Shown piece after piece: positions 1 through 64,000 of a stretch of DNA of 64,000 nt. The stretch is from a virus. The translations under genes were made by a program, and so were the position numbers. Numbering within the stretch: position 1 is the stretch's first letter; every line of letters begins with the position of its first letter. The stretch covers positions 1-64,000 of IMG/VR virus record IMGVR_UViG_3300021962_000097; one strand, written 5' to 3'. Below the pieces are notes generated by a model, which was given only the letters and a program-made list of their open reading frames with translations, ran no database searches and had not been told where the DNA came from.

Positions 1-3000
1 TCAATTACTGTTATAATTGCATTGTTTTCAGTGTACTCATTATGTCCTACTCCTGGATTAATATTAACTTTTGTCCCTGTGACAAGAGTATGAGGTGTTT
101 TAGTTTTAACTGTTACTGTTGGAACTAATGCTGACACAAATCCCGACGGTTCAATTATTGTATCCCCTATGCCAAAAATACCAGGATCTTCAGGATAGGC
201 TAGACAAATAGTTGATAAAGTTCTAACAGTTCCTACATATTCTCCGTTGTAGTTTTCATTTCCGTTGCCGCTGACTAAAAATTTATATCCTTGAGCCATC
301 GGTACTCCTAGGGCAGCAAATGAAAATGTTACTACTGCTGTAGAATTTATCGTTTGGCTAGTAACTGCAAATGAATCAGTATTCAATATGTAAGTACCTA
401 GGCCGCCAGTACCAGTTCCAAAGCTAAGAATATAAGTACCATCTGGTATTCCGGCACCATAAACAATTTGTCCTATAGCAAGAGTACCCGATGCAACCCC
501 TGTTACAGTTAATACATTTCCAGGATTTGTTGTTATGCCGTCATTGATTGTTCCAGTAAATTCTGAAGGTCCGGTTGGGAATGTTGAACCTGTAACTGTT
601 ACGGTAGGACTAGACGAAACTGTTAATATAACTTCATCACCAGGATTGACATACGTAAATTCATATTCATCCCTTACTGCATAAATTTCAACCGTTCCTT
701 GATCAAATCCAGGCAAGTCAATACCCTCAATCGAAATTAACTGTCCAGATGACAATCGGTGAGGTCTATCAGTTGTAATTACTGCAATATCTTCAAGCCC
801 TAATCTTCTAAAAGAAGTAATTTTACTAGTACCTATTCTACCTATAGAATTTATTGCAATAGGATTATTAGGTGTTACAGATACACAATAGTAGATACTA
901 CCTGCATCAATTCCTCCAATTGAAGAACCTGTAAACTCTAATAGTCTTCCTGCTTCAATGTTAGTTGTATTAGTTAATTCAATTACATTTCCATAACTAT
1001 ATGTTTGAATAGCGTTTGTATTAATCTGTTTACTATTAGCACCAACTGTTATAATATAATCATCAAAATTAGGATCTTGTGAATCCCATCCGTCTGAGAA
1101 CCAAGGAGTACTACCCCAACCTTGTGCAATGTTAAATCCTAAACCAGTAATTTGAACACCACCGTAGTCAACTCCGCGCATCAGTTGTCCTAGTTGCTTA
1201 CCAAATTCTTTAGTTCCAGGATTGTAATACCAATTAATTCTATCAGCAGCTGATAGATAATTATAATCTTTCAAGTAGGTAATTTTAATAACAGCTCCTT
1301 TTGCTGGTGCTGTTAAGAATGTTAACAATCCATAGTAACTTGTATATCCCCTAGTTGTAGTTTTTTTGCTACTAAGTATGTAAGAATTTCTAAGAGCTGC
1401 TACTCCGTCAATTAAAACTTCTGAATCGGCTAGTTTAATGCTAGGACTCCATTTTAATATAAATTGTGTCTTACTGCCTGTTCCAATAAATTTAGAATCT
1501 GTTTCGCCTGATTCAATTTCTTGCAGTTCAGTAATATAATATTGACTAGTAACTCTGTCAAATTTAATTCTAGTATAATTTGATCTTACAAGACTACTAC
1601 CAATTCTAGCACTTGCACTTGCGCTTACACCATTAGAATCTAATCCTCCTTGGAACACAACTGTCGGCACTGTTAAGTAGCCGCTACCGTTAGTAATCAA
1701 AGATATTCTTGCAACTTTTCCATTTGTTAAGTATGCCCTAGCAGTAGCTCCTGTGCCGCTATTACTTTCTATTATCACTGTAGGAGTGCTGATATAACCA
1801 GATCCACCATCGTTAATGATAATTTCAGTAACTTGGAAACCTACATTATCAGTCCAATTTTTCCAAGGATAATCTTCAATAAGTGCAGATTCGCTGAATA
1901 CTTGGTTATCTACTATTGTCACTGGTACTGTTGTAAATCTACCATCTTCATATATCGGAGGTAAATCAAAATCAGTGACAACTGATTTGGCTGAATCAAT
2001 TTTAGTATAAGAACTAATAAATTCTCTAATCTTTGTTCTATAAGGTTTTACTTCACTGATGTAAGATTCAAAATCAGATAAGTTATCATTGTTGTATGTA
2101 ACTTTTTCTTTTAAACTTCCTACATTGTGTTGAGCTTTAATAAAACTTGTTTTAAAAGCCCAGTCAATATATTGTTGTTCGTTATAAGCATATCTTAAAC
2201 ACGCAAAAAATGCATCAAGATAATCTTGTTTTAAATTATCTATAAGAATATCATTTTTAATGCTGTCTAATATAATTCTTAATTCAACTTCTGCTGCATT
2301 ATCATATCCGTCTCCGTCGAATGAGGGGCCATCATAACCTATACCACTATTTCTAAAATTATATAAGTTACTAGAGAATTGTATTGTACCTTTTTCTCTA
2401 CCAACTACTTTGTAAGATTGTGTATAATCAGCACTGGTACTATTTGCATATTTTTCTAATAATAACCATCCGCCTGAACCAACGTTTTTAATTTTAACTA
2501 TTTGTCCAATCTCTATATTAACTGTGGCTAATTCATAAACAGAATTTAGAGAGAAATTTGCAGGTGTGAATTGACTATATCCTGTTTTATAGTAATCTAC
2601 AGTATTCCAGTATTGTCTTACATCATAACTTTGACTCTTTACACGTGACCATGTTAAACTTGTTGAATCATAAGAATAGATGCTCCATCTATCAAGTGCT
2701 TGTGAATCAAAATGTACTAGTGCAGAGAACGGTCTTAGAGTTAATACAGTCGTATCTTCGGTGTAACCTTCACCAGAATTTTCTATTACAACTCCGGATA
2801 TTCCCCCTGTAACATTTAAAATAGTTTTAATTTTTGCATTTATTCCAGAACCAGCAACGTCAATATAAGGTGCATAAACATATCCTGATCCAGGATTATT
2901 TACAATAATGTCTATTATTCTGCCGTCGACAATTATAGGTGTTAATGATGGATACCTAACAGCAGTAATACCAATAGTTCTTAATTCTGTATCATAGTCT

Positions 3001-6000
3001 ACTACTACATCATATTGTCCAAGAATTGTTGAAGGTTCTTTTTCAAAACTGTTAAGAGATGTAATATCTTTTTCTTCGACTATAATATGTTTAAGTAGTG
3101 AAGAATTTACACGTTCAATATATTGTTTTAATGCCTCGTATCTATTAATAAACATACTTTGACGAGGACGATTTTCAACACCATATCTAAGTTTAGGTGG
3201 TAGTGTTACATCGGGTACTCGTCTACCTTTACTGTCTTTTCCACAAAGGCTATCAATAAGTTTACGCTCAATAGTAATAGGTAAATTTGTATTTGTATCA
3301 TTACTAATTAACTTCCATTGATGATGACTATTAATGTCAGTGTCATCAATGGTCCAGTATTCAATGTAAAGATTTACATCAGTATGCTCTAACAAGTTTG
3401 CAACATTTACTAAACTAAACGTATTAGTTCCTGTGAACGCAATGTATTTGTAACCATAATTTTTAGGATCGGCTATAAGGTCTGCTACATCCTTTGCAGA
3501 TAGTTTTCTTCCTTTAACTTCTGGTATTATAGTTTTATTTTTTACCCAGAAGTAGTAAGTATTTCTAAAACTCTTAGAAACAGTATCATATGTCTGTTTA
3601 ATGCTGTAAGCAGAATTTCCATATAAACTTGTACCACTTATATTAGCAGTAAACCCTTCTATAGTATCTGCGATAGCATCCCAATCTTCAGGTAACAGAC
3701 TAGATGATACCCATTCGTATATGTCTATACTAGCTGTTTCATACAATGTATTCCAAGTAGAATTCTTATATACACTATCACCGTTATAACTGTCTAAAAA
3801 CTTAGCTTTAGACATGTTCCACCATAGAGTACCAACATTAGAAGATGTCCAGGCTTGTCCGTTATCAACATTTAACGTTTCGGTTCCTACTGTATAAATT
3901 GCAGGATCATAATATGTTTTGTACTTAATTTCTTGATCTGCAATACCTGCAATTTTTCCTTGTATAGGATCAATAATATCTAAGTAAGAAACTAACTGTT
4001 GTGTCTTTTTATTATACAAAAATATTTGTTTAATTTTGTTAATGTCAATTTTATCAGCTTCTGTACGTAATGCAGACCATGAATATGTATTTGGTGATTT
4101 GGTATAAGAATATAATTTACCTGAGGTATATGTAGCATCTACTGCATTTATAGCGCTGGCGATAATAATATTATTAGCGGCAACTAAATGTAAACCATAG
4201 TCATCTCCGTCGACATTTTCAGTTTTTAAATTTTCTGCAAAAACCCATTTGGTTGAGTATCTGTCATAAACATCAATTCTTCCAGAATCAGTTACGATTG
4301 AACCATCATCTTTTATGCTGTCTCCGTTGGCGCTAGAAATTACAAGTGTTTCGTCATTGTTCATAAACGATACTTGAGTTCCGTATCCTTCAGATCCTTC
4401 TGGTAATCTGCTAGTAATTGTTTGATACAGTATGTATTCTGCGCCGGATAGTTTATAAATTTTTACATTACCTTGATTGGTATTAGTGGTTCTATTACCT
4501 ATAGCAATGTAAGTGCCGTCTTTAGAAACAGATAAACTATAATCTGCACTAGTGACTCCGGGATTAATTGTATCAATAACTAGACCGTTACTCCCTAAGA
4601 CCGTAACACTGTTAGTACCATATGAGGTGACTGCTATAGTAGAGCCGTCATTTGATGCTTTAATTGTCTTGCCAAAATACGTGCCAGCGACTGATGAAGT
4701 TACTAGATTTCCTGTGTTCCATTGTAAGATATCATCTACAATAGTATAATCATATTGGTATAGTTTTGCAGAAAAGTCTGCAGACTGTGTTGAGATAAAA
4801 AGTTTATTATCATCTGCAAATTCAACAGTTGATCCAAATTTTTCATTATCTGTTGCACTAGAAGATAATATAACCCTGTATAAATCATATTGATTTGATG
4901 ATTTACGATTGTATAAACATACCATCCCTTGGTTAGTTAGGTTACTAGTTTTACCTATATACTGTAATGAATTATTACCATACATCTTATAGGCTGTTGA
5001 GTTATATCCTGTACTAGTTGTATGTTCCGGAACTATTGAAGAGAAAGCACTGTTTAACAATACTGTCACTTTTCCAGTTGCTTCTATCATTTCATATGGA
5101 TCGCCTGGATTATTAGGAATACCCCAAGTATTGCCTGCTACTCCAGTTATATCAACTGTCGGCGATGTTACTAAAGTTTCACTTACTGTAAATACTGTAT
5201 TGTTTTTAATAGACTTTACATAATAGTTTTGAGCAGTAGATAGTCCTCCAAATACAGAACCAATGAATCTAACTTTCATTCCTACAACCATACCTTTGGT
5301 TGTATCAACAGTTATATACCCCCTATCAACCCCGTCAATTTGAGGAGATGTAGCTGTAGCATTAGTGGTTAAATTTCCAACTGTGGCAGTTAATGTGCTA
5401 GAAGGTATAGAATACTCTACCCATTCAGCTAAAATAAAATCACCTTGTGTAGAAGATGTAGTTGTACATTTATACAGTATATGGTCGTACATAACGATAT
5501 CATTAAGTACATAGGTAATATTTGTTTGATAAAATCCTTGATAAGAAGAATTAAATTTTGCAGTAGATAGTGCCAAGGCAGTACCTACACTTGCTTCTAC
5601 ATTACTAGCATAGATATTAGCAGTTTTGCTAATAGTAATTCTATAACCGTCTATATCAATTGATTTAACATAATATGGCCCTACATTTGATACAATATTT
5701 CCAAAAGCATTACCATCAAACACAACTGGCATTCCGACTTTCATACCTGCAGTATTTGTCAATGTTATTTTTGCAGAAGCACTATCTGTAGAAACAACTG
5801 TGGCCACAACATGAGGCACTGTTTTATAATAGTGTACAGTATAATCATCTACTTGTTTTGATCTTACATAACGATTATCGTCTGCCGATCTTCCAATTTG
5901 CCATAAGATAGATGATTTTATAATGTCAGGCGATGCTTTGTATTCTCCTACTAAAGATAATACATTAGATGACAAAGGAGAACCAACTGCTAGCCAGTTT

Positions 6001-9000
6001 TTATCTTTAGATATAGCTACAGTTTTTCCAAATGATCCAGCAGAAGTGTCATGCCAGAATGCAATATCTGCATCAGTAAAATTAAATGTAAGATTAAGTG
6101 TCTGACTTCTTGACCAAGGAGCACTATATCCAAAACGATCATAAATTATCACACTGTCTTTATTTGTCGACACTACAAGAGTAGATGCTAAAGAATCAAT
6201 TGCTAATTCATTTCCAAATTTTAGATCTGATGAAGGGTACTTGTTAGGAATATTGGTGTAAGAATAGACTGTGTTATATTCATAGACAGACCATTTATTT
6301 TTTCCGTTGTTGTTTACCCATAGCAACTCTTTGTCTTTGATTTTTTTAGGAAGTTCTAAATCTATGTCATCAATATTTTCAATTTTTTGACTGTCAAAAT
6401 AATACAAAGAAATATCTTCATAAGTTATAGACTGTGGAAAATTGTCGATAGTTGCAGTGACTGTAATAAGAGTTCCGTCAATATTATCAATCTTATAGAA
6501 TCCTTGAACCTTGTCAATGCCAGTGAGTCCTAAGTAGTCGCCTACTTCTAAATAATTCACAGTGTCAACTGTTATTGAAAGTGTTGTTTCTTCATATTCC
6601 AATAAACTTACACTGCTTCCAGTGTCAGTGATCCTATAAATGTTCCAGTAGGTTGGTGGTAACTCAAAAGTAGTCCATACATAATCGCCCACAGTAAACT
6701 TAGTAATATCATAAGATAACAGATCTGCCAGTGTATCTACATTAGCAGCTACTTCGTCTGCTCTGACATATCCAGGTGTTCTTAAATAAGGACTAAAATT
6801 ATTATTAACAGGCCAAGGATTTGAATTGTATGCTAAAGGTTTTAAGTAGATATCATTAGGTGTTTGTCTAATAACAAAATCTACTAAACCAGGATCTACA
6901 GTATTAACTAGTTCAATAGCCTGAGGATTATTTTTAAACAGACTTTCGTCTAGTTCAAATTCTATTTCTTCAAATGCATTAATCGAACCGTATTGGCCTA
7001 CTCTGATTGCCCACTCTTCAAAAAAGGTTAGACTTTCTCGATCGTCAGCACTTAACACATCAAACAGTTTATTCAAAACATTTTGAGTGCCTTTTTCTAT
7101 AATCATACCTTGATAAAATTTATACTCGCTAATATCATCTTTTATAATATTTTCAAGATATTGTCTCTTTTGATAACCAATTAAATGTTGAGCAATTTTT
7201 TGTTGCCCTAGGTCAAAGTTGTCACTGTCTAGGCTATAAAAATCAGTAAACTGTTCAGCTTTATACGACCAGTTAGGTAATAATCTTGAAGTTGGTTTAT
7301 TAGGTAACTTAATCCATTCATTGCTAATAAACTCTGATGTTCCAACTAATTTACCGGCTGCACTATAATAAAATTCTTTGTACTTTACAGTGTCTCCTAG
7401 ATTATAATCTATCCATGGTTCCCAATCTTTTATTACCGCTTGATCATATATAAAACCGGGAACATTAAATCCGCCGTTCCAACCTGTTGATACATAACCC
7501 AAGACTTTTATTTTTTCTTGCCTATAACCTGTAGTTGGATCATATAAAGTATCATTGAATAGAGTTTTATTATCTAATAATAAAATATGTTCTTTTTGTA
7601 CAAAATAAAATACTGCTCCGTATATTCCATCAGAAGTTGTAGAATATGAAAATTCATTGTCTTCTCTATAAGAATTTATTAAGTCTTCATCTATTTTAGT
7701 GCCGTCAACTTTAAAAAATTCGTATACATTAAATTGATCTTTTATATCGTCAACAACTGATAATTCAGAAGAGATAGTTATAACATTAGCAGACGGACTA
7801 ACTGCCAACACACTCGCACCTACGGTTGATAAACCGTCTAATTTCGTCCAATCATTTTCTACAAATATATCTCCAGGCTCTACAAATACATCGGCCTTGT
7901 AATAATCTCCATTAAACTTTACAATTTCTCCCACTTGGTAACTATCACTCGGTAACCAATCTTTCCATTTGTCTTCGCCAGTTGACCAATTTTGTGTAGT
8001 CCAGAACAAAAATTCTTTTGCACTGGTTACCCAATTAGTAACTTCACCTAAATTATTATTAAAATCGTCAAAAACAAATCCTTGATCTTTTAGATATTCT
8101 CCATAGCCTACTAAAAAGTCTACTACTTCTTGAATTGTTTTAAATTTTGTTCCATAGGCTACAGTAATAGGCTCAGTTCTATCCCATGCAGTTCTAATAA
8201 AGGCATCCCTACCACCATTAATCGGTAAACCGTTTAATGTCATGTAATAAGATAAATCAAAGGTATTGCTAGAGGTATGAGTCGCTTTAACTTTATAATA
8301 CCTAGTACCATACTTGACTGTTTTACCACTAGGATATAATTGATTTGGTGACCATTCAACAAACGATTCACTTATACCTCCTACATTTATACTATAGCCA
8401 GGAGCTGTCCATCCATAATAATAAAAATAAGGACTAGATTTACTATAGCCTTTTACTTCATATCCTGTAGACAATCGTGTTACTATAACACCACTATAAA
8501 CTAATTTTTTAATAGGACTAGAAGAATTTAAAATTACTGAATAATTTTCTTGAGGTACATAAATTCCTCCAATTGCTGTGGGACTCTTAGAATCTAATAA
8601 TAAATTAAATCTTTCTTTTTCTGTGAATCCGCTTACACGATATGATAACTGCATTGAGCTATAAAATAGATCATACTTGTATTCGTTAAGAGATTTTTGA
8701 TTATCGTGTTGAATATAGTCAACAACATAATTCACAAGTCCTGCAGTCTGCACTCGCTGAGTATCAGTATAAATGCTAGGTGTTACAATATCTTTCAAAC
8801 GAAGTCTTAATTTTGTTTCTTTATAAACAATTTGATCGGATGCATCGCGATAAATTCTAGAACGATCAAATAATAAGCCTATTGTTCTAGCAGGATACAT
8901 CAATATTAGTGTAGAAATTACACTAAAAGGATAGTATGCACTTCTACGCCATGCACTTTCAACAGGACTAACATCACCAAAAATAAAATCTTGGCCTGTT

Positions 9001-12000
9001 ATTTCAGTTATAACTCCACTGGTTAAAGTATTTTCTGCAGGGCTAACAATTTTACCATCTTGATCAACAGGTAAATGGTCCATCAGATAAGGTTTAACAT
9101 ATTTAGGATTTCTATAAATTGGTTGACCTGGAACTTTAATAATACCTTCAGAAATATCTTGCCACATAACTTTATTGTCTGAAGTATAGGGTGCTGCACC
9201 ATATTGATCAATCCACCAATATGGCATTACACTAAATCCTAACATTTCCCAAGGACAGATGTTAGGACGGTCTGTATCGTACATCCAGCGATAAATGCCT
9301 CTCCAGTATCCAGGCAAAGGTCTGCCATCAGGAGCGGGTAGTCCTCTATAATTAAAAGTCAGACTATTATATTGATCATAAGATAAAGGTTTTGTAAAAT
9401 CCCTATTAATCAAACTAGTCCATTGATAAAAAGAAGGGGCTAGTATTTTATTAAATTCGTCTAAAGAATAGTCGTTATTTTGACTGTAACGAGGTATAAG
9501 TTCATTAACATCAAAAATATCAGGATTGTAAGACACTTTAATGTTATTAAAAATTCTTTTTTCTAATTCTAAAAGAAGGTCATCTCTATAATCTTCATAT
9601 GCTAGAACTACACTGCCGTCGTGGCCTTGAATAACATATCTAGGTGTTAGGAAACTGTTATCAAGATATTTCTTAGGTTCAAATTTTGGCCACATTCCTA
9701 ATTTTGTTGGTGTTGCTGGCACAAAACTACCATCAGTACTTTCATATTCTACTATGGTGATGATGTCATCGTTAGATACTTCTGCACGGTCGGTTAACAC
9801 AATAAACCCGTCAGGATTAAATGTATAATCAATTTCATGTAAAATTTGATTATTATTAATATAAACTAAAACTGCTTTTGAAGACAGTTCATTTAAATTA
9901 AAAGAATTTGTTAACGGATAAGTTTTTGTTCTATAATCAACTACAGTTATTTTTGTGGTTGTTGCTGAGCCGTTAGGAATCATATCACTAAAATAATATG
10001 ATGATGTTTTAGGTTTATTTTTATTAATTTCATTTAGAATTAAATCAACAAATTCTACTGTGTCTGCATCAATTCCTAAATTTTCTGCTAAATTTATAAA
10101 TGTTCTTTTAAATGAACCATAATCATCTCTTGCTTGTTCTAGAGCTTTGATAATGTTATTTGATTTATTTGTAAGATGGTACAAGGCTAAAGGTAATGCA
10201 CCTTCATGCTGTACAAATCTTGTGCCGTAAGGACTGACATTTCCTAGATCTCTTAGATTGCTAGCACCAAGATACTCTCCGTCAAATGTATCTAAATTAT
10301 CTATAATTGAATCTACATGATCGATTACTTCTCCTAATGTAAATTCAAGAGGATTTTCATTCATTGGATTATTTTGAAGATTAACTGGTAATTCATAATA
10401 TCCATTTGAATTTTTAGCTTGTGCTGCAAAAGTTTTTAATGTTATAACATCAGTTGTTTGATAATTAATACCTGCAGCATTTATGCTGTCTATTTTAAAA
10501 TAAACATATTTGAATCTAATACCATCTTTTATTTCCCAATATTTTTGATCTAATCTCTTGCCGTTAATATAAACACGAACTTCAAGGTCAACAAGATCAT
10601 TAATATTATCGTAGACGTCAATATCAAAATTATTTGTTTTTTCAGGATCCCTATAAATTCTTACAATAGGTTGATAGCGAGTAACGCTACTACGTTCCCA
10701 GCCCGACACATAAGAAATGTCAGTTAGACTGTCAAATTTAACTAATTTTCCAACAGAGATCGACTGTGTTTTAACATCAATTACTCGTTTATAGACAAAC
10801 GTGTCACTTAATAAATTAAAATTAAAAACAATATCACCAATATTATTAATATTCTTATATGATAAAGGAAATCCTAATTTGCTATCGTTAGTACCCTTAC
10901 CAATTTTGTATGAAAACAGTTTTGTTCCGGTGAAACTTGTACCATCATAGATTGTAATATCGCCATAGCTATAACCATTTTCGTCAACTACATCAAATAA
11001 AGGAGGTTGATTAACACTTGTTTTTTGTTGTCCTTTGACCCAAGTAGAACCATTATAATAATAGGTCATTCCTTGATTTTGAACCCCGTACTTAATTAAT
11101 ACGGATTGGTTTTCTATTGGAGTAGAGTCTTCTACTAGATGTATCTGGCGTTGTAATGATTCACCAGGAGGTGTTACTCTAATAAATTCTACTCTATAAA
11201 TTTTGTTTTTTACAAGAATATCAGTATCTGCTAAAAATAATACTCGTTGGCCTTGAGCTAGATTAATGCCATCGACTACATATCCAGGTTGTCCTTCAAC
11301 ATTCGAAAATACATCTGTCGTGAAAGTATCTATAAGATCAACATCAACTGTAGCTTCTAATCCAAAATTATATAATTTTATTCCTGCTTCAAATTCAATA
11401 ATTGGACGAACAGCACGAGCATCTTGATCTAAACTTGCTATTTGTCCGTTGACGGCATAGCTTGTTTCTATAACATTTTTATGATACCATCTGTTATTTC
11501 TTGCCCATGGATTTCTATCTTTGCTTCCTCTATTGACCACAATATAATCTTTAGATGTACTAAAGGTTGTTGCAATATCAAAAGACTGTTGATCAAAAGG
11601 CGAATCATCAAACGGTACTTCAAAACTATCTGTAGTGGTACTAATAAGTTCTAGATCATTTTCTAAAATTAGTTGTATTTTCTTTCCAACACCTTCAACA
11701 TAATAGAGTCCAGTCTTATACTGTTCAGGAGTAACGTTACCTTTGAATCGTAACTTCATTCCGTTGCTTAATTTTGTTCCATCAGCTAATTTAAAAGTTT
11801 TTTTGCCTACAATTTCATTTTCAACATCAATGGCAGTGTTTTCTTTAATGTCGTATATTTTAAAAATTCCTCCTAAATTAGGATCATTTTCACTGACATA
11901 ATAAAGAACATTAGGAGCTTTTTCAGGAACTTTAAAAGTTAGAGTCCCAGATTCAACTGCATAAACAGTGTCATTACCCCAGTTATATCTATTATCTACT

Positions 12001-12668
12001 CCAGCAGAACGTTCTGTTTTAATACTAAAAGGTTCTCCAGGACTGTTTATTTCAAAATGGTAAGTCTGACCTCTGTAGAGTTTTACTGCTGGATTCCTAT
12101 TCAATCCATTTGGTGTGAGTATGTATTCTTTATATCCACCTGCATCGTCGATGTTTACAGTATATGTACTTTCAATTTTTTGTTGAAGCCCGTAGACATT
12201 AATAACTGGAGGACCGTATGGTAGCCAATAGTATTGTTGAAAGTTGACAAACTTATCCCAATCAATATGTGGATTCCACGAATACAATTCTTGTCTATTA
12301 AGACGCTCATGATTAGATACATCGGCTCCAAATACGCTTAGTTGATTTATATAATCGATGTAATCTTTATAAAAATTTACATTGTCAAGTGTGTCTTTTG
12401 AAACCATGCTAGGTTCTAATTGATAATTTTGACGTTGTATATTAGCAGCTTCAATAAAAATATCATTAGTAGTAGACGACTTGGCATTTCGTCTGCCAAT
12501 AAATCCTGTTAATTTTTTAACGGCGCCAGGCTGTGTGAGCTGGTCAATGGTTGCTTGGATGAATTTTTTGTTAGAATCAGTTCTATAATATCTAGGTAAT
12601 AGTTCAGAATTTTTTCTTTTTCTGTTTCCTGAGATTGGAACTGGGTTTTCTGATTGATTGTTACTCAT
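1..12668 (-). CDS. Giant baseplate-associated virion protein, C-terminus cut by window edge (at least 4222 aa)
   Basis: The frame is open from ATG at 12668 to the window edge. The start lies 11 nt after the gp6 stop and has a GGAG-type ribosome site. It sits where T4 has gp7, so a wedge or peripheral baseplate role is inferred from position; I see no clear gp7 similarity. Visible modules: an N-terminal region with WDKFVNFQQYYWLPYG (residues about 140-155); four short CBM5/12-like units with a Y-x-x-G/N-D/E-x-V-x-Y/F pattern and a closing Trp (near 1437-1460, 1570-1604, 1748-1787 and 2383-2419); seven propeller-like blades beginning near F2151, F2213, F2611, F2665, Y2710, Y2762 and Y2824, with signatures such as FGKTVAIS and DGTYIAIG; and GSGY beta modules near 3254, 3623 and 3660. 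The size far exceeds T4 gp7 (about 1030 aa). It may combine wedge and host-recognition roles. Function is inferred; the reading frame is certain. Confidence 0.85.
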   Translation of the reverse strand, partial: MSNNQSENPVPISGNRKRKNSELLPRYYRTDSNKKFIQATIDQLTQPGAVKKLTGFIGRRNAKSSTTNDIFIEAANIQRQNYQLEPSMVSKDTLDNVNFYKDYIDYINQLSVFGADVSNHERLNRQELYSWNPHIDWDKFVNFQQYYWLPYGPPVINVYGLQQKIESTYTVNIDDAGGYKEYILTPNGLNRNPAVKLYRGQTYHFEINSPGEPFSIKTERSAGVDNRYNWGNDTVYAVESGTLTFKVPEKAPNVLYYVSENDPNLGGIFKIYDIKENTAIDVENEIVGKKTFKLADGTKLSNGMKLRFKGNVTPEQYKTGLYYVEGVGKKIQLILENDLELISTTTDSFEVPFDDSPFDQQSFDIATTFSTSKDYIVVNRGSKDRNPWARNNRWYHKNVIETSYAVNGQIASLDQDARAVRPIIEFEAGIKLYNFGLEATVDVDLIDTFTTDVFSNVEGQPGYVVDGINLAQGQRVLFLADTDILVKNKIYRVEFIRVTPPGESLQRQIHLVEDSTPIENQSVLIKYGVQNQGMTYYYNGSTWVKGQQKTSVNQPPLFDVVDENGYSYGDITIYDGTSFTGTKLFSYKIGKGTNDSKLGFPLSYKNINNIGDIVFNFNLLSDTFVYKRVIDVKTQSISVGKLVKFDSLTDISYVSGWERSSVTRYQPIVRIYRDPEKTNNFDIDVYDNINDLVDLEVRVYINGKRLDQKYWEIKDGIRFKYVYFKIDSINAAGINYQTTDVITLKTFAAQAKNSNGYYELPVNLQNNPMNENPLEFTLGEVIDHVDSIIDNLDTFDGEYLGASNLRDLGNVSPYGTRFVQHEGALPLALYHLTNKSNNIIKALEQARDDYGSFKRTFINLAENLGIDADTVEFVDLILNEINKNKPKTSSYYFSDMIPNGSATTTKITVVDYRTKTYPLTNSFNLNELSSKAVLVYINNNQILHEIDYTFNPDGFIVLTDRAEVSNDDIITIVEYESTDGSFVPATPTKLGMWPKFEPKKYLDNSFLTPRYVIQGHDGSVVLAYEDYRDDLLLELEKRIFNNIKVSYNPDIFDVNELIPRYSQNNDYSLDEFNKILAPSFYQWTSLINRDFTKPLSYDQYNSLTFNYRGLPAPDGRPLPGYWRGIYRWMYDTDRPNICPWEMLGFSVMPYWWIDQYGAAPYTSDNKVMWQDISEGIIKVPGQPIYRNPKYVKPYLMDHLPVDQDGKIVSPAENTLTSGVITEITGQDFIFGDVSPVESAWRRSAYYPFSVISTLILMYPARTIGLLFDRSRIYRDASDQIVYKETKLRLRLKDIVTPSIYTDTQRVQTAGLVNYVVDYIQHDNQKSLNEYKYDLFYSSMQLSYRVSGFTEKERFNLLLDSKSPTAIGGIYVPQENYSVILNSSSPIKKLVYSGVIVTRLSTGYEVKGYSKSSPYFYYYGWTAPGYSINVGGISESFVEWSPNQLYPSGKTVKYGTRYYKVKATHTSSNTFDLSYYMTLNGLPINGGRDAFIRTAWDRTEPITVAYGTKFKTIQEVVDFLVGYGEYLKDQGFVFDDFNNNLGEVTNWVTSAKEFLFWTTQNWSTGEDKWKDWLPSDSYQVGEIVKFNGDYYKADVFVEPGDIFVENDWTKLDGLSTVGASVLAVSPSANVITISSELSVVDDIKDQFNVYEFFKVDGTKIDEDLINSYREDNEFSYSTTSDGIYGAVFYFVQKEHILLLDNKTLFNDTLYDPTTGYRQEKIKVLGYVSTGWNGGFNVPGFIYDQAVIKDWEPWIDYNLGDTVKYKEFYYSAAGKLVGTSEFISNEWIKLPNKPTSRLLPNWSYKAEQFTDFYSLDSDNFDLGQQKIAQHLIGYQKRQYLENIIKDDISEYKFYQGMIIEKGTQNVLNKLFDVLSADDRESLTFFEEWAIRVGQYGSINAFEEIEFELDESLFKNNPQAIELVNTVDPGLVDFVIRQTPNDIYLKPLAYNSNPWPVNNNFSPYLRTPGYVRADEVAANVDTLADLLSYDITKFTVGDYVWTTFELPPTYWNIYRITDTGSSVSLLEYEETTLSITVDTVNYLEVGDYLGLTGIDKVQGFYKIDNIDGTLITVTATIDNFPQSITYEDISLYYFDSQKIENIDDIDLELPKKIKDKELLWVNNNGKNKWSVYEYNTVYSYTNIPNKYPSSDLKFGNELAIDSLASTLVVSTNKDSVIIYDRFGYSAPWSRSQTLNLTFNFTDADIAFWHDTSAGSFGKTVAISKDKNWLAVGSPLSSNVLSLVGEYKASPDIIKSSILWQIGRSADDNRYVRSKQVDDYTVHYYKTVPHVVATVVSTDSASAKITLTNTAGMKVGMPVVFDGNAFGNIVSNVGPYYVKSIDIDGYRITISKTANIYASNVEASVGTALALSTAKFNSSYQGFYQTNITYVLNDIVMYDHILYKCTTTSSTQGDFILAEWVEYSIPSSTLTATVGNLTTNATATSPQIDGVDRGYITVDTTKGMVVGMKVRFIGSVFGGLSTAQNYYVKSIKNNTVFTVSETLVTSPTVDITGVAGNTWGIPNNPGDPYEMIEATGKVTVLLNSAFSSIVPEHTTSTGYNSTAYKMYGNNSLQYIGKTSNLTNQGMVCLYNRKSSNQYDLYRVILSSSATDNEKFGSTVEFADDNKLFISTQSADFSAKLYQYDYTIVDDILQWNTGNLVTSSVAGTYFGKTIKASNDGSTIAVTSYGTNSVTVLGSNGLVIDTINPGVTSADYSLSVSKDGTYIAIGNRTTNTNQGNVKIYKLSGAEYILYQTITSRLPEGSEGYGTQVSFMNNDETLVISSANGDSIKDDGSIVTDSGRIDVYDRYSTKWVFAENLKTENVDGDDYGLHLVAANNIIIASAINAVDATYTSGKLYSYTKSPNTYSWSALRTEADKIDINKIKQIFLYNKKTQQLVSYLDIIDPIQGKIAGIADQEIKYKTYYDPAIYTVGTETLNVDNGQAWTSSNVGTLWWNMSKAKFLDSYNGDSVYKNSTWNTLYETASIDIYEWVSSSLLPEDWDAIADTIEGFTANISGTSLYGNSAYSIKQTYDTVSKSFRNTYYFWVKNKTIIPEVKGRKLSAKDVADLIADPKNYGYKYIAFTGTNTFSLVNVANLLEHTDVNLYIEYWTIDDTDINSHHQWKLISNDTNTNLPITIERKLIDSLCGKDSKGRRVPDVTLPPKLRYGVENRPRQSMFINRYEALKQYIERVNSSLLKHIIVEEKDITSLNSFEKEPSTILGQYDVVVDYDTELRTIGITAVRYPSLTPIIVDGRIIDIIVNNPGSGYVYAPYIDVAGSGINAKIKTILNVTGGISGVVIENSGEGYTEDTTVLTLRPFSALVHFDSQALDRWSIYSYDSTSLTWSRVKSQSYDVRQYWNTVDYYKTGYSQFTPANFSLNSVYELATVNIEIGQIVKIKNVGSGGWLLLEKYANSTSADYTQSYKVVGREKGTIQFSSNLYNFRNSGIGYDGPSFDGDGYDNAAEVELRIILDSIKNDILIDNLKQDYLDAFFACLRYAYNEQQYIDWAFKTSFIKAQHNVGSLKEKVTYNNDNLSDFESYISEVKPYRTKIREFISSYTKIDSAKSVVTDFDLPPIYEDGRFTTVPVTIVDNQVFSESALIEDYPWKNWTDNVGFQVTEIIINDGGSGYISTPTVIIESNSGTGATARAYLTNGKVARISLITNGSGYLTVPTVVFQGGLDSNGVSASASARIGSSLVRSNYTRIKFDRVTSQYYITELQEIESGETDSKFIGTGSKTQFILKWSPSIKLADSEVLIDGVAALRNSYILSSKKTTTRGYTSYYGLLTFLTAPAKGAVIKITYLKDYNYLSAADRINWYYNPGTKEFGKQLGQLMRGVDYGGVQITGLGFNIAQGWGSTPWFSDGWDSQDPNFDDYIITVGANSKQINTNAIQTYSYGNVIELTNTTNIEAGRLLEFTGSSIGGIDAGSIYYCVSVTPNNPIAINSIGRIGTSKITSFRRLGLEDIAVITTDRPHRLSSGQLISIEGIDLPGFDQGTVEIYAVRDEYEFTYVNPGDEVILTVSSSPTVTVTGSTFPTGPSEFTGTINDGITTNPGNVLTVTGVASGTLAIGQIVYGAGIPDGTYILSFGTGTGGLGTYILNTDSFAVTSQTINSTAVVTFSFAALGVPMAQGYKFLVSGNGNENYNGEYVGTVRTLSTICLAYPEDPGIFGIGDTIIEPSGFVSALVPTVTVKTKTPHTLVTGTKVNINPGVGHNEYTENNAIITVI

Positions 12669-12679
12669 TTATTCTCCGC

Positions 12680-15600
12680 TTATGCGCTAGTGATATTTTG
12701 TTGTAGTAATGCTGTAGGATCAATTACAATGCCTCCAGATGCCTTTATAGTGCTAGATGTAATATTTGTAATAATTTCAATGTCATCTACCGAAGCACCA
12801 TTTATAAACAACTGATCAGACTCAGATGATATTTCAAATAAACTACCAAATGTTAAGTTGCTTGACTTTGGTACAATAATAAAATTAGTAATTAATGGTG
12901 CTAGTCTGTTCATGACATACGTCGACATTTCTGAAAAATAGAATTTGTCTCCAAAGTCCCAATTTTCTAAGGCAAAAAATTCATTAATCGCAGCTAACAC
13001 GTTAGCCTTAATTTCATTATCGCTTGATACTTGTGCTGAATTTTTAACAACTTTGAATACAGCCTGTAGATCTTGAGATGCAGATGGTCCAAACAAAACT
13101 TTATATCTTACAGGATGGTAGATAATTTCATCGCTAATAGATTTAATTAAATTAAGTTTTGGTGCGAGTGTTTGATATAAACTATCTGAGCTAGGAGGTA
13201 AAGGTTCATAGTCTCTACTACCTGCTATCCATTGTCTAAATTGTATGTCATAAGTTTTACTTAAAACAAATATATCTATAATATTGCTTAATCCAGGATC
13301 AATCCTTGATTCATAATCTGCACTATGTACATATTGAAATTTAATTTTATCTCTACCTAAAAAGGCTTTATAATCTAAAGATACTATAAACGTTCCTGTT
13401 GTAAGACTATATTTCTTAACAACATCTGTATCAATAAAATAAAAATATTGTCCATCAGTTTTTTCAATATTGAAAGCGTTGGGTTCAGATCTTAAAACAG
13501 TTACAATACTTCCGCTATTATCTACATATCTATAATCTTCTTGACCTTGTTCTATTGTATATTTTTCTTGGATAATATATTTTGATTTTAAAATTTCAGC
13601 ATCAGTAACTGTAATTGCAGGAGGTGCTACTAATGTTAAAAACAAATCTGGACGATCAACAATACCGTCATCGTTTGAGTCAGCAAAAACTATTTCAATT
13701 TTTTTAGTATCTTTATATCCATCAAGCCCTTTATAGTCGTCGTTGATTTCCCATGTTACGTCTAAACTTAACGGATTAGTATCAGCTGGCTTAGTATTAA
13801 TATTTAAAACATTAATTTTATCTTTAACTATTAAATTTGAAGTGCCGTCATAGACTTTATCAGTGCTATCAAAATAGAAACGAATTTTATTTTCACTTTC
13901 AAATATATAACGCATTAATCTACTGGTAACTGTGTATTTTTCAGTGTCAGTAGTAAACAGTAATAACCAACTAGAATCTAAATTTTGATTAGTATTATCA
14001 CCTTGTTTACCAAGGCTGAATTCTGACTTAGAATCTAAATTAGTTTCAAAAATAATTTCCCATGATGCTGTATCTATTGCATATCTTAAACCAAATGGTT
14101 TATTAGCAAAAATTAAATCTACCATTGTAAGAATTACATTAGAATCAATTACGGTTCTCCACTTTGGTATTACTTGACTTACACGAGCTGCAAGACCGTT
14201 TAACGGATCTCCGGGTACAACTTGATTTAAAACAACAGGTCCAAGTCCTGTTGAGGCTACAACTCCAGTATTATTTGCAGTTCCGTCACCTGTAATTGAA
14301 ACTACAGATGCCCATATTGAAGTAGAACCGTTTAATGGTATCCCAGTGTTAGGTATAATGTCTAACTCATTATTATTTTTAGTTTGAAAATACTTTCCTG
14401 TTGGAGCAACAAATTTTATAAGAGTACCAACTTGAATATACTTTAGATTACTAGTTGTATAAGATCCCAGTTTATACTTTGACTGATCATCTGCAGACTC
14501 AAAATATCCTGTAGAATCATTTGTTTCTTTTGTAACTCTATGCCATAAGATGTTTAAATTGTCATACGGCAATACTGAATATTTCTCATAGTAGAAATTT
14601 CTTAAATTTTTATTTTTTAAAGATTCTATAATTTGATTATAGACGATGCCTTCAATATCTGTTCTTGACAAATAGCTAAAACTAAAAGATTCTGTATAAT
14701 TCTGTTTGTAAATTACACCATCATCTGCAAATAAATTTGTAGAACTATACTTTCCAGTAGGATCTTTTAAATCAAAATATCTACTAATACCACTGCTAGT
14801 TCTATTCACAGCTTTAATTTTAACAACATCTTGATTAACACTTAGTGGACTTATATTATAGTCTTCACCTGTAATCATTCTATTTTGAGTATAATATGTA
14901 GCAGGCGCATTAGCCTTAATATTGTCATTACTTTCTGTTGCTGTAGAATTATTAACAGTAGTTTGAAGATTTAAAGTAATTGTAAGTGTTTCACGTTGTC
15001 CTACATTAGACACATAAGGAATATCTACACTGATACCTTTCATGTCCTTAGGATTAATTGTGTAAGTTAATCCGTTACTAGTTCTATAATAGGTCCTAAA
15101 AGAACCTAAAGGTAAATTTCCAAACGTTCCGTCACTGAACACTAGACTTACACGGTCACCTACTCTACTAACTACTCCATAAATATTTTTTATGTTTTTC
15201 TTTAGACTGTTATAGATAACATTGTTACCTTCGAAACTTGGTACTTTAGCCCATTCTTCTGCTTCAAGACCATTTTTATCTAAACGATGTAACCAAACAT
15301 CTGTATCATTAATATTAATACCATCAATATCAATTGACTCGTTATTATTAGGCTGAGTAATACTAAAAGTACCTTGATTTAATGTTCCTTGACGGAAATG
15401 TAAAAAGAATCCCGAGTTAGGACTCGCTGCGCCTCGGCCATCATCTCTATACAAAAATGCTAGGTGATTTCCTACTCGCGGTGTTTCTTCATAGATATAA
15501 TCTTCTCCAGAAAACACTGTAGATACTAACTCAAAGCTCATAGTCCTACCGTCAATTGCTTTGTTAAAAGCGTATACAGGTACATCAGTATTAACACCTT

Positions 15601-16168
15601 GAATACGATATTGCTCTGTCGGTATGCCATAAATTGTATCTTTCGCTTCTGGGCTCCCGTATTGATTAGATTGCGGTAGTGACGCATTGACAATTTTAAT
15701 AAACTGATCGTACCAATTACTGTTAGCAGGATCATTCCATACTACAAGTTGCCCTGCGATATTACGGCCGTTGCTATCTATAATTGCTTGAGTAGTTCTT
15801 ACGCTGGCAAACTTTAATAGACCGTTTGCAGGTTGGTTGCGCTTGGCATTATAACTGAGTAGGCGTGCTAGTCTTAGAACACTTTCTCGACGTTCTGCAA
15901 GCTCTAAGAAGTTTTCACGAGCATTTAAGTCAACACGGAAAGCTATGCTTTGGCCCAAGAACGCAATAAGGTCAATAAGGGCAAGGTATTCGCTTGATTC
16001 AATGTAGTCGTTGTAGTCTTCTGGGTAATTTTGACGAATGTAGGAGATCATTGTCCTACGTAGATTCTCAAAGTCGTAACTTTGGAAGTCAGCATTGCGG
16101 AAAGATTGGTATACTTTTTTCCAATCTTCTGCTACTAATAATCTATTTTGTCTATCTGTTGATGACAT
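12680..16168 (-). CDS. 6: Baseplate wedge protein gp6
   Basis: This is a gp6-type wedge protein. In T4, gp6 dimers form the inner ring of the baseplate and connect the wedges. The N-terminal part (FRNADFQSYDFENLRRTM, then a YLALIDLIAFLGQSIAFRVD segment near residue 63 and LNARENFLELAERRESVLRL) matches the wedge gp6 family as I know it. At 1162 aa it is far longer than T4 gp6 (660 aa); the extra length lies in the middle and C-terminal half. Near residue 830 there is a calcium-loop-like DSNDDGIVD (pattern DxNxDGxxD), which could bind Ca2+. The gene follows gp25 after 47 nt containing its own late promoter and precedes the giant ORF by 11 nt, as expected for co-assembling wedge parts. The start is ATG at 16168 with an AGGAAAAAG-like site upstream. 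Confidence 0.88.
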   Translation of the reverse strand: MSSTDRQNRLLVAEDWKKVYQSFRNADFQSYDFENLRRTMISYIRQNYPEDYNDYIESSEYLALIDLIAFLGQSIAFRVDLNARENFLELAERRESVLRLARLLSYNAKRNQPANGLLKFASVRTTQAIIDSNGRNIAGQLVVWNDPANSNWYDQFIKIVNASLPQSNQYGSPEAKDTIYGIPTEQYRIQGVNTDVPVYAFNKAIDGRTMSFELVSTVFSGEDYIYEETPRVGNHLAFLYRDDGRGAASPNSGFFLHFRQGTLNQGTFSITQPNNNESIDIDGININDTDVWLHRLDKNGLEAEEWAKVPSFEGNNVIYNSLKKNIKNIYGVVSRVGDRVSLVFSDGTFGNLPLGSFRTYYRTSNGLTYTINPKDMKGISVDIPYVSNVGQRETLTITLNLQTTVNNSTATESNDNIKANAPATYYTQNRMITGEDYNISPLSVNQDVVKIKAVNRTSSGISRYFDLKDPTGKYSSTNLFADDGVIYKQNYTESFSFSYLSRTDIEGIVYNQIIESLKNKNLRNFYYEKYSVLPYDNLNILWHRVTKETNDSTGYFESADDQSKYKLGSYTTSNLKYIQVGTLIKFVAPTGKYFQTKNNNELDIIPNTGIPLNGSTSIWASVVSITGDGTANNTGVVASTGLGPVVLNQVVPGDPLNGLAARVSQVIPKWRTVIDSNVILTMVDLIFANKPFGLRYAIDTASWEIIFETNLDSKSEFSLGKQGDNTNQNLDSSWLLLFTTDTEKYTVTSRLMRYIFESENKIRFYFDSTDKVYDGTSNLIVKDKINVLNINTKPADTNPLSLDVTWEINDDYKGLDGYKDTKKIEIVFADSNDDGIVDRPDLFLTLVAPPAITVTDAEILKSKYIIQEKYTIEQGQEDYRYVDNSGSIVTVLRSEPNAFNIEKTDGQYFYFIDTDVVKKYSLTTGTFIVSLDYKAFLGRDKIKFQYVHSADYESRIDPGLSNIIDIFVLSKTYDIQFRQWIAGSRDYEPLPPSSDSLYQTLAPKLNLIKSISDEIIYHPVRYKVLFGPSASQDLQAVFKVVKNSAQVSSDNEIKANVLAAINEFFALENWDFGDKFYFSEMSTYVMNRLAPLITNFIIVPKSSNLTFGSLFEISSESDQLFINGASVDDIEIITNITSSTIKASGGIVIDPTALLQQNITSA

Positions 16169-16186
16169 ACTTTTTCCTGTTTTTAA

Positions 16187-16194
16187 TATTTATC
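16187..16194 (-). promoter_or_regulatory. T4-type late promoter box (GATAAATA) for gp6 and the giant gene
   Basis: The minus strand reads GATAAATA in the short gp25-gp6 gap, 19 nt upstream of the gp6 start. It differs from the T4 late consensus TATAAATA only in the first base. In T4 this box is recognised by gp55-bound RNA polymerase without a -35 element. It would boost the distal half of the tail operon (gp6 and the giant gene). Confidence 0.65.
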
Positions 16195-16215
16195 GGTTAT
16201 CATTAACTACGTATT

Positions 16216-16662
16216 TTACTCTGCTAACAATCCGTTGCTTTGATCAAAAGAGAGCCTCATACTTTGACTAATATTATAGGGCAAGTATGTTAGTACACAT
16301 TCAATTTGTATGCCGCTTTCGTAAGCAGTAACTATGACTTGATCAGCTTTTATTCTAGGGTCGTAATTAATAATATCAGTGACGTTCTTTGTTATAACTT
16401 GTTTTAAATCTTCAGTTAAAGGTTCAAATAGTGCGTCCCATATAACTGTGCCAAATGTAGGATTCATTAGTCTTTCGCCTTGGCGAACATGGAAATGATT
16501 TAGTAAATCTTGTTTGATCAACTCAAGATCGAACAAAGAAAAATTTTCGCTAGCAGAACTGATTGTACTAAACCCCTTGTATGTTTGAGTCCCTGGTAAT
16601 TCAGTCTCTTGGTAAGGTGGAATTAACACAATTTTTTCATATAAGTTAGCGTTTGTAGTCAT
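16216..16662 (-). CDS. 25: Baseplate wedge protein gp25 (GPW/gp25 family)
   Basis: This 148-aa protein is the wedge component that bridges gp6 and the sheath-nucleating part of the baseplate. It belongs to the gp25/GPW family, which is also found in contractile injection systems. The conserved core is visible near residues 47-100: DLELIKQDLLNHFHVRQGER, then RLMNPTFGTVIWDALFEP and a following acidic helix. Length is close to T4 gp25 (132 aa). It starts at ATG 16662 with an AAGGAT ribosome site, 10 nt after the gp5 stop, so it is cotranscribed with the hub genes. Confidence 0.93.
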   Translation of the reverse strand: MTTNANLYEKIVLIPPYQETELPGTQTYKGFSTISSASENFSLFDLELIKQDLLNHFHVRQGERLMNPTFGTVIWDALFEPLTEDLKQVITKNVTDIINYDPRIKADQVIVTAYESGIQIECVLTYLPYNISQSMRLSFDQSNGLLAE

Positions 16663-16672
16663 AATTTAATCC

Positions 16673-18184
16673 TTATCTAGTAGTTGGCGGTTTAATTTTT
16701 TCAAAAGTATCAGTGGTTGTAGTGTACTTTTTCCATGCTGTGGGAGTTTCAATCACTGAAGTATTTTCTCTGCTAGTTTTCTCTGCTGTAAATTTTGCAG
16801 GATCTAGATTTTCATGATGCGGCCAAGGTTCATGTGTTGGTATACGTTTCATTATGCTGGTATAAGTTTGAGCATCTTTTTCATCTGGTAATTTAAAAGT
16901 GGTCATTTCTGTCAAAGAAGCTGCTGTAGCGGCCGACGGACCATTCATATGAATCTGACTAGCCGATTCAATGTGTTGTTCTCCACTCTTAATATTAGTA
17001 TTTGCACTGGCTGTAAATTTATTTGCGCCAGTAGTATTAAGATCAAACCCTGCTTTACACGTAATTTTTCCGTTGGCTCCTACATAAATCTCTGTGTTAG
17101 CCACAGATTCCATGCGAGTTTTACCTCCAGACTTAATGTTAATATTACGCACTGCTTCTAAGTTTATGTCTCTATCAGCTCTAAAATTAATATCTTGTTT
17201 AGTATGCACACTTATGCTGTCCTCAGCATAGATATCAATCTTACCATTACTAGATAATTCTATCCAACTAGTTCCGCTAGCATTGCCGATATAAATCAAA
17301 TCTTCACTGTTGTGTAAAAGAATTTGATGTCCTGTACGAGTACGAATTCTTACAAGTTCGTTGTGTGGAATGTCAGGTTGTCCTGTAGTTTCTTTGTTAG
17401 CAATACTAGCATATTCTGGAGGGCCTTCTTTAGCTGATTTTTTACGAAGGAATTTGTCATCTCCGTCGTCCATAACAAATGTAGTTCCCCCAAGCCTACT
17501 AATAAAAGCATTGACTTGCTTGTTAAGTTTTCCAACTTTACCTTTAGGTGCACCAGACCGTTTATCTATTGGTCCTGGAGTGCTTATGCCAAATACAGAA
17601 CTTGGTGTTTCTCTACGAGCACTACTAGTAGTAATACCTCTTATGTCATCATTGATTAATCCTTGAGTATTCAATTTTTCTGCAAGAGGATGTTGAGGTT
17701 TTTTAATTTTTGTTGTGTCTAATTCAGCAGTTCCTGCAAGTTTTTTATTGTATTCTGCTACAGGTGATCTAGTATAAGTACCTTCAACATTATATTTTGT
17801 AGCAGCAACACCCGGAACCATAAAGTTTTGGTCGTTGTCTGATATGCAGCCGATCCAGAATCCACGTTTAGGATCGCCATCAATGAAAATTACAACTACT
17901 GTAGAGCCAACGTCAGGTGGTATAAACCACATACCGTAACTTTTTTGTGTGCCATTATAATCATTATTATTACTTGTGTAGTCTACGCTGGTTTGACCAG
18001 CAAAAGGACTCATATACTTTACTTGAAATAAGTTACCTTCTGCTCCGCTTTCATTACCAACAGGTCTCAATAGTTCCACTTGCAACCCGCCCATATAATT
18101 TGGATCAAGATGGCTGACAACTTTAGCTAAAAATGGTCCAGGTTGTGGTGTAGGTTGTTGCGTTGATCTAATTTCTTGTGCCAT
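16673..18184 (-). CDS. 5: Baseplate central spike gp5, without a recognisable lysozyme domain
   Basis: This 503-aa protein has the gp5/VgrG-type layout. An N-terminal OB-fold-like region (residues about 15-125, with GPFLAKVVSHLDPNYMGGLQ and GSTVVVIFIDGDPKRGFW) is followed by a linker and then a C-terminal needle of short beta repeats (residues about 275-400: SWIELSSNGKIDIYAEDSIS, then alternating D/N-I-N strands) as in the gp5 triple beta-helix. T4 gp5 carries a lysozyme domain between these two parts. Here the equivalent region (about 125-230) is a low-complexity linker with no lysozyme-like catalytic pattern, so it is probably a purely mechanical spike. The C-terminal tail after about residue 440 (RIPTHEPWPHHENL) is of a kind I recall from aquatic T4-like gp5. 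Its start codon overlaps the previous stop (TAATG), implying coupling. Confidence 0.9.
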   Translation of the reverse strand: MAQEIRSTQQPTPQPGPFLAKVVSHLDPNYMGGLQVELLRPVGNESGAEGNLFQVKYMSPFAGQTSVDYTSNNNDYNGTQKSYGMWFIPPDVGSTVVVIFIDGDPKRGFWIGCISDNDQNFMVPGVAATKYNVEGTYTRSPVAEYNKKLAGTAELDTTKIKKPQHPLAEKLNTQGLINDDIRGITTSSARRETPSSVFGISTPGPIDKRSGAPKGKVGKLNKQVNAFISRLGGTTFVMDDGDDKFLRKKSAKEGPPEYASIANKETTGQPDIPHNELVRIRTRTGHQILLHNSEDLIYIGNASGTSWIELSSNGKIDIYAEDSISVHTKQDINFRADRDINLEAVRNINIKSGGKTRMESVANTEIYVGANGKITCKAGFDLNTTGANKFTASANTNIKSGEQHIESASQIHMNGPSAATAASLTEMTTFKLPDEKDAQTYTSIMKRIPTHEPWPHHENLDPAKFTAEKTSRENTSVIETPTAWKKYTTTTDTFEKIKPPTTR

Positions 18185-20643
18185 TATGCGCCGCCTCTTG
18201 TTCCTCGGTCGCCGCCAGGAACGCCTTGGTATGATCTATTAGTGCTGTTGTCAACAGTAGTTGTGCCCGTTTCTGAACCTGCTGCATTTATATTTGCTCT
18301 TAGACTTGCAGCATTAGTTGAAGGTCCAGGTGTTGGCGAATCTGTTGTTTCAGGATCTGCTTGGATTTCAGCGCCTGGAAATTTAGTAGCATAATCAGCT
18401 TTATTTTTCTCGTAGGCTTCTTGCATGCCTCTTCTGTTTAAATGTAGTGTTTGAATAAATTGTCCCTTACTGAACGAATGACTTATAGTGTTGATTTTAA
18501 ATAAACCAGAATAATTAATAAGTGTTTTTGAATCTGCAAAATCATACATACCTGTGCTTTGATTTATGTCAATAGGAGTTCTAAAATTAACAACAATATC
18601 AACTTCACTGGTTTGATAATCAATAGATCCGGTGTCATTTAAATTAATGAATCCTGTGTTAGATGGAGAACTATAATTTCCTAATCCACTATCTCCAATA
18701 TAATACGGATCTCCTATAATTTTAAGATCTACAGTGAGCATGTCAGCACCTTCTGTAACTGCTTCATAGAACTGTCTAGCAACCCTAGTTTCAATAGTTT
18801 CAGCACCGCCTCCACCTTGTCTATCAGTACTAGTTCCTGTGCTTACAGGCAGAACTTTTAGACCAGTACTGCCTACTATCGGATTTTTCTGTCCTTCAAG
18901 TGGCGGACTTTCTACATTTTCTCCATCTACAGTACTATTGTTTGCTTGTTCTTTTACGTCTTGACTTTGATTGTTATTAGTAGCAGTAAATTTTGAATAA
19001 AATCCGCTTTTGATTTCTATATTAAAGTCTAGTATGTCTAAATTTTTTCCTGTATAGATGTAATTGTACTCTTTAATGGCTTGTCTTTTAAGGTTATCGA
19101 ATCCAGGCGCAGGTGTATTTGGAGGCATAAACTTGCCAGAATGTACTCTATAAGGTACAACTCTGTAGACTACAAGTCTTGGCTTAGTGCCAGTCTTGGT
19201 ATAATTTTCTTCGCTGGGTATTTGATAAAATTCAGTATCGATACGCCACCAAGGAATCATTCCATTATCATCAATTTGTTCTTTTTTAAGTGCTTGTCTT
19301 GCATAGTCACTTTGTAGAATAACTTGATTGATTGCATTAATAATATCACCGCTCTGCTTAAACTGAAGATTTCCAGTATTAATATCTATAGGCTGAGCTA
19401 TCCAAGTATCTGTTTCTTCGTCGTATACTTGCTCTTCTTTAGGATACGGTGCGTCTCCTTTTTTAACAATACTATAGCCCATACTACTGGCACCAATAGC
19501 ATTACAGTTATTAGGATCTTGAACAAGATTAGTTACTGTACCAATATTTGTTTCTACAACACCTAATTTTTGAAACAGTGTATTGTTATTTGCAGTGTTA
19601 CTAGGATTGGCTGTAGCAGTAGCGGTATTTTCTTTCTGATTAGGTCCAGAATTAGATGTAGAAGACGAGCTGGCAATTTCCATAGGAAATAAAATTACAA
19701 TTTGATCTGCTACATTGATTGTACCATCTTTAACTTGAAGTTGTTGAAAATCGTTGAGAACTTTCTGTAGACTATTTTCGCCAGTTTGTAAAACTTCTTG
19801 AACTGTTTTTCCGCTTATGCTAACATCTGATTTTAATTTAGTGTATCTATCAGAATGAGCACCATCATTCCAAGCTATAGCTTCAATTTTATATGTAGAT
19901 CCTTTGCCCGTGACATGCATGTCTATGGTTTGAAATTTAAAAGGAATAAATTTTTTAAATTGAGGAAGATCAATTACTTCGTTTTGTTCTGTAAACCCTT
20001 TAAATTCTATTGTTAATAAGAAAGGTGCTTCATTATATCCATTATGACCAGAACGTTCACAAGCAACTGCAATGGATTGAATAAACATTCCCATTGAATA
20101 AGGCTCTGTTACTTCAAATGACATAGTAGTAGCACTGGTATTTTGAGTAGTCTTGTCCCACCCATAGATACTATCCATGTTAAAATTATCTATAAAAAAG
20201 TCAAACTGTCCATACTCTGTTTGTATTCTATTATATGGATCTCCATTGGCACTCTTACAAATGATTGTTTTAGGTCCAGTGGCTCTATAGGTTGAATCAG
20301 GAAAATTTATTTCTTCGTCACTAAGAGTTGACAGCGTAAAAATATAAGTGTAACTAGCAAAAACATTAAGCACATTAGGATACGGAGGAAGAGCATCTAC
20401 TGAAGTAGTGGCAGCTCTCATAGAAGGTGCTTTTAATAACTTACTAATATCAACATTGAAAGCTCCAAGAGGATCTTTTATAAAATTAGAAACTTGTCCT
20501 GGCAATTTATTAGCAGCAACTTGAAGTTGCGCTGTAGATTGAGGAAAATTAGCTGCTAGGTCTTTAGCTAGTCCAGCGCTATTAAGTTTATTAGTAGCTT
20601 TAGTGACTAGATTAGTGGCTGTCTCTTTTAGATCAAATGGCAT
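18184..20643 (-). CDS. Large baseplate hub protein, probable gp27 functional equivalent (819 aa)
   Basis: This virion protein lies between gp53 and gp5. By position it is the best candidate for the hub ring that holds the gp5 spike (gp27 in T4, 391 aa), but I do not see direct gp27 similarity. Residues about 95-290 look like a compact beta domain (YTYIFTLSTLSDEEINFPD, then FDFFIDNFNMDSIYGWDK). Residues about 620-720 form a second beta-rich domain (GADMLTVDLKIIGDPYYIGD, then ending ISHSFSKGQFIQTLHLNRRG), which resembles tail-hub beta-barrel edges. The two are separated by Asn/Ser/Thr-rich linkers, and the C-terminus is a Pro/Thr/Gly-rich tail. It is twice the size of T4 gp27. It starts 3 nt after the gp53 stop with a weak ribosome site, and its stop overlaps the gp5 start by one base. 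Confidence 0.6.
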   Translation of the reverse strand: MPFDLKETATNLVTKATNKLNSAGLAKDLAANFPQSTAQLQVAANKLPGQVSNFIKDPLGAFNVDISKLLKAPSMRAATTSVDALPPYPNVLNVFASYTYIFTLSTLSDEEINFPDSTYRATGPKTIICKSANGDPYNRIQTEYGQFDFFIDNFNMDSIYGWDKTTQNTSATTMSFEVTEPYSMGMFIQSIAVACERSGHNGYNEAPFLLTIEFKGFTEQNEVIDLPQFKKFIPFKFQTIDMHVTGKGSTYKIEAIAWNDGAHSDRYTKLKSDVSISGKTVQEVLQTGENSLQKVLNDFQQLQVKDGTINVADQIVILFPMEIASSSSTSNSGPNQKENTATATANPSNTANNNTLFQKLGVVETNIGTVTNLVQDPNNCNAIGASSMGYSIVKKGDAPYPKEEQVYDEETDTWIAQPIDINTGNLQFKQSGDIINAINQVILQSDYARQALKKEQIDDNGMIPWWRIDTEFYQIPSEENYTKTGTKPRLVVYRVVPYRVHSGKFMPPNTPAPGFDNLKRQAIKEYNYIYTGKNLDILDFNIEIKSGFYSKFTATNNNQSQDVKEQANNSTVDGENVESPPLEGQKNPIVGSTGLKVLPVSTGTSTDRQGGGGAETIETRVARQFYEAVTEGADMLTVDLKIIGDPYYIGDSGLGNYSSPSNTGFINLNDTGSIDYQTSEVDIVVNFRTPIDINQSTGMYDFADSKTLINYSGLFKINTISHSFSKGQFIQTLHLNRRGMQEAYEKNKADYATKFPGAEIQADPETTDSPTPGPSTNAASLRANINAAGSETGTTTVDNSTNRSYQGVPGGDRGTRGGA

Positions 20644-20646
20644 ATA

Positions 20647-20946
20647 TTATAATCCTAAAATTGTTTTCAAACTATTACCTTTAGGAATATAAATTTGTGT
20701 GCCAGGGATAAAATCAAATACTGGATCTTGGAGGACATCTAAATTTCGTTGGATGAAAACCCACCAAAGAGCAGAATCACCATATAGATCATATGCTAAC
20801 AGGTCTGGACGATAGGTGTACTGGGCTTCTATGGTGTATAAAAAATCGTCAGGCTCTGCGGAAACTGTTCGTATAGATAAAATATCTAAATAATCATCTT
20901 TAACTTTGGTGTTAAACCAAGGACTTTTTGCTGTGTATTTGGCCAT
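20647..20946 (-). CDS. 53: Baseplate wedge protein gp53 (short form)
   Basis: This 99-aa wedge protein helps fasten the wedges together around the hub in the T4 model. The sequence pattern DLLAYDLYGDSALWWVFIQR, followed by DPVFDFIPGTQIYIPK, is typical of gp53 and LysM-like baseplate proteins: a short alpha/beta unit that ends in a xIPxGxxIxIP-type strand. It is about half the length of T4 gp53 (196 aa), as I expect in aquatic T4-like phages. The start overlaps the upstream stop by one base. Confidence 0.82.
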   Translation of the reverse strand: MAKYTAKSPWFNTKVKDDYLDILSIRTVSAEPDDFLYTIEAQYTYRPDLLAYDLYGDSALWWVFIQRNLDVLQDPVFDFIPGTQIYIPKGNSLKTILGL

Positions 20947-21923
20947 TATACGTATCCCGATCCCGAACTTGTCATGTAATCTCCATTGACAAATTTTTGT
21001 AGGCTAAATGTTCTAACACTTTCTCTACTATAGATAGGCTGTAGGCTAATAGTAAAACTACTTTTAGTTGGTACATGACTACCGCCTTGAGCGCCGCCAT
21101 TAGAAGAAAGTGCAGCATTTAAAAAGCTAGATCCTGCTCCAATAGCTGCACTTAAATTCTGTGCCCCTGGTATATTGCTTATTAGATTACTAAGCTGTCC
21201 GCCGGCACCAGATGCACTTGATATTGTAGAAATATAATCAGACCCGGCATCTAATGAAACTTGAAAATTAGTAACAACTACCGGAACATTTTTAAACACA
21301 TATTCACCATAACCATTTAAAGACAGTATAGGAGGAGGATTGCCCGCTGGGCTAGATTCTCCGCTGAACATTTTTGTAACTGATCTTAAAAAATGTAATG
21401 CAGCTATCCAGTATTGTGCCTGTACAGCATCTTCAACATTCATAGGAGCTATTATTGATATTGCATCTGGTTGACTGCTTTGATATGTTTGAAATGGATA
21501 GTTATTATGTACTGGATCTAGTCCGGCATATCTAGCCGTTGATCCTAGAGTAATTTGAGGAGTATAAGGAAATACAAGGCCTCCTGCGGCTTTCAATGGT
21601 GCAAACACTGCACTAGAATCAAAAATTGTTCCGCCTGGTACACTTAGTCTAACACGCCAATCACTATTCGCATCGGATCCGCCAAACATAGCCGATGCTC
21701 CTGTAATTTTTCCTATAACGTTTCCGCCAGCAGGAAGATTAACACTTCGAATTTTGCTGATTAAATTGGCTGGATTAGCTAAATTACTAAGTGCAGAACT
21801 AAGTTGCATGCCTACATTAGAACTGGTGCCTAGTTGGCCAAAGGCCGCTTGTGCATTCGACCCATTAGATTGTGATCTTCCTATGATGGTGTTTATGCCC
21901 GCGCCTAAATCAAAATTTGCCAT
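20946..21923 (-). CDS. 48: Baseplate tail-tube protein, gp48/gp54-like
   Basis: This is the first gene of the leftward tail operon (325 aa). It is likely the baseplate-to-tube junction protein (gp48 or gp54 in T4) from which tube polymerisation begins. Evidence is positional (immediately upstream of gp53 and the hub genes) plus a tube-like beta core: DWRVRLSVPGGTIF near residue 87, then VFPYTPQITLGSTARYAG, then PVVVTNFQVSLDAGSDYIST and TSFTISLQPIYSRE-type strands near the end. Between these strands lie Gly/Ser/Ala-rich linkers. I cannot tell gp48 from gp54 by sequence alone. It has a good AGGAGA ribosome site and a late box about 20 nt upstream. Confidence 0.72.
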   Translation of the reverse strand: MANFDLGAGINTIIGRSQSNGSNAQAAFGQLGTSSNVGMQLSSALSNLANPANLISKIRSVNLPAGGNVIGKITGASAMFGGSDANSDWRVRLSVPGGTIFDSSAVFAPLKAAGGLVFPYTPQITLGSTARYAGLDPVHNNYPFQTYQSSQPDAISIIAPMNVEDAVQAQYWIAALHFLRSVTKMFSGESSPAGNPPPILSLNGYGEYVFKNVPVVVTNFQVSLDAGSDYISTISSASGAGGQLSNLISNIPGAQNLSAAIGAGSSFLNAALSSNGGAQGGSHVPTKSSFTISLQPIYSRESVRTFSLQKFVNGDYMTSSGSGYV

Positions 21924-21942
21924 TTGAGTATCTCCTATACTC

Positions 21943-21950
21943 TATTTATT
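21943..21950 (-). promoter_or_regulatory. Late promoter box (AATAAATA) for the leftward tail operon
   Basis: The minus strand reads AATAAATA, one base from T4 TATAAATA, 20 nt upstream of the gp48-like start. Its upstream edge shares base 21950 with the -35 hexamer of the rightward sigma70 promoter, so the two polymerase footprints must overlap. Confidence 0.68.
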
Positions 21951-21978
21951 TGACAAAATTATCAGAGTAGTTTATAAT
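21950..21978 (+). promoter_or_regulatory. Perfect sigma70-type promoter for gp55-gp47-gp46
   Basis: TTGACA at 21950-21955 and TATAAT at 21973-21978 are separated by exactly 17 bp, an exact match to the host housekeeping consensus. Transcription should start near 21985, just upstream of the AAGGAT ribosome site and the gp55 ATG at 22000. This implies expression by unmodified host polymerase before gp55 is made. Confidence 0.85.
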
Positions 21979-21999
21979 TCTACATAAGGATCCCATAGA

Positions 22000-22824
22000 A
22001 TGACTAAAGTCAATTACTTAAACAATAAAGATATATTAGAAGAAATACACCGCTCAAAAAATACGTATTCAAGCTATACAAAGCCAGAATACAGTCGCTA
22101 CGATCTTATACTGCCCAGTGTAGATAAGATCAATATACGTACTATAGCGGAAGCAAAACGAGCAAGAGCCAAACGACTTGGACATCAAGAGTATGATCGA
22201 AGAAAATCTGCTGGCGAGAAAGTCAAACAAGCAGACTGCGAAGTTGACTATAAGAAGATTGCCAAAACAGACGTTGTGTTTAGAATTATGACCTTTGATC
22301 ATATACCATTAAACAATGTTAGAAAGCGTAATCCAAAGACCGTAGCAGACGGGCGTGATAAAGTTAACTTTCCTCCATACCAACATTGGAAATTTAATGA
22401 AGAAGATGAGCTAGTTTGTGTGGGTAAAAGTCATTGGAAGGGCGATGTTGACACAGGATCTTTTAATAAAGACCACGGTCAGATAACAAATACTCTAGCA
22501 CGTATGTTTATCAAACTCTGCGAACGCTATGCTACCCGAGGTAATGTTAGAGGCTACACCTATAATGATGAAATGCGGGGACAGGCTATTCTACAGTTAA
22601 CACAGATCGGTCTACAATTTGATGAATCAAAGTCAGATAACCCGTTTGCCTACTACACTGCGGCAGTTACTAACAGTTTTGTAAGAATTATTAACATAGA
22701 AAAACGTAATCAAGGCATTAGAGACGACATATTAGAAATTAACGGTATGAATCCTAGCTACTCTAGAACTAACAGTGGAGAGTACGAAGCTGGTCTAAGT
22801 AGATTTAACGAAGGTACTGAATGA
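22000..22824 (+). CDS. 55: Late-transcription sigma factor gp55
   Basis: This 274-aa sigma-like protein should redirect host RNA polymerase to TATAAATA-type late promoters. The sigma region-2-like core is near residues 180-245: ERYATRGNVRGYTYNDEMRG, then QIGLQFDESKSDNPFAYYT and a helix leading to NIEKRNQGIRDD, a pattern I recognise from aquatic T4-like gp55. It is longer than T4 gp55 (185 aa) because of a basic N-terminal extension (KRARAKRLGHQEYDRRKSAG near 50-70). It begins with MTKVNYLNNKDILEEIHRSK after an AAGGAT ribosome site, and its stop overlaps the gp47 start (ATGA). Its own gene lies behind a host-type promoter whereas the structural genes lie behind late boxes, consistent with an early-to-late switch. 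Confidence 0.9.
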   Translation: MTKVNYLNNKDILEEIHRSKNTYSSYTKPEYSRYDLILPSVDKINIRTIAEAKRARAKRLGHQEYDRRKSAGEKVKQADCEVDYKKIAKTDVVFRIMTFDHIPLNNVRKRNPKTVADGRDKVNFPPYQHWKFNEEDELVCVGKSHWKGDVDTGSFNKDHGQITNTLARMFIKLCERYATRGNVRGYTYNDEMRGQAILQLTQIGLQFDESKSDNPFAYYTAAVTNSFVRIINIEKRNQGIRDDILEINGMNPSYSRTNSGEYEAGLSRFNEGTE

Positions 22825-23831
22825 GTTTATTTAAAAAAATTGCCTGTTTTACAGACATACACTTTGGTCTTAAAAGTAATAGCCATACACACAATCAAGA
22901 TTGTTTAGATTTTGTTGATTGGTACATAGCAAAAGCTAAAGATGAAGGTTGTGACACTGGAATTTTTATGGGCGATTGGCATCACAATCGAAATAGTCTT
23001 AATATCACTACTATGGACTATAGCCTTAGGGCTTTGGAAAAGCTAGGTAAGGCGTTTGATCAATTTTATTTTTTTCCTGGCAATCATGATTTATACTATA
23101 AAGACAAACGTGATATTCATTCAGTTGAGTTTGGCAAATATATTCCCGGTGTTACTGTTGTTCACGAACCTACAACGATGGGCGATGTTCTACTTTGTCC
23201 GTGGCTAGTAGGGGATGAATGGCGCAAAGTAGAAAAGTCAAAGGCAAGATATTGCTTTGGACACTTTGAATTGCCCTTGTTCTATATGAATGCCATGGTA
23301 CAAATGCCAGATCACGGTGAAATACAGCTCAAACATTTTAAAAACTTTGAGCTAGGCTTTAGTGGGCACTTCCATAAACGCCAGCAAAGAGAAAATGTTA
23401 TCTATATTGGTAATGCTTTTCCGCACAACTATGCAGATGCATGGGACGACGAACGTGGCATGATGATATTAGAGTGGGGCAAGCAGCCAGAATATCACAC
23501 ATGGGATGACCAGCCCAAGTTTAGAACTATTAAACTTAGCGAACTGATCGATGGTGCAGATAAAGTAATCAAATCTAAAATGCACTTTAGAGTAACCTTA
23601 GACATTGACATTAGCTACGAAGAAGCAAGTTTTATCAAAGAAACTTTTATGAAAGACTATGATATTCGTGAATTGACTCTAGTTCCTGCAAAGAAAGATG
23701 TCGAAGTTAACACTAATATTGACATACAAGCCTTTGAAAGCGTCGACGAAATTGTTAGTAAACAGATTATTAACATACAAAGTGAACAATTTAAAGCCAA
23801 TACACTATTGGCAATTTACAATAGCCTATGA
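22821..23831 (+). CDS. 47: Recombination endonuclease subunit gp47 (Mre11/SbcD-like)
   Basis: This is the nuclease subunit of the gp46/gp47 complex, which resects DNA ends for recombination-dependent replication and repair. Metallophosphoesterase motifs appear in order: DxH at D12-H14, GDWHHNR near 50-56, GNHD near 90, GHFELP near 148, and GHFHKR near 178. These supply the two-metal site. The length of 336 aa matches T4 gp47 (339 aa). The start overlaps the gp55 stop (ATGA) and the stop overlaps the gp46 start the same way, so the three are translationally coupled. Confidence 0.96.
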   Translation: MSLFKKIACFTDIHFGLKSNSHTHNQDCLDFVDWYIAKAKDEGCDTGIFMGDWHHNRNSLNITTMDYSLRALEKLGKAFDQFYFFPGNHDLYYKDKRDIHSVEFGKYIPGVTVVHEPTTMGDVLLCPWLVGDEWRKVEKSKARYCFGHFELPLFYMNAMVQMPDHGEIQLKHFKNFELGFSGHFHKRQQRENVIYIGNAFPHNYADAWDDERGMMILEWGKQPEYHTWDDQPKFRTIKLSELIDGADKVIKSKMHFRVTLDIDISYEEASFIKETFMKDYDIRELTLVPAKKDVEVNTNIDIQAFESVDEIVSKQIINIQSEQFKANTLLAIYNSL

Positions 23832-25618
23832 TTCGCATTAAAGATTTAACCGTAAAGAACTTTATGAGTGTGGGTAACCAGACTCAAGCAGTGAACTTTT
23901 GTCGAGAACAGATGACTCTTGTACTAGGTGAGAACTTAGATCAGGGTGGAGACGACAGCGGAAGCCGCAACGGTACAGGTAAAACTACAATTATCAATGC
24001 TTTGAGCTTTGCACTCTTTGGTCAAGCGTTAACTAACATCAAAAAAGATAACTTGATCAATAAGATCAACGTTAAAAATATGTTGGTCACGCTGACATTT
24101 GAAAAAGACGGACAAGAATATCGTATTGAACGTGGCCGCAAGCCCAATGTTCTAAGATTTTTTGTCAACGATCAAGAACAGGCCAACGAAGAAACAGATG
24201 ATGCACAGGGCGACATGCGAGAAACACAAAAGGATCTTGATGATATCCTAGGCATGAGCCACGACATGTTCAAACACGTTGTTGCATTAAACACCTATAC
24301 AGAACCGTTTTTATCTATGAAGGCGGGAGAACAGCGTGAAATTATTGAACAGTTACTGGGCATTACTCTACTTTCAGAGAAGGCAGAAGCTCTTAAAGAA
24401 CTTATTCGCATCACTAAAGACGATATAATTCAAGAAACTGCTCAGATAGAAGCTACAAAAAAAGCCAACGAAAAAATTGAAGAAGGTATTGCAGGATTAA
24501 AACGCAGACAAGACATGTGGTTGAAGAAACGCCAGGAAGATGTTGAGGCTCTAGCTCTACAGTGGTCTGAATTAAATCAATTAGATATTATTGCAGAACT
24601 ACAAGCGCATAAAGACTTAACTGAGTATAATCAAAAGCGTAAAGCCATTGACGAACTTAACAAACTTATTGCTCGCTGTGTTGCAGACGAAGCAAAAGAA
24701 ACTAAACAAATTGAAAAATTAAAGAAAGAGATTGCAGAATTAGAAAATCATAAATGCTATGCCTGCGGTCAAGACATGCATGATGCAAAGCACGAGCAAG
24801 TGCTAGCAGAAAAGCAAACAGCATTGCGAGAAGCAGCACTACAGGCGTTGGCCACTAACGGTCAGTGGATGGAGAATACAGATGCGCTTAATGCTCTAGG
24901 AGAACTAGGTGTTCAACCTACAGTGTTTTACAGTCGTGAAGAAGATGCTATCAATCATAGAAATACAATTCAAAATCTCGAACAACAGATAACTGCTAGA
25001 GAATCAGATCAAGATCCTTATCAAGAGCAAATTGATGAACTAAGTGAAACTGCTCTACAAGAAATTAGTTGGGATAAGGTAAATGATTTGAATGATCTTA
25101 AAGAGCATCAAGAATTTCTGTTAAAATTGCTGACCAGCAAAGACAGTTTTATCCGTAAAAAAATTATTGATCAGAATTTGGCCTACTTAAACAATAGGCT
25201 GACTTACTATCTTGACAAAATGGGACTACCGCACACTGTAACATTCCTAAATGATCTTACTGTAGAAATTACACAGCTTGGACAAGATTTAGACTTTGAC
25301 AACTTGTCACGCGGTGAACGTAATCGTTTGATTCTAGGACTAAGCTGGAGTTTCCGTGATGTATGGGAAAGTCTATATCAAAATATTAATTTGTTGTTTA
25401 TTGATGAGCTTATTGACAACGGTTTAGATGCCAGTGGCGTTGAAAGTGCATTGGCTGTACTAAAGAAAATGGCACGTGAACGCAACAAAAACATATATTT
25501 GATCAGTCACAAAGATGAATTAATTGGTAGAGTAAACAACGTTCTTAAAGTAATTAAAGAAAACGGGTTTACTAGTTATGATAACGACCTTGAAGTATTA
25601 GATGAGCAGCAAGCATGA
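23828..25618 (+). CDS. 46: Recombination endonuclease subunit gp46 (Rad50/SbcC-like ATPase)
   Basis: This is the SMC-like ATPase partner of gp47. The Walker A motif NGTGKTT is at residues 48-54. Long coiled-coil arms (about 185-440) are interrupted by a zinc-hook motif CYAC at 310-313, which dimerises Rad50-type proteins. The ABC signature (NLSRGERNRLILGLS) and Walker B (NLLFIDELIDNGLD) lie in the last 100 residues. The length of 596 aa is close to T4 gp46 (560 aa). No truncation or missing catalytic residue is seen. The 3' end overlaps the next small gene by 17 nt. Confidence 0.96.
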   Translation: MIRIKDLTVKNFMSVGNQTQAVNFCREQMTLVLGENLDQGGDDSGSRNGTGKTTIINALSFALFGQALTNIKKDNLINKINVKNMLVTLTFEKDGQEYRIERGRKPNVLRFFVNDQEQANEETDDAQGDMRETQKDLDDILGMSHDMFKHVVALNTYTEPFLSMKAGEQREIIEQLLGITLLSEKAEALKELIRITKDDIIQETAQIEATKKANEKIEEGIAGLKRRQDMWLKKRQEDVEALALQWSELNQLDIIAELQAHKDLTEYNQKRKAIDELNKLIARCVADEAKETKQIEKLKKEIAELENHKCYACGQDMHDAKHEQVLAEKQTALREAALQALATNGQWMENTDALNALGELGVQPTVFYSREEDAINHRNTIQNLEQQITARESDQDPYQEQIDELSETALQEISWDKVNDLNDLKEHQEFLLKLLTSKDSFIRKKIIDQNLAYLNNRLTYYLDKMGLPHTVTFLNDLTVEITQLGQDLDFDNLSRGERNRLILGLSWSFRDVWESLYQNINLLFIDELIDNGLDASGVESALAVLKKMARERNKNIYLISHKDELIGRVNNVLKVIKENGFTSYDNDLEVLDEQQA

Positions 25619-25856
25619 TGATATAATGAGTGCGTTTCGAACTTATTTCGAAGCAAACCAAAAGTGGGAAGTAGAAAGGACCAAACGGTCTTCTATACAA
25701 CTACGGCAAAGTCTAAGTAGAATTAGAGAACTATGCTCAGATCAGCGTGTAATTGTACGTGAGTGGGCAAGGATTAAAGAGGCAGAACTAGCAGAAAAAG
25801 AAGCAAGAAGACAGGCTCAAAAGAGGCAGAAGACGGAAGGCAGCAATGATAACTAA
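25602..25856 (+). CDS. Small basic helical protein of unknown function
   Basis: This 84-aa protein is predicted to be almost entirely helical, with a basic middle (KRSSIQLRQSLSRIREL at about 28-44) and a charged Lys/Arg/Glu-rich C-terminus. It overlaps gp46 by 17 nt. A small helical Lys/Arg/Ala-rich protein after gp46 is common in aquatic T4-like phages as I recall, sometimes described as histone-like. DNA or RNA binding is only a guess from charge. The start is ATG inside gp46 with an upstream AGATGAG-type weak site, so translation is probably coupled. Confidence 0.7.
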   Translation: MSSKHDDIMSAFRTYFEANQKWEVERTKRSSIQLRQSLSRIRELCSDQRVIVREWARIKEAELAEKEARRQAQKRQKTEGSNDN

Positions 25857-25861
25857 GTGCC

Positions 25862-26287
25862 ATGACATGGTACTTCCAAAATGAAATCGTTGAATCGCTG
25901 CCCGAAGATTGCGTTGGGTTTGTATATCTAATTACAAATCTTACCACAGGCAGAAAATATATAGGCAAAAAATTAGCCAAATTTAGTAAAACAACATATA
26001 AAACAGTAAAATTAAAAAACGGAAGTAAAAAGAAAAAGAAAATTCGAAGCAAAATTGACTCCGATTGGAGAGATTATTACGGTTCGAATATAGAATTAAG
26101 CAAAGACATAGAGACACTAGGCAAAGAAAATTTCAAACGAGAGATAATGTTTTACTGTAAAAGTAAAGCAGAATGTTCTTACATAGAGGCCAGAGAACAA
26201 TTTACACACAAAGTTCTAGAATCAAAAGATTACTATAACGGACAGATCTCAGTCCGTGTACATGGCTCACATATATTAAAATCATAG
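25862..26287 (+). CDS. GIY-YIG family nuclease (Seg/homing-type, free-standing)
   Basis: This 141-aa protein has the GIY-YIG fold signature near the N-terminus: GFVYLITN at 19-26 and KYIGKK at 32-37. A Lys-rich loop follows (NGSKKKKKIRSKI), then a helix containing the likely catalytic Glu (SYIEAREQF) and a closing DYYNGQ segment. Free-standing GIY-YIG nucleases of T4-like phages are often homing endonucleases. There is no visible extra DNA-binding module beyond the basic loop, so the specificity is unknown. It lies directly before the structured non-coding region, which recalls the pairing of homing nucleases with introns, but I see no interrupted gene. It starts 5 nt after the preceding gene without a strong ribosome site. 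Confidence 0.8.
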   Translation: MTWYFQNEIVESLPEDCVGFVYLITNLTTGRKYIGKKLAKFSKTTYKTVKLKNGSKKKKKIRSKIDSDWRDYYGSNIELSKDIETLGKENFKREIMFYCKSKAECSYIEAREQFTHKVLESKDYYNGQISVRVHGSHILKS

Positions 26288-26722
26288 GCTCATAAGCGGT
26301 ATAAGCAAGCACAAGCTAAAGTCGTGTGCCCACGCCAACTCGATAATAAGAGGGACGGAAATCTCTAGCCGCCAGAGTACTCAACCACTACCCGAAAGGA
26401 TGAGGATAGCAAAGCCCTTGCTGTTTGGTTGTTTTAGAATAATAGGCGAAATGAGGGAGAAAAACCCACGTTTACTGGCATGTTAGCGTATGCAAGTAGA
26501 CCGCCGTCGTAATAAAGACTCTGCTCGTGGTACCGGACGACCGCCACTGTAATGCAGTAACGCTAGGTGACACATGTTCGACTCGGATAATGTACACTTC
26601 TTTGCCCGGCCTGGGCAAAGTGTGACTGAACGATCTGGATAATATATTAAGTGCTTCGCACAATTACTTCTAGAAAAAAGCATTGAGCGTAGCGAAATGC
26701 AAGTGAGCTCTAGCTCACTTTT
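26288..26722 (+). ncRNA. Candidate large structured non-coding RNA, family unknown
   Basis: This gene-less stretch between the GIY-YIG gene and the next ORF is about 47% G+C by my count over 26281-26700 (196 of 420), against about 35% nearby. Helices I can pair by hand: 26323-26326/26331-26334; 26373-26378/26518-26523 (CAGAGT/ACTCTG) enclosing 26382-26387/26426-26431 (CAACCA/TGGTTG); inside that a CC-GAAA-GG tetraloop hairpin and 26408-26412/26418-26422; 26473-26481/26490-26498 with one mismatch; 26527-26530/26544-26547 stacked on 26534-26536/26541-26543; 26594-26597/26620-26623 around 26601-26607/26613-26619; 26651-26654/26658-26661; 26680-26684/26696-26700. The loop 26484-26489 (TAGCGT) can pair with 26560-26565 (ACGCTA), a pseudoknot. 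A terminator ends it on the plus strand. The 5' end and promoter are not identified. Confidence 0.65.
26701..26722 (+). terminator. Intrinsic terminator at the end of the candidate RNA
   Basis: AAGTGAGC (26701-26708) pairs with GCTCACTT (26713-26720) around a four-base loop, and T residues at 26719-26722 follow. The minus-strand side lacks a T tract, so it works rightward. It separates the early gp55-gp46 unit and RNA region from the late gene downstream. Confidence 0.75.
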
Positions 26723-26730
26723 AATAAATA
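26723..26730 (+). promoter_or_regulatory. Late promoter box (AATAAATA) directly after the terminator
   Basis: AATAAATA begins at the base after the terminator T run and ends 20 nt before the ATG at 26751. The terminator-plus-late-box arrangement hands transcription over from the early unit to the late unit. Confidence 0.65.
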
Positions 26731-26750
26731 GATTATTATTCAATGATCTT

Positions 26751-27680
26751 ATGAAATTTAAAGAAATTATCTCAGAAGCTAATAGACAAGGAAGTGGTCT
26801 ATTAGGTCCGATGGTTACAACTCCTTCTGGTATACAGATACCTATGTGGCCTAGTGCCAGTTTATCTGCTAGGTCAAGTCCTCCTCCTGCACCTAAGACA
26901 AAGACCGGTGGTGAAAAACTCACGCAGTACTCTAAGATACTTGGTAAAAAAGGTCTTAGAATATTGGGCAGCGATAGATATCGCCCTTATCTTACCAGTA
27001 AGAGCGACGCAATAAAAAATGGTGCAAGATTTCTAAGAATATGGCAATTTCTTGGCTTTGGGGAAATGCTGTTAGATTTCTTCAATACCAAGGCAACCTT
27101 AGAAATAATGAAAGGCCTTCCAAACAACGATCCCAGTTATATCACTGAAGAAGAATATGATACTAATGTTAGACAAGCTGGAGAAATACTAGCCTTACAA
27201 ATACTAGCCAGTGAAGCATTTCCTAGACTATTACAGGCTATGAGCTTAGGTAAATGGATAGTAAGGATCATAGGGTTTTTTGGTACAGCAGCTAGTTGGG
27301 GCGCAACACTTGCACTTTTTGTAGCTTCTGAAGTGGCTATGATAGCGTTTCAAAGGTGGTTAATGAGCCCTGAGGGTAAAAAAGCTCTAAGTTATTTGGT
27401 AGTCTACTGTGTAGATCCCTTGCTTACTTGGATGTATCCTACAAGTTTAATCAACAAGATCAAAGAGCTAGTGGGCATGGAACAGGATAAAAAGCCAGAC
27501 GAAACAAAGCCTGATGATGGCAACAAACCTTCTACAAATTCAAATCAAGCTGCACAACCCGACACCGGTGCAAGAACAGATACTACTATAAGAACACCAA
27601 ATGTACCTTCTAGCTATCAAGGTAATCCTAACGATCTAATGACGAAGCCACCTAAAAAAGAGCCTTTGCCCTTTAGTTAA
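26751..27680 (+). CDS. Putative membrane-associated virion or late protein, unknown function
   Basis: This 309-aa protein starts MKFKEIISEANRQGSG. I chose ATG 26751 because the longer frame back to 26697 would begin upstream of the terminator stem, and the late box puts the RNA start near 26735. Features: a Pro-rich segment (SSPPPAPK near 44-51); a basic region (KKGLRILGSDRYRPY near 66-80); hydrophobic stretches near 97-110 and 175-215 (IVRIIGFFGTAASWGATLAL) that could be two membrane helices; and a long Asp/Lys/Asn/Pro-rich tail from about 245. I do not recognise a family. The position beside hub genes and the late promoter suggest a structural or membrane-directed late role (for example in DNA entry or lysis), but that is inference. 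Confidence 0.75.
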   Translation: MKFKEIISEANRQGSGLLGPMVTTPSGIQIPMWPSASLSARSSPPPAPKTKTGGEKLTQYSKILGKKGLRILGSDRYRPYLTSKSDAIKNGARFLRIWQFLGFGEMLLDFFNTKATLEIMKGLPNNDPSYITEEEYDTNVRQAGEILALQILASEAFPRLLQAMSLGKWIVRIIGFFGTAASWGATLALFVASEVAMIAFQRWLMSPEGKKALSYLVVYCVDPLLTWMYPTSLINKIKELVGMEQDKKPDETKPDDGNKPSTNSNQAAQPDTGARTDTTIRTPNVPSSYQGNPNDLMTKPPKKEPLPFS

Positions 27681-27702
27681 ATCAAAGGCATTTGAGTTTT
27701 TT
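27662..27702. terminator. Bidirectional terminator spanning overlapping stop codons of convergent genes
   Basis: GCCTTTG (27662-27668) pairs with CAAAGGC (27683-27689). Rightward the stem is followed by a T6 run at 27697-27702; leftward, the minus strand has a T6 run from the A tract at 27654-27659. The loop contains both stop codons (plus TAA 27678-27680, minus TAA 27679-27677). Confidence 0.7.
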
Positions 27703-27892
27703 CTGTAATTTCAATATTCTCTTTGATAATTTTGCTTAGGATTTCACGATCTTCGTAGCTGTAGATGTAGAGTAGATCGTTAACAGTGACGCCACCTCGC
27801 ATGTACCAACTGGTTCTAAACATACTTTCTTTAAGATCTTTAGCACTGTTGTCAATGCCCACTAGATAGGCTTCTATGTCAGAGTTTGGCAT
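27677..27892 (-). CDS. Small baseplate hub assembly protein, gp51-like candidate
   Basis: This 71-aa protein is encoded 5 nt after gp26 on the minus strand. It contains RTSWYMRGGVTVNDLLYIYS (about 27-46) and a C-terminal helix (REILSKIIKENIEITEKTQ). In T4, gp26 and gp51 are both needed for hub assembly, and aquatic T4-like phages have a small protein after gp26 that is usually labelled gp51. T4 gp51 is much longer (249 aa), so homology is not shown by this sequence alone. It ends in a 3-bp stop overlap with the convergent 309-aa gene. Confidence 0.6.
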   Translation of the reverse strand: MPNSDIEAYLVGIDNSAKDLKESMFRTSWYMRGGVTVNDLLYIYSYEDREILSKIIKENIEITEKTQMPLI

Positions 27893-27897
27893 TTCGA

Positions 27898-28722
27898 TTA
27901 AACGCCGACGAAAAAATTTGATTGATCCATTTGAATTGCAACACTGCTTTCATGGTCGCATGAGTCGCACTTGACCTGCATGTCGGGCACTCGCCAAGTT
28001 TGATTATTTTTGTCTATCTGCGCTTTGATAGCATCAAACATGCTTTTCTCACTGTTGACAATCCACTCCGTGATATACTCTCGCTCGTTTACCGCTCCAG
28101 TAGGTGCTTGCACACTGTCAATGCTGGCTATGTAAGATTCGTTTTGGATTACAGCCAACTTTTCATAGAGTTCAGCTATTATTTTATTTTTAGCATCTTC
28201 ATCTTCTATGGTCAATGCTTGCCGTAGCTGCCTTTGCAGTTCAAAGTTTTTTAAGTTAAAGTCAGTCATAGACTTATAATCTAGAGGACGTATAAAGATT
28301 GTCAACTCCTCAACAGACACTCTATTATCATATTTGCAGTTACTGAAATGATCTACTAATGTCATTAGGTCAACGGTATAGTCATTTTCTGCTGCACAAT
28401 TTGGACAGATATGTCCCACAGTCATATTAGTACCGTAGGTAGCTATGCGTATGGATATTAAGAGTAGATCAAGATCAAGATTGCAGACTTCCCAAGCATT
28501 TCTAATATTGGGCACACAGCTTTGTATAACTCTAACTGTGGCTTCTCCATTCATCAATGCATCTGGAGTTTTGAGCAGAAGTTCGTCCATGCCAGTCATT
28601 GACATAACAGGCAGTTGTCCTGCAGCATTGTCTATGGCATCAGCACTAGAGTATATGCCCTGACTGGGCAATTGAATAAAAATTTTAGGCTGACGAAAAT
28701 ATTTTTGCAGCGGATTTGACAT
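27898..28722 (-). CDS. 26: Baseplate hub protein gp26
   Basis: This 274-aa hub protein opens with NPLQKYFRQPKIFIQLPSQG, a start typical of gp26 in T4-like phages. Two CxxC pairs (HICPNCAAEN near residue 123 and VKCDSCDHES near 253) could bind a zinc ion, as in related tail proteins with a zinc-ribbon-like pair. A long helical region lies between (about 175-245). T4 gp26 is 208 aa. It is the first gene of a two-gene leftward unit, with a perfect TATAAATA late box 31 nt upstream. Hub location next to the tape measure gene is the conserved T4 logic. Confidence 0.85.
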   Translation of the reverse strand: MSNPLQKYFRQPKIFIQLPSQGIYSSADAIDNAAGQLPVMSMTGMDELLLKTPDALMNGEATVRVIQSCVPNIRNAWEVCNLDLDLLLISIRIATYGTNMTVGHICPNCAAENDYTVDLMTLVDHFSNCKYDNRVSVEELTIFIRPLDYKSMTDFNLKNFELQRQLRQALTIEDEDAKNKIIAELYEKLAVIQNESYIASIDSVQAPTGAVNEREYITEWIVNSEKSMFDAIKAQIDKNNQTWRVPDMQVKCDSCDHESSVAIQMDQSNFFVGV

Positions 28723-28735
28723 GTTTTTAACCTCA

Positions 28736-28743
28736 GATAAATA
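28736..28743 (+). promoter_or_regulatory. Late promoter box (GATAAATA) for the tape measure gene
   Basis: GATAAATA lies 42 nt upstream of the gp29 ATG in the 62-bp gp26/gp29 intergenic region. It faces the leftward late box at 28753-28760, with 9 bp between them. Confidence 0.62.
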
Positions 28744-28752
28744 TAATACGAG

Positions 28753-28760
28753 TATTTATA
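28753..28760 (-). promoter_or_regulatory. Late promoter box, perfect TATAAATA, for gp26
   Basis: The minus strand carries an exact T4 late consensus. The predicted start near 28747 runs toward gp26 and crosses the opposing rightward start, so both promoters cannot be occupied at once. Confidence 0.75.
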
Positions 28761-28784
28761 TACCCACTTTTTTGGTAAAAAATT

Positions 28785-31007
28785 ATGTCAATAACTAGAG
28801 ACGAAATGTTAGAAGTCTTCCGTGAAGCCAACAGGCGAGGCTATCTAAGTGGTGGCAGCAGTGGAGGGACTCCAGCACCAACACCGGGTTCTGCACCCAC
28901 TGGTTTTAATGAAGCCACCGAGGGTGCCAAACGAGCCATGAGTAAACTTGGGGATGTTTTACATGTAACAGGAGAAGAAGTCTACGACGGTTTTAAAAAA
29001 ATCAGCGATCAAAGTTACAAGTTAAACGATGCAACTAATAGTCTAGGTAGAATTTTTGGAGAAATGGGTGGTGCAGCCGGCCAAGCAGCTGGTACAGTTA
29101 TACGAGATCTCGGTAACTACGGTCAGAGCACTGTGGAAAAATGGAGAGAAGTCAGCAAGTTTGGTGCTAGCTTTGGCAATGATGCTATAGGTTTTAGAGC
29201 AGGTGCAGCACAAACTCGCATGAGCTTTGAAGAATATACTAGTTTTCTATCTAAAAATAAAGAAAGTCTAATAGGCCTAGGTTCATCAGTAACTGAAAGC
29301 GCAAGAGCATTTAACTCATTCTCAAAAGATTTCTTTGACACTGATACCGCAGATAAGATGCGGGCCATGGGGTATACTACAGAAGAACTTAATGAGGTGT
29401 TGGTCAACAACATGGCCAGCCAACGATTAGTTAATCTCAATGAAAAAGAAGCACGTGGAGTGGCTATACGTGCGGCTGCAGATCTAGCTGAACAGATGGA
29501 CGCTGTGGCCAAATTAACAGGCAAGAGCCGTCAAGAACAAGAAGAAGCTGCCCGCGCCAGAGCCACTGATGCACAGTATCAAGCTATGGAAAAATTATCT
29601 TTAATGGGGCTAACCAATGAAGAAAAAGCAGCAAGATCAGCAGCTATACAGAGTATGCAGACTAGTGCTCATTCGCTAGGGCCTTCTATCGAAGGTGTAG
29701 TTAAAGAAATGGCCACTGGCGGTGTACGCAGTAAAGAAGCTAGTGAACAAATGGCAGCTCTAGGACCAGCAGGACGTCAACTACAAGAAGCTGTTAATGC
29801 TGCTAAGAATGCTAAAACAGAAGAACAAAAAGCTGCTGCTGAAAGACTAATGGAAGATGCCAAGGCAGCAGTTATAGCACAACAAAATACTACAGGCTAT
29901 TTACAAGCACAACAGCTAGGCATTGGTGCATTTAAATCAGGTGCTGAAAGCACCATGGGCTACAGTAAGACTATGGATGCCATGGTTGTAGAAATGAATG
30001 CCACAAGGTCCAAAGACAATCAACTAAATCTTGCCAATGCTAAAGATGCTAAACTAGTTCAAGAAGAAATTAATAAACGAGCTAAACTTGAACAAGAAGG
30101 TAAAACTAAAACCGGCGAACAAATAGAAGGTGCTGCTACTACAGATGCTATTGTTAAATTCCAAAGTCGTGCAGCAGATGCAGGGGCTGCTATTAATGCT
30201 AATCTTGTAGCACCTTTGAACGAAGCACTGGGCAAGAATATTAGAGAATACGGTGAGAGGAATGGTGATCCTTTACGAAATGTTAAAGATGGTGTGTCCT
30301 ATAGAGCTCGGGTAGAAGCGCCTATAGCCGGCTTTACTCGATCTATAATAGGAGACGGTAATCAAGCCGCACAACCTCAAACTGTAACTGATCCAACTAC
30401 TGGACGAGAAAGACAAGTTCCTGATACAGTTGGAATGAATAGACAACGAGAATCTATGGTAAATCCTATGAACATGATAGGCAAACTAACCAATATGGAT
30501 GTAACAACTCTAAATGTACTAGGTAAACTTAATCCAGGGGCTAGTAGACAGCATGGTAGTTTGGGAGAAACTGGTAACTTATTTGAGAATTTTGGATCCG
30601 GAACACTGGCCATGTTGCATGGACGAGAGTCCGTGATCACAGAAGATCAAATGAAAACATTTGTCAAAGGTGTACAGAGCAGTAATATCGAAGGCACACT
30701 TAAATCCTTGTCATCAAATTTAAATACTATGGTGCCAAAATTACCTATGCCAAATATGGACAGACTGGGTAAAGAACAGGAAGTTGAAAGAAAACTAAAT
30801 GCAATGTCACAATCTACAGCTGGCACAGCTGATAGATCAGCTGACCGAATGATGCTCGGAGATGCTAGCCTCTCTGACCTAGGTGACAAGTTAGATCTGT
30901 TAAATAATAGTATTAATCAGTTAGTCGCACTATCAGCACAATCAGTAGAAGTCAGCACTAAGCAGGTTAAAGTCACCAAAGGATTGAGCGGAAACTTATT
31001 CGCCTAA
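28785..31007 (+). CDS. 29: Tail tape measure / hub protein gp29
   Basis: This 740-aa, largely helical protein is Ala/Glu/Lys-rich. The N-terminal Gly/Ser/Pro linker (near 20-40) precedes long coiled-coil-like helices (about 40-480). Toward the C-terminus there is the tape-measure signature FGSGTLAMLHGRESVITEDQ (about 607-626), which marks tape measure proteins in many tailed phages. T4 gp29 is 590 aa, so the tail may be somewhat longer than T4's if length scales. It would sit inside the tail tube, set its length and link the hub to the head end. It has no strong ribosome site. A late box precedes it and the portal gene follows 9 nt later. Confidence 0.86.
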   Translation: MSITRDEMLEVFREANRRGYLSGGSSGGTPAPTPGSAPTGFNEATEGAKRAMSKLGDVLHVTGEEVYDGFKKISDQSYKLNDATNSLGRIFGEMGGAAGQAAGTVIRDLGNYGQSTVEKWREVSKFGASFGNDAIGFRAGAAQTRMSFEEYTSFLSKNKESLIGLGSSVTESARAFNSFSKDFFDTDTADKMRAMGYTTEELNEVLVNNMASQRLVNLNEKEARGVAIRAAADLAEQMDAVAKLTGKSRQEQEEAARARATDAQYQAMEKLSLMGLTNEEKAARSAAIQSMQTSAHSLGPSIEGVVKEMATGGVRSKEASEQMAALGPAGRQLQEAVNAAKNAKTEEQKAAAERLMEDAKAAVIAQQNTTGYLQAQQLGIGAFKSGAESTMGYSKTMDAMVVEMNATRSKDNQLNLANAKDAKLVQEEINKRAKLEQEGKTKTGEQIEGAATTDAIVKFQSRAADAGAAINANLVAPLNEALGKNIREYGERNGDPLRNVKDGVSYRARVEAPIAGFTRSIIGDGNQAAQPQTVTDPTTGRERQVPDTVGMNRQRESMVNPMNMIGKLTNMDVTTLNVLGKLNPGASRQHGSLGETGNLFENFGSGTLAMLHGRESVITEDQMKTFVKGVQSSNIEGTLKSLSSNLNTMVPKLPMPNMDRLGKEQEVERKLNAMSQSTAGTADRSADRMMLGDASLSDLGDKLDLLNNSINQLVALSAQSVEVSTKQVKVTKGLSGNLFA

Positions 31008-31016
31008 ACATAAAAT

Positions 31017-32747
31017 ATGAGTTGGAAAAAATATTTCTCTCCAGTGCCAGTTAACACTAATTCTAGTAATGTATCACCTTTGAATCCTAACAGCAAAGCA
31101 GGTCCAGCTCGTACAAACTACAGCAGTTACCTACCAGATATCTACACTGGATCACCTAACCGTGTTGAAAGATACATGCAGTACGATACTATGGACGGAG
31201 ATCCAGAAGTAAATGCTGCGCTGGATATTCTAGCTGAATTTTGCACACAGTTAAGCAAGGAAAATAACACTCCGTTTACAGTACAGTGGCGTAATCGTGC
31301 TACAAATAGTGAAATAACAATACTTAGAGAATACCTACAGCAGTGGACAAAACTACAAAAGTTTGACACTAGAATCTTCCGCATCATTAGAAATATATTC
31401 AAATATGGAGACGGATTCTTTATTAGAGATCCAGAAACTCAAAAATGGTTTTATGTAGATCCTGGTAAGATTGTTAAGATTATTGTCAACGAAAGTGACG
31501 GCAAAAAGCCAGAACAGTATGTTATTCGAGATATAAATCCAAACTTTCAAAACTTAGTTGTAACACAGATTACACCTAATACCACGCAGACTAACAATAG
31601 AGGTACTAGCTATGTTGCAGGTGGCGGACTTGCTCGTGGTATGACTGGAGCATATCCTGCACAACCAGGTACACGTTTTTCTACAGGTGAACAAGAACTA
31701 GCAGTTGATGCTAGACATATGGTACACCTAAGTTTGTCAGAAGGGCTAGATAACAATTATCCTTTTGGAAATAGTCTTTTAGAAAATATTTTTAAGACCT
31801 ACAAACAAAAAGAATTACTAGAAGATGCTATTCTAATCTATCGTATTCAACGTGCTCCTGAGCGCAGAATCTTTTACATTGACGTAGGTAACATGCCCAG
31901 TCACTTGGCCATGAGCTTTGTAGAACGTGTAAAAAATGAAATTCACCAACGACGCATTCCTAGCCAAAACGGCGGTGGAACTAATGTTATTGACAGTGCT
32001 TATAACCCGTTGAGCATCAACGAAGACTACTTTTTCCCACAGACAGCAGAAGGTCGTGGATCAAAAGTAGACACACTACCCGGCGGTACTAATCTAGGCG
32101 AGATTGATGATTTAAAGTATTTTACTAATAAATTATTCCGTGGTCTACGTATACCCAGCAGCTACTTGCCAACAGGTGCAGATGATTCGAATTCTCAATA
32201 TAATGACGGCCGTGTGGGCACAGCTTATATTCAAGAGCTGCGTTTTAACAAGTATTGTGAGCGCCTACAAGCACTGGTAAGCAGTGTATTTGATCAAGAA
32301 TTTAAGATGTTTCTGTACTCAAAAGGTGTGAACATTGATTCATCTTTGTTCGATCTTAAGTTTAATCCTCCAATGAACTTTGCTAGCCAGCGCCAAGCAG
32401 AACTAGATGGCGGTAGAATTAATACATTTAACGTGGTAGCAGCTATTCCTTTCATGTCTAAACGCTTTACACTCAAGCGATTCTTGGGATTAACTGATGA
32501 AGAAATAGCAGAAAACGAACGCATGTGGGCCGAAGAAAAAGGCGAAAGCATACCTACGCATACAGACAGTGCCGGCGAACTACGTTCTGTTGGCCTAAGT
32601 CAAGCAGGTATAGATTCGGATATAGAAGCCAGCGCACCAGAATCAGCACCAGAAGATATGGTTCCGCCAGAACCTGGAGCAGCAGCTGGTGCACCAACAC
32701 CAACATCAGCTGGCGCACTACCAGCTAGTCCAATGCCGGCTGCATAA
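31017..32747 (+). CDS. 20: Portal protein gp20
   Basis: This 576-aa dodecameric portal subunit forms the DNA entry vertex, initiates prohead assembly and docks terminase. Typical T4-like portal segments are seen: YMQYDTMDGDPEVNAALDIL near 60-80, IFRIIRNIFKYGDGFFIRDP near 123-142, AILIYRIQRAPERRIFYIDV near 275-295, NVIDSAYNPLSINEDYFFPQ near 323-342 and KYFTNKLFRGLRIPSSYLP near 365-383. Length is close to T4 gp20 (524 aa), with an extra Pro/Ala/Ser-rich C-terminal tail (from about 520) ending PASPMPAA. It starts 9 nt after gp29 and the prohead genes follow in T4 order. Confidence 0.96.
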   Translation: MSWKKYFSPVPVNTNSSNVSPLNPNSKAGPARTNYSSYLPDIYTGSPNRVERYMQYDTMDGDPEVNAALDILAEFCTQLSKENNTPFTVQWRNRATNSEITILREYLQQWTKLQKFDTRIFRIIRNIFKYGDGFFIRDPETQKWFYVDPGKIVKIIVNESDGKKPEQYVIRDINPNFQNLVVTQITPNTTQTNNRGTSYVAGGGLARGMTGAYPAQPGTRFSTGEQELAVDARHMVHLSLSEGLDNNYPFGNSLLENIFKTYKQKELLEDAILIYRIQRAPERRIFYIDVGNMPSHLAMSFVERVKNEIHQRRIPSQNGGGTNVIDSAYNPLSINEDYFFPQTAEGRGSKVDTLPGGTNLGEIDDLKYFTNKLFRGLRIPSSYLPTGADDSNSQYNDGRVGTAYIQELRFNKYCERLQALVSSVFDQEFKMFLYSKGVNIDSSLFDLKFNPPMNFASQRQAELDGGRINTFNVVAAIPFMSKRFTLKRFLGLTDEEIAENERMWAEEKGESIPTHTDSAGELRSVGLSQAGIDSDIEASAPESAPEDMVPPEPGAAAGAPTPTSAGALPASPMPAA

Positions 32748-32750
32748 ATA
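32743..32750 (+). promoter_or_regulatory. Late promoter-like box (CATAAATA) at the end of the portal gene
   Basis: CATAAATA overlaps the portal stop codon. It is only 5 nt before the next ATG at 32756, so a transcript from it would give that gene almost no leader. It would better serve the following prohead genes. It could also be chance. Confidence 0.4.
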
Positions 32751-32755
32751 ATATC

Positions 32756-32995
32756 ATGATTCTTAGAGAACTTTTTTATATTGATCCAGATACTAAGGCT
32801 ATTGCAACTGATCTAAGATACGATCAGGATCGTGATAATAGCCTTATACGTCGTGACGATACAAGAAAAACTAGACTTAGTTTAGGACAAATTAACGAAC
32901 TGAGAAAAAGTTCAGAAGCACATATTCTAGAACAAGAAGACGAGCTAAGTTTTATTCACACAATGTACGGACAAGAACCAGCACCAGCTGCTTAA
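32756..32995 (+). CDS. Small prohead core protein, gp67-like by position
   Basis: This 79-aa protein is encoded 8 nt after the portal gene, where T4 has gp67 (80 aa). It contains DQDRDNSLIRRDDTRKTRLS near 25-45, a helix-forming LGQINELRKSSEAHILEQED and a C-terminal Pro/Ala tail. The RDDTRKTRL segment followed by QINELRK is one I associate with small head proteins next to gp20 in aquatic T4-like phages. It would be a minor prohead core component cleaved by gp21. Identity as gp67 rests mainly on position and size. Confidence 0.6.
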   Translation: MILRELFYIDPDTKAIATDLRYDQDRDNSLIRRDDTRKTRLSLGQINELRKSSEAHILEQEDELSFIHTMYGQEPAPAA

Positions 32996-33007
32996 TACAT
33001 TGTTTCT

Positions 33008-33036
33008 AGAAGATTTTTTTAAAATCTTCTGTTTTT
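33008..33036 (+). terminator. Intrinsic terminator after the small prohead protein gene
   Basis: AGAAGATTTT (33008-33017) pairs perfectly with AAAATCTTCT (33021-33030) around a TTT loop, followed by GTTTTT. It splits the portal unit from the prohead-core unit, which has its own leader (33037-33111). A weak late-like box TGTAAATA is at 33069-33076. Confidence 0.8.
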
Positions 33037-33111
33037 CCACCATTATAACACCATTTTTTACAGTTGTATGTAAATATAATCGACAGCCTTATACATTATA
33101 GGAGACCTAAT

Positions 33112-33942
33112 ATGACTGATCGTTCTAAGTTTGAGCTTATGCTCGACGCTCTAATTAATGAGCAACAAGATAAAGCAAAAGAAATTTTTCACGATATCGT
33201 AGTTGAAAAGAGCCGTGAAATTTACGAAAATCTTCTAGCAGAAGAAATGGAAGATGAAGACGAAATGGAAGAAGCCTTCGGCGATAACGAAATTGGCGGT
33301 GATGCCAGTGATGATTTGATGCACGACGTTGAAGACGAAGAAGGCAGCGAAGACGACATGGGCGATGAAGAAGACATGGGCGGCGAAGAAGATATTGAAG
33401 ATCGTGTAATGGATCTTGAAGATGCATTAGATGACCTAAAAGCAGAATTTGAACAACTGATGGCCGGCGAAGAAGGTGAAGGCCATGAGATGGATGACAT
33501 GGGCGGCGACGACATGGACATGGGTATGGACATGGGTGGCGAAGATGAAACCGACGAAATGCTCAGTTTTGAAGCCAAGGACGAAGATGAAGACGAAGAC
33601 GAAGACGACTTAGAAGAAAGTCTAATGCGTGAATACGTTGAAAAAGTCTCTGCTCCAAAGCACGGTGACAATGGTGTTAATACCAAGTCAATCGTAGCAG
33701 GCAAAAACGACATGGGCGGTACAACTGCTAACATCGCTAAGAGCTTCTCAACAGAAAAAGGTGGTACACAAGGTGGACTACTAAATCCTTCTACTAAAGA
33801 AGAAAACTTCGGTAACATTAATGTTCCAGGTGCAAAAGCTGGAAAGTCAGCTTTTAAGAAATCTGAACCAGGTCACGGTGCAGAGAAAAAAGGCAAGCCA
33901 GAGCAAGCCGATAATAAGAAAAGTATTGTAGGTTCAAGATAA
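33112..33942 (+). CDS. Acidic prohead core protein (gp68-like candidate)
   Basis: This 276-aa protein has a helical N-terminus (MTDRSKFELMLDALINEQQD) followed by a very acidic Asp/Glu/Met/Gly-rich middle (residues about 60-180) and a basic, Gly/Lys-rich C-terminus (VSAPKHGDNGVNTKSIVAGK at about 181-200). Charge segregation like this fits a prohead core protein that packs inside the scaffold and is degraded by gp21. The gene lies between portal and gp21, where T4 has gp67/gp68. I chose ATG 33112 because an AGGAGA ribosome site lies just upstream; the frame extends upstream to a TTG at 33064 without such a site. The acidic block makes the reverse strand look open, but that is a shadow. Confidence 0.72.
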   Translation: MTDRSKFELMLDALINEQQDKAKEIFHDIVVEKSREIYENLLAEEMEDEDEMEEAFGDNEIGGDASDDLMHDVEDEEGSEDDMGDEEDMGGEEDIEDRVMDLEDALDDLKAEFEQLMAGEEGEGHEMDDMGGDDMDMGMDMGGEDETDEMLSFEAKDEDEDEDEDDLEESLMREYVEKVSAPKHGDNGVNTKSIVAGKNDMGGTTANIAKSFSTEKGGTQGGLLNPSTKEENFGNINVPGAKAGKSAFKKSEPGHGAEKKGKPEQADNKKSIVGSR

Positions 33943-33943
33943 G

Positions 33944-34573
33944 ATGAAATATCTTCGTGAGAACTTGAGTTTTGATCAAGCTCAGATTACCCTCTTAGAA
34001 AGTGATGACAAAGAGGGTAAGAGTCTATACATGAGTGGTATTTGCATACAAGGTGGTATCCGTAATGCAAACCAACGTGTATATCCTGTACATGAAATTA
34101 GTAAGGCTGTTCAAACTCTTAATGATCAGTGTGCTGGTGGATACTCAGTACTCGGCGAAGTTGATCATCCTGATGACCTAAAAATTAACCTAGACCGCGT
34201 CAGCCACATGATAACGCAAATGTGGATGGACGGTCCAAATGGTTATGGAAAGTTGAAAATCCTACCTACACCAATGGGTAACCTTGTTAAAAGCATGGTA
34301 CAAAGCGGTGTAAAGTTAGGAGTATCAAGTCGTGGATCTGGAAACGTTCGTGAGGACGGTTCCGGTGAAGTGTCAGATTTTGAGATTATCACAGTAGATG
34401 TGGTAGCTCAACCAAGTGCCCCAGGGGCATACCCTACAGCAATCTATGAACATCTTATGAATACTAAAGGTGGGAATAGGGCCGTTCGCATAGCGAACGA
34501 AGTGCAGGGCGATCCTCAGGCACAGCGTTATCTCAAAGAGAGCTTATTATCTATAATAAGCAAGCTCCAATAA
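33944..34573 (+). CDS. 21: Prohead core protease gp21
   Basis: This 209-aa serine protease (T4 gp21 type) is incorporated in the prohead core and cleaves capsid and core proteins before packaging. Motifs: YMSGICIQGGIRNANQRVYP near 29-48; the catalytic-His region VDHPDD (H75); and the nucleophile region KLGVSSRGSG (S128/S129). Length matches T4 gp21 (212 aa). It begins 1 nt after the acidic core gene and is followed by scaffold gp22, in canonical order. A coupled start is likely. Confidence 0.95.
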   Translation: MKYLRENLSFDQAQITLLESDDKEGKSLYMSGICIQGGIRNANQRVYPVHEISKAVQTLNDQCAGGYSVLGEVDHPDDLKINLDRVSHMITQMWMDGPNGYGKLKILPTPMGNLVKSMVQSGVKLGVSSRGSGNVREDGSGEVSDFEIITVDVVAQPSAPGAYPTAIYEHLMNTKGGNRAVRIANEVQGDPQAQRYLKESLLSIISKLQ

Positions 34574-34586
34574 AAAGGAGAATCAC

Positions 34587-35687
34587 ATGTTGGACGCATT
34601 GAAAACGTTAATTGAAAATAATGTGATTTCTGAAGAGACTAAAGTAGCTCTTGAGTCAGCTTGGGAAGCTCGTGTAAACGAGAACCGTGAACAAGTTACT
34701 CAACAACTACGCGAAGAATTCGCTCAACGTTATGAACACGATAAAGCCGCAATGGTAGAAGCTGTTGACAGAATGTTAACAGATAGCCTAGCTGTTGAAA
34801 TCGCAGAATTTGAGGAAGATCGTCGTCAACTAGCAGAAGCTAAGGCAAAATATGCAGTAAAAATGCATAATGCTGGTAATGTAATGAAGGAATTCGTTGC
34901 ACGCCAGTTAGCCGCAGAAGTACGCGAGTTACACGAAGATCAACTTGAAATGGCTCAGAAGTTTGGCAAGTTAGAAGAATTCGTCGTAGAAGCTCTAGCT
35001 CAAGAAATTGCAGAATTTTACAAAGACAAAACTGACCTAGCAGAAACTAAGGTTCGCTTAGTTCGCGAAGGCCGTGAAGCATTAACACAAATGAAGACAA
35101 AGTTTGTACAACGTGCTGCTAAGATGGTTGAAGAAACAGTTAAAGTTAGTCTCACAAAAGAGATTAACCAACTGAAAGAAGACATCGATGCTGCCCGTAA
35201 AGCAGATTTTGGTCGTAAGTTATTCGAAGCATTTGCTAACGAATATCAAACCAGTTATCTTTCTGAGAAATCAGAAACAAGTAAATTGCTCAAAGTTATA
35301 AACTTGAAAGATCTAGAAATTGCAGAAGCTCAACACGCTGTGGCTGAAGCTAAGAAGATCGCAGAAAGCAAAGAAACAGAAGCTCGTGCTCTTAAAGAAG
35401 GCATTGAGCGCCAAAAGATTATGCATGAATTGTTGAATCCTTTAAACAAGGAACAGCAAGGTATCATGACAGAATTGTTGGAAAGTGTACACACTACAAA
35501 ATTAGAAAATAGTTTTAACAAGTACCTTCCCGCAGTAATCGAAGGCAAAGCACCGCAGAAGAAACAGGCACTAGTAGAGGCAAAAGAAGTTACAGGCAAC
35601 AAAGTAAGTAACAGCGTAAGTAGTAGCGAGAACGATTCATCAAATAATATTGTTGACATACGTAGACTCGCTGGATTAAAAATTTAA
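34587..35687 (+). CDS. 22: Prohead scaffold protein gp22
   Basis: This 366-aa major scaffold protein is highly helical and Glu/Lys/Ala-rich along its whole length, as expected for a coiled-coil core. The start MLDALKTLIENNVISEETKV is typical for gp22 in aquatic T4-like phages. Repeated QLAAEVRELHEDQ / LAQEIAEFYKDK / LTKEINQLKEDI segments (spaced about 45-60 residues) suggest an internal helical repeat. The C-terminus (NNIVDIRRLAGLKI) is hydrophobic and may contact the capsid shell. It has a strong AAGGAGA ribosome site. T4 gp22 is 269 aa, so the core rod is longer here. Confidence 0.92.
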   Translation: MLDALKTLIENNVISEETKVALESAWEARVNENREQVTQQLREEFAQRYEHDKAAMVEAVDRMLTDSLAVEIAEFEEDRRQLAEAKAKYAVKMHNAGNVMKEFVARQLAAEVRELHEDQLEMAQKFGKLEEFVVEALAQEIAEFYKDKTDLAETKVRLVREGREALTQMKTKFVQRAAKMVEETVKVSLTKEINQLKEDIDAARKADFGRKLFEAFANEYQTSYLSEKSETSKLLKVINLKDLEIAEAQHAVAEAKKIAESKETEARALKEGIERQKIMHELLNPLNKEQQGIMTELLESVHTTKLENSFNKYLPAVIEGKAPQKKQALVEAKEVTGNKVSNSVSSSENDSSNNIVDIRRLAGLKI

Positions 35688-35698
35688 GGAGAATTTAA

Positions 35699-36868
35699 AT
35701 GTCAGAACTACTACATGGCCGCTGGACAGAAACTAAAGAAGCCCTATTAGAAGGCTTACAAGGCACAAAAAAATCAGTAATGGGAATTACATTAGAGAAT
35801 ACACGTAAGTATCTTCTAGAAAGCCCAACAGCTGGTGCCACTTCTGCCGGCAACGTCGCAACATTAAATCGCGTGATTCTTCCAGTAATCCGTCGCGTTA
35901 TGCCAACCGTTATTGCTAACGAGTTAGTTGGCGTACAACCAATGACTGGTCCAGTGGGTCAAATCCATACTCTACGTGTTCGTTATGCAGATAACGGCGA
36001 TGGCGTAGTAGCTGGTGAAGAAGCACTAAGCCCATTCAAAATTGCAGAAGCTTATTCTGGTAACAACAATGCATCTAATCCTAAAGCAGCTTCAACAGCT
36101 ACTCTAGAAGGTGCAGCCGGTAAGCGCATGTCAATTCAAATCTTGAAGCAGACAGTTGAAGCTAAGACACGTAAGTTGTCAGCTCGCTGGACATTTGAAG
36201 CAGCCCAAGACGCACAAGCCCAACAAGGTATTGACGTTGAAGCAGAAATCATGGCTGCTCTAGCTCAAGAAATCACAGCTGAAATCGACCAAGAGATCCT
36301 AGCTAGCCTAGCATCATTGGCTGGTACAGCTACAGAAGCATATGAACAACAAAACGTTTCTGGTACAGCAACATTCGTTGGTGATGAACACGCTGCTCTA
36401 GCTGTTCAGATCAATCGCGTAAGCAACTTGATCGCTCAACGTACACGTCGCGGTGCTGGTAACTGGGCCGTTGTTAGCCCATTTGCTCTAACAATTCTTC
36501 AGTCTGCTACTACAAGCGCATTTGCTCGTACAACAGAAGGTACATTCGAAGCTCCAACAAACACCAAGTTCGTTGGTACATTGAACAGTGCTATGAAGAT
36601 CTATGTTAACACATACGCAACTGATGCAACCGATGTTCTAATTGGATACAAAGGTTCTAGCGAATCAGACGCAGCAGCATTCTATTGCCCATACATTCCA
36701 TTGATGAGCAGCGGTGTTGTTCTAGATCCATCAACATTCGAACCAGTCGTATCATTCATGACACGTTATGGTTATGTTGAATTGTCAAATACAGCATCAT
36801 CTCTTGGTAATGCTGCTGACTACCTAGGTAAAGTTAGCATTGATAGCGGCAACGTTTCATTCAAGTAA
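35699..36868 (+). CDS. 23: Major capsid protein gp23
   Basis: This 389-aa HK97-fold capsid subunit has a propeptide region with LLE at residues 39-41, a plausible gp21 cleavage site ((L/I)xE). The conserved stretch NVATLNRVILPVIRRVMPTV then begins, followed by ANELVGVQPMTGPVGQIHTL. The C-terminal FMTRYGYVELSNTASSLGNA segment is also conserved. It is shorter than T4 gp23 (521 aa), consistent with lack of the T4 insertion domain. Codon use is even, and the ribosome site AAGGAG is ideal for a highly expressed gene. A strong terminator follows. Confidence 0.97.
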   Translation: MSELLHGRWTETKEALLEGLQGTKKSVMGITLENTRKYLLESPTAGATSAGNVATLNRVILPVIRRVMPTVIANELVGVQPMTGPVGQIHTLRVRYADNGDGVVAGEEALSPFKIAEAYSGNNNASNPKAASTATLEGAAGKRMSIQILKQTVEAKTRKLSARWTFEAAQDAQAQQGIDVEAEIMAALAQEITAEIDQEILASLASLAGTATEAYEQQNVSGTATFVGDEHAALAVQINRVSNLIAQRTRRGAGNWAVVSPFALTILQSATTSAFARTTEGTFEAPTNTKFVGTLNSAMKIYVNTYATDATDVLIGYKGSSESDAAAFYCPYIPLMSSGVVLDPSTFEPVVSFMTRYGYVELSNTASSLGNAADYLGKVSIDSGNVSFK

Positions 36869-36890
36869 TTTTTACTTTAGTAAGAAAGAT

Positions 36891-36916
36891 AAGGGCTCTT
36901 CGGAGCCCTTTTTCTT
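36891..36916 (+). terminator. Strong intrinsic terminator after gp23
   Basis: AAGGGCTC (36891-36898) pairs with GAGCCCTT (36903-36910) over a TTCG tetraloop, followed by TTTCTT. This is a classic factor-independent terminator ending the capsid unit. Confidence 0.92.
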
Positions 36917-36930
36917 GACTTAAATATCTT

Positions 36931-37398
36931 ATGTTAGATCAAATCAAACAATATTACATTGATACTCCTAGTGATTTTGTAGACAATATCTACAAATTTA
37001 AAACTTTAACTAAAGCTCAACAACGCAGTAATCGTTTAGGCTGGCAATCTCCTCAACTAACAAACACATTAAGTATACCTTGGGCCGATGAATTTTTAAA
37101 TCTTTGCATCGCCACAGCAGATTTAAAATCTCCATTTAAACACATATGGTTCAATATAAGTCCATCAAAAGCCTATCACGGCTGGCATAGTCACGGAGGT
37201 GCTAGACAAGTTGGAGTATACTACATAAAGACTCCAAGTGATTGCGGTAACATAGAGTTTAGACACGACACACAGACTAAAATATTAGAACCTGTACAAA
37301 GATTACTTTTAATATTTCCTTCGCAATTAGAACACAGGGTATTAGAAAATCGTTCTAATGAAGATAGAATCACGCTGGCATTTAACTTAGGAGCATAA
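36931..37398 (+). CDS. Putative 2OG-Fe(II) oxygenase-like accessory protein
   Basis: This 155-aa protein resembles the short phage 2-oxoglutarate/Fe(II) oxygenases (double-stranded beta-helix fold). Candidate metal ligands are H86 and H88 (YHGWHSHGG) and H135 (FPSQLEHRV), and R146 (EDRITLAFN) fits the 2OG-binding Arg. GVYYIKTPSDCGNIEF lies between, as in that family. Substrate is unknown; related proteins are frequent in aquatic T4-like phages. It is an independent insert: a strong terminator precedes it and a late box follows it. No clear ribosome site is seen, and a degenerate late box (CTTAAATA at 36919-36926) is the only promoter candidate. Confidence 0.75.
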   Translation: MLDQIKQYYIDTPSDFVDNIYKFKTLTKAQQRSNRLGWQSPQLTNTLSIPWADEFLNLCIATADLKSPFKHIWFNISPSKAYHGWHSHGGARQVGVYYIKTPSDCGNIEFRHDTQTKILEPVQRLLLIFPSQLEHRVLENRSNEDRITLAFNLGA

Positions 37399-37406
37399 CA
37401 TAAATA
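37399..37406 (+). promoter_or_regulatory. Late promoter box (CATAAATA) before the hairpin-rich leader
   Basis: CATAAATA begins directly after the stop codon of the oxygenase-like gene. A start near 37411 would give an RNA leader of about 80 nt consisting almost entirely of hairpins before the next gene. Confidence 0.62.
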
Positions 37407-37415
37407 CATTGTACG

Positions 37416-37471
37416 ACTTACATTCCGTAAGTTTTATGCGGAAATCCGACCGCGTACGGCCTAGAACGCCG
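37416..37471 (+). promoter_or_regulatory. Hairpin-rich 5' leader of the downstream virion gene
   Basis: Hairpins in order: ACTTAC/GTAAGT (37416-37421 with 37427-37432); CGG-AAAT-CCG (37439-37448); CCG-CGTA-CGG (37450-37459). The last competes with CGGC/GCCG (37457-37460 with 37468-37471), and GCGG (37438-37441) can alternatively pair CCGC (37450-37453). These are mutually exclusive folds ending 7 nt before the AAGGAGA ribosome site. It could be an mRNA stabiliser, processing signal or translational switch. Confidence 0.5.
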
Positions 37472-37491
37472 CTTTTCAAGGAGAAAATAAA

Positions 37492-38496
37492 ATGGGACGT
37501 CCTCTAAACAAAAAATATTTTGGTAACCGAAATTTTGGTCGTGCAGGCGATCAAACAGCTGGCCCTAATTCAAACAGTCAAAACTATGCAGATGATAACA
37601 TCGGCGGCGAAGGTATCTCTTCTTATATACTACCAGGCCAACTAGGTAATATTGAAGTCGATAGTGATAGCGGTCAACCAGATCTAGTAATACCAGCACC
37701 TCAAATCCCAGGCGGCGTACAAGCCACTGCTACAGTAACTTGGGAAGTTTCTACTATTACAATTACTGATACTAACGACTACGGCACAGGATATGTTAAT
37801 GGTGAAACTGTGACATTTACAGGCCCAACAGGAGTTACTGCTACAGTAACCGTTGCTTCAGATGATATTACTGGTTTTACTATTGTTAATCGCGGTAGTT
37901 TTACAACTCTTCCAACAGGCGGATCATATCAAGTAGTCGGAGCAGTAGGTAATGATGCACAAGCAGAAATTACATGGCGTGTTAAGACCATTGTTATGAA
38001 TGAAAAAGGTTCAGGCTATACAACTGCTCCAACACTAAGCTGGGCGGCTGGCGAAGCAGGTCCTATCTCTGGCACAAGTCCAGGAGCACCAACTGCTGTA
38101 CTATCTACTGATTCAGGTATTATCGGCTCAGCAACTAATCAAGAAAACGCAATCATCATCCATGCTAACACAGGTAATGAAGGCGATCAAATTGGAGACA
38201 TTATTCGTCAAGTATCAACTCGCCGTTATAAAGTTAAAACAGCAGACGGTATTAGAATTTGTCAACTAACAGACGACGATACACCAGGCGTAGGATATGC
38301 CTACATTCAAGCTACAGATGACAACGGTAATACATACTTTGTTATGAAGTTGACATCAAAACTTGCTGTTCTTAAACAATGGACTAATAACGAAGCTGAA
38401 TGGCTATTTGCAGACAATGAAAGAGCACACTGGGTATTTTCAGATACTGAAAATTCATACAGCGCAGCTGATACAGTTGTAATTGAAAACGCTTAA
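37492..38496 (+). CDS. Virion structural protein of the MGRPLNKKYFG family
   Basis: This 334-aa protein begins MGRPLNKKYFGNRNFG, a start I know from many aquatic T4-like phages after gp23; function there is unknown but it is assumed to be a virion protein. Residues about 75-200 hold two GSGY/GTGY beta modules (YGTGYVNGETVTFTGPTG and GSGYTTAPTLSW). The C-terminal third (RYKVKTADGIRICQLTDDD, then ENAIIIHANT upstream and WLFADNERAHWVFSDTEN near the end) is a separate compact domain. The gene has an excellent ribosome site and a structured leader, suggesting high expression. It may be a head decoration protein or a neck/fibre component. Confidence 0.8.
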   Translation: MGRPLNKKYFGNRNFGRAGDQTAGPNSNSQNYADDNIGGEGISSYILPGQLGNIEVDSDSGQPDLVIPAPQIPGGVQATATVTWEVSTITITDTNDYGTGYVNGETVTFTGPTGVTATVTVASDDITGFTIVNRGSFTTLPTGGSYQVVGAVGNDAQAEITWRVKTIVMNEKGSGYTTAPTLSWAAGEAGPISGTSPGAPTAVLSTDSGIIGSATNQENAIIIHANTGNEGDQIGDIIRQVSTRRYKVKTADGIRICQLTDDDTPGVGYAYIQATDDNGNTYFVMKLTSKLAVLKQWTNNEAEWLFADNERAHWVFSDTENSYSAADTVVIENA

Positions 38497-38501
38497 TTAA
38501 T

Positions 38502-38521
38502 ATAGGGGCCAAGGCCCCTAT
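38502..38521 (+). terminator. Strong hairpin between two virion genes (attenuator or processing site)
   Basis: ATAGGGGCC (38502-38510) pairs with GGCCCCTAT (38513-38521) over an AA turn; flanking TTAA/TTAA can extend it with a 2-nt bulge. There is no T run, so it may act as a partial terminator or RNA stabiliser rather than a full stop. It ends just before the AAGGAT ribosome site of the next gene. Confidence 0.6.
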
Positions 38522-38533
38522 TAAGGATAACAG

Positions 38534-39448
38534 ATGTCAAAGATAGTAAAAGTAACTAGTGGCGGATCAAATAGCTATGCTGGGTCATCAGCTGACTATA
38601 AAATTGTTGTAGATTCAGGCGGTAAGATTCTTTTTAACACTGGTAATCAAGTTGGTGAAGTTATCATAACTGGTAGTTTAACTGTACTTGGTGCAGTCAC
38701 ATCTTTAGAAACAACAAATACACAAATTAATGACAATGTTATTGTTCTTAACAAAGGCGAAGCCGGTGCTGGCGTAACATTAGGCACCAGTGGTTTAGAA
38801 ATTGACAGAGGCAGTGTTAACGCTGCACTTTGGATTTATGATGAAACTACTGATGCTTGGACAGCTAGATATAAAACAAGCGGATCATACATACCAGTAG
38901 CTACTAACAGTATTATTACTGGCGGTGATGATTTAACTTTAATTGGTGCAGGCACAGGTGTAATTACTGTTACTGGTACAGTTGATTATGAAAATTATGT
39001 TACTAGTGACGATGTAATACCAAACAAAAAATATGTTGATGACTATGTAGCATATTACGTAGCAACTCATCCGCCGGATGAGATTATTGATCAAGATACT
39101 AGAGTAACAGTAAGTGACTTTGCTACTTCAGGTAATCCTAGCGAAATAGAATTTGTAGTTGACAATCTTACACAAGCAACAATGACTACCAATGGTCTAC
39201 TAGTTGGCAGTGTAAGAACTAGCGGAAATACTATAAGTGAAGACACTAGTGATACATTGCATGTTGACGCTTATCTAGCTTTAGATAATAGAGTATCAAC
39301 ACCATCAACTCCGAGTACAAATGTAAAATTATATTCTAAAGCAGTTCCAGGAAATGGAGGAACTGGTGTATACTTTGTTAATACACAAGGTACTAATGAT
39401 GAATTAATTAGTAAAACAAAAGCACTTTTATTTGCTCTAATATTGTAA
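38534..39448 (+). CDS. Short fibre-like virion protein
   Basis: This 304-aa, beta-rich, Gly/Ser/Thr-rich protein has GSLTVLGAVTSLETTNTQIN near 47-66 and the segment GVTLGTSGLEIDRGS near 80-94. These are frequent in phage fibre proteins before a shaft or knob. Residues about 165-190 (NKKYVDDYVAYYV) look like a short helical segment. The C-terminus ends in a YFVNTQGTNDELISKTKALL-type segment, also seen in related fibre proteins. It is probably a trimeric tail appendage or decoration; no receptor function can be deduced. Confidence 0.72.
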   Translation: MSKIVKVTSGGSNSYAGSSADYKIVVDSGGKILFNTGNQVGEVIITGSLTVLGAVTSLETTNTQINDNVIVLNKGEAGAGVTLGTSGLEIDRGSVNAALWIYDETTDAWTARYKTSGSYIPVATNSIITGGDDLTLIGAGTGVITVTGTVDYENYVTSDDVIPNKKYVDDYVAYYVATHPPDEIIDQDTRVTVSDFATSGNPSEIEFVVDNLTQATMTTNGLLVGSVRTSGNTISEDTSDTLHVDAYLALDNRVSTPSTPSTNVKLYSKAVPGNGGTGVYFVNTQGTNDELISKTKALLFALIL

Positions 39449-39457
39449 GGAATAAAA

Positions 39458-40036
39458 ATGGCGTTAGTAAGCACGATCTTAACAAATACAGCACAACCAA
39501 TCAGCGATGATCTAGCGTCATCCTCTGCTGTGACTGTGATGTTATTTTGTAACTATAACACTCCAAGTAGTGTTGACAGTGCTTTAGGCAGACAATGGCT
39601 AGAAGTATATGCAGTAAAAGACGGAGATAGTGCCGGGACTGCTAATAAACTAATGCATCGAGTACCATTAGATGCCGGAGATACTTTTACATTTAGTACC
39701 GAAAGAATTGTTTTAGATGCACACGACAGGATTTGGGCAAATACCTTAGGACAAGGAGTTGCCAGTGTAATTATGGGAGGCACGGGTAGTTCATATACAA
39801 ATGGTGACCCGGTTTATTTTTCTGACCCAGATTTTCCCGAAGGTGTAACCGCTACTGGTTATGCACTAGTATCTGGAGGAGCGGTAACTGGAGTTTATAT
39901 TACAGAAGCTGGATCAGGATATATTAATCCTCCATCTATAGATTTTACACAATCTGGTGATGGTCTAGCAACTGGAACAGCAGTATTATTAAGTACTGAT
40001 CAGGTTACTTGTACAACCAGCTATGTGTTAATCTAA
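39458..40036 (+). CDS. Small virion protein carrying an inserted GSGY beta module
   Basis: This 192-aa protein starts MALVSTILTNTAQPISDD. The framework (residues 1-95, ending AHDRIWAN, and the last strand QVTCTTSYVLI) looks like one compact beta sandwich. Between them (about 100-180) lies a GSSYTNGDPVYFSD / GSGYINPPSIDF module of the type that also occurs in the neighbouring large proteins. I infer that the module was inserted into a smaller framework. The ribosome site is AAGGA, and the gene ends 2 nt before the next start. Confidence 0.7.
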   Translation: MALVSTILTNTAQPISDDLASSSAVTVMLFCNYNTPSSVDSALGRQWLEVYAVKDGDSAGTANKLMHRVPLDAGDTFTFSTERIVLDAHDRIWANTLGQGVASVIMGGTGSSYTNGDPVYFSDPDFPEGVTATGYALVSGGAVTGVYITEAGSGYINPPSIDFTQSGDGLATGTAVLLSTDQVTCTTSYVLI

Positions 40037-40038
40037 TC

Positions 40039-43000
40039 ATGAAATTCATTCGTAGACAAAACCTTAATACTCAAAATGCTCTTGATAAGAAAGTTTTAAT
40101 AAAACCTAACGGTGATATTGAATTTAATCCAACATCATCAGTAACTGTCAACGGAGAATTTATCACTGTAGGTACACAGGTTGCAGGACCTGAAGTTACG
40201 AATGTAATGTATGTTACCTTAGACGGTAATGATGATAACGATGGTAAGGGCGAAGGCCCTAAACAAGCTAAACGAACTATTAAATCAGCATGTGAAGCAG
40301 CTCAAGAAGGCACTACTATCTTTGTTAGAAGCGGAGAATACTACGAAGATAATCCTATTAGAGTTCCGCCAAAAGTAAGTATCATCGGAGATAATCTACG
40401 CAGAACAATTCTAAAACCATTAAATGGTACAACAAAATGGAATATAGCATTTGTTGAAAGAACTGATGGTGTTGTTACTGTTACTACAGATGTTGAACAC
40501 GACTTAAATGTGAAAGACAGAGTAAGAATAATATCATCTGAAGCCGGAATTGATGACGAGTGTGCAAACGTAGAAACTATTCCAGACTCTATGTCGTTCA
40601 CCTATATTGACTACGGAGATAATATTGCCTATGCAGCAGCCACAGGCACTGTAGAAAGAGGAACAGACTTCCTATTAGTCAACAGTCAAAATTATATTGC
40701 ACAACTGGTATTCAAAGCTATACCTGCACCTGCCTATTGCGTTAATATTGATAATGATGCTGTTGTTGACACCTCTCCCTACATTCAAAACTGTTCTAAT
40801 ATTAATGGTCCCTGGATGAACAACGGCGAAGAATGGTTTCCATTTATCACAGAACAAAGAAACACCGCAGGTAGAATGGTAACTGGCCCTCGTCCATTAT
40901 TAGACGACGAAATTGATCCGTTGTATCTAGATGTCTATGGTATTAATCAACGTGGTGCGGGTGGCGGCATGTTAATTGACGGTGACAGGTATAGTTCAGT
41001 TTCACCTATTAAGTCAATGGTAGCCGATGCATTTACACAAGTTGCACAAGGTGCTATAGGATTTCATATTACTAATTTTGGATACATGCAGTTGGTATCT
41101 TGCTTTAATGTGTTCTGTCATATTGCTTATTATACAACCAAGGGCGGATATCTAAGTATATCAAACTCGGTATGTGACTTTGGTAACTACGGATTTGTAG
41201 CTGATGGTTATTATAAAATTCCATACGATAGTGGAATTGTTTTATCTGACTATTATTCGTATGTTGCGTCGGTGACTATTAATAGCCCTGGTAGTCATTA
41301 TACCATAGCTCCTATAGTCACTTTTGATCCTCCTACAATACTAGGAGGCTCACAAGCTCAAGGTACAGCAATCATAGATACATCAACTGGATTATTAGTT
41401 GCGATCAGTGTTGATGATCCAGGAGCAGGTTATGATTTTCAACCTAATATTACACTAACTGGTGGAGGTGTAGATCCCTTACTAGTACAAGGTAGTGCTA
41501 CTGCTAATTTGTATAAAAATGAAACAATCACGGTCAGTAATCTAAGTAACAAGCCTCAAGTAGGTAGTATCATATTTTTAGAAAATGATCCAACTAGTTA
41601 CTATGTTACAGACACGGAAAATACAAACCAAGTTTTTACTTATAATGAAATAAAATGCCGACGCGATGTTGAACTTATTTTAGATGCAGTCTTAACTGAT
41701 ATGACGTTTGGTTCAAACTATGCTAGTACTGCTGCTGGATTATCATATTTAAGATCCTATTCGGCCAAGGTTACTAGTCTACAAAAATCACAGACAATAG
41801 CAGGTCTAAACGAAGCAAGGGATCTCGCAATAGCGCTGACTGTAAATCTTACAGCTCAAACAGCCATAACTAATAATTTTGCCATCGTAACTGATATTAT
41901 CGATAATGGATTAATAAGTGTACCGTCAATAAGTATTCCTAACGCTATAACTAGAGAAGATGGCTATTCACAAGCTAAAGATATACTCATAGCCAACAAG
42001 TTATTCATACAAGACGAAATTACTGCCTGGATTGCCTATAACTATAATGTATTAGACTACGACAGCATAACATGTTCACGCGATGTAGGATTAATTGTTG
42101 ATGCATTGTGTTATGATTTAATGTTTGGATCTAATTTTAGGACTATAACAGCCGCACGTAGCTACTATAGAGCAGGCGCCGCAGTAGTTACACAACAACA
42201 AAAAGCAGCTACACTGGCAGCGTTTCGTTATTTAAAAACAATAGTAGCTGCAAAAATTACTGATAATGCAACTGCTAAAGCCAGTGTAGAAAATAACATG
42301 GATATTATTATTAATGTTCTTGAAAACGGGTTAGACGAAATTGGCGGGCTAATTAGACCAGATCCAACGGGATATAGTGTTAATTACAAACTTGCAAGAA
42401 ATTTAATTGAGGATAATAGAGACTTTATTAAAGCAGAAGTTAGCGCTTATCTTAATATTAATTGGACAGCAATATGGACAGCACTAGGTGCAACCGGTCA
42501 AGAAAAATGTCAACGAGATATTGGATACATTTTAGATGCACTATATTATGATCTTACCTATGGCGGCAATTTAGAAACTACTATTGCTGGTAACGCATAT
42601 TATTCGTTTGCTGTACTGCAAATTGATCCTAGTGAAAAAGCAGCAACTTTAGATGCCTATGGTTACATGAAAACAATCATAGGAGAAATTGCTCAAAATA
42701 ATGACATTATTCAGCTACAAGGAACTGTACTACAAGTTACTGGGCTGCCTGGATCGCTGGCTGCGGCTAATGATGCAAAAGACTTAATTCAAAATGTAAT
42801 AGATATTATAGACACAGGTACTTATACTGAGGTAGAGCCGAGTATAACATGGGTAAGTGCTGCATTACAAGAAGAAAATACAGCACTTCAATATGCAAGA
42901 AGTTCTATACAAGATTCTGTAATCAAATATATTAACGCTAACAATTTTATCTACGATGTAAACACTTGTCGTAGAGATATTGATTATATCATCGATGCAA

Positions 43001-45549
43001 TGGCCTATGACCTTGCCTACGGCGGCAACACAAAAACCGTTGATGCTGCTGCTGCATATCTTGAAGGCAGTGTTATTATAGGACAAGTAGAAGAAACTCT
43101 AGCAGCTTATACATATTGGAAAACTATAGTCGGCAACATTGTAAGAAATATTTCAATTACACCGACTCCTGGAAATAATACCAGCCAAGACACTAGTATT
43201 CCAAAAGGTTCTCCGGTCCCAGTTAGCGGTCCTGCTACTTATGCACAGGAGCTATTACAAATTGTCATAGATGTAGTTGATCATGGCACAGGATATCTTC
43301 CGGATCCAGCTACTATGCCTGACTACACATTAGGCGATGGTGCATTAGCTGTTATCAGAACAGATATACTAAGCAATGTATCAGATATACAAGATAGTGT
43401 TATCGATTATTTGAACAATTCTTATGGCGGAACTGTCGACATAAAAGTTTTCCCCCAAATTATCAGTATTGCAGCAAATACTACAGCAAGATTTCATAAT
43501 GTTTCAACTGTTAGTACTGGTGGCACCGCACTAGAATACGTAGGCGCAGGAGTAACTTACAACGCATTGCCATTTTTTGGTGGAGAACCAGTGCCTGCCA
43601 ACGAACGTGTAGAGATTAATAACGGTAAATGTTTTACAGTTACAAATGATCAGGTGGGTAATTTCCGTGTTGGTTCGATATTTAATGTAAACGCATTAAC
43701 TGGTGAAGTTACTATCGATGCTGAAAATATCGCTCTAAACGGCATTGCTAGCATTGGTCCCTTTAAAAGAAACGGTATACCTGTTGGTGTAATACTGAGA
43801 GAAATTAGCGATAGTCCTTTATTAATTAACAGTCAAGGAACGCAAGCCCACGATACTGTTCCAACGCAGTATGCAGTTAGCACCTATGTAGAAACAAATT
43901 ATCTTAATAAAGTTACGCTTAATGCTGAGACTGTGGCCAGTAACTCTATTACATTTAATGGAAGTATTGCAGTCAATGGCGGTACAATAAGCACAACTTA
44001 TAGTAATTTTACTTTAGTCAATTCTGGCGCAACAACTGTTAATTTTGCCGGTGAAGCAACAACTATTAATATCGGTGACGCTACTGGTACAGTATATATC
44101 AATGGTGATTTACAAATTAAAGGTGGAGATTTAACCACCAATCAAACAACATTTAATCTTTTAGATACTACTGCTACTACTATAAATTTTGGTGGCGATG
44201 CTACGACTATCAGTATTGGTAAAGACAGTGGCACGACCACAGTTAATAACAATTTTAAAGTTAATATAAATTCAACTTTAGGTGATGATACTACTGCACA
44301 AAACACGTTGAATGGCAAACTTACAAGTAACCTTCCAGATAATACTGGATCAGCTGTTGAATTTAAAGAAAGTACAAATAGTTACTTGAAGTTTGATACT
44401 TCAAACAGTCTCGAGCTTACTACTTTTGGACCAACACCATTAGTTGCATTTAAAAATTCTACAGATGCTAGCAGTACTACAACTGCATCTACAACATTTG
44501 ACGGTGGTGTTGGTATTGCTAAAAAATTATATGTTGGTACAAATTTAACAGTCAATGGAAGTGTTGCTTTAGGTGACGACAGAACAGCAGATATTCATAC
44601 GATAGATGGTACACTTTCAGTTAATATTCCTGACAATACAGCTATAGCATTTCAAGTAAAAGAAAATACACAAACTTATATTACGGCAGTTACTACCAAC
44701 GGCAGTGAGAGTGTAACAATTGAGTCAACTCCGCTACTACTAGTTAATAACTCTACCGATAACACGTTAGGCACAAATAACAGTGGAGCACTACAAGTTG
44801 CCGGTGGCGTAGGTATTACTAAAAACTTAACTGTTGGAAATGATTTAAGAGTAACTGGTAATACAGTAATGACTGGTGATTTAGAAGTTCGTGGCGGCGA
44901 CGTAACTACTAACCAAACAACATTCAATTTATTAAACACTACTGCTACTACAGTTAATGCTTTTGGTGATGCTACTACAATTACCATAGGTGCAAGTGGT
45001 GCTAATACATTCACACTAAATCATGGAACGCTAGTTGGAAGTCAAACGACACAAAATGTATTCAATACAGTGGCAACTACTGTTAATGCATTTGGCGCAA
45101 GTACTACTACTTCTATCGGCTCTGCAATCAGCGGTACTACTACAATCAACTATGATGCCAATATTAAACATGACTTAACAGTTGATGGTGATCTGCAGGT
45201 TAAAGGCGGCGATTTAACCACTAATCAAACAACATTTAATTTATTAAACACTACTGCTACTACATTAAACATAGGCGGTGATGCTACCACCGTCAATCTT
45301 GGCAAGAGTACAGGAACGGTAAATATTGGTGCGTTAACATTAGTCACTGATTTAGAAGTGCAGTATGGTGGTACAGGTGCAGGCACATTTACAACAAATG
45401 GTGTAATTTACGGAAACAGTACAAGTGCTCTACAAGTCACTGCCGCTAGTAATCCAGGAAGCAATGCAACTACAAGTTATGGAATTTTAACCACAGACGG
45501 AACGAATGTTCCTGTCTGGACAGATGTGATAGATGGCGGTACTTATTAA
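40039..45549 (+). CDS. Long tail fibre / adhesin protein with beta-helix and four helical repeat modules (1836 aa)
   Basis: I chose ATG 40039 (MKFIRRQNLNTQNALDKKVL), since the frame upstream to a TTG at 40009 lies inside the previous gene. Domain order: a short N-terminal anchor; a pectate-lyase-type beta-helix entry (VTLDGNDDNDGKGEGPKQAK near 57-76, then VPPKVSIIGDNLRRT) running to about 400; GSHY/GAGY beta modules; four copies of a CRRD-x(3)-I-x-DA-x(2)-YDL-type helical module (Cys near residues 540, 679, 824 and 977); and a C-terminal shaft with 'GGDLTTNQTTFNLL' beta repeats ending in a short knob. This fits a long, flexible receptor-binding appendage. No clear ribosome site is seen; translation probably continues from the preceding gene (2-nt gap). 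Confidence 0.85.
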   Translation: MKFIRRQNLNTQNALDKKVLIKPNGDIEFNPTSSVTVNGEFITVGTQVAGPEVTNVMYVTLDGNDDNDGKGEGPKQAKRTIKSACEAAQEGTTIFVRSGEYYEDNPIRVPPKVSIIGDNLRRTILKPLNGTTKWNIAFVERTDGVVTVTTDVEHDLNVKDRVRIISSEAGIDDECANVETIPDSMSFTYIDYGDNIAYAAATGTVERGTDFLLVNSQNYIAQLVFKAIPAPAYCVNIDNDAVVDTSPYIQNCSNINGPWMNNGEEWFPFITEQRNTAGRMVTGPRPLLDDEIDPLYLDVYGINQRGAGGGMLIDGDRYSSVSPIKSMVADAFTQVAQGAIGFHITNFGYMQLVSCFNVFCHIAYYTTKGGYLSISNSVCDFGNYGFVADGYYKIPYDSGIVLSDYYSYVASVTINSPGSHYTIAPIVTFDPPTILGGSQAQGTAIIDTSTGLLVAISVDDPGAGYDFQPNITLTGGGVDPLLVQGSATANLYKNETITVSNLSNKPQVGSIIFLENDPTSYYVTDTENTNQVFTYNEIKCRRDVELILDAVLTDMTFGSNYASTAAGLSYLRSYSAKVTSLQKSQTIAGLNEARDLAIALTVNLTAQTAITNNFAIVTDIIDNGLISVPSISIPNAITREDGYSQAKDILIANKLFIQDEITAWIAYNYNVLDYDSITCSRDVGLIVDALCYDLMFGSNFRTITAARSYYRAGAAVVTQQQKAATLAAFRYLKTIVAAKITDNATAKASVENNMDIIINVLENGLDEIGGLIRPDPTGYSVNYKLARNLIEDNRDFIKAEVSAYLNINWTAIWTALGATGQEKCQRDIGYILDALYYDLTYGGNLETTIAGNAYYSFAVLQIDPSEKAATLDAYGYMKTIIGEIAQNNDIIQLQGTVLQVTGLPGSLAAANDAKDLIQNVIDIIDTGTYTEVEPSITWVSAALQEENTALQYARSSIQDSVIKYINANNFIYDVNTCRRDIDYIIDAMAYDLAYGGNTKTVDAAAAYLEGSVIIGQVEETLAAYTYWKTIVGNIVRNISITPTPGNNTSQDTSIPKGSPVPVSGPATYAQELLQIVIDVVDHGTGYLPDPATMPDYTLGDGALAVIRTDILSNVSDIQDSVIDYLNNSYGGTVDIKVFPQIISIAANTTARFHNVSTVSTGGTALEYVGAGVTYNALPFFGGEPVPANERVEINNGKCFTVTNDQVGNFRVGSIFNVNALTGEVTIDAENIALNGIASIGPFKRNGIPVGVILREISDSPLLINSQGTQAHDTVPTQYAVSTYVETNYLNKVTLNAETVASNSITFNGSIAVNGGTISTTYSNFTLVNSGATTVNFAGEATTINIGDATGTVYINGDLQIKGGDLTTNQTTFNLLDTTATTINFGGDATTISIGKDSGTTTVNNNFKVNINSTLGDDTTAQNTLNGKLTSNLPDNTGSAVEFKESTNSYLKFDTSNSLELTTFGPTPLVAFKNSTDASSTTTASTTFDGGVGIAKKLYVGTNLTVNGSVALGDDRTADIHTIDGTLSVNIPDNTAIAFQVKENTQTYITAVTTNGSESVTIESTPLLLVNNSTDNTLGTNNSGALQVAGGVGITKNLTVGNDLRVTGNTVMTGDLEVRGGDVTTNQTTFNLLNTTATTVNAFGDATTITIGASGANTFTLNHGTLVGSQTTQNVFNTVATTVNAFGASTTTSIGSAISGTTTINYDANIKHDLTVDGDLQVKGGDLTTNQTTFNLLNTTATTLNIGGDATTVNLGKSTGTVNIGALTLVTDLEVQYGGTGAGTFTTNGVIYGNSTSALQVTAASNPGSNATTSYGILTTDGTNVPVWTDVIDGGTY
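41656..43430 (+). repeat. Four diverged copies of a 139-153-residue helical module
   Basis: Units begin with Cys codons at 41656, 42073, 42508 and 42967 (spacings 417, 435 and 459 nt). Each opens with C-x-R-D-[VI]-x-x-I-x-DA and then [YT]D[LM]-x-[FY]-G-[SG]-N, later followed by A-Y-x-Y-x-K-[TS]-I. The copies are diverged in DNA, so this is an old internal duplication. Confidence 0.85.
44104..45275 (+). repeat. Three dispersed copies of an approximately 85-nt shaft repeat
   Basis: Copies begin with GGTGAT at 44104, 44875 and 45187, encode GDL-x-[IV]-[KR]-GGD-[LV]-TTNQTTFNLL, and run through ACTGCTACTAC. They are nearly identical at the DNA level over parts. They could serve as recombination sites that shorten or lengthen the fibre shaft. 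Confidence 0.75.
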
Positions 45550-45550
45550 C

Positions 45551-45593
45551 GGGTGACGAAAGTGTTAGCCCGGGGCGACGAAAGTCTTGACCC
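45551..45593 (+). repeat. Tandem pair of GAAA-loop hairpins between two fibre genes
   Basis: Two adjacent 21-22-nt units (45551-45571 and 45572-45593) share the core GACGAAAGT. Each can fold with an outer GGG/CCC stem (45551-45553 with 45569-45571; 45572-45574 with 45591-45593), a GAAA loop closed by AC/GT or GAC/GTC, and internal mismatches. They fill nearly the whole gap between the stop at 45549 and the next gene's AGGAAG ribosome site. There is no T run, so this is not a terminator. Confidence 0.6.
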
Positions 45594-45613
45594 AACCTAG
45601 ATAGGAAGAAGAG

Positions 45614-48600
45614 ATGGCGACAAAAATTAAGCATAAACGTTCCAGCGTACCTGGAAATAATCCAACCTCTGGACAGATTGACCAAGCAGAATTTGCGTTT
45701 AACACAGCAGACGGATCAATTTTTATCAAGAATGATGCAAACGACATCATTGAAATAACAGCAAATTTATACAAGAAAAATACCAGTATTGCACTAACTG
45801 ATACAGGAGTTGATGGAACCATCACTATGAAAGCTGATGGTGTGCAAACTATTCAATCTACTTCTACATTAACCAGCATTGGACAAGATGTTAGTATTGA
45901 AGATGCAAAAGAATTACGACTAAAAGAACTAGCATCTAACGGATCAAATTATGCAGCTTTTAAAGCTCCTGATAATTTAGCCAGCAGTTATACATTTACC
46001 TTGCCTACTACTAACGGCAATTTAGGTCAGTTAATGGCCACTGATGGAAATGGACAATTATTTTTTACTGATTCAGATACATTTGGTGGTAACAGAGTTT
46101 ATGTTTCGGCCAGTAAGGGCAATGACCTTAATGACGGTATTACTGCCCCAGTTTTGACCATTAAACGTGCTCTACAAATTGCCAGCGGATTAGTTTATAC
46201 TTCGGGCAGTCTCGTTAACGGACAAAAAGTTAATGTTGTTGTAGCAGCCGGAGACTATACAGAACAAAACCCTTTGATTATTCCAGATAACGTGACAGTA
46301 AAAGGAGATAGTCTTCGCTCGGTTGTAATACGTCCTGCTAATGCCAATCAAGACATGCTGCGTGTACGTAACGGGTGTTACTTTGGCGAATTTACATTTA
46401 GAGATGGTCTAAGTGGCGGTGTTCCTAGTTATACTTTCAACTATGCAGTTGCGTTTGATGACCCATTAGATGTAACTGCTTCTAGAACTGGCTATACATA
46501 TTTGCCTTCTACTAAACCAAAAATTACACAATCACCATACGTACAGAACTGTTCTATAATCAGTTTCTTAGGAGGAAACGGTGTACTAGTGGACGGCAGT
46601 AAGGTCGTAACACCTAACACTCCTACCAATCAAATTGAAGCTGAAAATCCAGTATTACTTGCACCGCCCGAGCAAGGTAAGAGTATGGTGGCTAACGCAT
46701 TCACCATGTTGTCATTTGGTGGTACAGGATGGCGATTGATCAACGATGCTTATGCACAGATTGTATCATGCTTCCAAATTTTCATGTTAAATGGTGTTTA
46801 TACACAAAGTGGAGGCTACTGTTCTATCACCAACTCCGCTACTAACTTTGGTTTATACGCACTTAGAGCCAGCGGTTATAGCAGTAGTGCATTTGAATTT
46901 GACAGAGGCTATATAGGTACAACTGGAACTATTGGTAGTACTCAAACAATTACTGCATTCGGGTGGACTAGAGTTGACGGACCAGTTAACGAATTTGTAG
47001 TTAGAGTTCGTGACGAATTAACCAATGCTGATTTAACCAGCACTTACAAAACATCACTGCCAGGATACTTATCTACAAGTTTTAATGCTGCCACAGATGT
47101 AAACACCGTAACTAACGTATTCACTATTACCAGTCACGGATTTCTAAACGGAGATGCTGTTGTATATGATTCAAATGGTGGTACTGATATATCTCCTTTG
47201 TTTAGCGGAGAGCAATTTTACATTGGTTTCTTAACTGGCAATACATTTAAACTTTTTTATGATGATAGTCTTACAAGAGAAGTTGATATTATCAGTGTTG
47301 GTAGTGGAACTCAATACTTCAACAAACAAGATTATGAGATGTATGTTGAAGAAGTTATCGAAACACATAATCAATTTCAAACTCTTACACTAGATGCTGG
47401 TAGTCCGTCTGGATATACTTTTAACATAGGTGATGTGATTCTAGGCACAACTGGCGGCAATCCTAACAACGCCTACGTCTATAGTTATGACAGCATGACT
47501 AAAGAGTTAGTAGTGTGCGTCAACAAGGTAACTATTGGTCTTACTGAAACTAGAAATAATTTTACAACAGCCAGTCAAATAACCAGTGTAGACGGCGTAG
47601 CCGCTAGTTATTTTATGACATCTGGAGTTGCATCAAAATCAGATTTATACGGTGCAACATTTAAAATTAAGCCTTCAATCATAGGAGGTGCTTATACTAA
47701 TCTTGTCACCCTTCCTGGAAAACAAATTTGGTTCCACAGACCAAGTATTACTAACTCATCTGGACACACTTGGGAATATGCAGGTAGCGGCACTGACTAT
47801 AATGCCTTACCACAAAACGGCGGCAAAGGCGATCCGTTCTATGAACAAGTAGGACAAAATTTAGGAAAAGTTTATACATCTGGAACTAACGAACTCGGTG
47901 ACTTTAAAGTTGGTAACTTTATTACTGCCTTTAACAGAACAGGTAACGTTACATTTACTAATAAAATCACAGTTGATACACTAGACGTTTTGAGACTAGG
48001 TGTAGGTGGAGTAACAGTTGAAACTATCAGTACTGACGTTGAACTAGGCGGCAACGAAACCGGAGGACCAAAAGATACAAGAATTAGTACTCAGCTGGCA
48101 ATTTACAGTTATAATCAAATTCATCTTGGCAACGTTATTGACAAAAACGTCAGTACTAATGCAGTGCCCGGCTCGCTGGTACAGTTAAATTCTAATGGTC
48201 AAATTAACAGCGATCTTATACCAACATCAAGAAGTTTTAGCAGTTTTAGTTCTGCTGGTCTAAACAGTAGATTAAGTATTACAGATAATATACCAGCAGG
48301 CGATGTGCTAGGCGGAGATATTGCCGTAGAAGCATTTTACCAACAAGAACTTGTATTAGATAATCCAATAACAGCAGCAGTAGGAACGCCTGTTATTCAG
48401 ACTACAGGTAACACTGCTACAACATCTATCACTTCAACTAGTAACTCATTTACTGTTACTCATACTGGAACGTTAGTAAACGGTACTTATGTATTGATAG
48501 AAGGTGTAACACCCTCTGCTTATAACGGCGTATGGTTAATTAATAGAGCTAGCTCAGGTACATTTACTGTTTTTACTAATATCAATCCTGGAACTGCTAC

Positions 48601-51600
48601 AGTACAAGGTACAATTTATTATGGTGGTGCAAGCGGTAGACTAAAAGGGGCTTATACGGCTGCTACTAATGTTATTGTTGGCAGTGTGTTTAGCAATTTT
48701 AATACAGCTTTTGTTTCTGGAGCTAGCAATTTAATTATTGGCACCGATAGGACTCCTAGTGATACCAACACTGCTGTAACAATCAGCAGTGCTGCCGCAG
48801 CTACAACTGCAAGTTTAAATTATTTTTTAAATATTGCAACTTACTCACAATATTTTGTATTAGAAAATTCAGCGACACCAACATTTACCAATGGTAGTAT
48901 CAGCAAGGCTTTTAGGTATAGCAATGTTGGTTACATTACAACCGGTGCTGCACATAATTTTTCTACTGGTAATGAAACAAAAATTGATGCAGGCACTGAT
49001 GCTTTTGACGGCTCTGGTTATGTCACCGTTATTAGCTCAACAGAATTCAGCTACTCTAATACTGGAACTAGCACCACTGCCAGTGCTACTACAACAGCAA
49101 CAGCTACTCTAGTAGGTGTCACAGGTACTAGTACAACAGGCAGTGTGGCAGCAGCTAGTTTAACTGGAACAATTACCTTGGGTGATTATGTATTTGGTGC
49201 CACATTACCTTACGGAGCCAAAGTAACGGCAGTTGATATGGCTGTTGATCCAAGAACATTTACTATATCATGGCCTTCAACAGCCACCGTTACCGGTACT
49301 AGTACTGCAACTCTGACATTTATTACTCCGGCTGTTGAGACAGGAACAGTTCGTTCAGTATTAACAGCCAGTGATAACCAAGCTCAAGCAGAATTTGTTG
49401 AGTTAAGATCAGGAGTATTAACCAGTGTTAATAATTTATCTGGACTAACTGGAGGGAGTAGTTATGTAGCAGGTACATATTCTCGTGTACCGTTAATTAA
49501 TCAAACAGTGGCGACTACTAGTATCAGCAGTACTGCTACGGTGGCAACCATCACTCACGGTACAACAGTTATTGGTACTTTTGTCACAGGATCTACAGTG
49601 GTAATTGCAGGTACTACGGCCTCAAGCGGAAGCGCAGATCAATATAACGGCACATGGACAGTAACCAGCGGATCAAGTGGTTCATTTACTATAACTGGTA
49701 CATTTACCAACGGTGCAACAGCCAGCGTTCAAGGCACAATAGCCAGTGGTGTAGGAGAATGTGCCCTAGCAGATATAACTGTATCTGGTGCTGGTGCTGT
49801 TACTAATGTTGACTTAGTTTTTGGCGGTGCAAATTATGCGGTCGGCAGTACATTAACTACAAGTAATACATATCTTGGTGGCGCTGGCAGCGGGTTTAAA
49901 ATAACTACTAGCGCAATAGAAAAAAGAGCCTATGTAAAATTAACTGGCGGCCAACAATTTATTGCAACAGCAGGGGCACCAGACTTTGTAGAAGAAAATG
50001 CCAGCGGAGTTTTAACTGCTACAGCAACAGCTACAGTGGTTGCAACATTTGATGCTCAATCAACAGGCGTTGGTGGCGGTGTTGACACTGTACTCAATAG
50101 AATTACCACATTAGCCGCTCATGGATTTACTACAGGTGATCCGGTTATATACGATCCGGGAGTTGACCCTGCCATAGGAGGATTAACCAGTGGAGAAGTC
50201 TATTACGTTAAAGTTATTACTGGTACAACAATAGAACTGTACCCAAGTTATGGTATAAGCACTATCATAGTTTTAACTACAAGTACAGGTGCAGGCCATA
50301 CGTTGACAAGAAAAACAGTTGACATTGTTAATAACACAATAACTTTCCCTGCACACGGTTTTAATACTGGAGATGCATTCCGTATAAACGGTGCTGATTT
50401 ACCTTTCTTTAGTGGTGTTCAAGTAACTTCTGGTGCTCACTATTTTGTTGGATCAATTACAACAAACAGTTTTAGTGTACACGAATTAAGAAGCGATGCA
50501 CTAGACAGTGTCAGTGGAGTAACTATTAATCCAGTTAATATTACTGCCATAGGATCTGGCACAATCACTATTACTAAAAACAATATTAAAATTACAGCAG
50601 TAGTTAATACTAGTAGCAATCTAAGCGATAATTGGAATAGTTTAACTACCAGTACTATTGATGCCAGCAGTATTATCAGCGGAATAATTTCGACTACTAG
50701 ACTAGCAACTGGAACTGCCAATAGCAGTACGTTTTTGAGAGGCGATAGCGTATGGAGTACTGTGGTACAAAGTGCAACACTAGCAGGCGGATCAGCACTG
50801 ACATTAAGTGGTACTGGTGTAGGACCGTATACCGGCGCTTTAACTTTTGATGTCACTAAAGCAGATAAAACTGGAGGTAGCGGAGGATATTCAACTACTG
50901 GTGTAGCCAGTTTTAACACAACTCAATTCTCAGTTGGTACAGGCGATACATTATCAGCTGGCCAGGTGTTAATTAAATCGGGTGTTATTGATGCAGGTAC
51001 ACTTGACACTTATGATTCAAGTTATTTCTTAAATCCCAGCAACTTGACCAGTGCTGTGCCAGTGAACAAAGGCGGAACTAATTTAACTTCATATGCCACA
51101 GGCGATACAATCTATGCCAGCGGTACAACGACATTAAACACTTTGAATATTGGTGTAGCAGACAGTGTTATGACCAGCACAGGCTCAGCACCACAGTGGA
51201 GCCAAGGATTGGCACTGGCTAAGAATTTAAGTACCAGCGCAGCAGACATTACTACAGCTAGCACCAGTGCAGCCACTGTGTTTAATACTAATTCTACAGC
51301 AATAAAATTAGGCGGTGCTGCCAACAACGTCTACGTTGGATCGAGCACAGCAAGCCAATCACTAAGCTCAAATGTAAAAAGTTATACAACTGCCGGGTCC
51401 GCTAGTACAACTGTAACGGTGAATGTTGGATTAACAGCATCAATTAGCACAGTGGAACGAGCTACAAATACAGCTACAATAACTACTGGTAGCAATCATG
51501 GATTGACAACAAATGATGTAGTCACGGTTGTGTGTACCAGTGACAGTTCATTCAGTGCTGTTGCAGTGTCAGTAACTGTTACAGGATTAACTACTTTTAC

Positions 51601-52930
51601 CTATACAAATAATGGCGGAGACACTGGTAGTACTGGCGGCACAGGTAGTGTGTATATTGGTGCTACTGGAATTGCTCTAGGTACAACAGCAGCCAACAAT
51701 GATACATTCTTAATATTTGCCAGCACTACAGGTGTAAGAGCAGGTATGTTAGTACAAGGTAGTGCTAACATACAAGCAGGAACTACAGTCATTGGAGTTA
51801 ACAGTACAAGAGTATATCTAAGTGCTGCCGTAACAGGTACTATTGCCAGTACTACAGCCATTATCTTTACTGATACTAATACTAGTCTTGGTATTATCAC
51901 TGGCGATCAAATTACCATCGCCAGCTCAACTGTGACTAATTTAGATGGAACATGGCCAGTTACTTCAGCAGGTCCAACCTCAACAACATTTAATATTAAA
52001 ACAACTATTGCAGTCACAGCTACAAATGACACCAGAGTCGGCACTATAGTAAGAATAAACAATCTACTGTTAAAAAATAGAACAGTAACTCTAGGCAGTA
52101 GTGAAGCTGGGACAAGTCCTGTAGCAGCCACACTCAAAGGTGAAAATGCTGTGGGCACTGATGTTGCAGGTGCAGCCTTGACTGTTCGCCCCGGACTATC
52201 AACTGGTAGTGCTACAGGTGCAGTGATTAACTTCCAAACAGGTACTACTGGATCAACTGGAGATACGACTCAGTCAGCTATTACTAGAATGAGTTTAACA
52301 CAAAGTACAGCCGATACCACACTTGATTTGACCACAGCAATGACCACAGCCAATGTGTTTAACACTGGGGCAACCACTGTCAACGCATTTGGCGCAGCCA
52401 CAAATATCAGCATGGGCACAGGTGCAGGTACATTTACCATTGGTAATGCACTGACTGTGCTTAACAGTACTAAGTCTATTCAAATTCCAGTAGGTACTAC
52501 CTTAGAAAGACCTACACCAGTAACTGGACAAATACGTTTCAATTCAACATTAAGTACATTTGAAGGTTATGGTGCCAGTGGTTGGGGAAGCCTAGGCGGT
52601 GTTAAATCAGTTGACGGTTTTACTTATATTATTCCAGAAACAAGTCCGGGTGCAAGTAATGGTGAATTAGAATTCTATGTTGAAGATGCTGCTGGTACTG
52701 GAACCGTTAAAGCCGCTGGCCTAAACAGAATAAAATTAGCAGTACTGCCAACTACAGCTTCTACCACAAGTACTAGCGGTGCTCTAACAGTGGCAGGTGG
52801 CGTTGGTGTTTCTGGCAATGTCTATGTTGGCTCAGGTAGTAGAGTTGGATTTGTAAATGCCAGTGATGTTAGTGCAGTGTATCAATATTATAACTCGGCT
52901 ACTAACAGTTTAGATACAATTTTTGGATAA
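45614..52930 (+). CDS. Very long tail fibre protein with beta-helix entry domain (2438 aa)
   Basis: The start MATKIKHKRSSVPGNNPTSG leads to AEFAFNTADGSIFIKND, the classic N-terminal cap of phage fibres. A beta-helix follows (GNRVYVSASKGNDLNDG near 158-175, then YTEQNPLIIPDNVTVKGDSL), closely related to that in the preceding protein. The middle is a series of repeats such as SHGFLNGDAVVYDS and THGLTTNDVVTV separated by Thr/Ser/Gly-rich strands. The end carries the TTVNAFGAATNISMG shaft motif and a GVGVSGNVYVGSGS-type cap. It is probably a receptor-binding or capsular-contact appendage; I see no enzymatic catalytic set. The ribosome site is AGGAAG. Confidence 0.84.
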   Translation: MATKIKHKRSSVPGNNPTSGQIDQAEFAFNTADGSIFIKNDANDIIEITANLYKKNTSIALTDTGVDGTITMKADGVQTIQSTSTLTSIGQDVSIEDAKELRLKELASNGSNYAAFKAPDNLASSYTFTLPTTNGNLGQLMATDGNGQLFFTDSDTFGGNRVYVSASKGNDLNDGITAPVLTIKRALQIASGLVYTSGSLVNGQKVNVVVAAGDYTEQNPLIIPDNVTVKGDSLRSVVIRPANANQDMLRVRNGCYFGEFTFRDGLSGGVPSYTFNYAVAFDDPLDVTASRTGYTYLPSTKPKITQSPYVQNCSIISFLGGNGVLVDGSKVVTPNTPTNQIEAENPVLLAPPEQGKSMVANAFTMLSFGGTGWRLINDAYAQIVSCFQIFMLNGVYTQSGGYCSITNSATNFGLYALRASGYSSSAFEFDRGYIGTTGTIGSTQTITAFGWTRVDGPVNEFVVRVRDELTNADLTSTYKTSLPGYLSTSFNAATDVNTVTNVFTITSHGFLNGDAVVYDSNGGTDISPLFSGEQFYIGFLTGNTFKLFYDDSLTREVDIISVGSGTQYFNKQDYEMYVEEVIETHNQFQTLTLDAGSPSGYTFNIGDVILGTTGGNPNNAYVYSYDSMTKELVVCVNKVTIGLTETRNNFTTASQITSVDGVAASYFMTSGVASKSDLYGATFKIKPSIIGGAYTNLVTLPGKQIWFHRPSITNSSGHTWEYAGSGTDYNALPQNGGKGDPFYEQVGQNLGKVYTSGTNELGDFKVGNFITAFNRTGNVTFTNKITVDTLDVLRLGVGGVTVETISTDVELGGNETGGPKDTRISTQLAIYSYNQIHLGNVIDKNVSTNAVPGSLVQLNSNGQINSDLIPTSRSFSSFSSAGLNSRLSITDNIPAGDVLGGDIAVEAFYQQELVLDNPITAAVGTPVIQTTGNTATTSITSTSNSFTVTHTGTLVNGTYVLIEGVTPSAYNGVWLINRASSGTFTVFTNINPGTATVQGTIYYGGASGRLKGAYTAATNVIVGSVFSNFNTAFVSGASNLIIGTDRTPSDTNTAVTISSAAAATTASLNYFLNIATYSQYFVLENSATPTFTNGSISKAFRYSNVGYITTGAAHNFSTGNETKIDAGTDAFDGSGYVTVISSTEFSYSNTGTSTTASATTTATATLVGVTGTSTTGSVAAASLTGTITLGDYVFGATLPYGAKVTAVDMAVDPRTFTISWPSTATVTGTSTATLTFITPAVETGTVRSVLTASDNQAQAEFVELRSGVLTSVNNLSGLTGGSSYVAGTYSRVPLINQTVATTSISSTATVATITHGTTVIGTFVTGSTVVIAGTTASSGSADQYNGTWTVTSGSSGSFTITGTFTNGATASVQGTIASGVGECALADITVSGAGAVTNVDLVFGGANYAVGSTLTTSNTYLGGAGSGFKITTSAIEKRAYVKLTGGQQFIATAGAPDFVEENASGVLTATATATVVATFDAQSTGVGGGVDTVLNRITTLAAHGFTTGDPVIYDPGVDPAIGGLTSGEVYYVKVITGTTIELYPSYGISTIIVLTTSTGAGHTLTRKTVDIVNNTITFPAHGFNTGDAFRINGADLPFFSGVQVTSGAHYFVGSITTNSFSVHELRSDALDSVSGVTINPVNITAIGSGTITITKNNIKITAVVNTSSNLSDNWNSLTTSTIDASSIISGIISTTRLATGTANSSTFLRGDSVWSTVVQSATLAGGSALTLSGTGVGPYTGALTFDVTKADKTGGSGGYSTTGVASFNTTQFSVGTGDTLSAGQVLIKSGVIDAGTLDTYDSSYFLNPSNLTSAVPVNKGGTNLTSYATGDTIYASGTTTLNTLNIGVADSVMTSTGSAPQWSQGLALAKNLSTSAADITTASTSAATVFNTNSTAIKLGGAANNVYVGSSTASQSLSSNVKSYTTAGSASTTVTVNVGLTASISTVERATNTATITTGSNHGLTTNDVVTVVCTSDSSFSAVAVSVTVTGLTTFTYTNNGGDTGSTGGTGSVYIGATGIALGTTAANNDTFLIFASTTGVRAGMLVQGSANIQAGTTVIGVNSTRVYLSAAVTGTIASTTAIIFTDTNTSLGIITGDQITIASSTVTNLDGTWPVTSAGPTSTTFNIKTTIAVTATNDTRVGTIVRINNLLLKNRTVTLGSSEAGTSPVAATLKGENAVGTDVAGAALTVRPGLSTGSATGAVINFQTGTTGSTGDTTQSAITRMSLTQSTADTTLDLTTAMTTANVFNTGATTVNAFGAATNISMGTGAGTFTIGNALTVLNSTKSIQIPVGTTLERPTPVTGQIRFNSTLSTFEGYGASGWGSLGGVKSVDGFTYIIPETSPGASNGELEFYVEDAAGTGTVKAAGLNRIKLAVLPTTASTTSTSGALTVAGGVGVSGNVYVGSGSRVGFVNASDVSAVYQYYNSATNSLDTIFG

Positions 52931-52939
52931 GGATTATAA

Positions 52940-53119
52940 ATGAAGATAGATTTTCAATTTGACACTCAATATGGAAAATTTTGTGATGCTTTGCATTTAT
53001 CAGACGATCACAGCTTAACTGATGCAGAGATTGAAGCAATGAAGCAACAACGATTGACAAATTGGATTGCGGTTATCACTGCGTCCCCTGAAGAAGTTGT
53101 TGAACAACCAACGGAGTAA
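52940..53119 (+). CDS. Small fibre-associated protein (59 aa)
   Basis: A short ORF starts ATG 52940 after AAGGAT and ends TAA 53117-53119. It contains FCDALHLSDDHSLTDAEIEA near 14-33 and then MKQQRLTNWIAVI. Small proteins with this D-A-L-x-L-[SP]-x-DH-x-x-[TS]-D-A-E-I-E-x-MK-x-QR pattern occur next to fibre genes in other phages and prophages as I recall. Function is unknown; a chaperone or minor structural role is possible. Its last codons contain the GGAG ribosome site of the next gene, so the two are translationally coupled. Confidence 0.75.
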   Translation: MKIDFQFDTQYGKFCDALHLSDDHSLTDAEIEAMKQQRLTNWIAVITASPEEVVEQPTE

Positions 53120-53122
53120 TAC

Positions 53123-55972
53123 ATGGCAGATAGATATTGGGTTGGCGGATCAGGTACATGGGATGCAACCAGTACGACTAACTGGGCCACAAGTTCTGGC
53201 GGTGCTTCAGGAGCAAGTGCGCCTACAGCATCTGATAACGTTTTCTTTGACTCCAACTCCAATGTAGGAACAGGCGCATTTACTGTTACTGTTTCTGCGG
53301 CTGTTTGTAACGATATAACCATTGGTGGGGCAAGTGCGCCACAAGCATTAGACGGTGCAATGACGCTGGCTTTTGCGTCATCTACATTGACTGTATCTGG
53401 CTCATGGACTAATCAGGCGACTAATTTTGCTGTAACAAATACAGCAGCAACAGTGACATTTAACGCCACTACTACAGGTAAAACGATTACAACCAATGGT
53501 GTAACTATTGGAGTTACTATTACGCTCAATGGTGTTGGTGGGGCATGGACGCTTGGATCAGCATTAAATATTAGTATATATACACTTACTCTTACAAATG
53601 GAACGTTTGATACATCAGCAAGTAACTATGCTGTTACTGCTAGTGCTTTTTCTTCAAGCAATTCAAACATAAGGACAATAAATTTAAACGGATCAACTGT
53701 TACGTTAGGCGCCGTTAGCACTGCTTGGCAAATGACAACCAGCACTAATGCAACGCTAAATGCTGGAACATCAACCATTAATCTCACATCTAGTAATTTA
53801 ATTTTTGCCGGAGGTGGGTTAACTTACTATAATGTTCAGTTTACAAGCACCAGTGCAGGTGCATTGTTTCAAGTACTTGGGGCAAGTACATATAATAATT
53901 TTACAGTTGCTACGGCTAGTGCAACTGGTTTAAGTAGGCTAATTTTTACCGCAAGTCAAACAATTAACGGCACATTGACTGCTAACGGTTCAAACGGTAA
54001 CATTAGGCTATTTGTCAACTCACAAACGATAGGAACAACGGCAACATTAACTTGTGCCGCAATTGCCGCTATGACTGATGTTGACTTCCGTGACATAACA
54101 ATAGCAGGAGCGCATGGCACGTTGTCTGGTACTCGATTGGGAGACTGCGGAGGTAACAGCAATATTACGTTTGTGGCTGGAGCAAATAAGTATTGGAACT
54201 TAGCGGCAGGTGGCAACTGGAGCGCCACGGCTTGGGCGTTAGGTTCAGGTGGATCAGTAGCAGATACAAACTTTCCGTTACCTCAAGACACAGTAATCAT
54301 TGAGAATACAGGACTCAATACTAGCGCAACAGTTACTATCAATGCAGGTTACAACATTGGCACATTAGATACATCAACACGTACTAACGCAATGACGTTA
54401 GCGTCAAGTGGAAATGCCCCAACTTTTTATGGAAACTTTACATACGGTTCTGGTGTAACTCCAACAGGAACTGGAACATATACATTCTCTAATCGCTCCA
54501 CAAAAACACTCAACTCTGGTGGTAAAACATTTACTCAACCAATAACAATAACTGCTCCCAGTGGAGGTATTCAACTTGTTACAAACAATCTGACGCTAGG
54601 CACAACGCTTACCACTACTTTAGCGCAAGGTACGTTAGACTTGAATAACCTGACACTAAGTACAGGATTGTTCAGCTCAAACACCTCAAATACTCGAACT
54701 ATTGCTTTTGGTAGTACAGGATCAATTGTTACTACCACGACTACCGCTGGATCAACTGTTCTTTCGATGGCAACTGCCACAAACTTTACGTTTACTGGCA
54801 CATCGAACATATCAGCAGCAATGTCCACGACAAGGACGTTTAACTTTGGTGGCGCTGGAGCAACAACCTCAAACAGGTTAAACATTAACCTGACATCAGG
54901 CGCATCTGTTCCTACGTTTACAGGATCGTTTCGTCAAGTTAACTTTACCGGATCAACATGTAACACCGGCTCACAAACCATCAATTGTCACGGGTTTACG
55001 CTTGCATCAGGAGGGACTTATACAACCACTACTTTTACAACAGTAGGTACAGGCACATTAACATCAAATGGAAAATCAATATCAACTCTTAGGGTTAATG
55101 CGTCTGGCATAACAACTACGCTTTCTGATGCTTTGATTTGCACTAGCATATGGTATTTGACCCAAGGCACAATTGATCTTAATGGGTTTAGTTTAACTAC
55201 GCCCGGTTATTGGGGAGATAGCACTTTTGCAAAAAATATAACTTTTAACGGTGGGACTATTTTTATAACAATAGCTAACCCTTTTGCGTGGGATAACGTT
55301 AGCGGTAGTGGAAATCTTACCACGACAGCAGGTACTGGCACAGGCACAATCTCCATGACTGCCGCAACTGCCAAGGCGTTTCAAGGCGGAGGGGCTACGT
55401 ATAACTGCACATTGAATCAAGGTGGTGCTGGTGATTTGACCATCACAGGCTCAAACACATTTGACAACATCACAAATACGGTTCAGCCAGCATCGGTCTT
55501 ATTCACCGCAGGAACAACAAGCACGTTCTTGTCTGGGTTTTCACTGTCTGGCACTGCTGGAAACCTGATAACCATAGGTTCTGCCACTGCCGCAAGCCAT
55601 ACGTTATCCAAGGCAAGTGGTACTGTGTCTGTGTCTTACTGCTCCATTAGCAGGTCATCTGCCACAGGTGGCGCCACTTACCTAGCATTTACCGGCAATG
55701 GCAATGTGGACGGTGGAAACAACACTGGTTGGTTATTCAGTGGTACCAGTGTGGCCTCTAGAATAACATCAACGGGTGTGTTGTCCATAGCTGGAGAATT
55801 AGATGAAGTTACACAGACTACCATTAGACTGACCTCATCTAACCTATACTCGAGTGAATTTGATGAATATACATTGCAAGGCGCAGGTGGCGGACTTGCT
55901 AAACGAGAAACATCCACTGGAAAAATTCAAGTGACCGGACAGTTTGATGAATACAACAAGCCCTATGCATAA
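53123..55972 (+). CDS. RYWVGGxGxWD beta-repeat surface protein
   Basis: This 949-aa protein begins ADRYWVGGSGTWDATSTTNW. It has a second copy of the motif near 352-372 (NKYWNLAAGGNWSATAWALG). The body is Thr/Ser/Asn/Gly-rich beta strands of about 20 residues, as in autotransporter-like or adhesin beta-helices. The C-terminus (SGEFDEYTLQGAGGG-type repeats, FDEY at two places) may form a knob. RYWVGGTGTWD-type proteins are widespread in unrelated phages. CpG-containing codons (acg, gcg) look commoner here than in the flanking fibre genes, so recent acquisition with the preceding 59-aa gene is plausible. Role: adhesin or decoration (inferred). Confidence 0.78.
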   Translation: MADRYWVGGSGTWDATSTTNWATSSGGASGASAPTASDNVFFDSNSNVGTGAFTVTVSAAVCNDITIGGASAPQALDGAMTLAFASSTLTVSGSWTNQATNFAVTNTAATVTFNATTTGKTITTNGVTIGVTITLNGVGGAWTLGSALNISIYTLTLTNGTFDTSASNYAVTASAFSSSNSNIRTINLNGSTVTLGAVSTAWQMTTSTNATLNAGTSTINLTSSNLIFAGGGLTYYNVQFTSTSAGALFQVLGASTYNNFTVATASATGLSRLIFTASQTINGTLTANGSNGNIRLFVNSQTIGTTATLTCAAIAAMTDVDFRDITIAGAHGTLSGTRLGDCGGNSNITFVAGANKYWNLAAGGNWSATAWALGSGGSVADTNFPLPQDTVIIENTGLNTSATVTINAGYNIGTLDTSTRTNAMTLASSGNAPTFYGNFTYGSGVTPTGTGTYTFSNRSTKTLNSGGKTFTQPITITAPSGGIQLVTNNLTLGTTLTTTLAQGTLDLNNLTLSTGLFSSNTSNTRTIAFGSTGSIVTTTTTAGSTVLSMATATNFTFTGTSNISAAMSTTRTFNFGGAGATTSNRLNINLTSGASVPTFTGSFRQVNFTGSTCNTGSQTINCHGFTLASGGTYTTTTFTTVGTGTLTSNGKSISTLRVNASGITTTLSDALICTSIWYLTQGTIDLNGFSLTTPGYWGDSTFAKNITFNGGTIFITIANPFAWDNVSGSGNLTTTAGTGTGTISMTAATAKAFQGGGATYNCTLNQGGAGDLTITGSNTFDNITNTVQPASVLFTAGTTSTFLSGFSLSGTAGNLITIGSATAASHTLSKASGTVSVSYCSISRSSATGGATYLAFTGNGNVDGGNNTGWLFSGTSVASRITSTGVLSIAGELDEVTQTTIRLTSSNLYSSEFDEYTLQGAGGGLAKRETSTGKIQVTGQFDEYNKPYA

Positions 55973-55993
55973 GTAACTATATGGACAAATAAC

Positions 55994-58900
55994 ATGGCAA
56001 AACTATTATCAGGAACAAGAATATATGGAACAGCAACAGTTGATTCCACACTGACACTGCAAGATCTAGTAACATCTGCGGCCACGGCTAACATAGCAAA
56101 TACAACATCAACAACAGTTAATGCATTTGGTGCAGCCACAACACTGGGGATTGGCGGCTCAACTGGTACGCTGACCCTGGGAAATCCAACCATTGCTACC
56201 AGTGTTACCAGCGGTACACTGGCCTTGTTCAACACTGGCCTAACAGGTACTATGAACATCGGTGGCGCAGCAGGTACATTTAACATCGGGTCAAGCACTT
56301 CAACTGTTACTTTCAATGGTACCACTATTAACTTAAACGGTACTAATCCTAGCATTGCCAGTACTAATACTGGCACAGCATCGCTATTCAATGCCAACAT
56401 TACTGCAATTAACTTTGGTCAAGCAGCAGCAATTTCTATGGGCGGTACTGGCAGTAATGTCACAGTACGAGGCAATCTACTGGTAAACGGTAATACCATA
56501 CTAGGTGATGCTTCTGGCGATTCAGTGACTTACAATGCCAGTACGGCCACAGTGGCTACAACTTATTCGTTCACCAATACTGATACTGGTACAAACACCG
56601 TAGTTTATCCAATTAAATTTGCACACACACTGTCATCTGGTACAGCAGCCGTGGGTATCGGATCAGGATTCCAATTTACTGCACCTAATGCTTCTGGTAC
56701 GGTGATTGCCGGCGGCAGTGTTGAAGCTGTATCAACCAATGTAACAGCAACATCAGAAGCCTATGATGTTGTAGTTCGAGCATATACCGCTGGCGCCAGC
56801 GGTCAAGTACTAAAAGCCAATGGTACAACTTTAGAAGTTGGAGCATCTAACACTAATACTACTATTAAAACACTAGGTACTGGTACATTAACTGTAACAG
56901 GTGGCACAACTGGTGCATCTAGTGCAGGCGCTATAGTCACAGTCAGCGGTGGAGCTGGTGGAGCAACTACAGGTGCAGGTGGACAGGCAGTATTCAAAGG
57001 TGGTGACGGTACTACTTCTAGTACAGGAGGTGATGTAACACTCAAAGGCGGTGCCGCAGTAGGTACAAATATTGCAGGCGCAAACACTGTAATTGAAGCA
57101 GGTAATGGTACTGGCACAGGTGGTTCTGGTAACATAATATTTAGAACAGCCAGTGCAGGCTCTAGTGGTAGTACTGCTGATACTATGACTGATAGATTAA
57201 CTATTAATAGTAGTGGTCTTATTTCTTTTGCCGGCGCAGTTACTATTGGCGGAGATCTAACAGTTAATGGAACCGTAACTACCATTAATTCAAGTACAGT
57301 CACTATCGATGACAAAAATATTGAACTAGCCAGTGTGGCAGCCATCACAGGCTTAACTGTAACACTAACCAACGGTAGTCCAACAGTTACATTTATCGGT
57401 GTAAGTACAACCACTGGTTTACTAGCAGGCCAAACATTAACTATCACTAGTGTACAAAGTGGTAGTCCTGCATTTGGTGTAGGCGCAACTATTCTAAGTG
57501 TTGACAGTCTAACGCAGGTAACAATGACTGATAATACTACTGGAACAACAGGTAATGTAACCATTAGCTCAAGCGGATCTAGCGATGCTACAGCAGATGG
57601 CGGCGGTATTACTGTTAAAGGCGCTACAGATAAAACATGGAGTTATGTAAATTCAACTACTGCTTGGACCAGTAATCAAAATATTGATGCTGCCTCAGGT
57701 AAAACTTACAAAATAAATGGTACCGATGTACTAAGTGCAAGTGCTGTACTACAAAATTCTGCTACATCAAGCATAGGTGCAACTGGTAGTGCTGCCACAG
57801 TTAATATTGGCAGCACATCAAACAACAATATTTTAAACATCTATGCTAATGGTACCACAGGTACTGCTACACTAGGCACAAACGTTACCAACGGAACTGT
57901 TAACATATTTGCAGGTGTAACCGATACGGTTAATTACAGTGGCGCAGCAACTAGTATTACGGTTGGTAACACTGCAACCGCAGCACAGAGTGTCAGTATG
58001 TTTACAGCCAGCACTGGTTCAAGTACATACAATTTTGCCACAGGTGCCACACTTAATGCAAATACCAAAGCTATTAATATTGGTACTGCCGGTGTTAGCG
58101 GATCAACTACTAATATCAGTATTAACAGCACAGTCAGTGGAGCACTTGGCACAACAACCATTGGCGGTGCAACTCTAACAGCATCGACTCCGACTGCTGT
58201 TAATTTAGGCACTAGCACATCATCATTAACTACAGTTACCGTTGGTGGTGCAATCACTGGAAATATATTAAAAATTGCCGGTACAGCCAGCGGTACTGCT
58301 AATCTTACTACAGATGTAACCAACGGTACGCTAAACATTGGTCAAAGCGTTACAGGCACAGTGGCCATTGGTGCAAGCGGTACAGTACAATTAGGTACTA
58401 GTGCCACTGTGGCAACCACTGCTCAAGTTGGCGGTGCCGTAACTGGGAATACACTCAAGGTAGCTGGTACAGCAGGAGGCACTGCTAATATTACTACAGA
58501 TGTAACCAGTGGTACATTTAATATAGCTCAAAGTGTAACTGGAACTACTACACTCGGATCAAGTGGTACTGTACAACTTGGTACAAGCACAGGATCAACA
58601 ACTGTGGCACAAGTTGGTGGTGCTATCGATGGCAACACACTAAAAATTGCCGGTACAGCAGCAGGAACAACCAGTGGCATTACCACTGATGTGACCAGTG
58701 GTACATTTAACATTGCACAGTCAGTAACAGGTACTGTAAAAATTGGTTCAAGTGGTACAGTTCAATTAGGTACTAGTGCCAGCGTGGCAACTACTGCTCA
58801 AGTTGGCGGTGCTGTAACAGGCAACACATTGAAAATTGCTGGTACAGCAGGAGGCACTACTAATATTACTACAGATGTAACCAACGGTATATTCAATGTT

Positions 58901-59761
58901 GCACAAAGTGTAACTGGTACAACTAACATTGCCTCAAGTGGTACTGTACAACTAGGTACAAGCACAGGCGCAACAACTACTGTACAAGTTGGTGGCGCAA
59001 TTACAGGTAATATTCTTAAGATTGCAGGTGTAGCAGCAGGTACTGCTAATATTACAACTGATGTAACCAGTGGTACACTAAACATTGGACAAAGTGTTAC
59101 AGGCACTGTGGCCATTGGTTCAAGTGGTACTGTACAACTAGGTACAAGCACTAGTATAGCCACTACCGCACAAGTTGGTGGTGCTGTAACAGGCAACACA
59201 TTGAAACTAGCAGGCACTGCCAGCGGTGCTGTAAACATTACCACAGACGTAACCACAGGATCAGTTAATTTATTTGCTGGAGTAACTACTGGTACAGTAA
59301 CAGTAGGTGGCGCTACAGCAGGCACGTTAGCCATTGCATTCAACAAGGCCAGTACCAGTACAACAACAGGGGCAGTGACCATTGCAGGCGGACTTGGTGT
59401 TGCAGGTGCTGTTAACGCACAGACCAAGAGCTTTATTATTGATCACCCAACTAAACCTGGTAAACTATTAAAACATGGTAGCTTAGAAGGCCCTGAATTT
59501 GGTGTTTATGTACGTGGACGTTGTCAAGGCAAGTATATTCAACTTCCTGATTACTGGATAGGACTAGTTGATGCTGACACGGTAACAGTTGATCTAACAC
59601 CTATTGGAAGCCATCAGAAATTGTACGTAGAACGAGTAGAAGGTGATCGAGTTTACATTGCCAATGATGCTCTGTTTGGACGATCAGTTGACTGTTTCTA
59701 CACAGTATGGGGCGCACGTAAAGACGTTGGCGCATTAGATATTGAAGTAGACAAAGAATAA
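55994..59761 (+). CDS. Tail fibre with 62-residue tandem repeats and a conserved C-terminal 'IDHPTKPGK' domain
   Basis: This 1255-aa protein starts MAKLLSGTRIYGTATVDSTL. The N-terminal and central parts are shaft repeats (STTVNAFGAATTLGIG and similar). Around residues 750-1100 there are five to six tandem 62-residue repeats. The C-terminal about 110 residues start with SFIIDHPTKPGKLLKHGSLE and include LPDYWIGLVDADTVTVDLTP and VDCFYTVWGARKDV, a domain found at the end of many aquatic phage fibres. It probably assists trimer folding or receptor contact; I see no S74-type protease dyad with certainty. The stop is followed directly by the ribosome site AAGGAAAA of the next gene. Confidence 0.85.
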   Translation: MAKLLSGTRIYGTATVDSTLTLQDLVTSAATANIANTTSTTVNAFGAATTLGIGGSTGTLTLGNPTIATSVTSGTLALFNTGLTGTMNIGGAAGTFNIGSSTSTVTFNGTTINLNGTNPSIASTNTGTASLFNANITAINFGQAAAISMGGTGSNVTVRGNLLVNGNTILGDASGDSVTYNASTATVATTYSFTNTDTGTNTVVYPIKFAHTLSSGTAAVGIGSGFQFTAPNASGTVIAGGSVEAVSTNVTATSEAYDVVVRAYTAGASGQVLKANGTTLEVGASNTNTTIKTLGTGTLTVTGGTTGASSAGAIVTVSGGAGGATTGAGGQAVFKGGDGTTSSTGGDVTLKGGAAVGTNIAGANTVIEAGNGTGTGGSGNIIFRTASAGSSGSTADTMTDRLTINSSGLISFAGAVTIGGDLTVNGTVTTINSSTVTIDDKNIELASVAAITGLTVTLTNGSPTVTFIGVSTTTGLLAGQTLTITSVQSGSPAFGVGATILSVDSLTQVTMTDNTTGTTGNVTISSSGSSDATADGGGITVKGATDKTWSYVNSTTAWTSNQNIDAASGKTYKINGTDVLSASAVLQNSATSSIGATGSAATVNIGSTSNNNILNIYANGTTGTATLGTNVTNGTVNIFAGVTDTVNYSGAATSITVGNTATAAQSVSMFTASTGSSTYNFATGATLNANTKAINIGTAGVSGSTTNISINSTVSGALGTTTIGGATLTASTPTAVNLGTSTSSLTTVTVGGAITGNILKIAGTASGTANLTTDVTNGTLNIGQSVTGTVAIGASGTVQLGTSATVATTAQVGGAVTGNTLKVAGTAGGTANITTDVTSGTFNIAQSVTGTTTLGSSGTVQLGTSTGSTTVAQVGGAIDGNTLKIAGTAAGTTSGITTDVTSGTFNIAQSVTGTVKIGSSGTVQLGTSASVATTAQVGGAVTGNTLKIAGTAGGTTNITTDVTNGIFNVAQSVTGTTNIASSGTVQLGTSTGATTTVQVGGAITGNILKIAGVAAGTANITTDVTSGTLNIGQSVTGTVAIGSSGTVQLGTSTSIATTAQVGGAVTGNTLKLAGTASGAVNITTDVTTGSVNLFAGVTTGTVTVGGATAGTLAIAFNKASTSTTTGAVTIAGGLGVAGAVNAQTKSFIIDHPTKPGKLLKHGSLEGPEFGVYVRGRCQGKYIQLPDYWIGLVDADTVTVDLTPIGSHQKLYVERVEGDRVYIANDALFGRSVDCFYTVWGARKDVGALDIEVDKE
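58241..59290 (+). repeat. Tandem 186-bp repeat within the fibre gene (5 full units plus a partial one)
   Basis: Units start at 58241, 58427, 58613, 58802, 58988 and 59174, a period of 186 bp (189 for the third). Each encodes VGGA[IV]-x-GN-x-LK-[IVL]-AG and later TTDVT-x-G and [SA]SGTVQLGTS. The last unit breaks off and changes to another repeat type. Strong DNA similarity suggests ongoing unequal recombination. Confidence 0.9.
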
Positions 59762-59771
59762 GGAAAATAAA

Positions 59772-60509
59772 ATGGCATTCGGAATAGGACCAATATTAGC
59801 ACAACCAACTAGTTTAGTTTTAAGTCTAGATCCTGGGAATAGTCGCTGTTACAGTGGCACAGGATCTACACTAACAGACCTAAGTCTAGCAGTCAGCACT
59901 GTTGATAGGCGAGGACTTGAACCAGCAATCACATTAGTAAACACTCCTACATATTCGAGTAATAATGGAGGCTATTTTACCTTTAACGGAACTTCGAATT
60001 ATGCAACAGCAACAAATTTAACACCGTCAACTGTGGTATCAATCAGCGCTTGGATATACATGGCCGATTGGACTGTGGCCACAGTGGGTACTTTTGTATC
60101 AAATGCTGACAGCGACGGCACCGTCAGATACCAGATTGGACTTAATAATGCCAGCTATTCTAACAGTCTAGGTGCAATCATCAAATATTCATCAGGTACA
60201 CTGACAGTGAGTTACGCAAAAAGCTCATTGACAGCCGGCTGGCATTCTGTAATCGTAACATTTGACGGCTTGAACGCAAGATTATATGTAGACAGCGTCC
60301 TAGTATCTACTAGTTCTACGCTATCTACATCAACTCCGATAGATTATTCGTCTGTGAATACTTTGGGACTTGGCGCAAAAGTTTCGGGAGGAACAATAAC
60401 AGAGTATATAGGCTGTGCCATAGGACCAGTAAATGTTCATGCAAGCACACTTACACAAGCAGAAATTACTACATACTTTGGCGGGCTACGCAGTAGATAC
60501 AGCATATAA
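59772..60509 (+). CDS. LamG/concanavalin-like lectin-fold virion protein
   Basis: This 245-aa protein has N-terminal LVLSLDPGNSRCYSGTGSTL (Asp-rich turn), then YFTFNGTSNYATATNL (F-x-F-N-G-T pattern near 69-84), SISAWIYMADW near 92-102 and WHSVIVTFDGLNARLYVDS near 157-175. This order of strands is that of LamG or concanavalin-type jelly rolls, which bind carbohydrates in many phage and bacterial surface proteins. It may bind host glycans. It follows the fibre gene by 10 nt with an AAGGAAAA ribosome site. Confidence 0.82.
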   Translation: MAFGIGPILAQPTSLVLSLDPGNSRCYSGTGSTLTDLSLAVSTVDRRGLEPAITLVNTPTYSSNNGGYFTFNGTSNYATATNLTPSTVVSISAWIYMADWTVATVGTFVSNADSDGTVRYQIGLNNASYSNSLGAIIKYSSGTLTVSYAKSSLTAGWHSVIVTFDGLNARLYVDSVLVSTSSTLSTSTPIDYSSVNTLGLGAKVSGGTITEYIGCAIGPVNVHASTLTQAEITTYFGGLRSRYSI

Positions 60510-60516
60510 GGCTTTC

Positions 60517-60524
60517 GATAAATA
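60517..60524 (+). promoter_or_regulatory. Late promoter box (GATAAATA)
   Basis: GATAAATA lies 6 nt before the ATG at 60531, so transcription from it would start about at or after that ATG. It probably serves the downstream large gene rather than the 209-aa gene directly, or is part of a readthrough unit. Confidence 0.42.
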
Positions 60525-60530
60525 TACTAT

Positions 60531-61160
60531 ATGGCAAATTCCGACAAAAACATAGTTATTACACCCAATGTAGGCAGCTCAACAGCACAGCCTAACGTTG
60601 TTTATACGGGGCAAAACAATACTCCTATTACTCTACGGGTCGCTGATGATGGTACACTAAGTTGGGAAGCCAGCAGCGGTAGACTAATGTCTGCTATAAC
60701 CAGTCAAACTAGCACACTGTTCAGTGTTAACGATGCATCGGGCTTGCCAGTTTTTGAAATAACAAATACCAGCATTGTAGCCTATGCTCCTATCACAGGA
60801 GCAGCAGGATCTACACTGATGACGGACATTAGCGGTCTAGCCGATGGCAGTCGTTCAGTGTTTGACATAAAAAATGAGCAAACTATTATAAGCTCAACTT
60901 ATATCACTGATAGTAAGGATGTAGAAGTTGTAGTTAACGGACAACAACTAACGCCTTACACACAACCCCAACCTAGTGCTTGGATATCAGCTTTTGACAG
61001 CTATTCCAGTAAGATGTTTAGGGTAAGAGAAAATCGGCTAATTATATACAACGCCCCAGATGTTGGCAGTCAAATAAGCGTTACAATAAAAAAGACTGCG
61101 GCAACACGACAAAGACAAAGATATCCGTTTAGACCAGCAATGATTGCCTTAGGAGATTAA
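60531..61160 (+). CDS. Conserved aquatic-phage virion protein (209 aa)
   Basis: This protein starts MANSDKNIVITPNVGSSTAQ. It has SWEASSGRLMSAITSQTSTL (about 45-64), then LFSVNDASGLPVFEI, which recur in virion proteins of aquatic T4-like phages. The second half (EVVVNGQQLTPYTQPQPSAW near 127-146, then MFRVRENRLIIYNAPDVGSQ) is a beta domain that could dock on a larger fibre or baseplate protein. No ribosome site stands out, but the gene is in a continuous chain. Its exact virion location is unknown. Confidence 0.75.
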   Translation: MANSDKNIVITPNVGSSTAQPNVVYTGQNNTPITLRVADDGTLSWEASSGRLMSAITSQTSTLFSVNDASGLPVFEITNTSIVAYAPITGAAGSTLMTDISGLADGSRSVFDIKNEQTIISSTYITDSKDVEVVVNGQQLTPYTQPQPSAWISAFDSYSSKMFRVRENRLIIYNAPDVGSQISVTIKKTAATRQRQRYPFRPAMIALGD

Positions 61161-61165
61161 CAAAA

Positions 61166-64000
61166 ATGGCCAAGCACGTAATTTTAGAAGCATACACATT
61201 TACCCCAAGTACTCGCACAATAGCGATTACAGGTAAATCTATCAGAAGAGAACAACTGCTTCTAATCACCAACACTACTACCAACACGGTAATTTATAAT
61301 TTTTCTGACCCAGATTTGAAGGCAACTAGTTATACTAATGCAGTCAGCACTACAACTGGTCAAGAAACAACTACAGTAGTTTTAAACTATAATACAACTG
61401 CAATGTCGTCAACAGACAAATTGAGTATTATGGTTGAAGAAATTTATACTGAGATAATACCTTCAGAAACCATGCGAGATCCGGTGGATAAAATGCGTGT
61501 GTCAACTCCGCAGAGTTTAATCGACACTGACTTTGAATACGGAACTCAACCTACCAAGTGGGAAAGTTTGCAAATGTTGAATAATCGTCCTAGTTCATTT
61601 TACGATTCAACACAATATGTTTTACTTAGTGCGATAACATCATCGACTACTACTGTAAGTGTGACCATGCAGGCGTTTAGTGGTAGCATCACAACCAGCG
61701 CAGCCGTTTCTACTATTACTGGTATTGCTAGTACAGCAGGACTTTATCCTGGTATGACGTTGCTTAAACAAAGCGGTACCGGTACGCTAGGTGCAAATGC
61801 AGCTATTATCAGTGTTGACAGTGCAACACAGGTTACCGTACAAGGTACTTCTGCTCATACTGCTGGAACTATTGTGTTTACACTGACTATGCCCAGTGTA
61901 GGTCAACCAATATTTGTACAAGGTACATTAGATACTGGGTATGCAGATGGCTGGTGGCTATGCACTGCCAGTACTGCAGCAACCGGTGTGTTTACCTACA
62001 GCACTACTGTTGCACCGACTATGATTGGCGGCACACTTTTTGACGGTACAAAGACTTTTATCTATTACGGTACATTTTATACTGGCGCACTAATTCCATG
62101 GGGTGGTACAGCCATTGTTACAGACGGTACTAGAGCCACAGTGACTACTACAAACGGTCACGGACTTCGTATCGGTGACAGTGTCTTTGTAGTGGGTACT
62201 ACTACTAACACTGCTCTAAACAATACATGGATAGTTGAACGAACATTAACCAGTAATACATTTACTTTCTTAACATCGGCAGCAGCTACTACACATACTA
62301 CTCCTTCGGTAGCCGGCGTTAGCGGATTATATCCAAGAGGTCAAGGATATGTTGTACATAGACCGTTTGACGGCGGCGTACAGTTCAGTGATGTAGTACC
62401 ATATCACGGTTATCAAGTTATTCGTCAAACTAGACGACAATTCCGTTATCAATCTGGTAAAGCTATGCAGTTCTCAACGGGTAGTATTATGAAACCGTCG
62501 TTGGTAGTTGATAACATCACCAATGGCGGCAGTGGCGCAACAGTTACAGTAACTTGCAAGTATCCACATGGATTGCTACCAGGTGGATACATTAAGGTCA
62601 GTGGTTCTCTTGATGCAGCGTATAATGGTATTTTTGTTGTGGCCACAGTAACTAGCACACGAGTATTCACTTATACAAGTACAGCATTATATACAGCTTC
62701 AGGCAATAGTACAACACTAACACTAACTGCTGGTACTACACCAAGTACAGCTCCAGCTCCAGGATTTCCGTTAACGGTTAGTCCATATGCTTGGTACGGA
62801 TCAGCTAACCGAGTAGGTCTATTTGATGGACAAAACGGTTTCTTCTTTGAGTATGACGGGCAGAACATTTACTGCGTTAAACGATCAAGCACACAACAGA
62901 TTAGCGGCAGCTCAGCTGTTCCAACTGGTAGTGCCACAGTAACCGGTACCGGTACTAAGTATAGTCAAGAATTAAAACCAGGTGACTATATTGTTCTTCG
63001 TGGTATGAGTTATGTCGTGCAGTCTATTGCTTCAGATACTAGCATGTTTATCTATCCTGAGTACAGAGGCGCATCTAATGTTAGTAACGTAATCATTAGC
63101 AAGACTATTGACAGCAAATATGTACAAAGTTCATGGAATATTGACAAGATGGATGGCACCGGTGCAAGCCTGTACAACTTAGATCTTACACGTATGCAGA
63201 TGTTCTACATCGATTACACATGGTACGGTGCTGGTGCAATACGCTTTGGATTCAAGAATAATCGTGGTGAAGTTATCTATTGCCACAGAATTCCAAACAA
63301 TAACATAAACACAGAAGCATACATGCGTTCTGGTAACTTGGTAGCACGATATGAGACTAACAGTCTTGCACCATATACCTATTTGACCAGTACGTTGACC
63401 AGCGGCGTTACTGCCAGTATGGCTGTGGCAGATACTAGTTTATTCCCAAGTTCTGCCACTGTAGTGGTTAGCCAAAGTGGAAATACAGGTGCTGTTATTG
63501 AGTACGTTCAATACACTGGTAAAACCGGTACCACACTAACGGGCCTAACACGCAACTATCAAGGTATTACTATACCAGGTGCTGGCTCAGCCGCAGGCGG
63601 AAGTGGAGCAGCAACAACCTTTACTGTAACAGGTGCAACTACAGCCAGTGCAGGCGGAACAGCACCTGTCAAGGTTGAATTCTACGGCCCAAGCCAAGCC
63701 AGTACTATTGGACACTGGGGTTCAGCAGTTATCATGGACGGGCGCTATGACGATGATAAATCTCTAGTGTTCGTTGGCGGTATGAACAGAAGTCAGTTGA
63801 TCAGCAACGTGGCTCAAGATGCAACTGTTCCTTTAATCAGCCTTCGTATTAGTCCAAGTATTGATAACGGCTTAACTGGTGTACTAGGTTCTAGAGAAAT
63901 TGTGAATCGTATGCAGTTGGTCATGCGATCACTGTCAACTATTACTACAGGTACAAATTGTACCTTCTTGATCTCTTTGAGATTGAATGGTCGTGTCAGT
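61166..64000 (+). CDS. Large virion structural protein, truncated at the right edge (at least 945 aa)
   Basis: ATG 61166 (MAKHVILEAYTFTPSTRTIA) opens a frame that is still open at the window end. Conserved parts: EYGTQPTKWESLQMLNNRPS near 129-148; repeats of the HGL/HGF-x(2)-GD-x-V type (NGHGLRIGDSVFVVG near 330); RTRRQFRYQSGKAMQFSTGS-like core near 420-440; and RMQMFYIDYTWYGAGAIRFG near 672-691 followed by RIPNNNINTEAYMRSGNL. The last segment is typical of large baseplate or collar proteins of aquatic T4-like phages. Function is unknown; a peripheral baseplate or gp10-like position is possible but not shown. Confidence 0.82.
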   Translation, partial: MAKHVILEAYTFTPSTRTIAITGKSIRREQLLLITNTTTNTVIYNFSDPDLKATSYTNAVSTTTGQETTTVVLNYNTTAMSSTDKLSIMVEEIYTEIIPSETMRDPVDKMRVSTPQSLIDTDFEYGTQPTKWESLQMLNNRPSSFYDSTQYVLLSAITSSTTTVSVTMQAFSGSITTSAAVSTITGIASTAGLYPGMTLLKQSGTGTLGANAAIISVDSATQVTVQGTSAHTAGTIVFTLTMPSVGQPIFVQGTLDTGYADGWWLCTASTAATGVFTYSTTVAPTMIGGTLFDGTKTFIYYGTFYTGALIPWGGTAIVTDGTRATVTTTNGHGLRIGDSVFVVGTTTNTALNNTWIVERTLTSNTFTFLTSAAATTHTTPSVAGVSGLYPRGQGYVVHRPFDGGVQFSDVVPYHGYQVIRQTRRQFRYQSGKAMQFSTGSIMKPSLVVDNITNGGSGATVTVTCKYPHGLLPGGYIKVSGSLDAAYNGIFVVATVTSTRVFTYTSTALYTASGNSTTLTLTAGTTPSTAPAPGFPLTVSPYAWYGSANRVGLFDGQNGFFFEYDGQNIYCVKRSSTQQISGSSAVPTGSATVTGTGTKYSQELKPGDYIVLRGMSYVVQSIASDTSMFIYPEYRGASNVSNVIISKTIDSKYVQSSWNIDKMDGTGASLYNLDLTRMQMFYIDYTWYGAGAIRFGFKNNRGEVIYCHRIPNNNINTEAYMRSGNLVARYETNSLAPYTYLTSTLTSGVTASMAVADTSLFPSSATVVVSQSGNTGAVIEYVQYTGKTGTTLTGLTRNYQGITIPGAGSAAGGSGAATTFTVTGATTASAGGTAPVKVEFYGPSQASTIGHWGSAVIMDGRYDDDKSLVFVGGMNRSQLISNVAQDATVPLISLRISPSIDNGLTGVLGSREIVNRMQLVMRSLSTITTGTNCTFLISLRLNGRVS

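Follow-up and report, generated by a model that had tools for sequence, protein, structure and literature searches.

The 64,000-nt stretch of viral DNA analyzed here (the window) raises the question of what lies at positions 26288 to 26722, where a sequence-only reading had claimed a gap without a supported gene, raised G+C content, and a candidate large structured noncoding RNA. The gap is real: the upstream GIY-YIG gene stops at 26287, and the next supported gene opens at an ATG at 26751, with a further in-frame ATG at 26697. The G+C content of 26288-26722 is indeed raised (46.7%, compared with 36.4% and 39.3% in the 2-kb flanks), a value reached by 2.0% of 435-bp windows. Conserved protein-coding potential, which would speak against a noncoding RNA, was not supported: in the seven frames compared, an internal stop interrupted 17% to 53% of the translated matches in relatives, and about half of them in five of these frames. 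Counting against a noncoding assignment, some frame of at least 60 codons from a loose start is present in 66 of the 128 RNAs aligned below. The folding energy of the region gave a z of −1.26, with 9 of 100 shuffles folding equally well. Folding energy alone is thus insufficient, and a structured RNA is evident here because of conservation and covariation.

The covariance-model search that had been proposed for this region was run with Rfam and yielded one strong match at the gap, RF01718 (Polynucleobacter-1), which scored above the gathering score across the whole model. The sequence-only reading could not match the region to tRNA, tmRNA, RNase P, or a group I core, and none of these matched in our analysis either (for tRNA and tmRNA, ARAGORN found 0 genes in the window and Rfam gave no match). 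However, since the 5′ third corresponds to an Rfam orphan, the region can be matched. The RF01718 consensus helices are retained, and the corresponding helices P1, P4, and P5 are 95 to 98% canonical in relatives. The features of the locus are:

25862-26287, + strand: GIY-YIG protein gene (Pfam SegE_GIY-YIG, 115.7 bits, cut-off 25; 141 aa), the constant upstream neighbor
26297-26650, + strand: whole conserved RNA as matched by the relatives' HMM (nhmmer envelope, 279.3 bits; 128-RNA alignment)
26304-26434, + strand: part matched by RF01718, full model 1-141 (80.9 bits, cut-off 37, E 1.4e-15 for the window)
26701-26722, + strand: hairpin ending in TTTT, a possible terminator seen in the sequence, not general among relatives
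27898-28722, − strand: T4-like baseplate protein gene (Pfam T4_baseplate, 45.8 bits), the convergent downstream neighbor

Conservation extends beyond the 141-position RF01718 model. Relatives of the GIY-YIG gene were taken from viral contigs (the best 80 of 584), and in these the conserved DNA behind the gene spans from the stop codon to about 26660; RF01718 scored above its cut-off in 34 of 40 related records. Independently of genes, viral DNA was scanned with a 23-bp conserved pattern near the 3′ end, which returned at least 120 stretches. An HMM built on the entire region matched each of the 119 loci examined; the match was full length in 109, and in the other 10 it was truncated where the contig ended. 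A predicted RNA of about 350 nt is therefore encoded on the plus strand at 26297-26650, reaching about 26650 at its 3′ end, and RF01718 is its 5′ third only. The longer RNA, which we call form a, extends the RF01718 family, and its greater length is no ground for taking it out of that family.

For analysis of the structure, 199 regions were reduced to 128 RNAs with a mean pairwise identity of 60%, at least one of which (L067) carries the string of form c, described below. Covariation was scored with APC correction against a null of 20 tree-simulated alignments, and the E-values quoted come from this simulation of our own, not from R-scape. Covariation in relatives, which the sequence-only reading had suggested looking for, was found: 22 column pairs beat all 20 nulls, comprising 19 base-pair-like pairs, 2 same-base pairs, and 1 (26391/26401) that is neither. 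In ten helices, two of them pseudoknots, canonical pairs fill 5528 of 5730 cells across the 128 RNAs (96.5%), and 38 of the 45 pairs show at least two Watson-Crick types:

26310-26328, + strand: P1, 26310-26313/26325-26328; 97.8% canonical; 4/4 pairs with at least two Watson-Crick types; two pairs covary
26382-26431, + strand: P4, 26382-26387/26426-26431, a helix of the sequence-only reading; 98.2% canonical; three pairs covary above all nulls
26407-26423, + strand: P5, 26407-26410/26420-26423; 95.1% canonical; 26408/26422 covary
26456-26467, + strand: P6, 26456-26457/26466-26467; 94.1% canonical; 26457/26466 covary
26470-26501, + strand: P7, 26470-26474/26497-26501, enclosing P8; 93.4% canonical; 26471/26500 covary
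26479-26492, + strand: P8, 26479-26482/26489-26492, inside P7; 94.5% canonical; 26481/26490 covary
26484-26565, + strand: pseudoknot PK9, P8 loop 26484-26489 with 26560-26565; 98.0% canonical; 6/6 pairs with at least two Watson-Crick types; single pairs reach E of only 0.15-0.35
26506-26541, + strand: pseudoknot PK10, 26506-26510 with P12 loop 26537-26541; 97.8% canonical; 26508/26539 covary
26521-26557, + strand: P11, 26521-26524/26554-26557, enclosing P12; 96.3% canonical; 26521/26557, 26522/26556, and 26523/26555 covary
26527-26547, + strand: P12, 26527-26531/26543-26547, inside P11; 96.9% canonical; 26528/26546 covary

PK9 and PK10 are interlocked, and both lie in the 3′ half of the RNA. 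Within the ten helices, G-U occurs in 588 cells and A-C in 43, which identifies the plus strand as the RNA. Slid controls were mostly 0.1 to 0.6 canonical, rising to 0.82 for P8 and P12. Because RNAalifold run on MAFFT alignments gave only fragments of the structure, the helices listed above were drawn from covariation and from canonical fractions. Candidate helices P2, P3, and P4a were dropped because their register varies or they fit poorly. One of the two helices that had been named from the sequence, P4, was exactly right; the other, 26373-26378/26518-26523, was unsupported, being 43.6% canonical in the 128 RNAs. The strands of this rejected helix partly covary elsewhere, at 26361/26378 and 26521-26523/26555-26557. 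With the full-length RF01718 match, 22 column pairs above the nulls, and G-U tolerated where A-C is not, the proposal of a large structured noncoding RNA is borne out, and we regard a structured RNA at this locus as practically certain. A hairpin near 26337-26351 is swapped in relatives among unrelated versions (CCTGGATCTCGGATCACAGG, ACTCGATAATAAGAG, CCGTTCTGATGTGTGACGG, and others). Some of these versions have a GATAAT-like loop that resembles the 3′ element described below, yet they do not change in lockstep with it.

The slot behind the GIY-YIG gene can also hold two other RNA bodies, forms b and c, instead of form a. Both are common, with form b in at least 120 stretches and form c in 108, and nine of their loci examined with Rfam (form b: L030, L031, L033, L046, L056, and L073; form c: L022, L065, and L067) gave no match of their own. 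A GIY-YIG gene lies upstream, at any distance, in 96 of 103 form-b and 90 of 91 form-c loci, and the baseplate gene lies downstream in 73 of 77 and 59 of 62, respectively. Each form has covarying pairs above all nulls (eight for form b in 82 rows, six for form c in 63 rows). GGUACCGG-CAACCGCC is common to forms a and b, and the PK10 pairing is shared by eye, while form c bears only a weak resemblance to form a beyond the 3′ module. One of the RNA forms is present in each of the 68 GIY-YIG loci that have at least 430 nt downstream (66 by HMM and 2 by the form-c string), and the form switches 54 times on the GIY-YIG tree, which is itself weakly supported. Isolated phages showed no DNA similarity, near or distant, to the window region or to forms a, b, and c; RF01718, the one model searched there, was absent from eight isolates, and it matched 0 of 369 genomes of one class in a search that had no positive control. 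In prokaryote contigs, the 23-bp pattern had 14 exact matches, none of them confirmed by the HMM and consistent with chance (best E 0.047).

Comparison of the three bodies revealed that all end in the same arrangement, two 14-nt elements flanking a hairpin. The element consensus is NA-(CUC or UCU)-RSAURAW, with CUC in the first copy and UCU in the second, and each element follows GUGAC or a variant of it. In the window the module comprises:

26567-26593, + strand: repeat unit 1, GUGAC at 26567-26571, then element GACUCGGAUAAUGU at 26580-26593; columns 26585, 26586, 26589, and 26591 identical with copy 2
26600-26620, + strand: P13, hairpin between the repeat copies, 26600-26607/26613-26620; 89.5% canonical in form a
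26622-26645, + strand: repeat unit 2, GUGAC at 26622-26626, then element GAUCUGGAUAAUAU at 26632-26645; 26637 equals 26585, and 26641 equals 26589, in 128/128

The inter-copy hairpin is always present in forms b and c but with other stem sequences, and its median stem is 8, 10, and 10 in forms a, b, and c compared with 5, 5, and 4 in shuffles. The copies are spaced 47-60 nt apart, with no single preferred length.

The two copies change in lockstep. In the 128 RNAs, columns 26585/26637 read AA in 60 and GG in 68, columns 26589/26641 AA in 84 and GG in 44, and columns 26586/26638 GG in 123 and CC in 5; 26591 and 26643 are alike in the 127 listed, and 26580 and 26632 are alike in 97, with T/A in 24. 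When raw sequences were searched by pattern, the 7-nt core was identical between the copies in 151 of 152 form-a, 94 of 94 form-b, and 69 of 73 form-c modules, the discordant cores belonging to one form-a and four form-c RNAs; the pattern itself fixes some of the letters, and it did not recognize a module in 2 of 154 form-a and 8 of 102 form-b sequences. The core frequently differs from phage to phage. On a tree of 269 GIY-YIG proteins, its first letter (X) changes 56 times per copy, and on supported branches the two copies agree in the direction of change in 13 of 13 independent pairs (sign test, p ≈ 0.0002). For the fifth letter they agree in 6 of 6 (p 0.03). The form-b alignment, taken by itself, shows the same two same-base column pairs; the form-c alignment showed no significant same-base pair. 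No partner columns for the lockstep columns were found inside the RNA, nor is there base pairing between the two sites. Very probably, the lockstep arises because both copies must satisfy the same requirement. For two unpaired elements to change in step is uncommon in evolution, and we know of no other RNA family in which this is seen. It points to something outside the RNA that reads both copies and gives the exact letters with which that reader could be fished out.

Several candidate explanations of the module were set aside. Ribosome hopping between matched codons does not fit, as the matching exceeds one codon and the distances to GUGAC vary out of frame. A CsrA sponge was rejected on the ground that GGA is missing in about half of the cores, and a promoter pair on the grounds that the core is too variable and that the exact core motif is no commoner in the window than by chance. 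The ends of a recombining or transposing element were rejected by reasoning only, from the conservation of the flanks.

The surroundings of the RNA bear on how it is made. Among the 97 form-a loci with 450 nt of upstream sequence, 91 have a GIY-YIG gene that ends no more than 400 nt before the RNA; among the other 6, the gene lies 800-1033 nt upstream with an intervening gene in 5 and was not found in 1. A convergent T4-like baseplate gene lies downstream in 86 of 90 form-a loci, and the next gene after the RNA in the window has relatives in 4 of 90. In form-a loci L133, L173, L126, L203, and L209 and in form-b loci L028, L031, and L032, differing genes of ~120-337 codons are inserted exactly behind the GIY-YIG gene, each with its end against the RNA. 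The boundary of the RNA seems to be an insertion point for genes. No sigma-70-like promoter was found on the plus strand in 25800-26900; given this and the abutting genes, the upstream transcript probably runs on into the RNA and has it as its tail. At the other end, the terminator and late promoter of the sequence-only reading are present as the TTTT hairpin at 26701-26722 and, directly after it, AATAAATA at 26723. However, they are not general: the hairpin was not among the sites listed by a consensus terminator scan, and terminator-like sites 3′ of the RNA occur in just 34 of 149 form-a relatives, compared with 13 in shuffles. Terminator and late promoter are thus traits of this genome and not of the RNA family.

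Each of the 17 viral records searched, with lengths of up to 345 and 355 kb, contains the RNA once. Among the 20 matches listed for the major capsid protein, the nearest are phages with records of 285-470 kb. The RNA is assigned by sequence to a lineage of large T4-like phages seen in environmental DNA, in which it lies directly behind the GIY-YIG gene. Four RNA-bearing phages have a longer lysine-rich stretch in the GIY-YIG protein (about residues 44-65) than do four isolates in which RF01718 was not found. Many SegE-like GIY-YIG genes in phage records (PHROG 447) are labeled "NAD synthetase," which looks like a propagated error.

As the best reading of these data, to which we give a probability of about 0.45, we propose that the RNA acts in trans as a scaffold whose tail would offer two equal sites to one sequence-specific factor. 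The RNA would be transcribed last, together with the upstream operon, and would then either stay attached or be cut out as a stable RNA. Its body would form the scaffold and the 3′ module a double docking site, most likely for a phage-encoded RNA-binding protein that binds as a dimer or as two copies. Drift in the specificity of this factor would force both sites to follow, giving lockstep change without base pairing between them. Comparison of the relatives shows the RNA, its structure, the lockstep, and the recurrence of the module in three bodies, and we infer trans action, a protein partner, and sequestering of the factor, as by a sponge; the last is a first guess for the bound complex, which may instead deliver the factor. 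Docking of a protein is put forward tentatively, with slightly less than even odds: frequent change in the specificity of a protein is not the simplest expectation and counts against it. Among the GIY-YIG, baseplate, and 84-aa proteins, no residue tracked the core at a family-wise level of 0.05 (the nearest, at 0.09, was in the baseplate protein), and RegA was not seen in 42 records, in a search with no positive control. It is also conceivable, if unlikely, that the RNA is an exchangeable identity cassette, its 3′ module bearing in duplicate a short, changeable address that is matched to a phage-encoded reader elsewhere in the genome. If so, each phage's RNA would work with its own reader only, and the swaps of body among forms a, b, and c, together with the two-copy change of address, would constitute a specificity system in phage-phage or phage-host conflict. 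To our knowledge, no specificity system of this kind has been described for RNA.

Two other readings connect the RNA to its upstream gene. In one, which we hold to be rather unlikely, it is a cis-acting 3′ UTR element that remains part of the gp47-gp46-GIY-YIG transcript, at its end, and serves to protect, terminate, or regulate that transcript. Such a role would fit an RNA that always lies behind an upstream gene, abutting the inserted gene where one separates it from the GIY-YIG gene, and for which no promoter of its own was found; moreover, the motif is listed as "cis-reg? y" in a table of Weinberg et al. 2010 (PMC2864571), although the default assumption there is a 5′ UTR. A 5′ UTR role is opposed by the lack of a conserved downstream gene, and the 3′ UTR role by the weak enrichment of terminator-like sites and by a size, two pseudoknots, and a double signature of an external partner that would exceed the needs of a stabilizer. 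In the other reading, the GIY-YIG protein would bind the RNA, and the two would act as a ribonucleoprotein nuclease, in the same layout as TnpB and the RNA downstream of it. All three forms lie behind the GIY-YIG gene, every GIY-YIG locus with sufficient downstream sequence holds one of them, and the lysine-rich stretch is longer in the RNA-bearing phages, a difference that is confounded with clade. There is also a precedent: PMC11061315 describes how the orphan RAGATH-18 RNAs, which lie directly behind a nuclease gene and have pseudoknots, turned out to be guide RNAs of IS607 TnpB. The likeness is one of layout, since the neighbor here is a SegE_GIY-YIG protein of 141 aa and not a RuvC-type nuclease, and a variable guide stretch is not apparent. 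Moreover, the protein family is also found in isolated phages without RF01718 (four with a fetched GIY-YIG gene), no GIY-YIG residue tracks the core, and the RNA form changes repeatedly on the weakly supported GIY-YIG tree, so that we judge this ribonucleoprotein improbable.

The remaining alternatives concern the lockstep itself. One RNA partner outside the phage, for example a host RNA, might pair with both copies, so that the lockstep would follow the host. Transitions (CUC/UCU, mostly G/A) account for the fixed differences between the copies, and a single strand could conceivably read both through G-U wobble. Within phage DNA, however, the complement of a phage's own core was not clearly enriched, either near the RNA (103 compared with 97.0 expected, 157 loci) or in 15 contigs (10 compared with 6.5), nor were wobble complements in those contigs (exact, 4 compared with 2.0; one mismatch, 48 compared with 48.5), and pairing with such a partner is doubtful at best. 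Direct repeats that share a changing core are a typical form of protein-binding site in DNA, and the copies could in principle be paired iterons or operators that overlap the RNA gene. There is a small excess of direct copies of the own core elsewhere (117 compared with 101.7 nearby, 157 loci; 10 compared with 6.5 in the 15 contigs), which is likewise no clear enrichment. The spread of the spacing over 47-60 nt without helical phasing, the occurrence of the matched pair only once in each of the 15 contigs, and a body that is clearly RNA make paired DNA sites very unlikely. Least probable is gene conversion or slippage between the repeats, which would keep the copies alike without any partner. 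Short-range homogenization would yield same-base columns, but the fixed CUC/UCU differences beside the matched core are hardly ever homogenized, and the stretch of likeness is just about 14 nt.

The family to which the 5′ third belongs appears in a table row of Weinberg et al. 2010 (PMC2864571), where Polynucleobacter-1 is given as probably an RNA and probably cis-regulatory, from Burkholderiales and from fresh water or estuary. The window and 34 of 40 related records match this model, in the window in its entirety. In contrast to the 131-141 nt of that motif, the conserved RNA here is about 350 nt and is found in phages, behind a GIY-YIG gene, with sister forms and a 3′ module that is missing from the model. 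It shares with GOLLD and ROOL, as described in PMC12286853, the character of a large, pseudoknotted phage RNA without a known partner. However, many GOLLD RNAs are over 800 nt (PMC12286853), and the RNA here is not beside tRNA genes, with 0 tRNAs in the window. Similarity to these two RNAs had not been claimed, and indeed Rfam gave no match to either, in the window at gathering scores or in 26200-26800 at E up to 5. Of the present findings, the 5′ third (RF01718) was already known; in the open-licence literature searched, no paper was found that describes the RNA at full length, its home in phages, its forms b and c, or the lockstep. A 141-nt orphan motif has thus grown into a whole phage RNA of about 350 nt. 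It comes with sister forms, a genome to which it belongs, and a neighbor that stays constant, and this makes its function testable.

The window holds one further match of this kind. Rfam RF02980 (freshwater-2) matches at full length at 37416-37494 on the plus strand (70.9 bits, cut-off 49.9); no paper on "freshwater-2" as an RNA motif was found in the open-licence literature. This RNA lies directly after CATAAATA at 37399, and its end overlaps the ATG at 37492 of a 334-aa gene. With it, the phage has two known orphan RNAs, this one in the position of a 5′ UTR.
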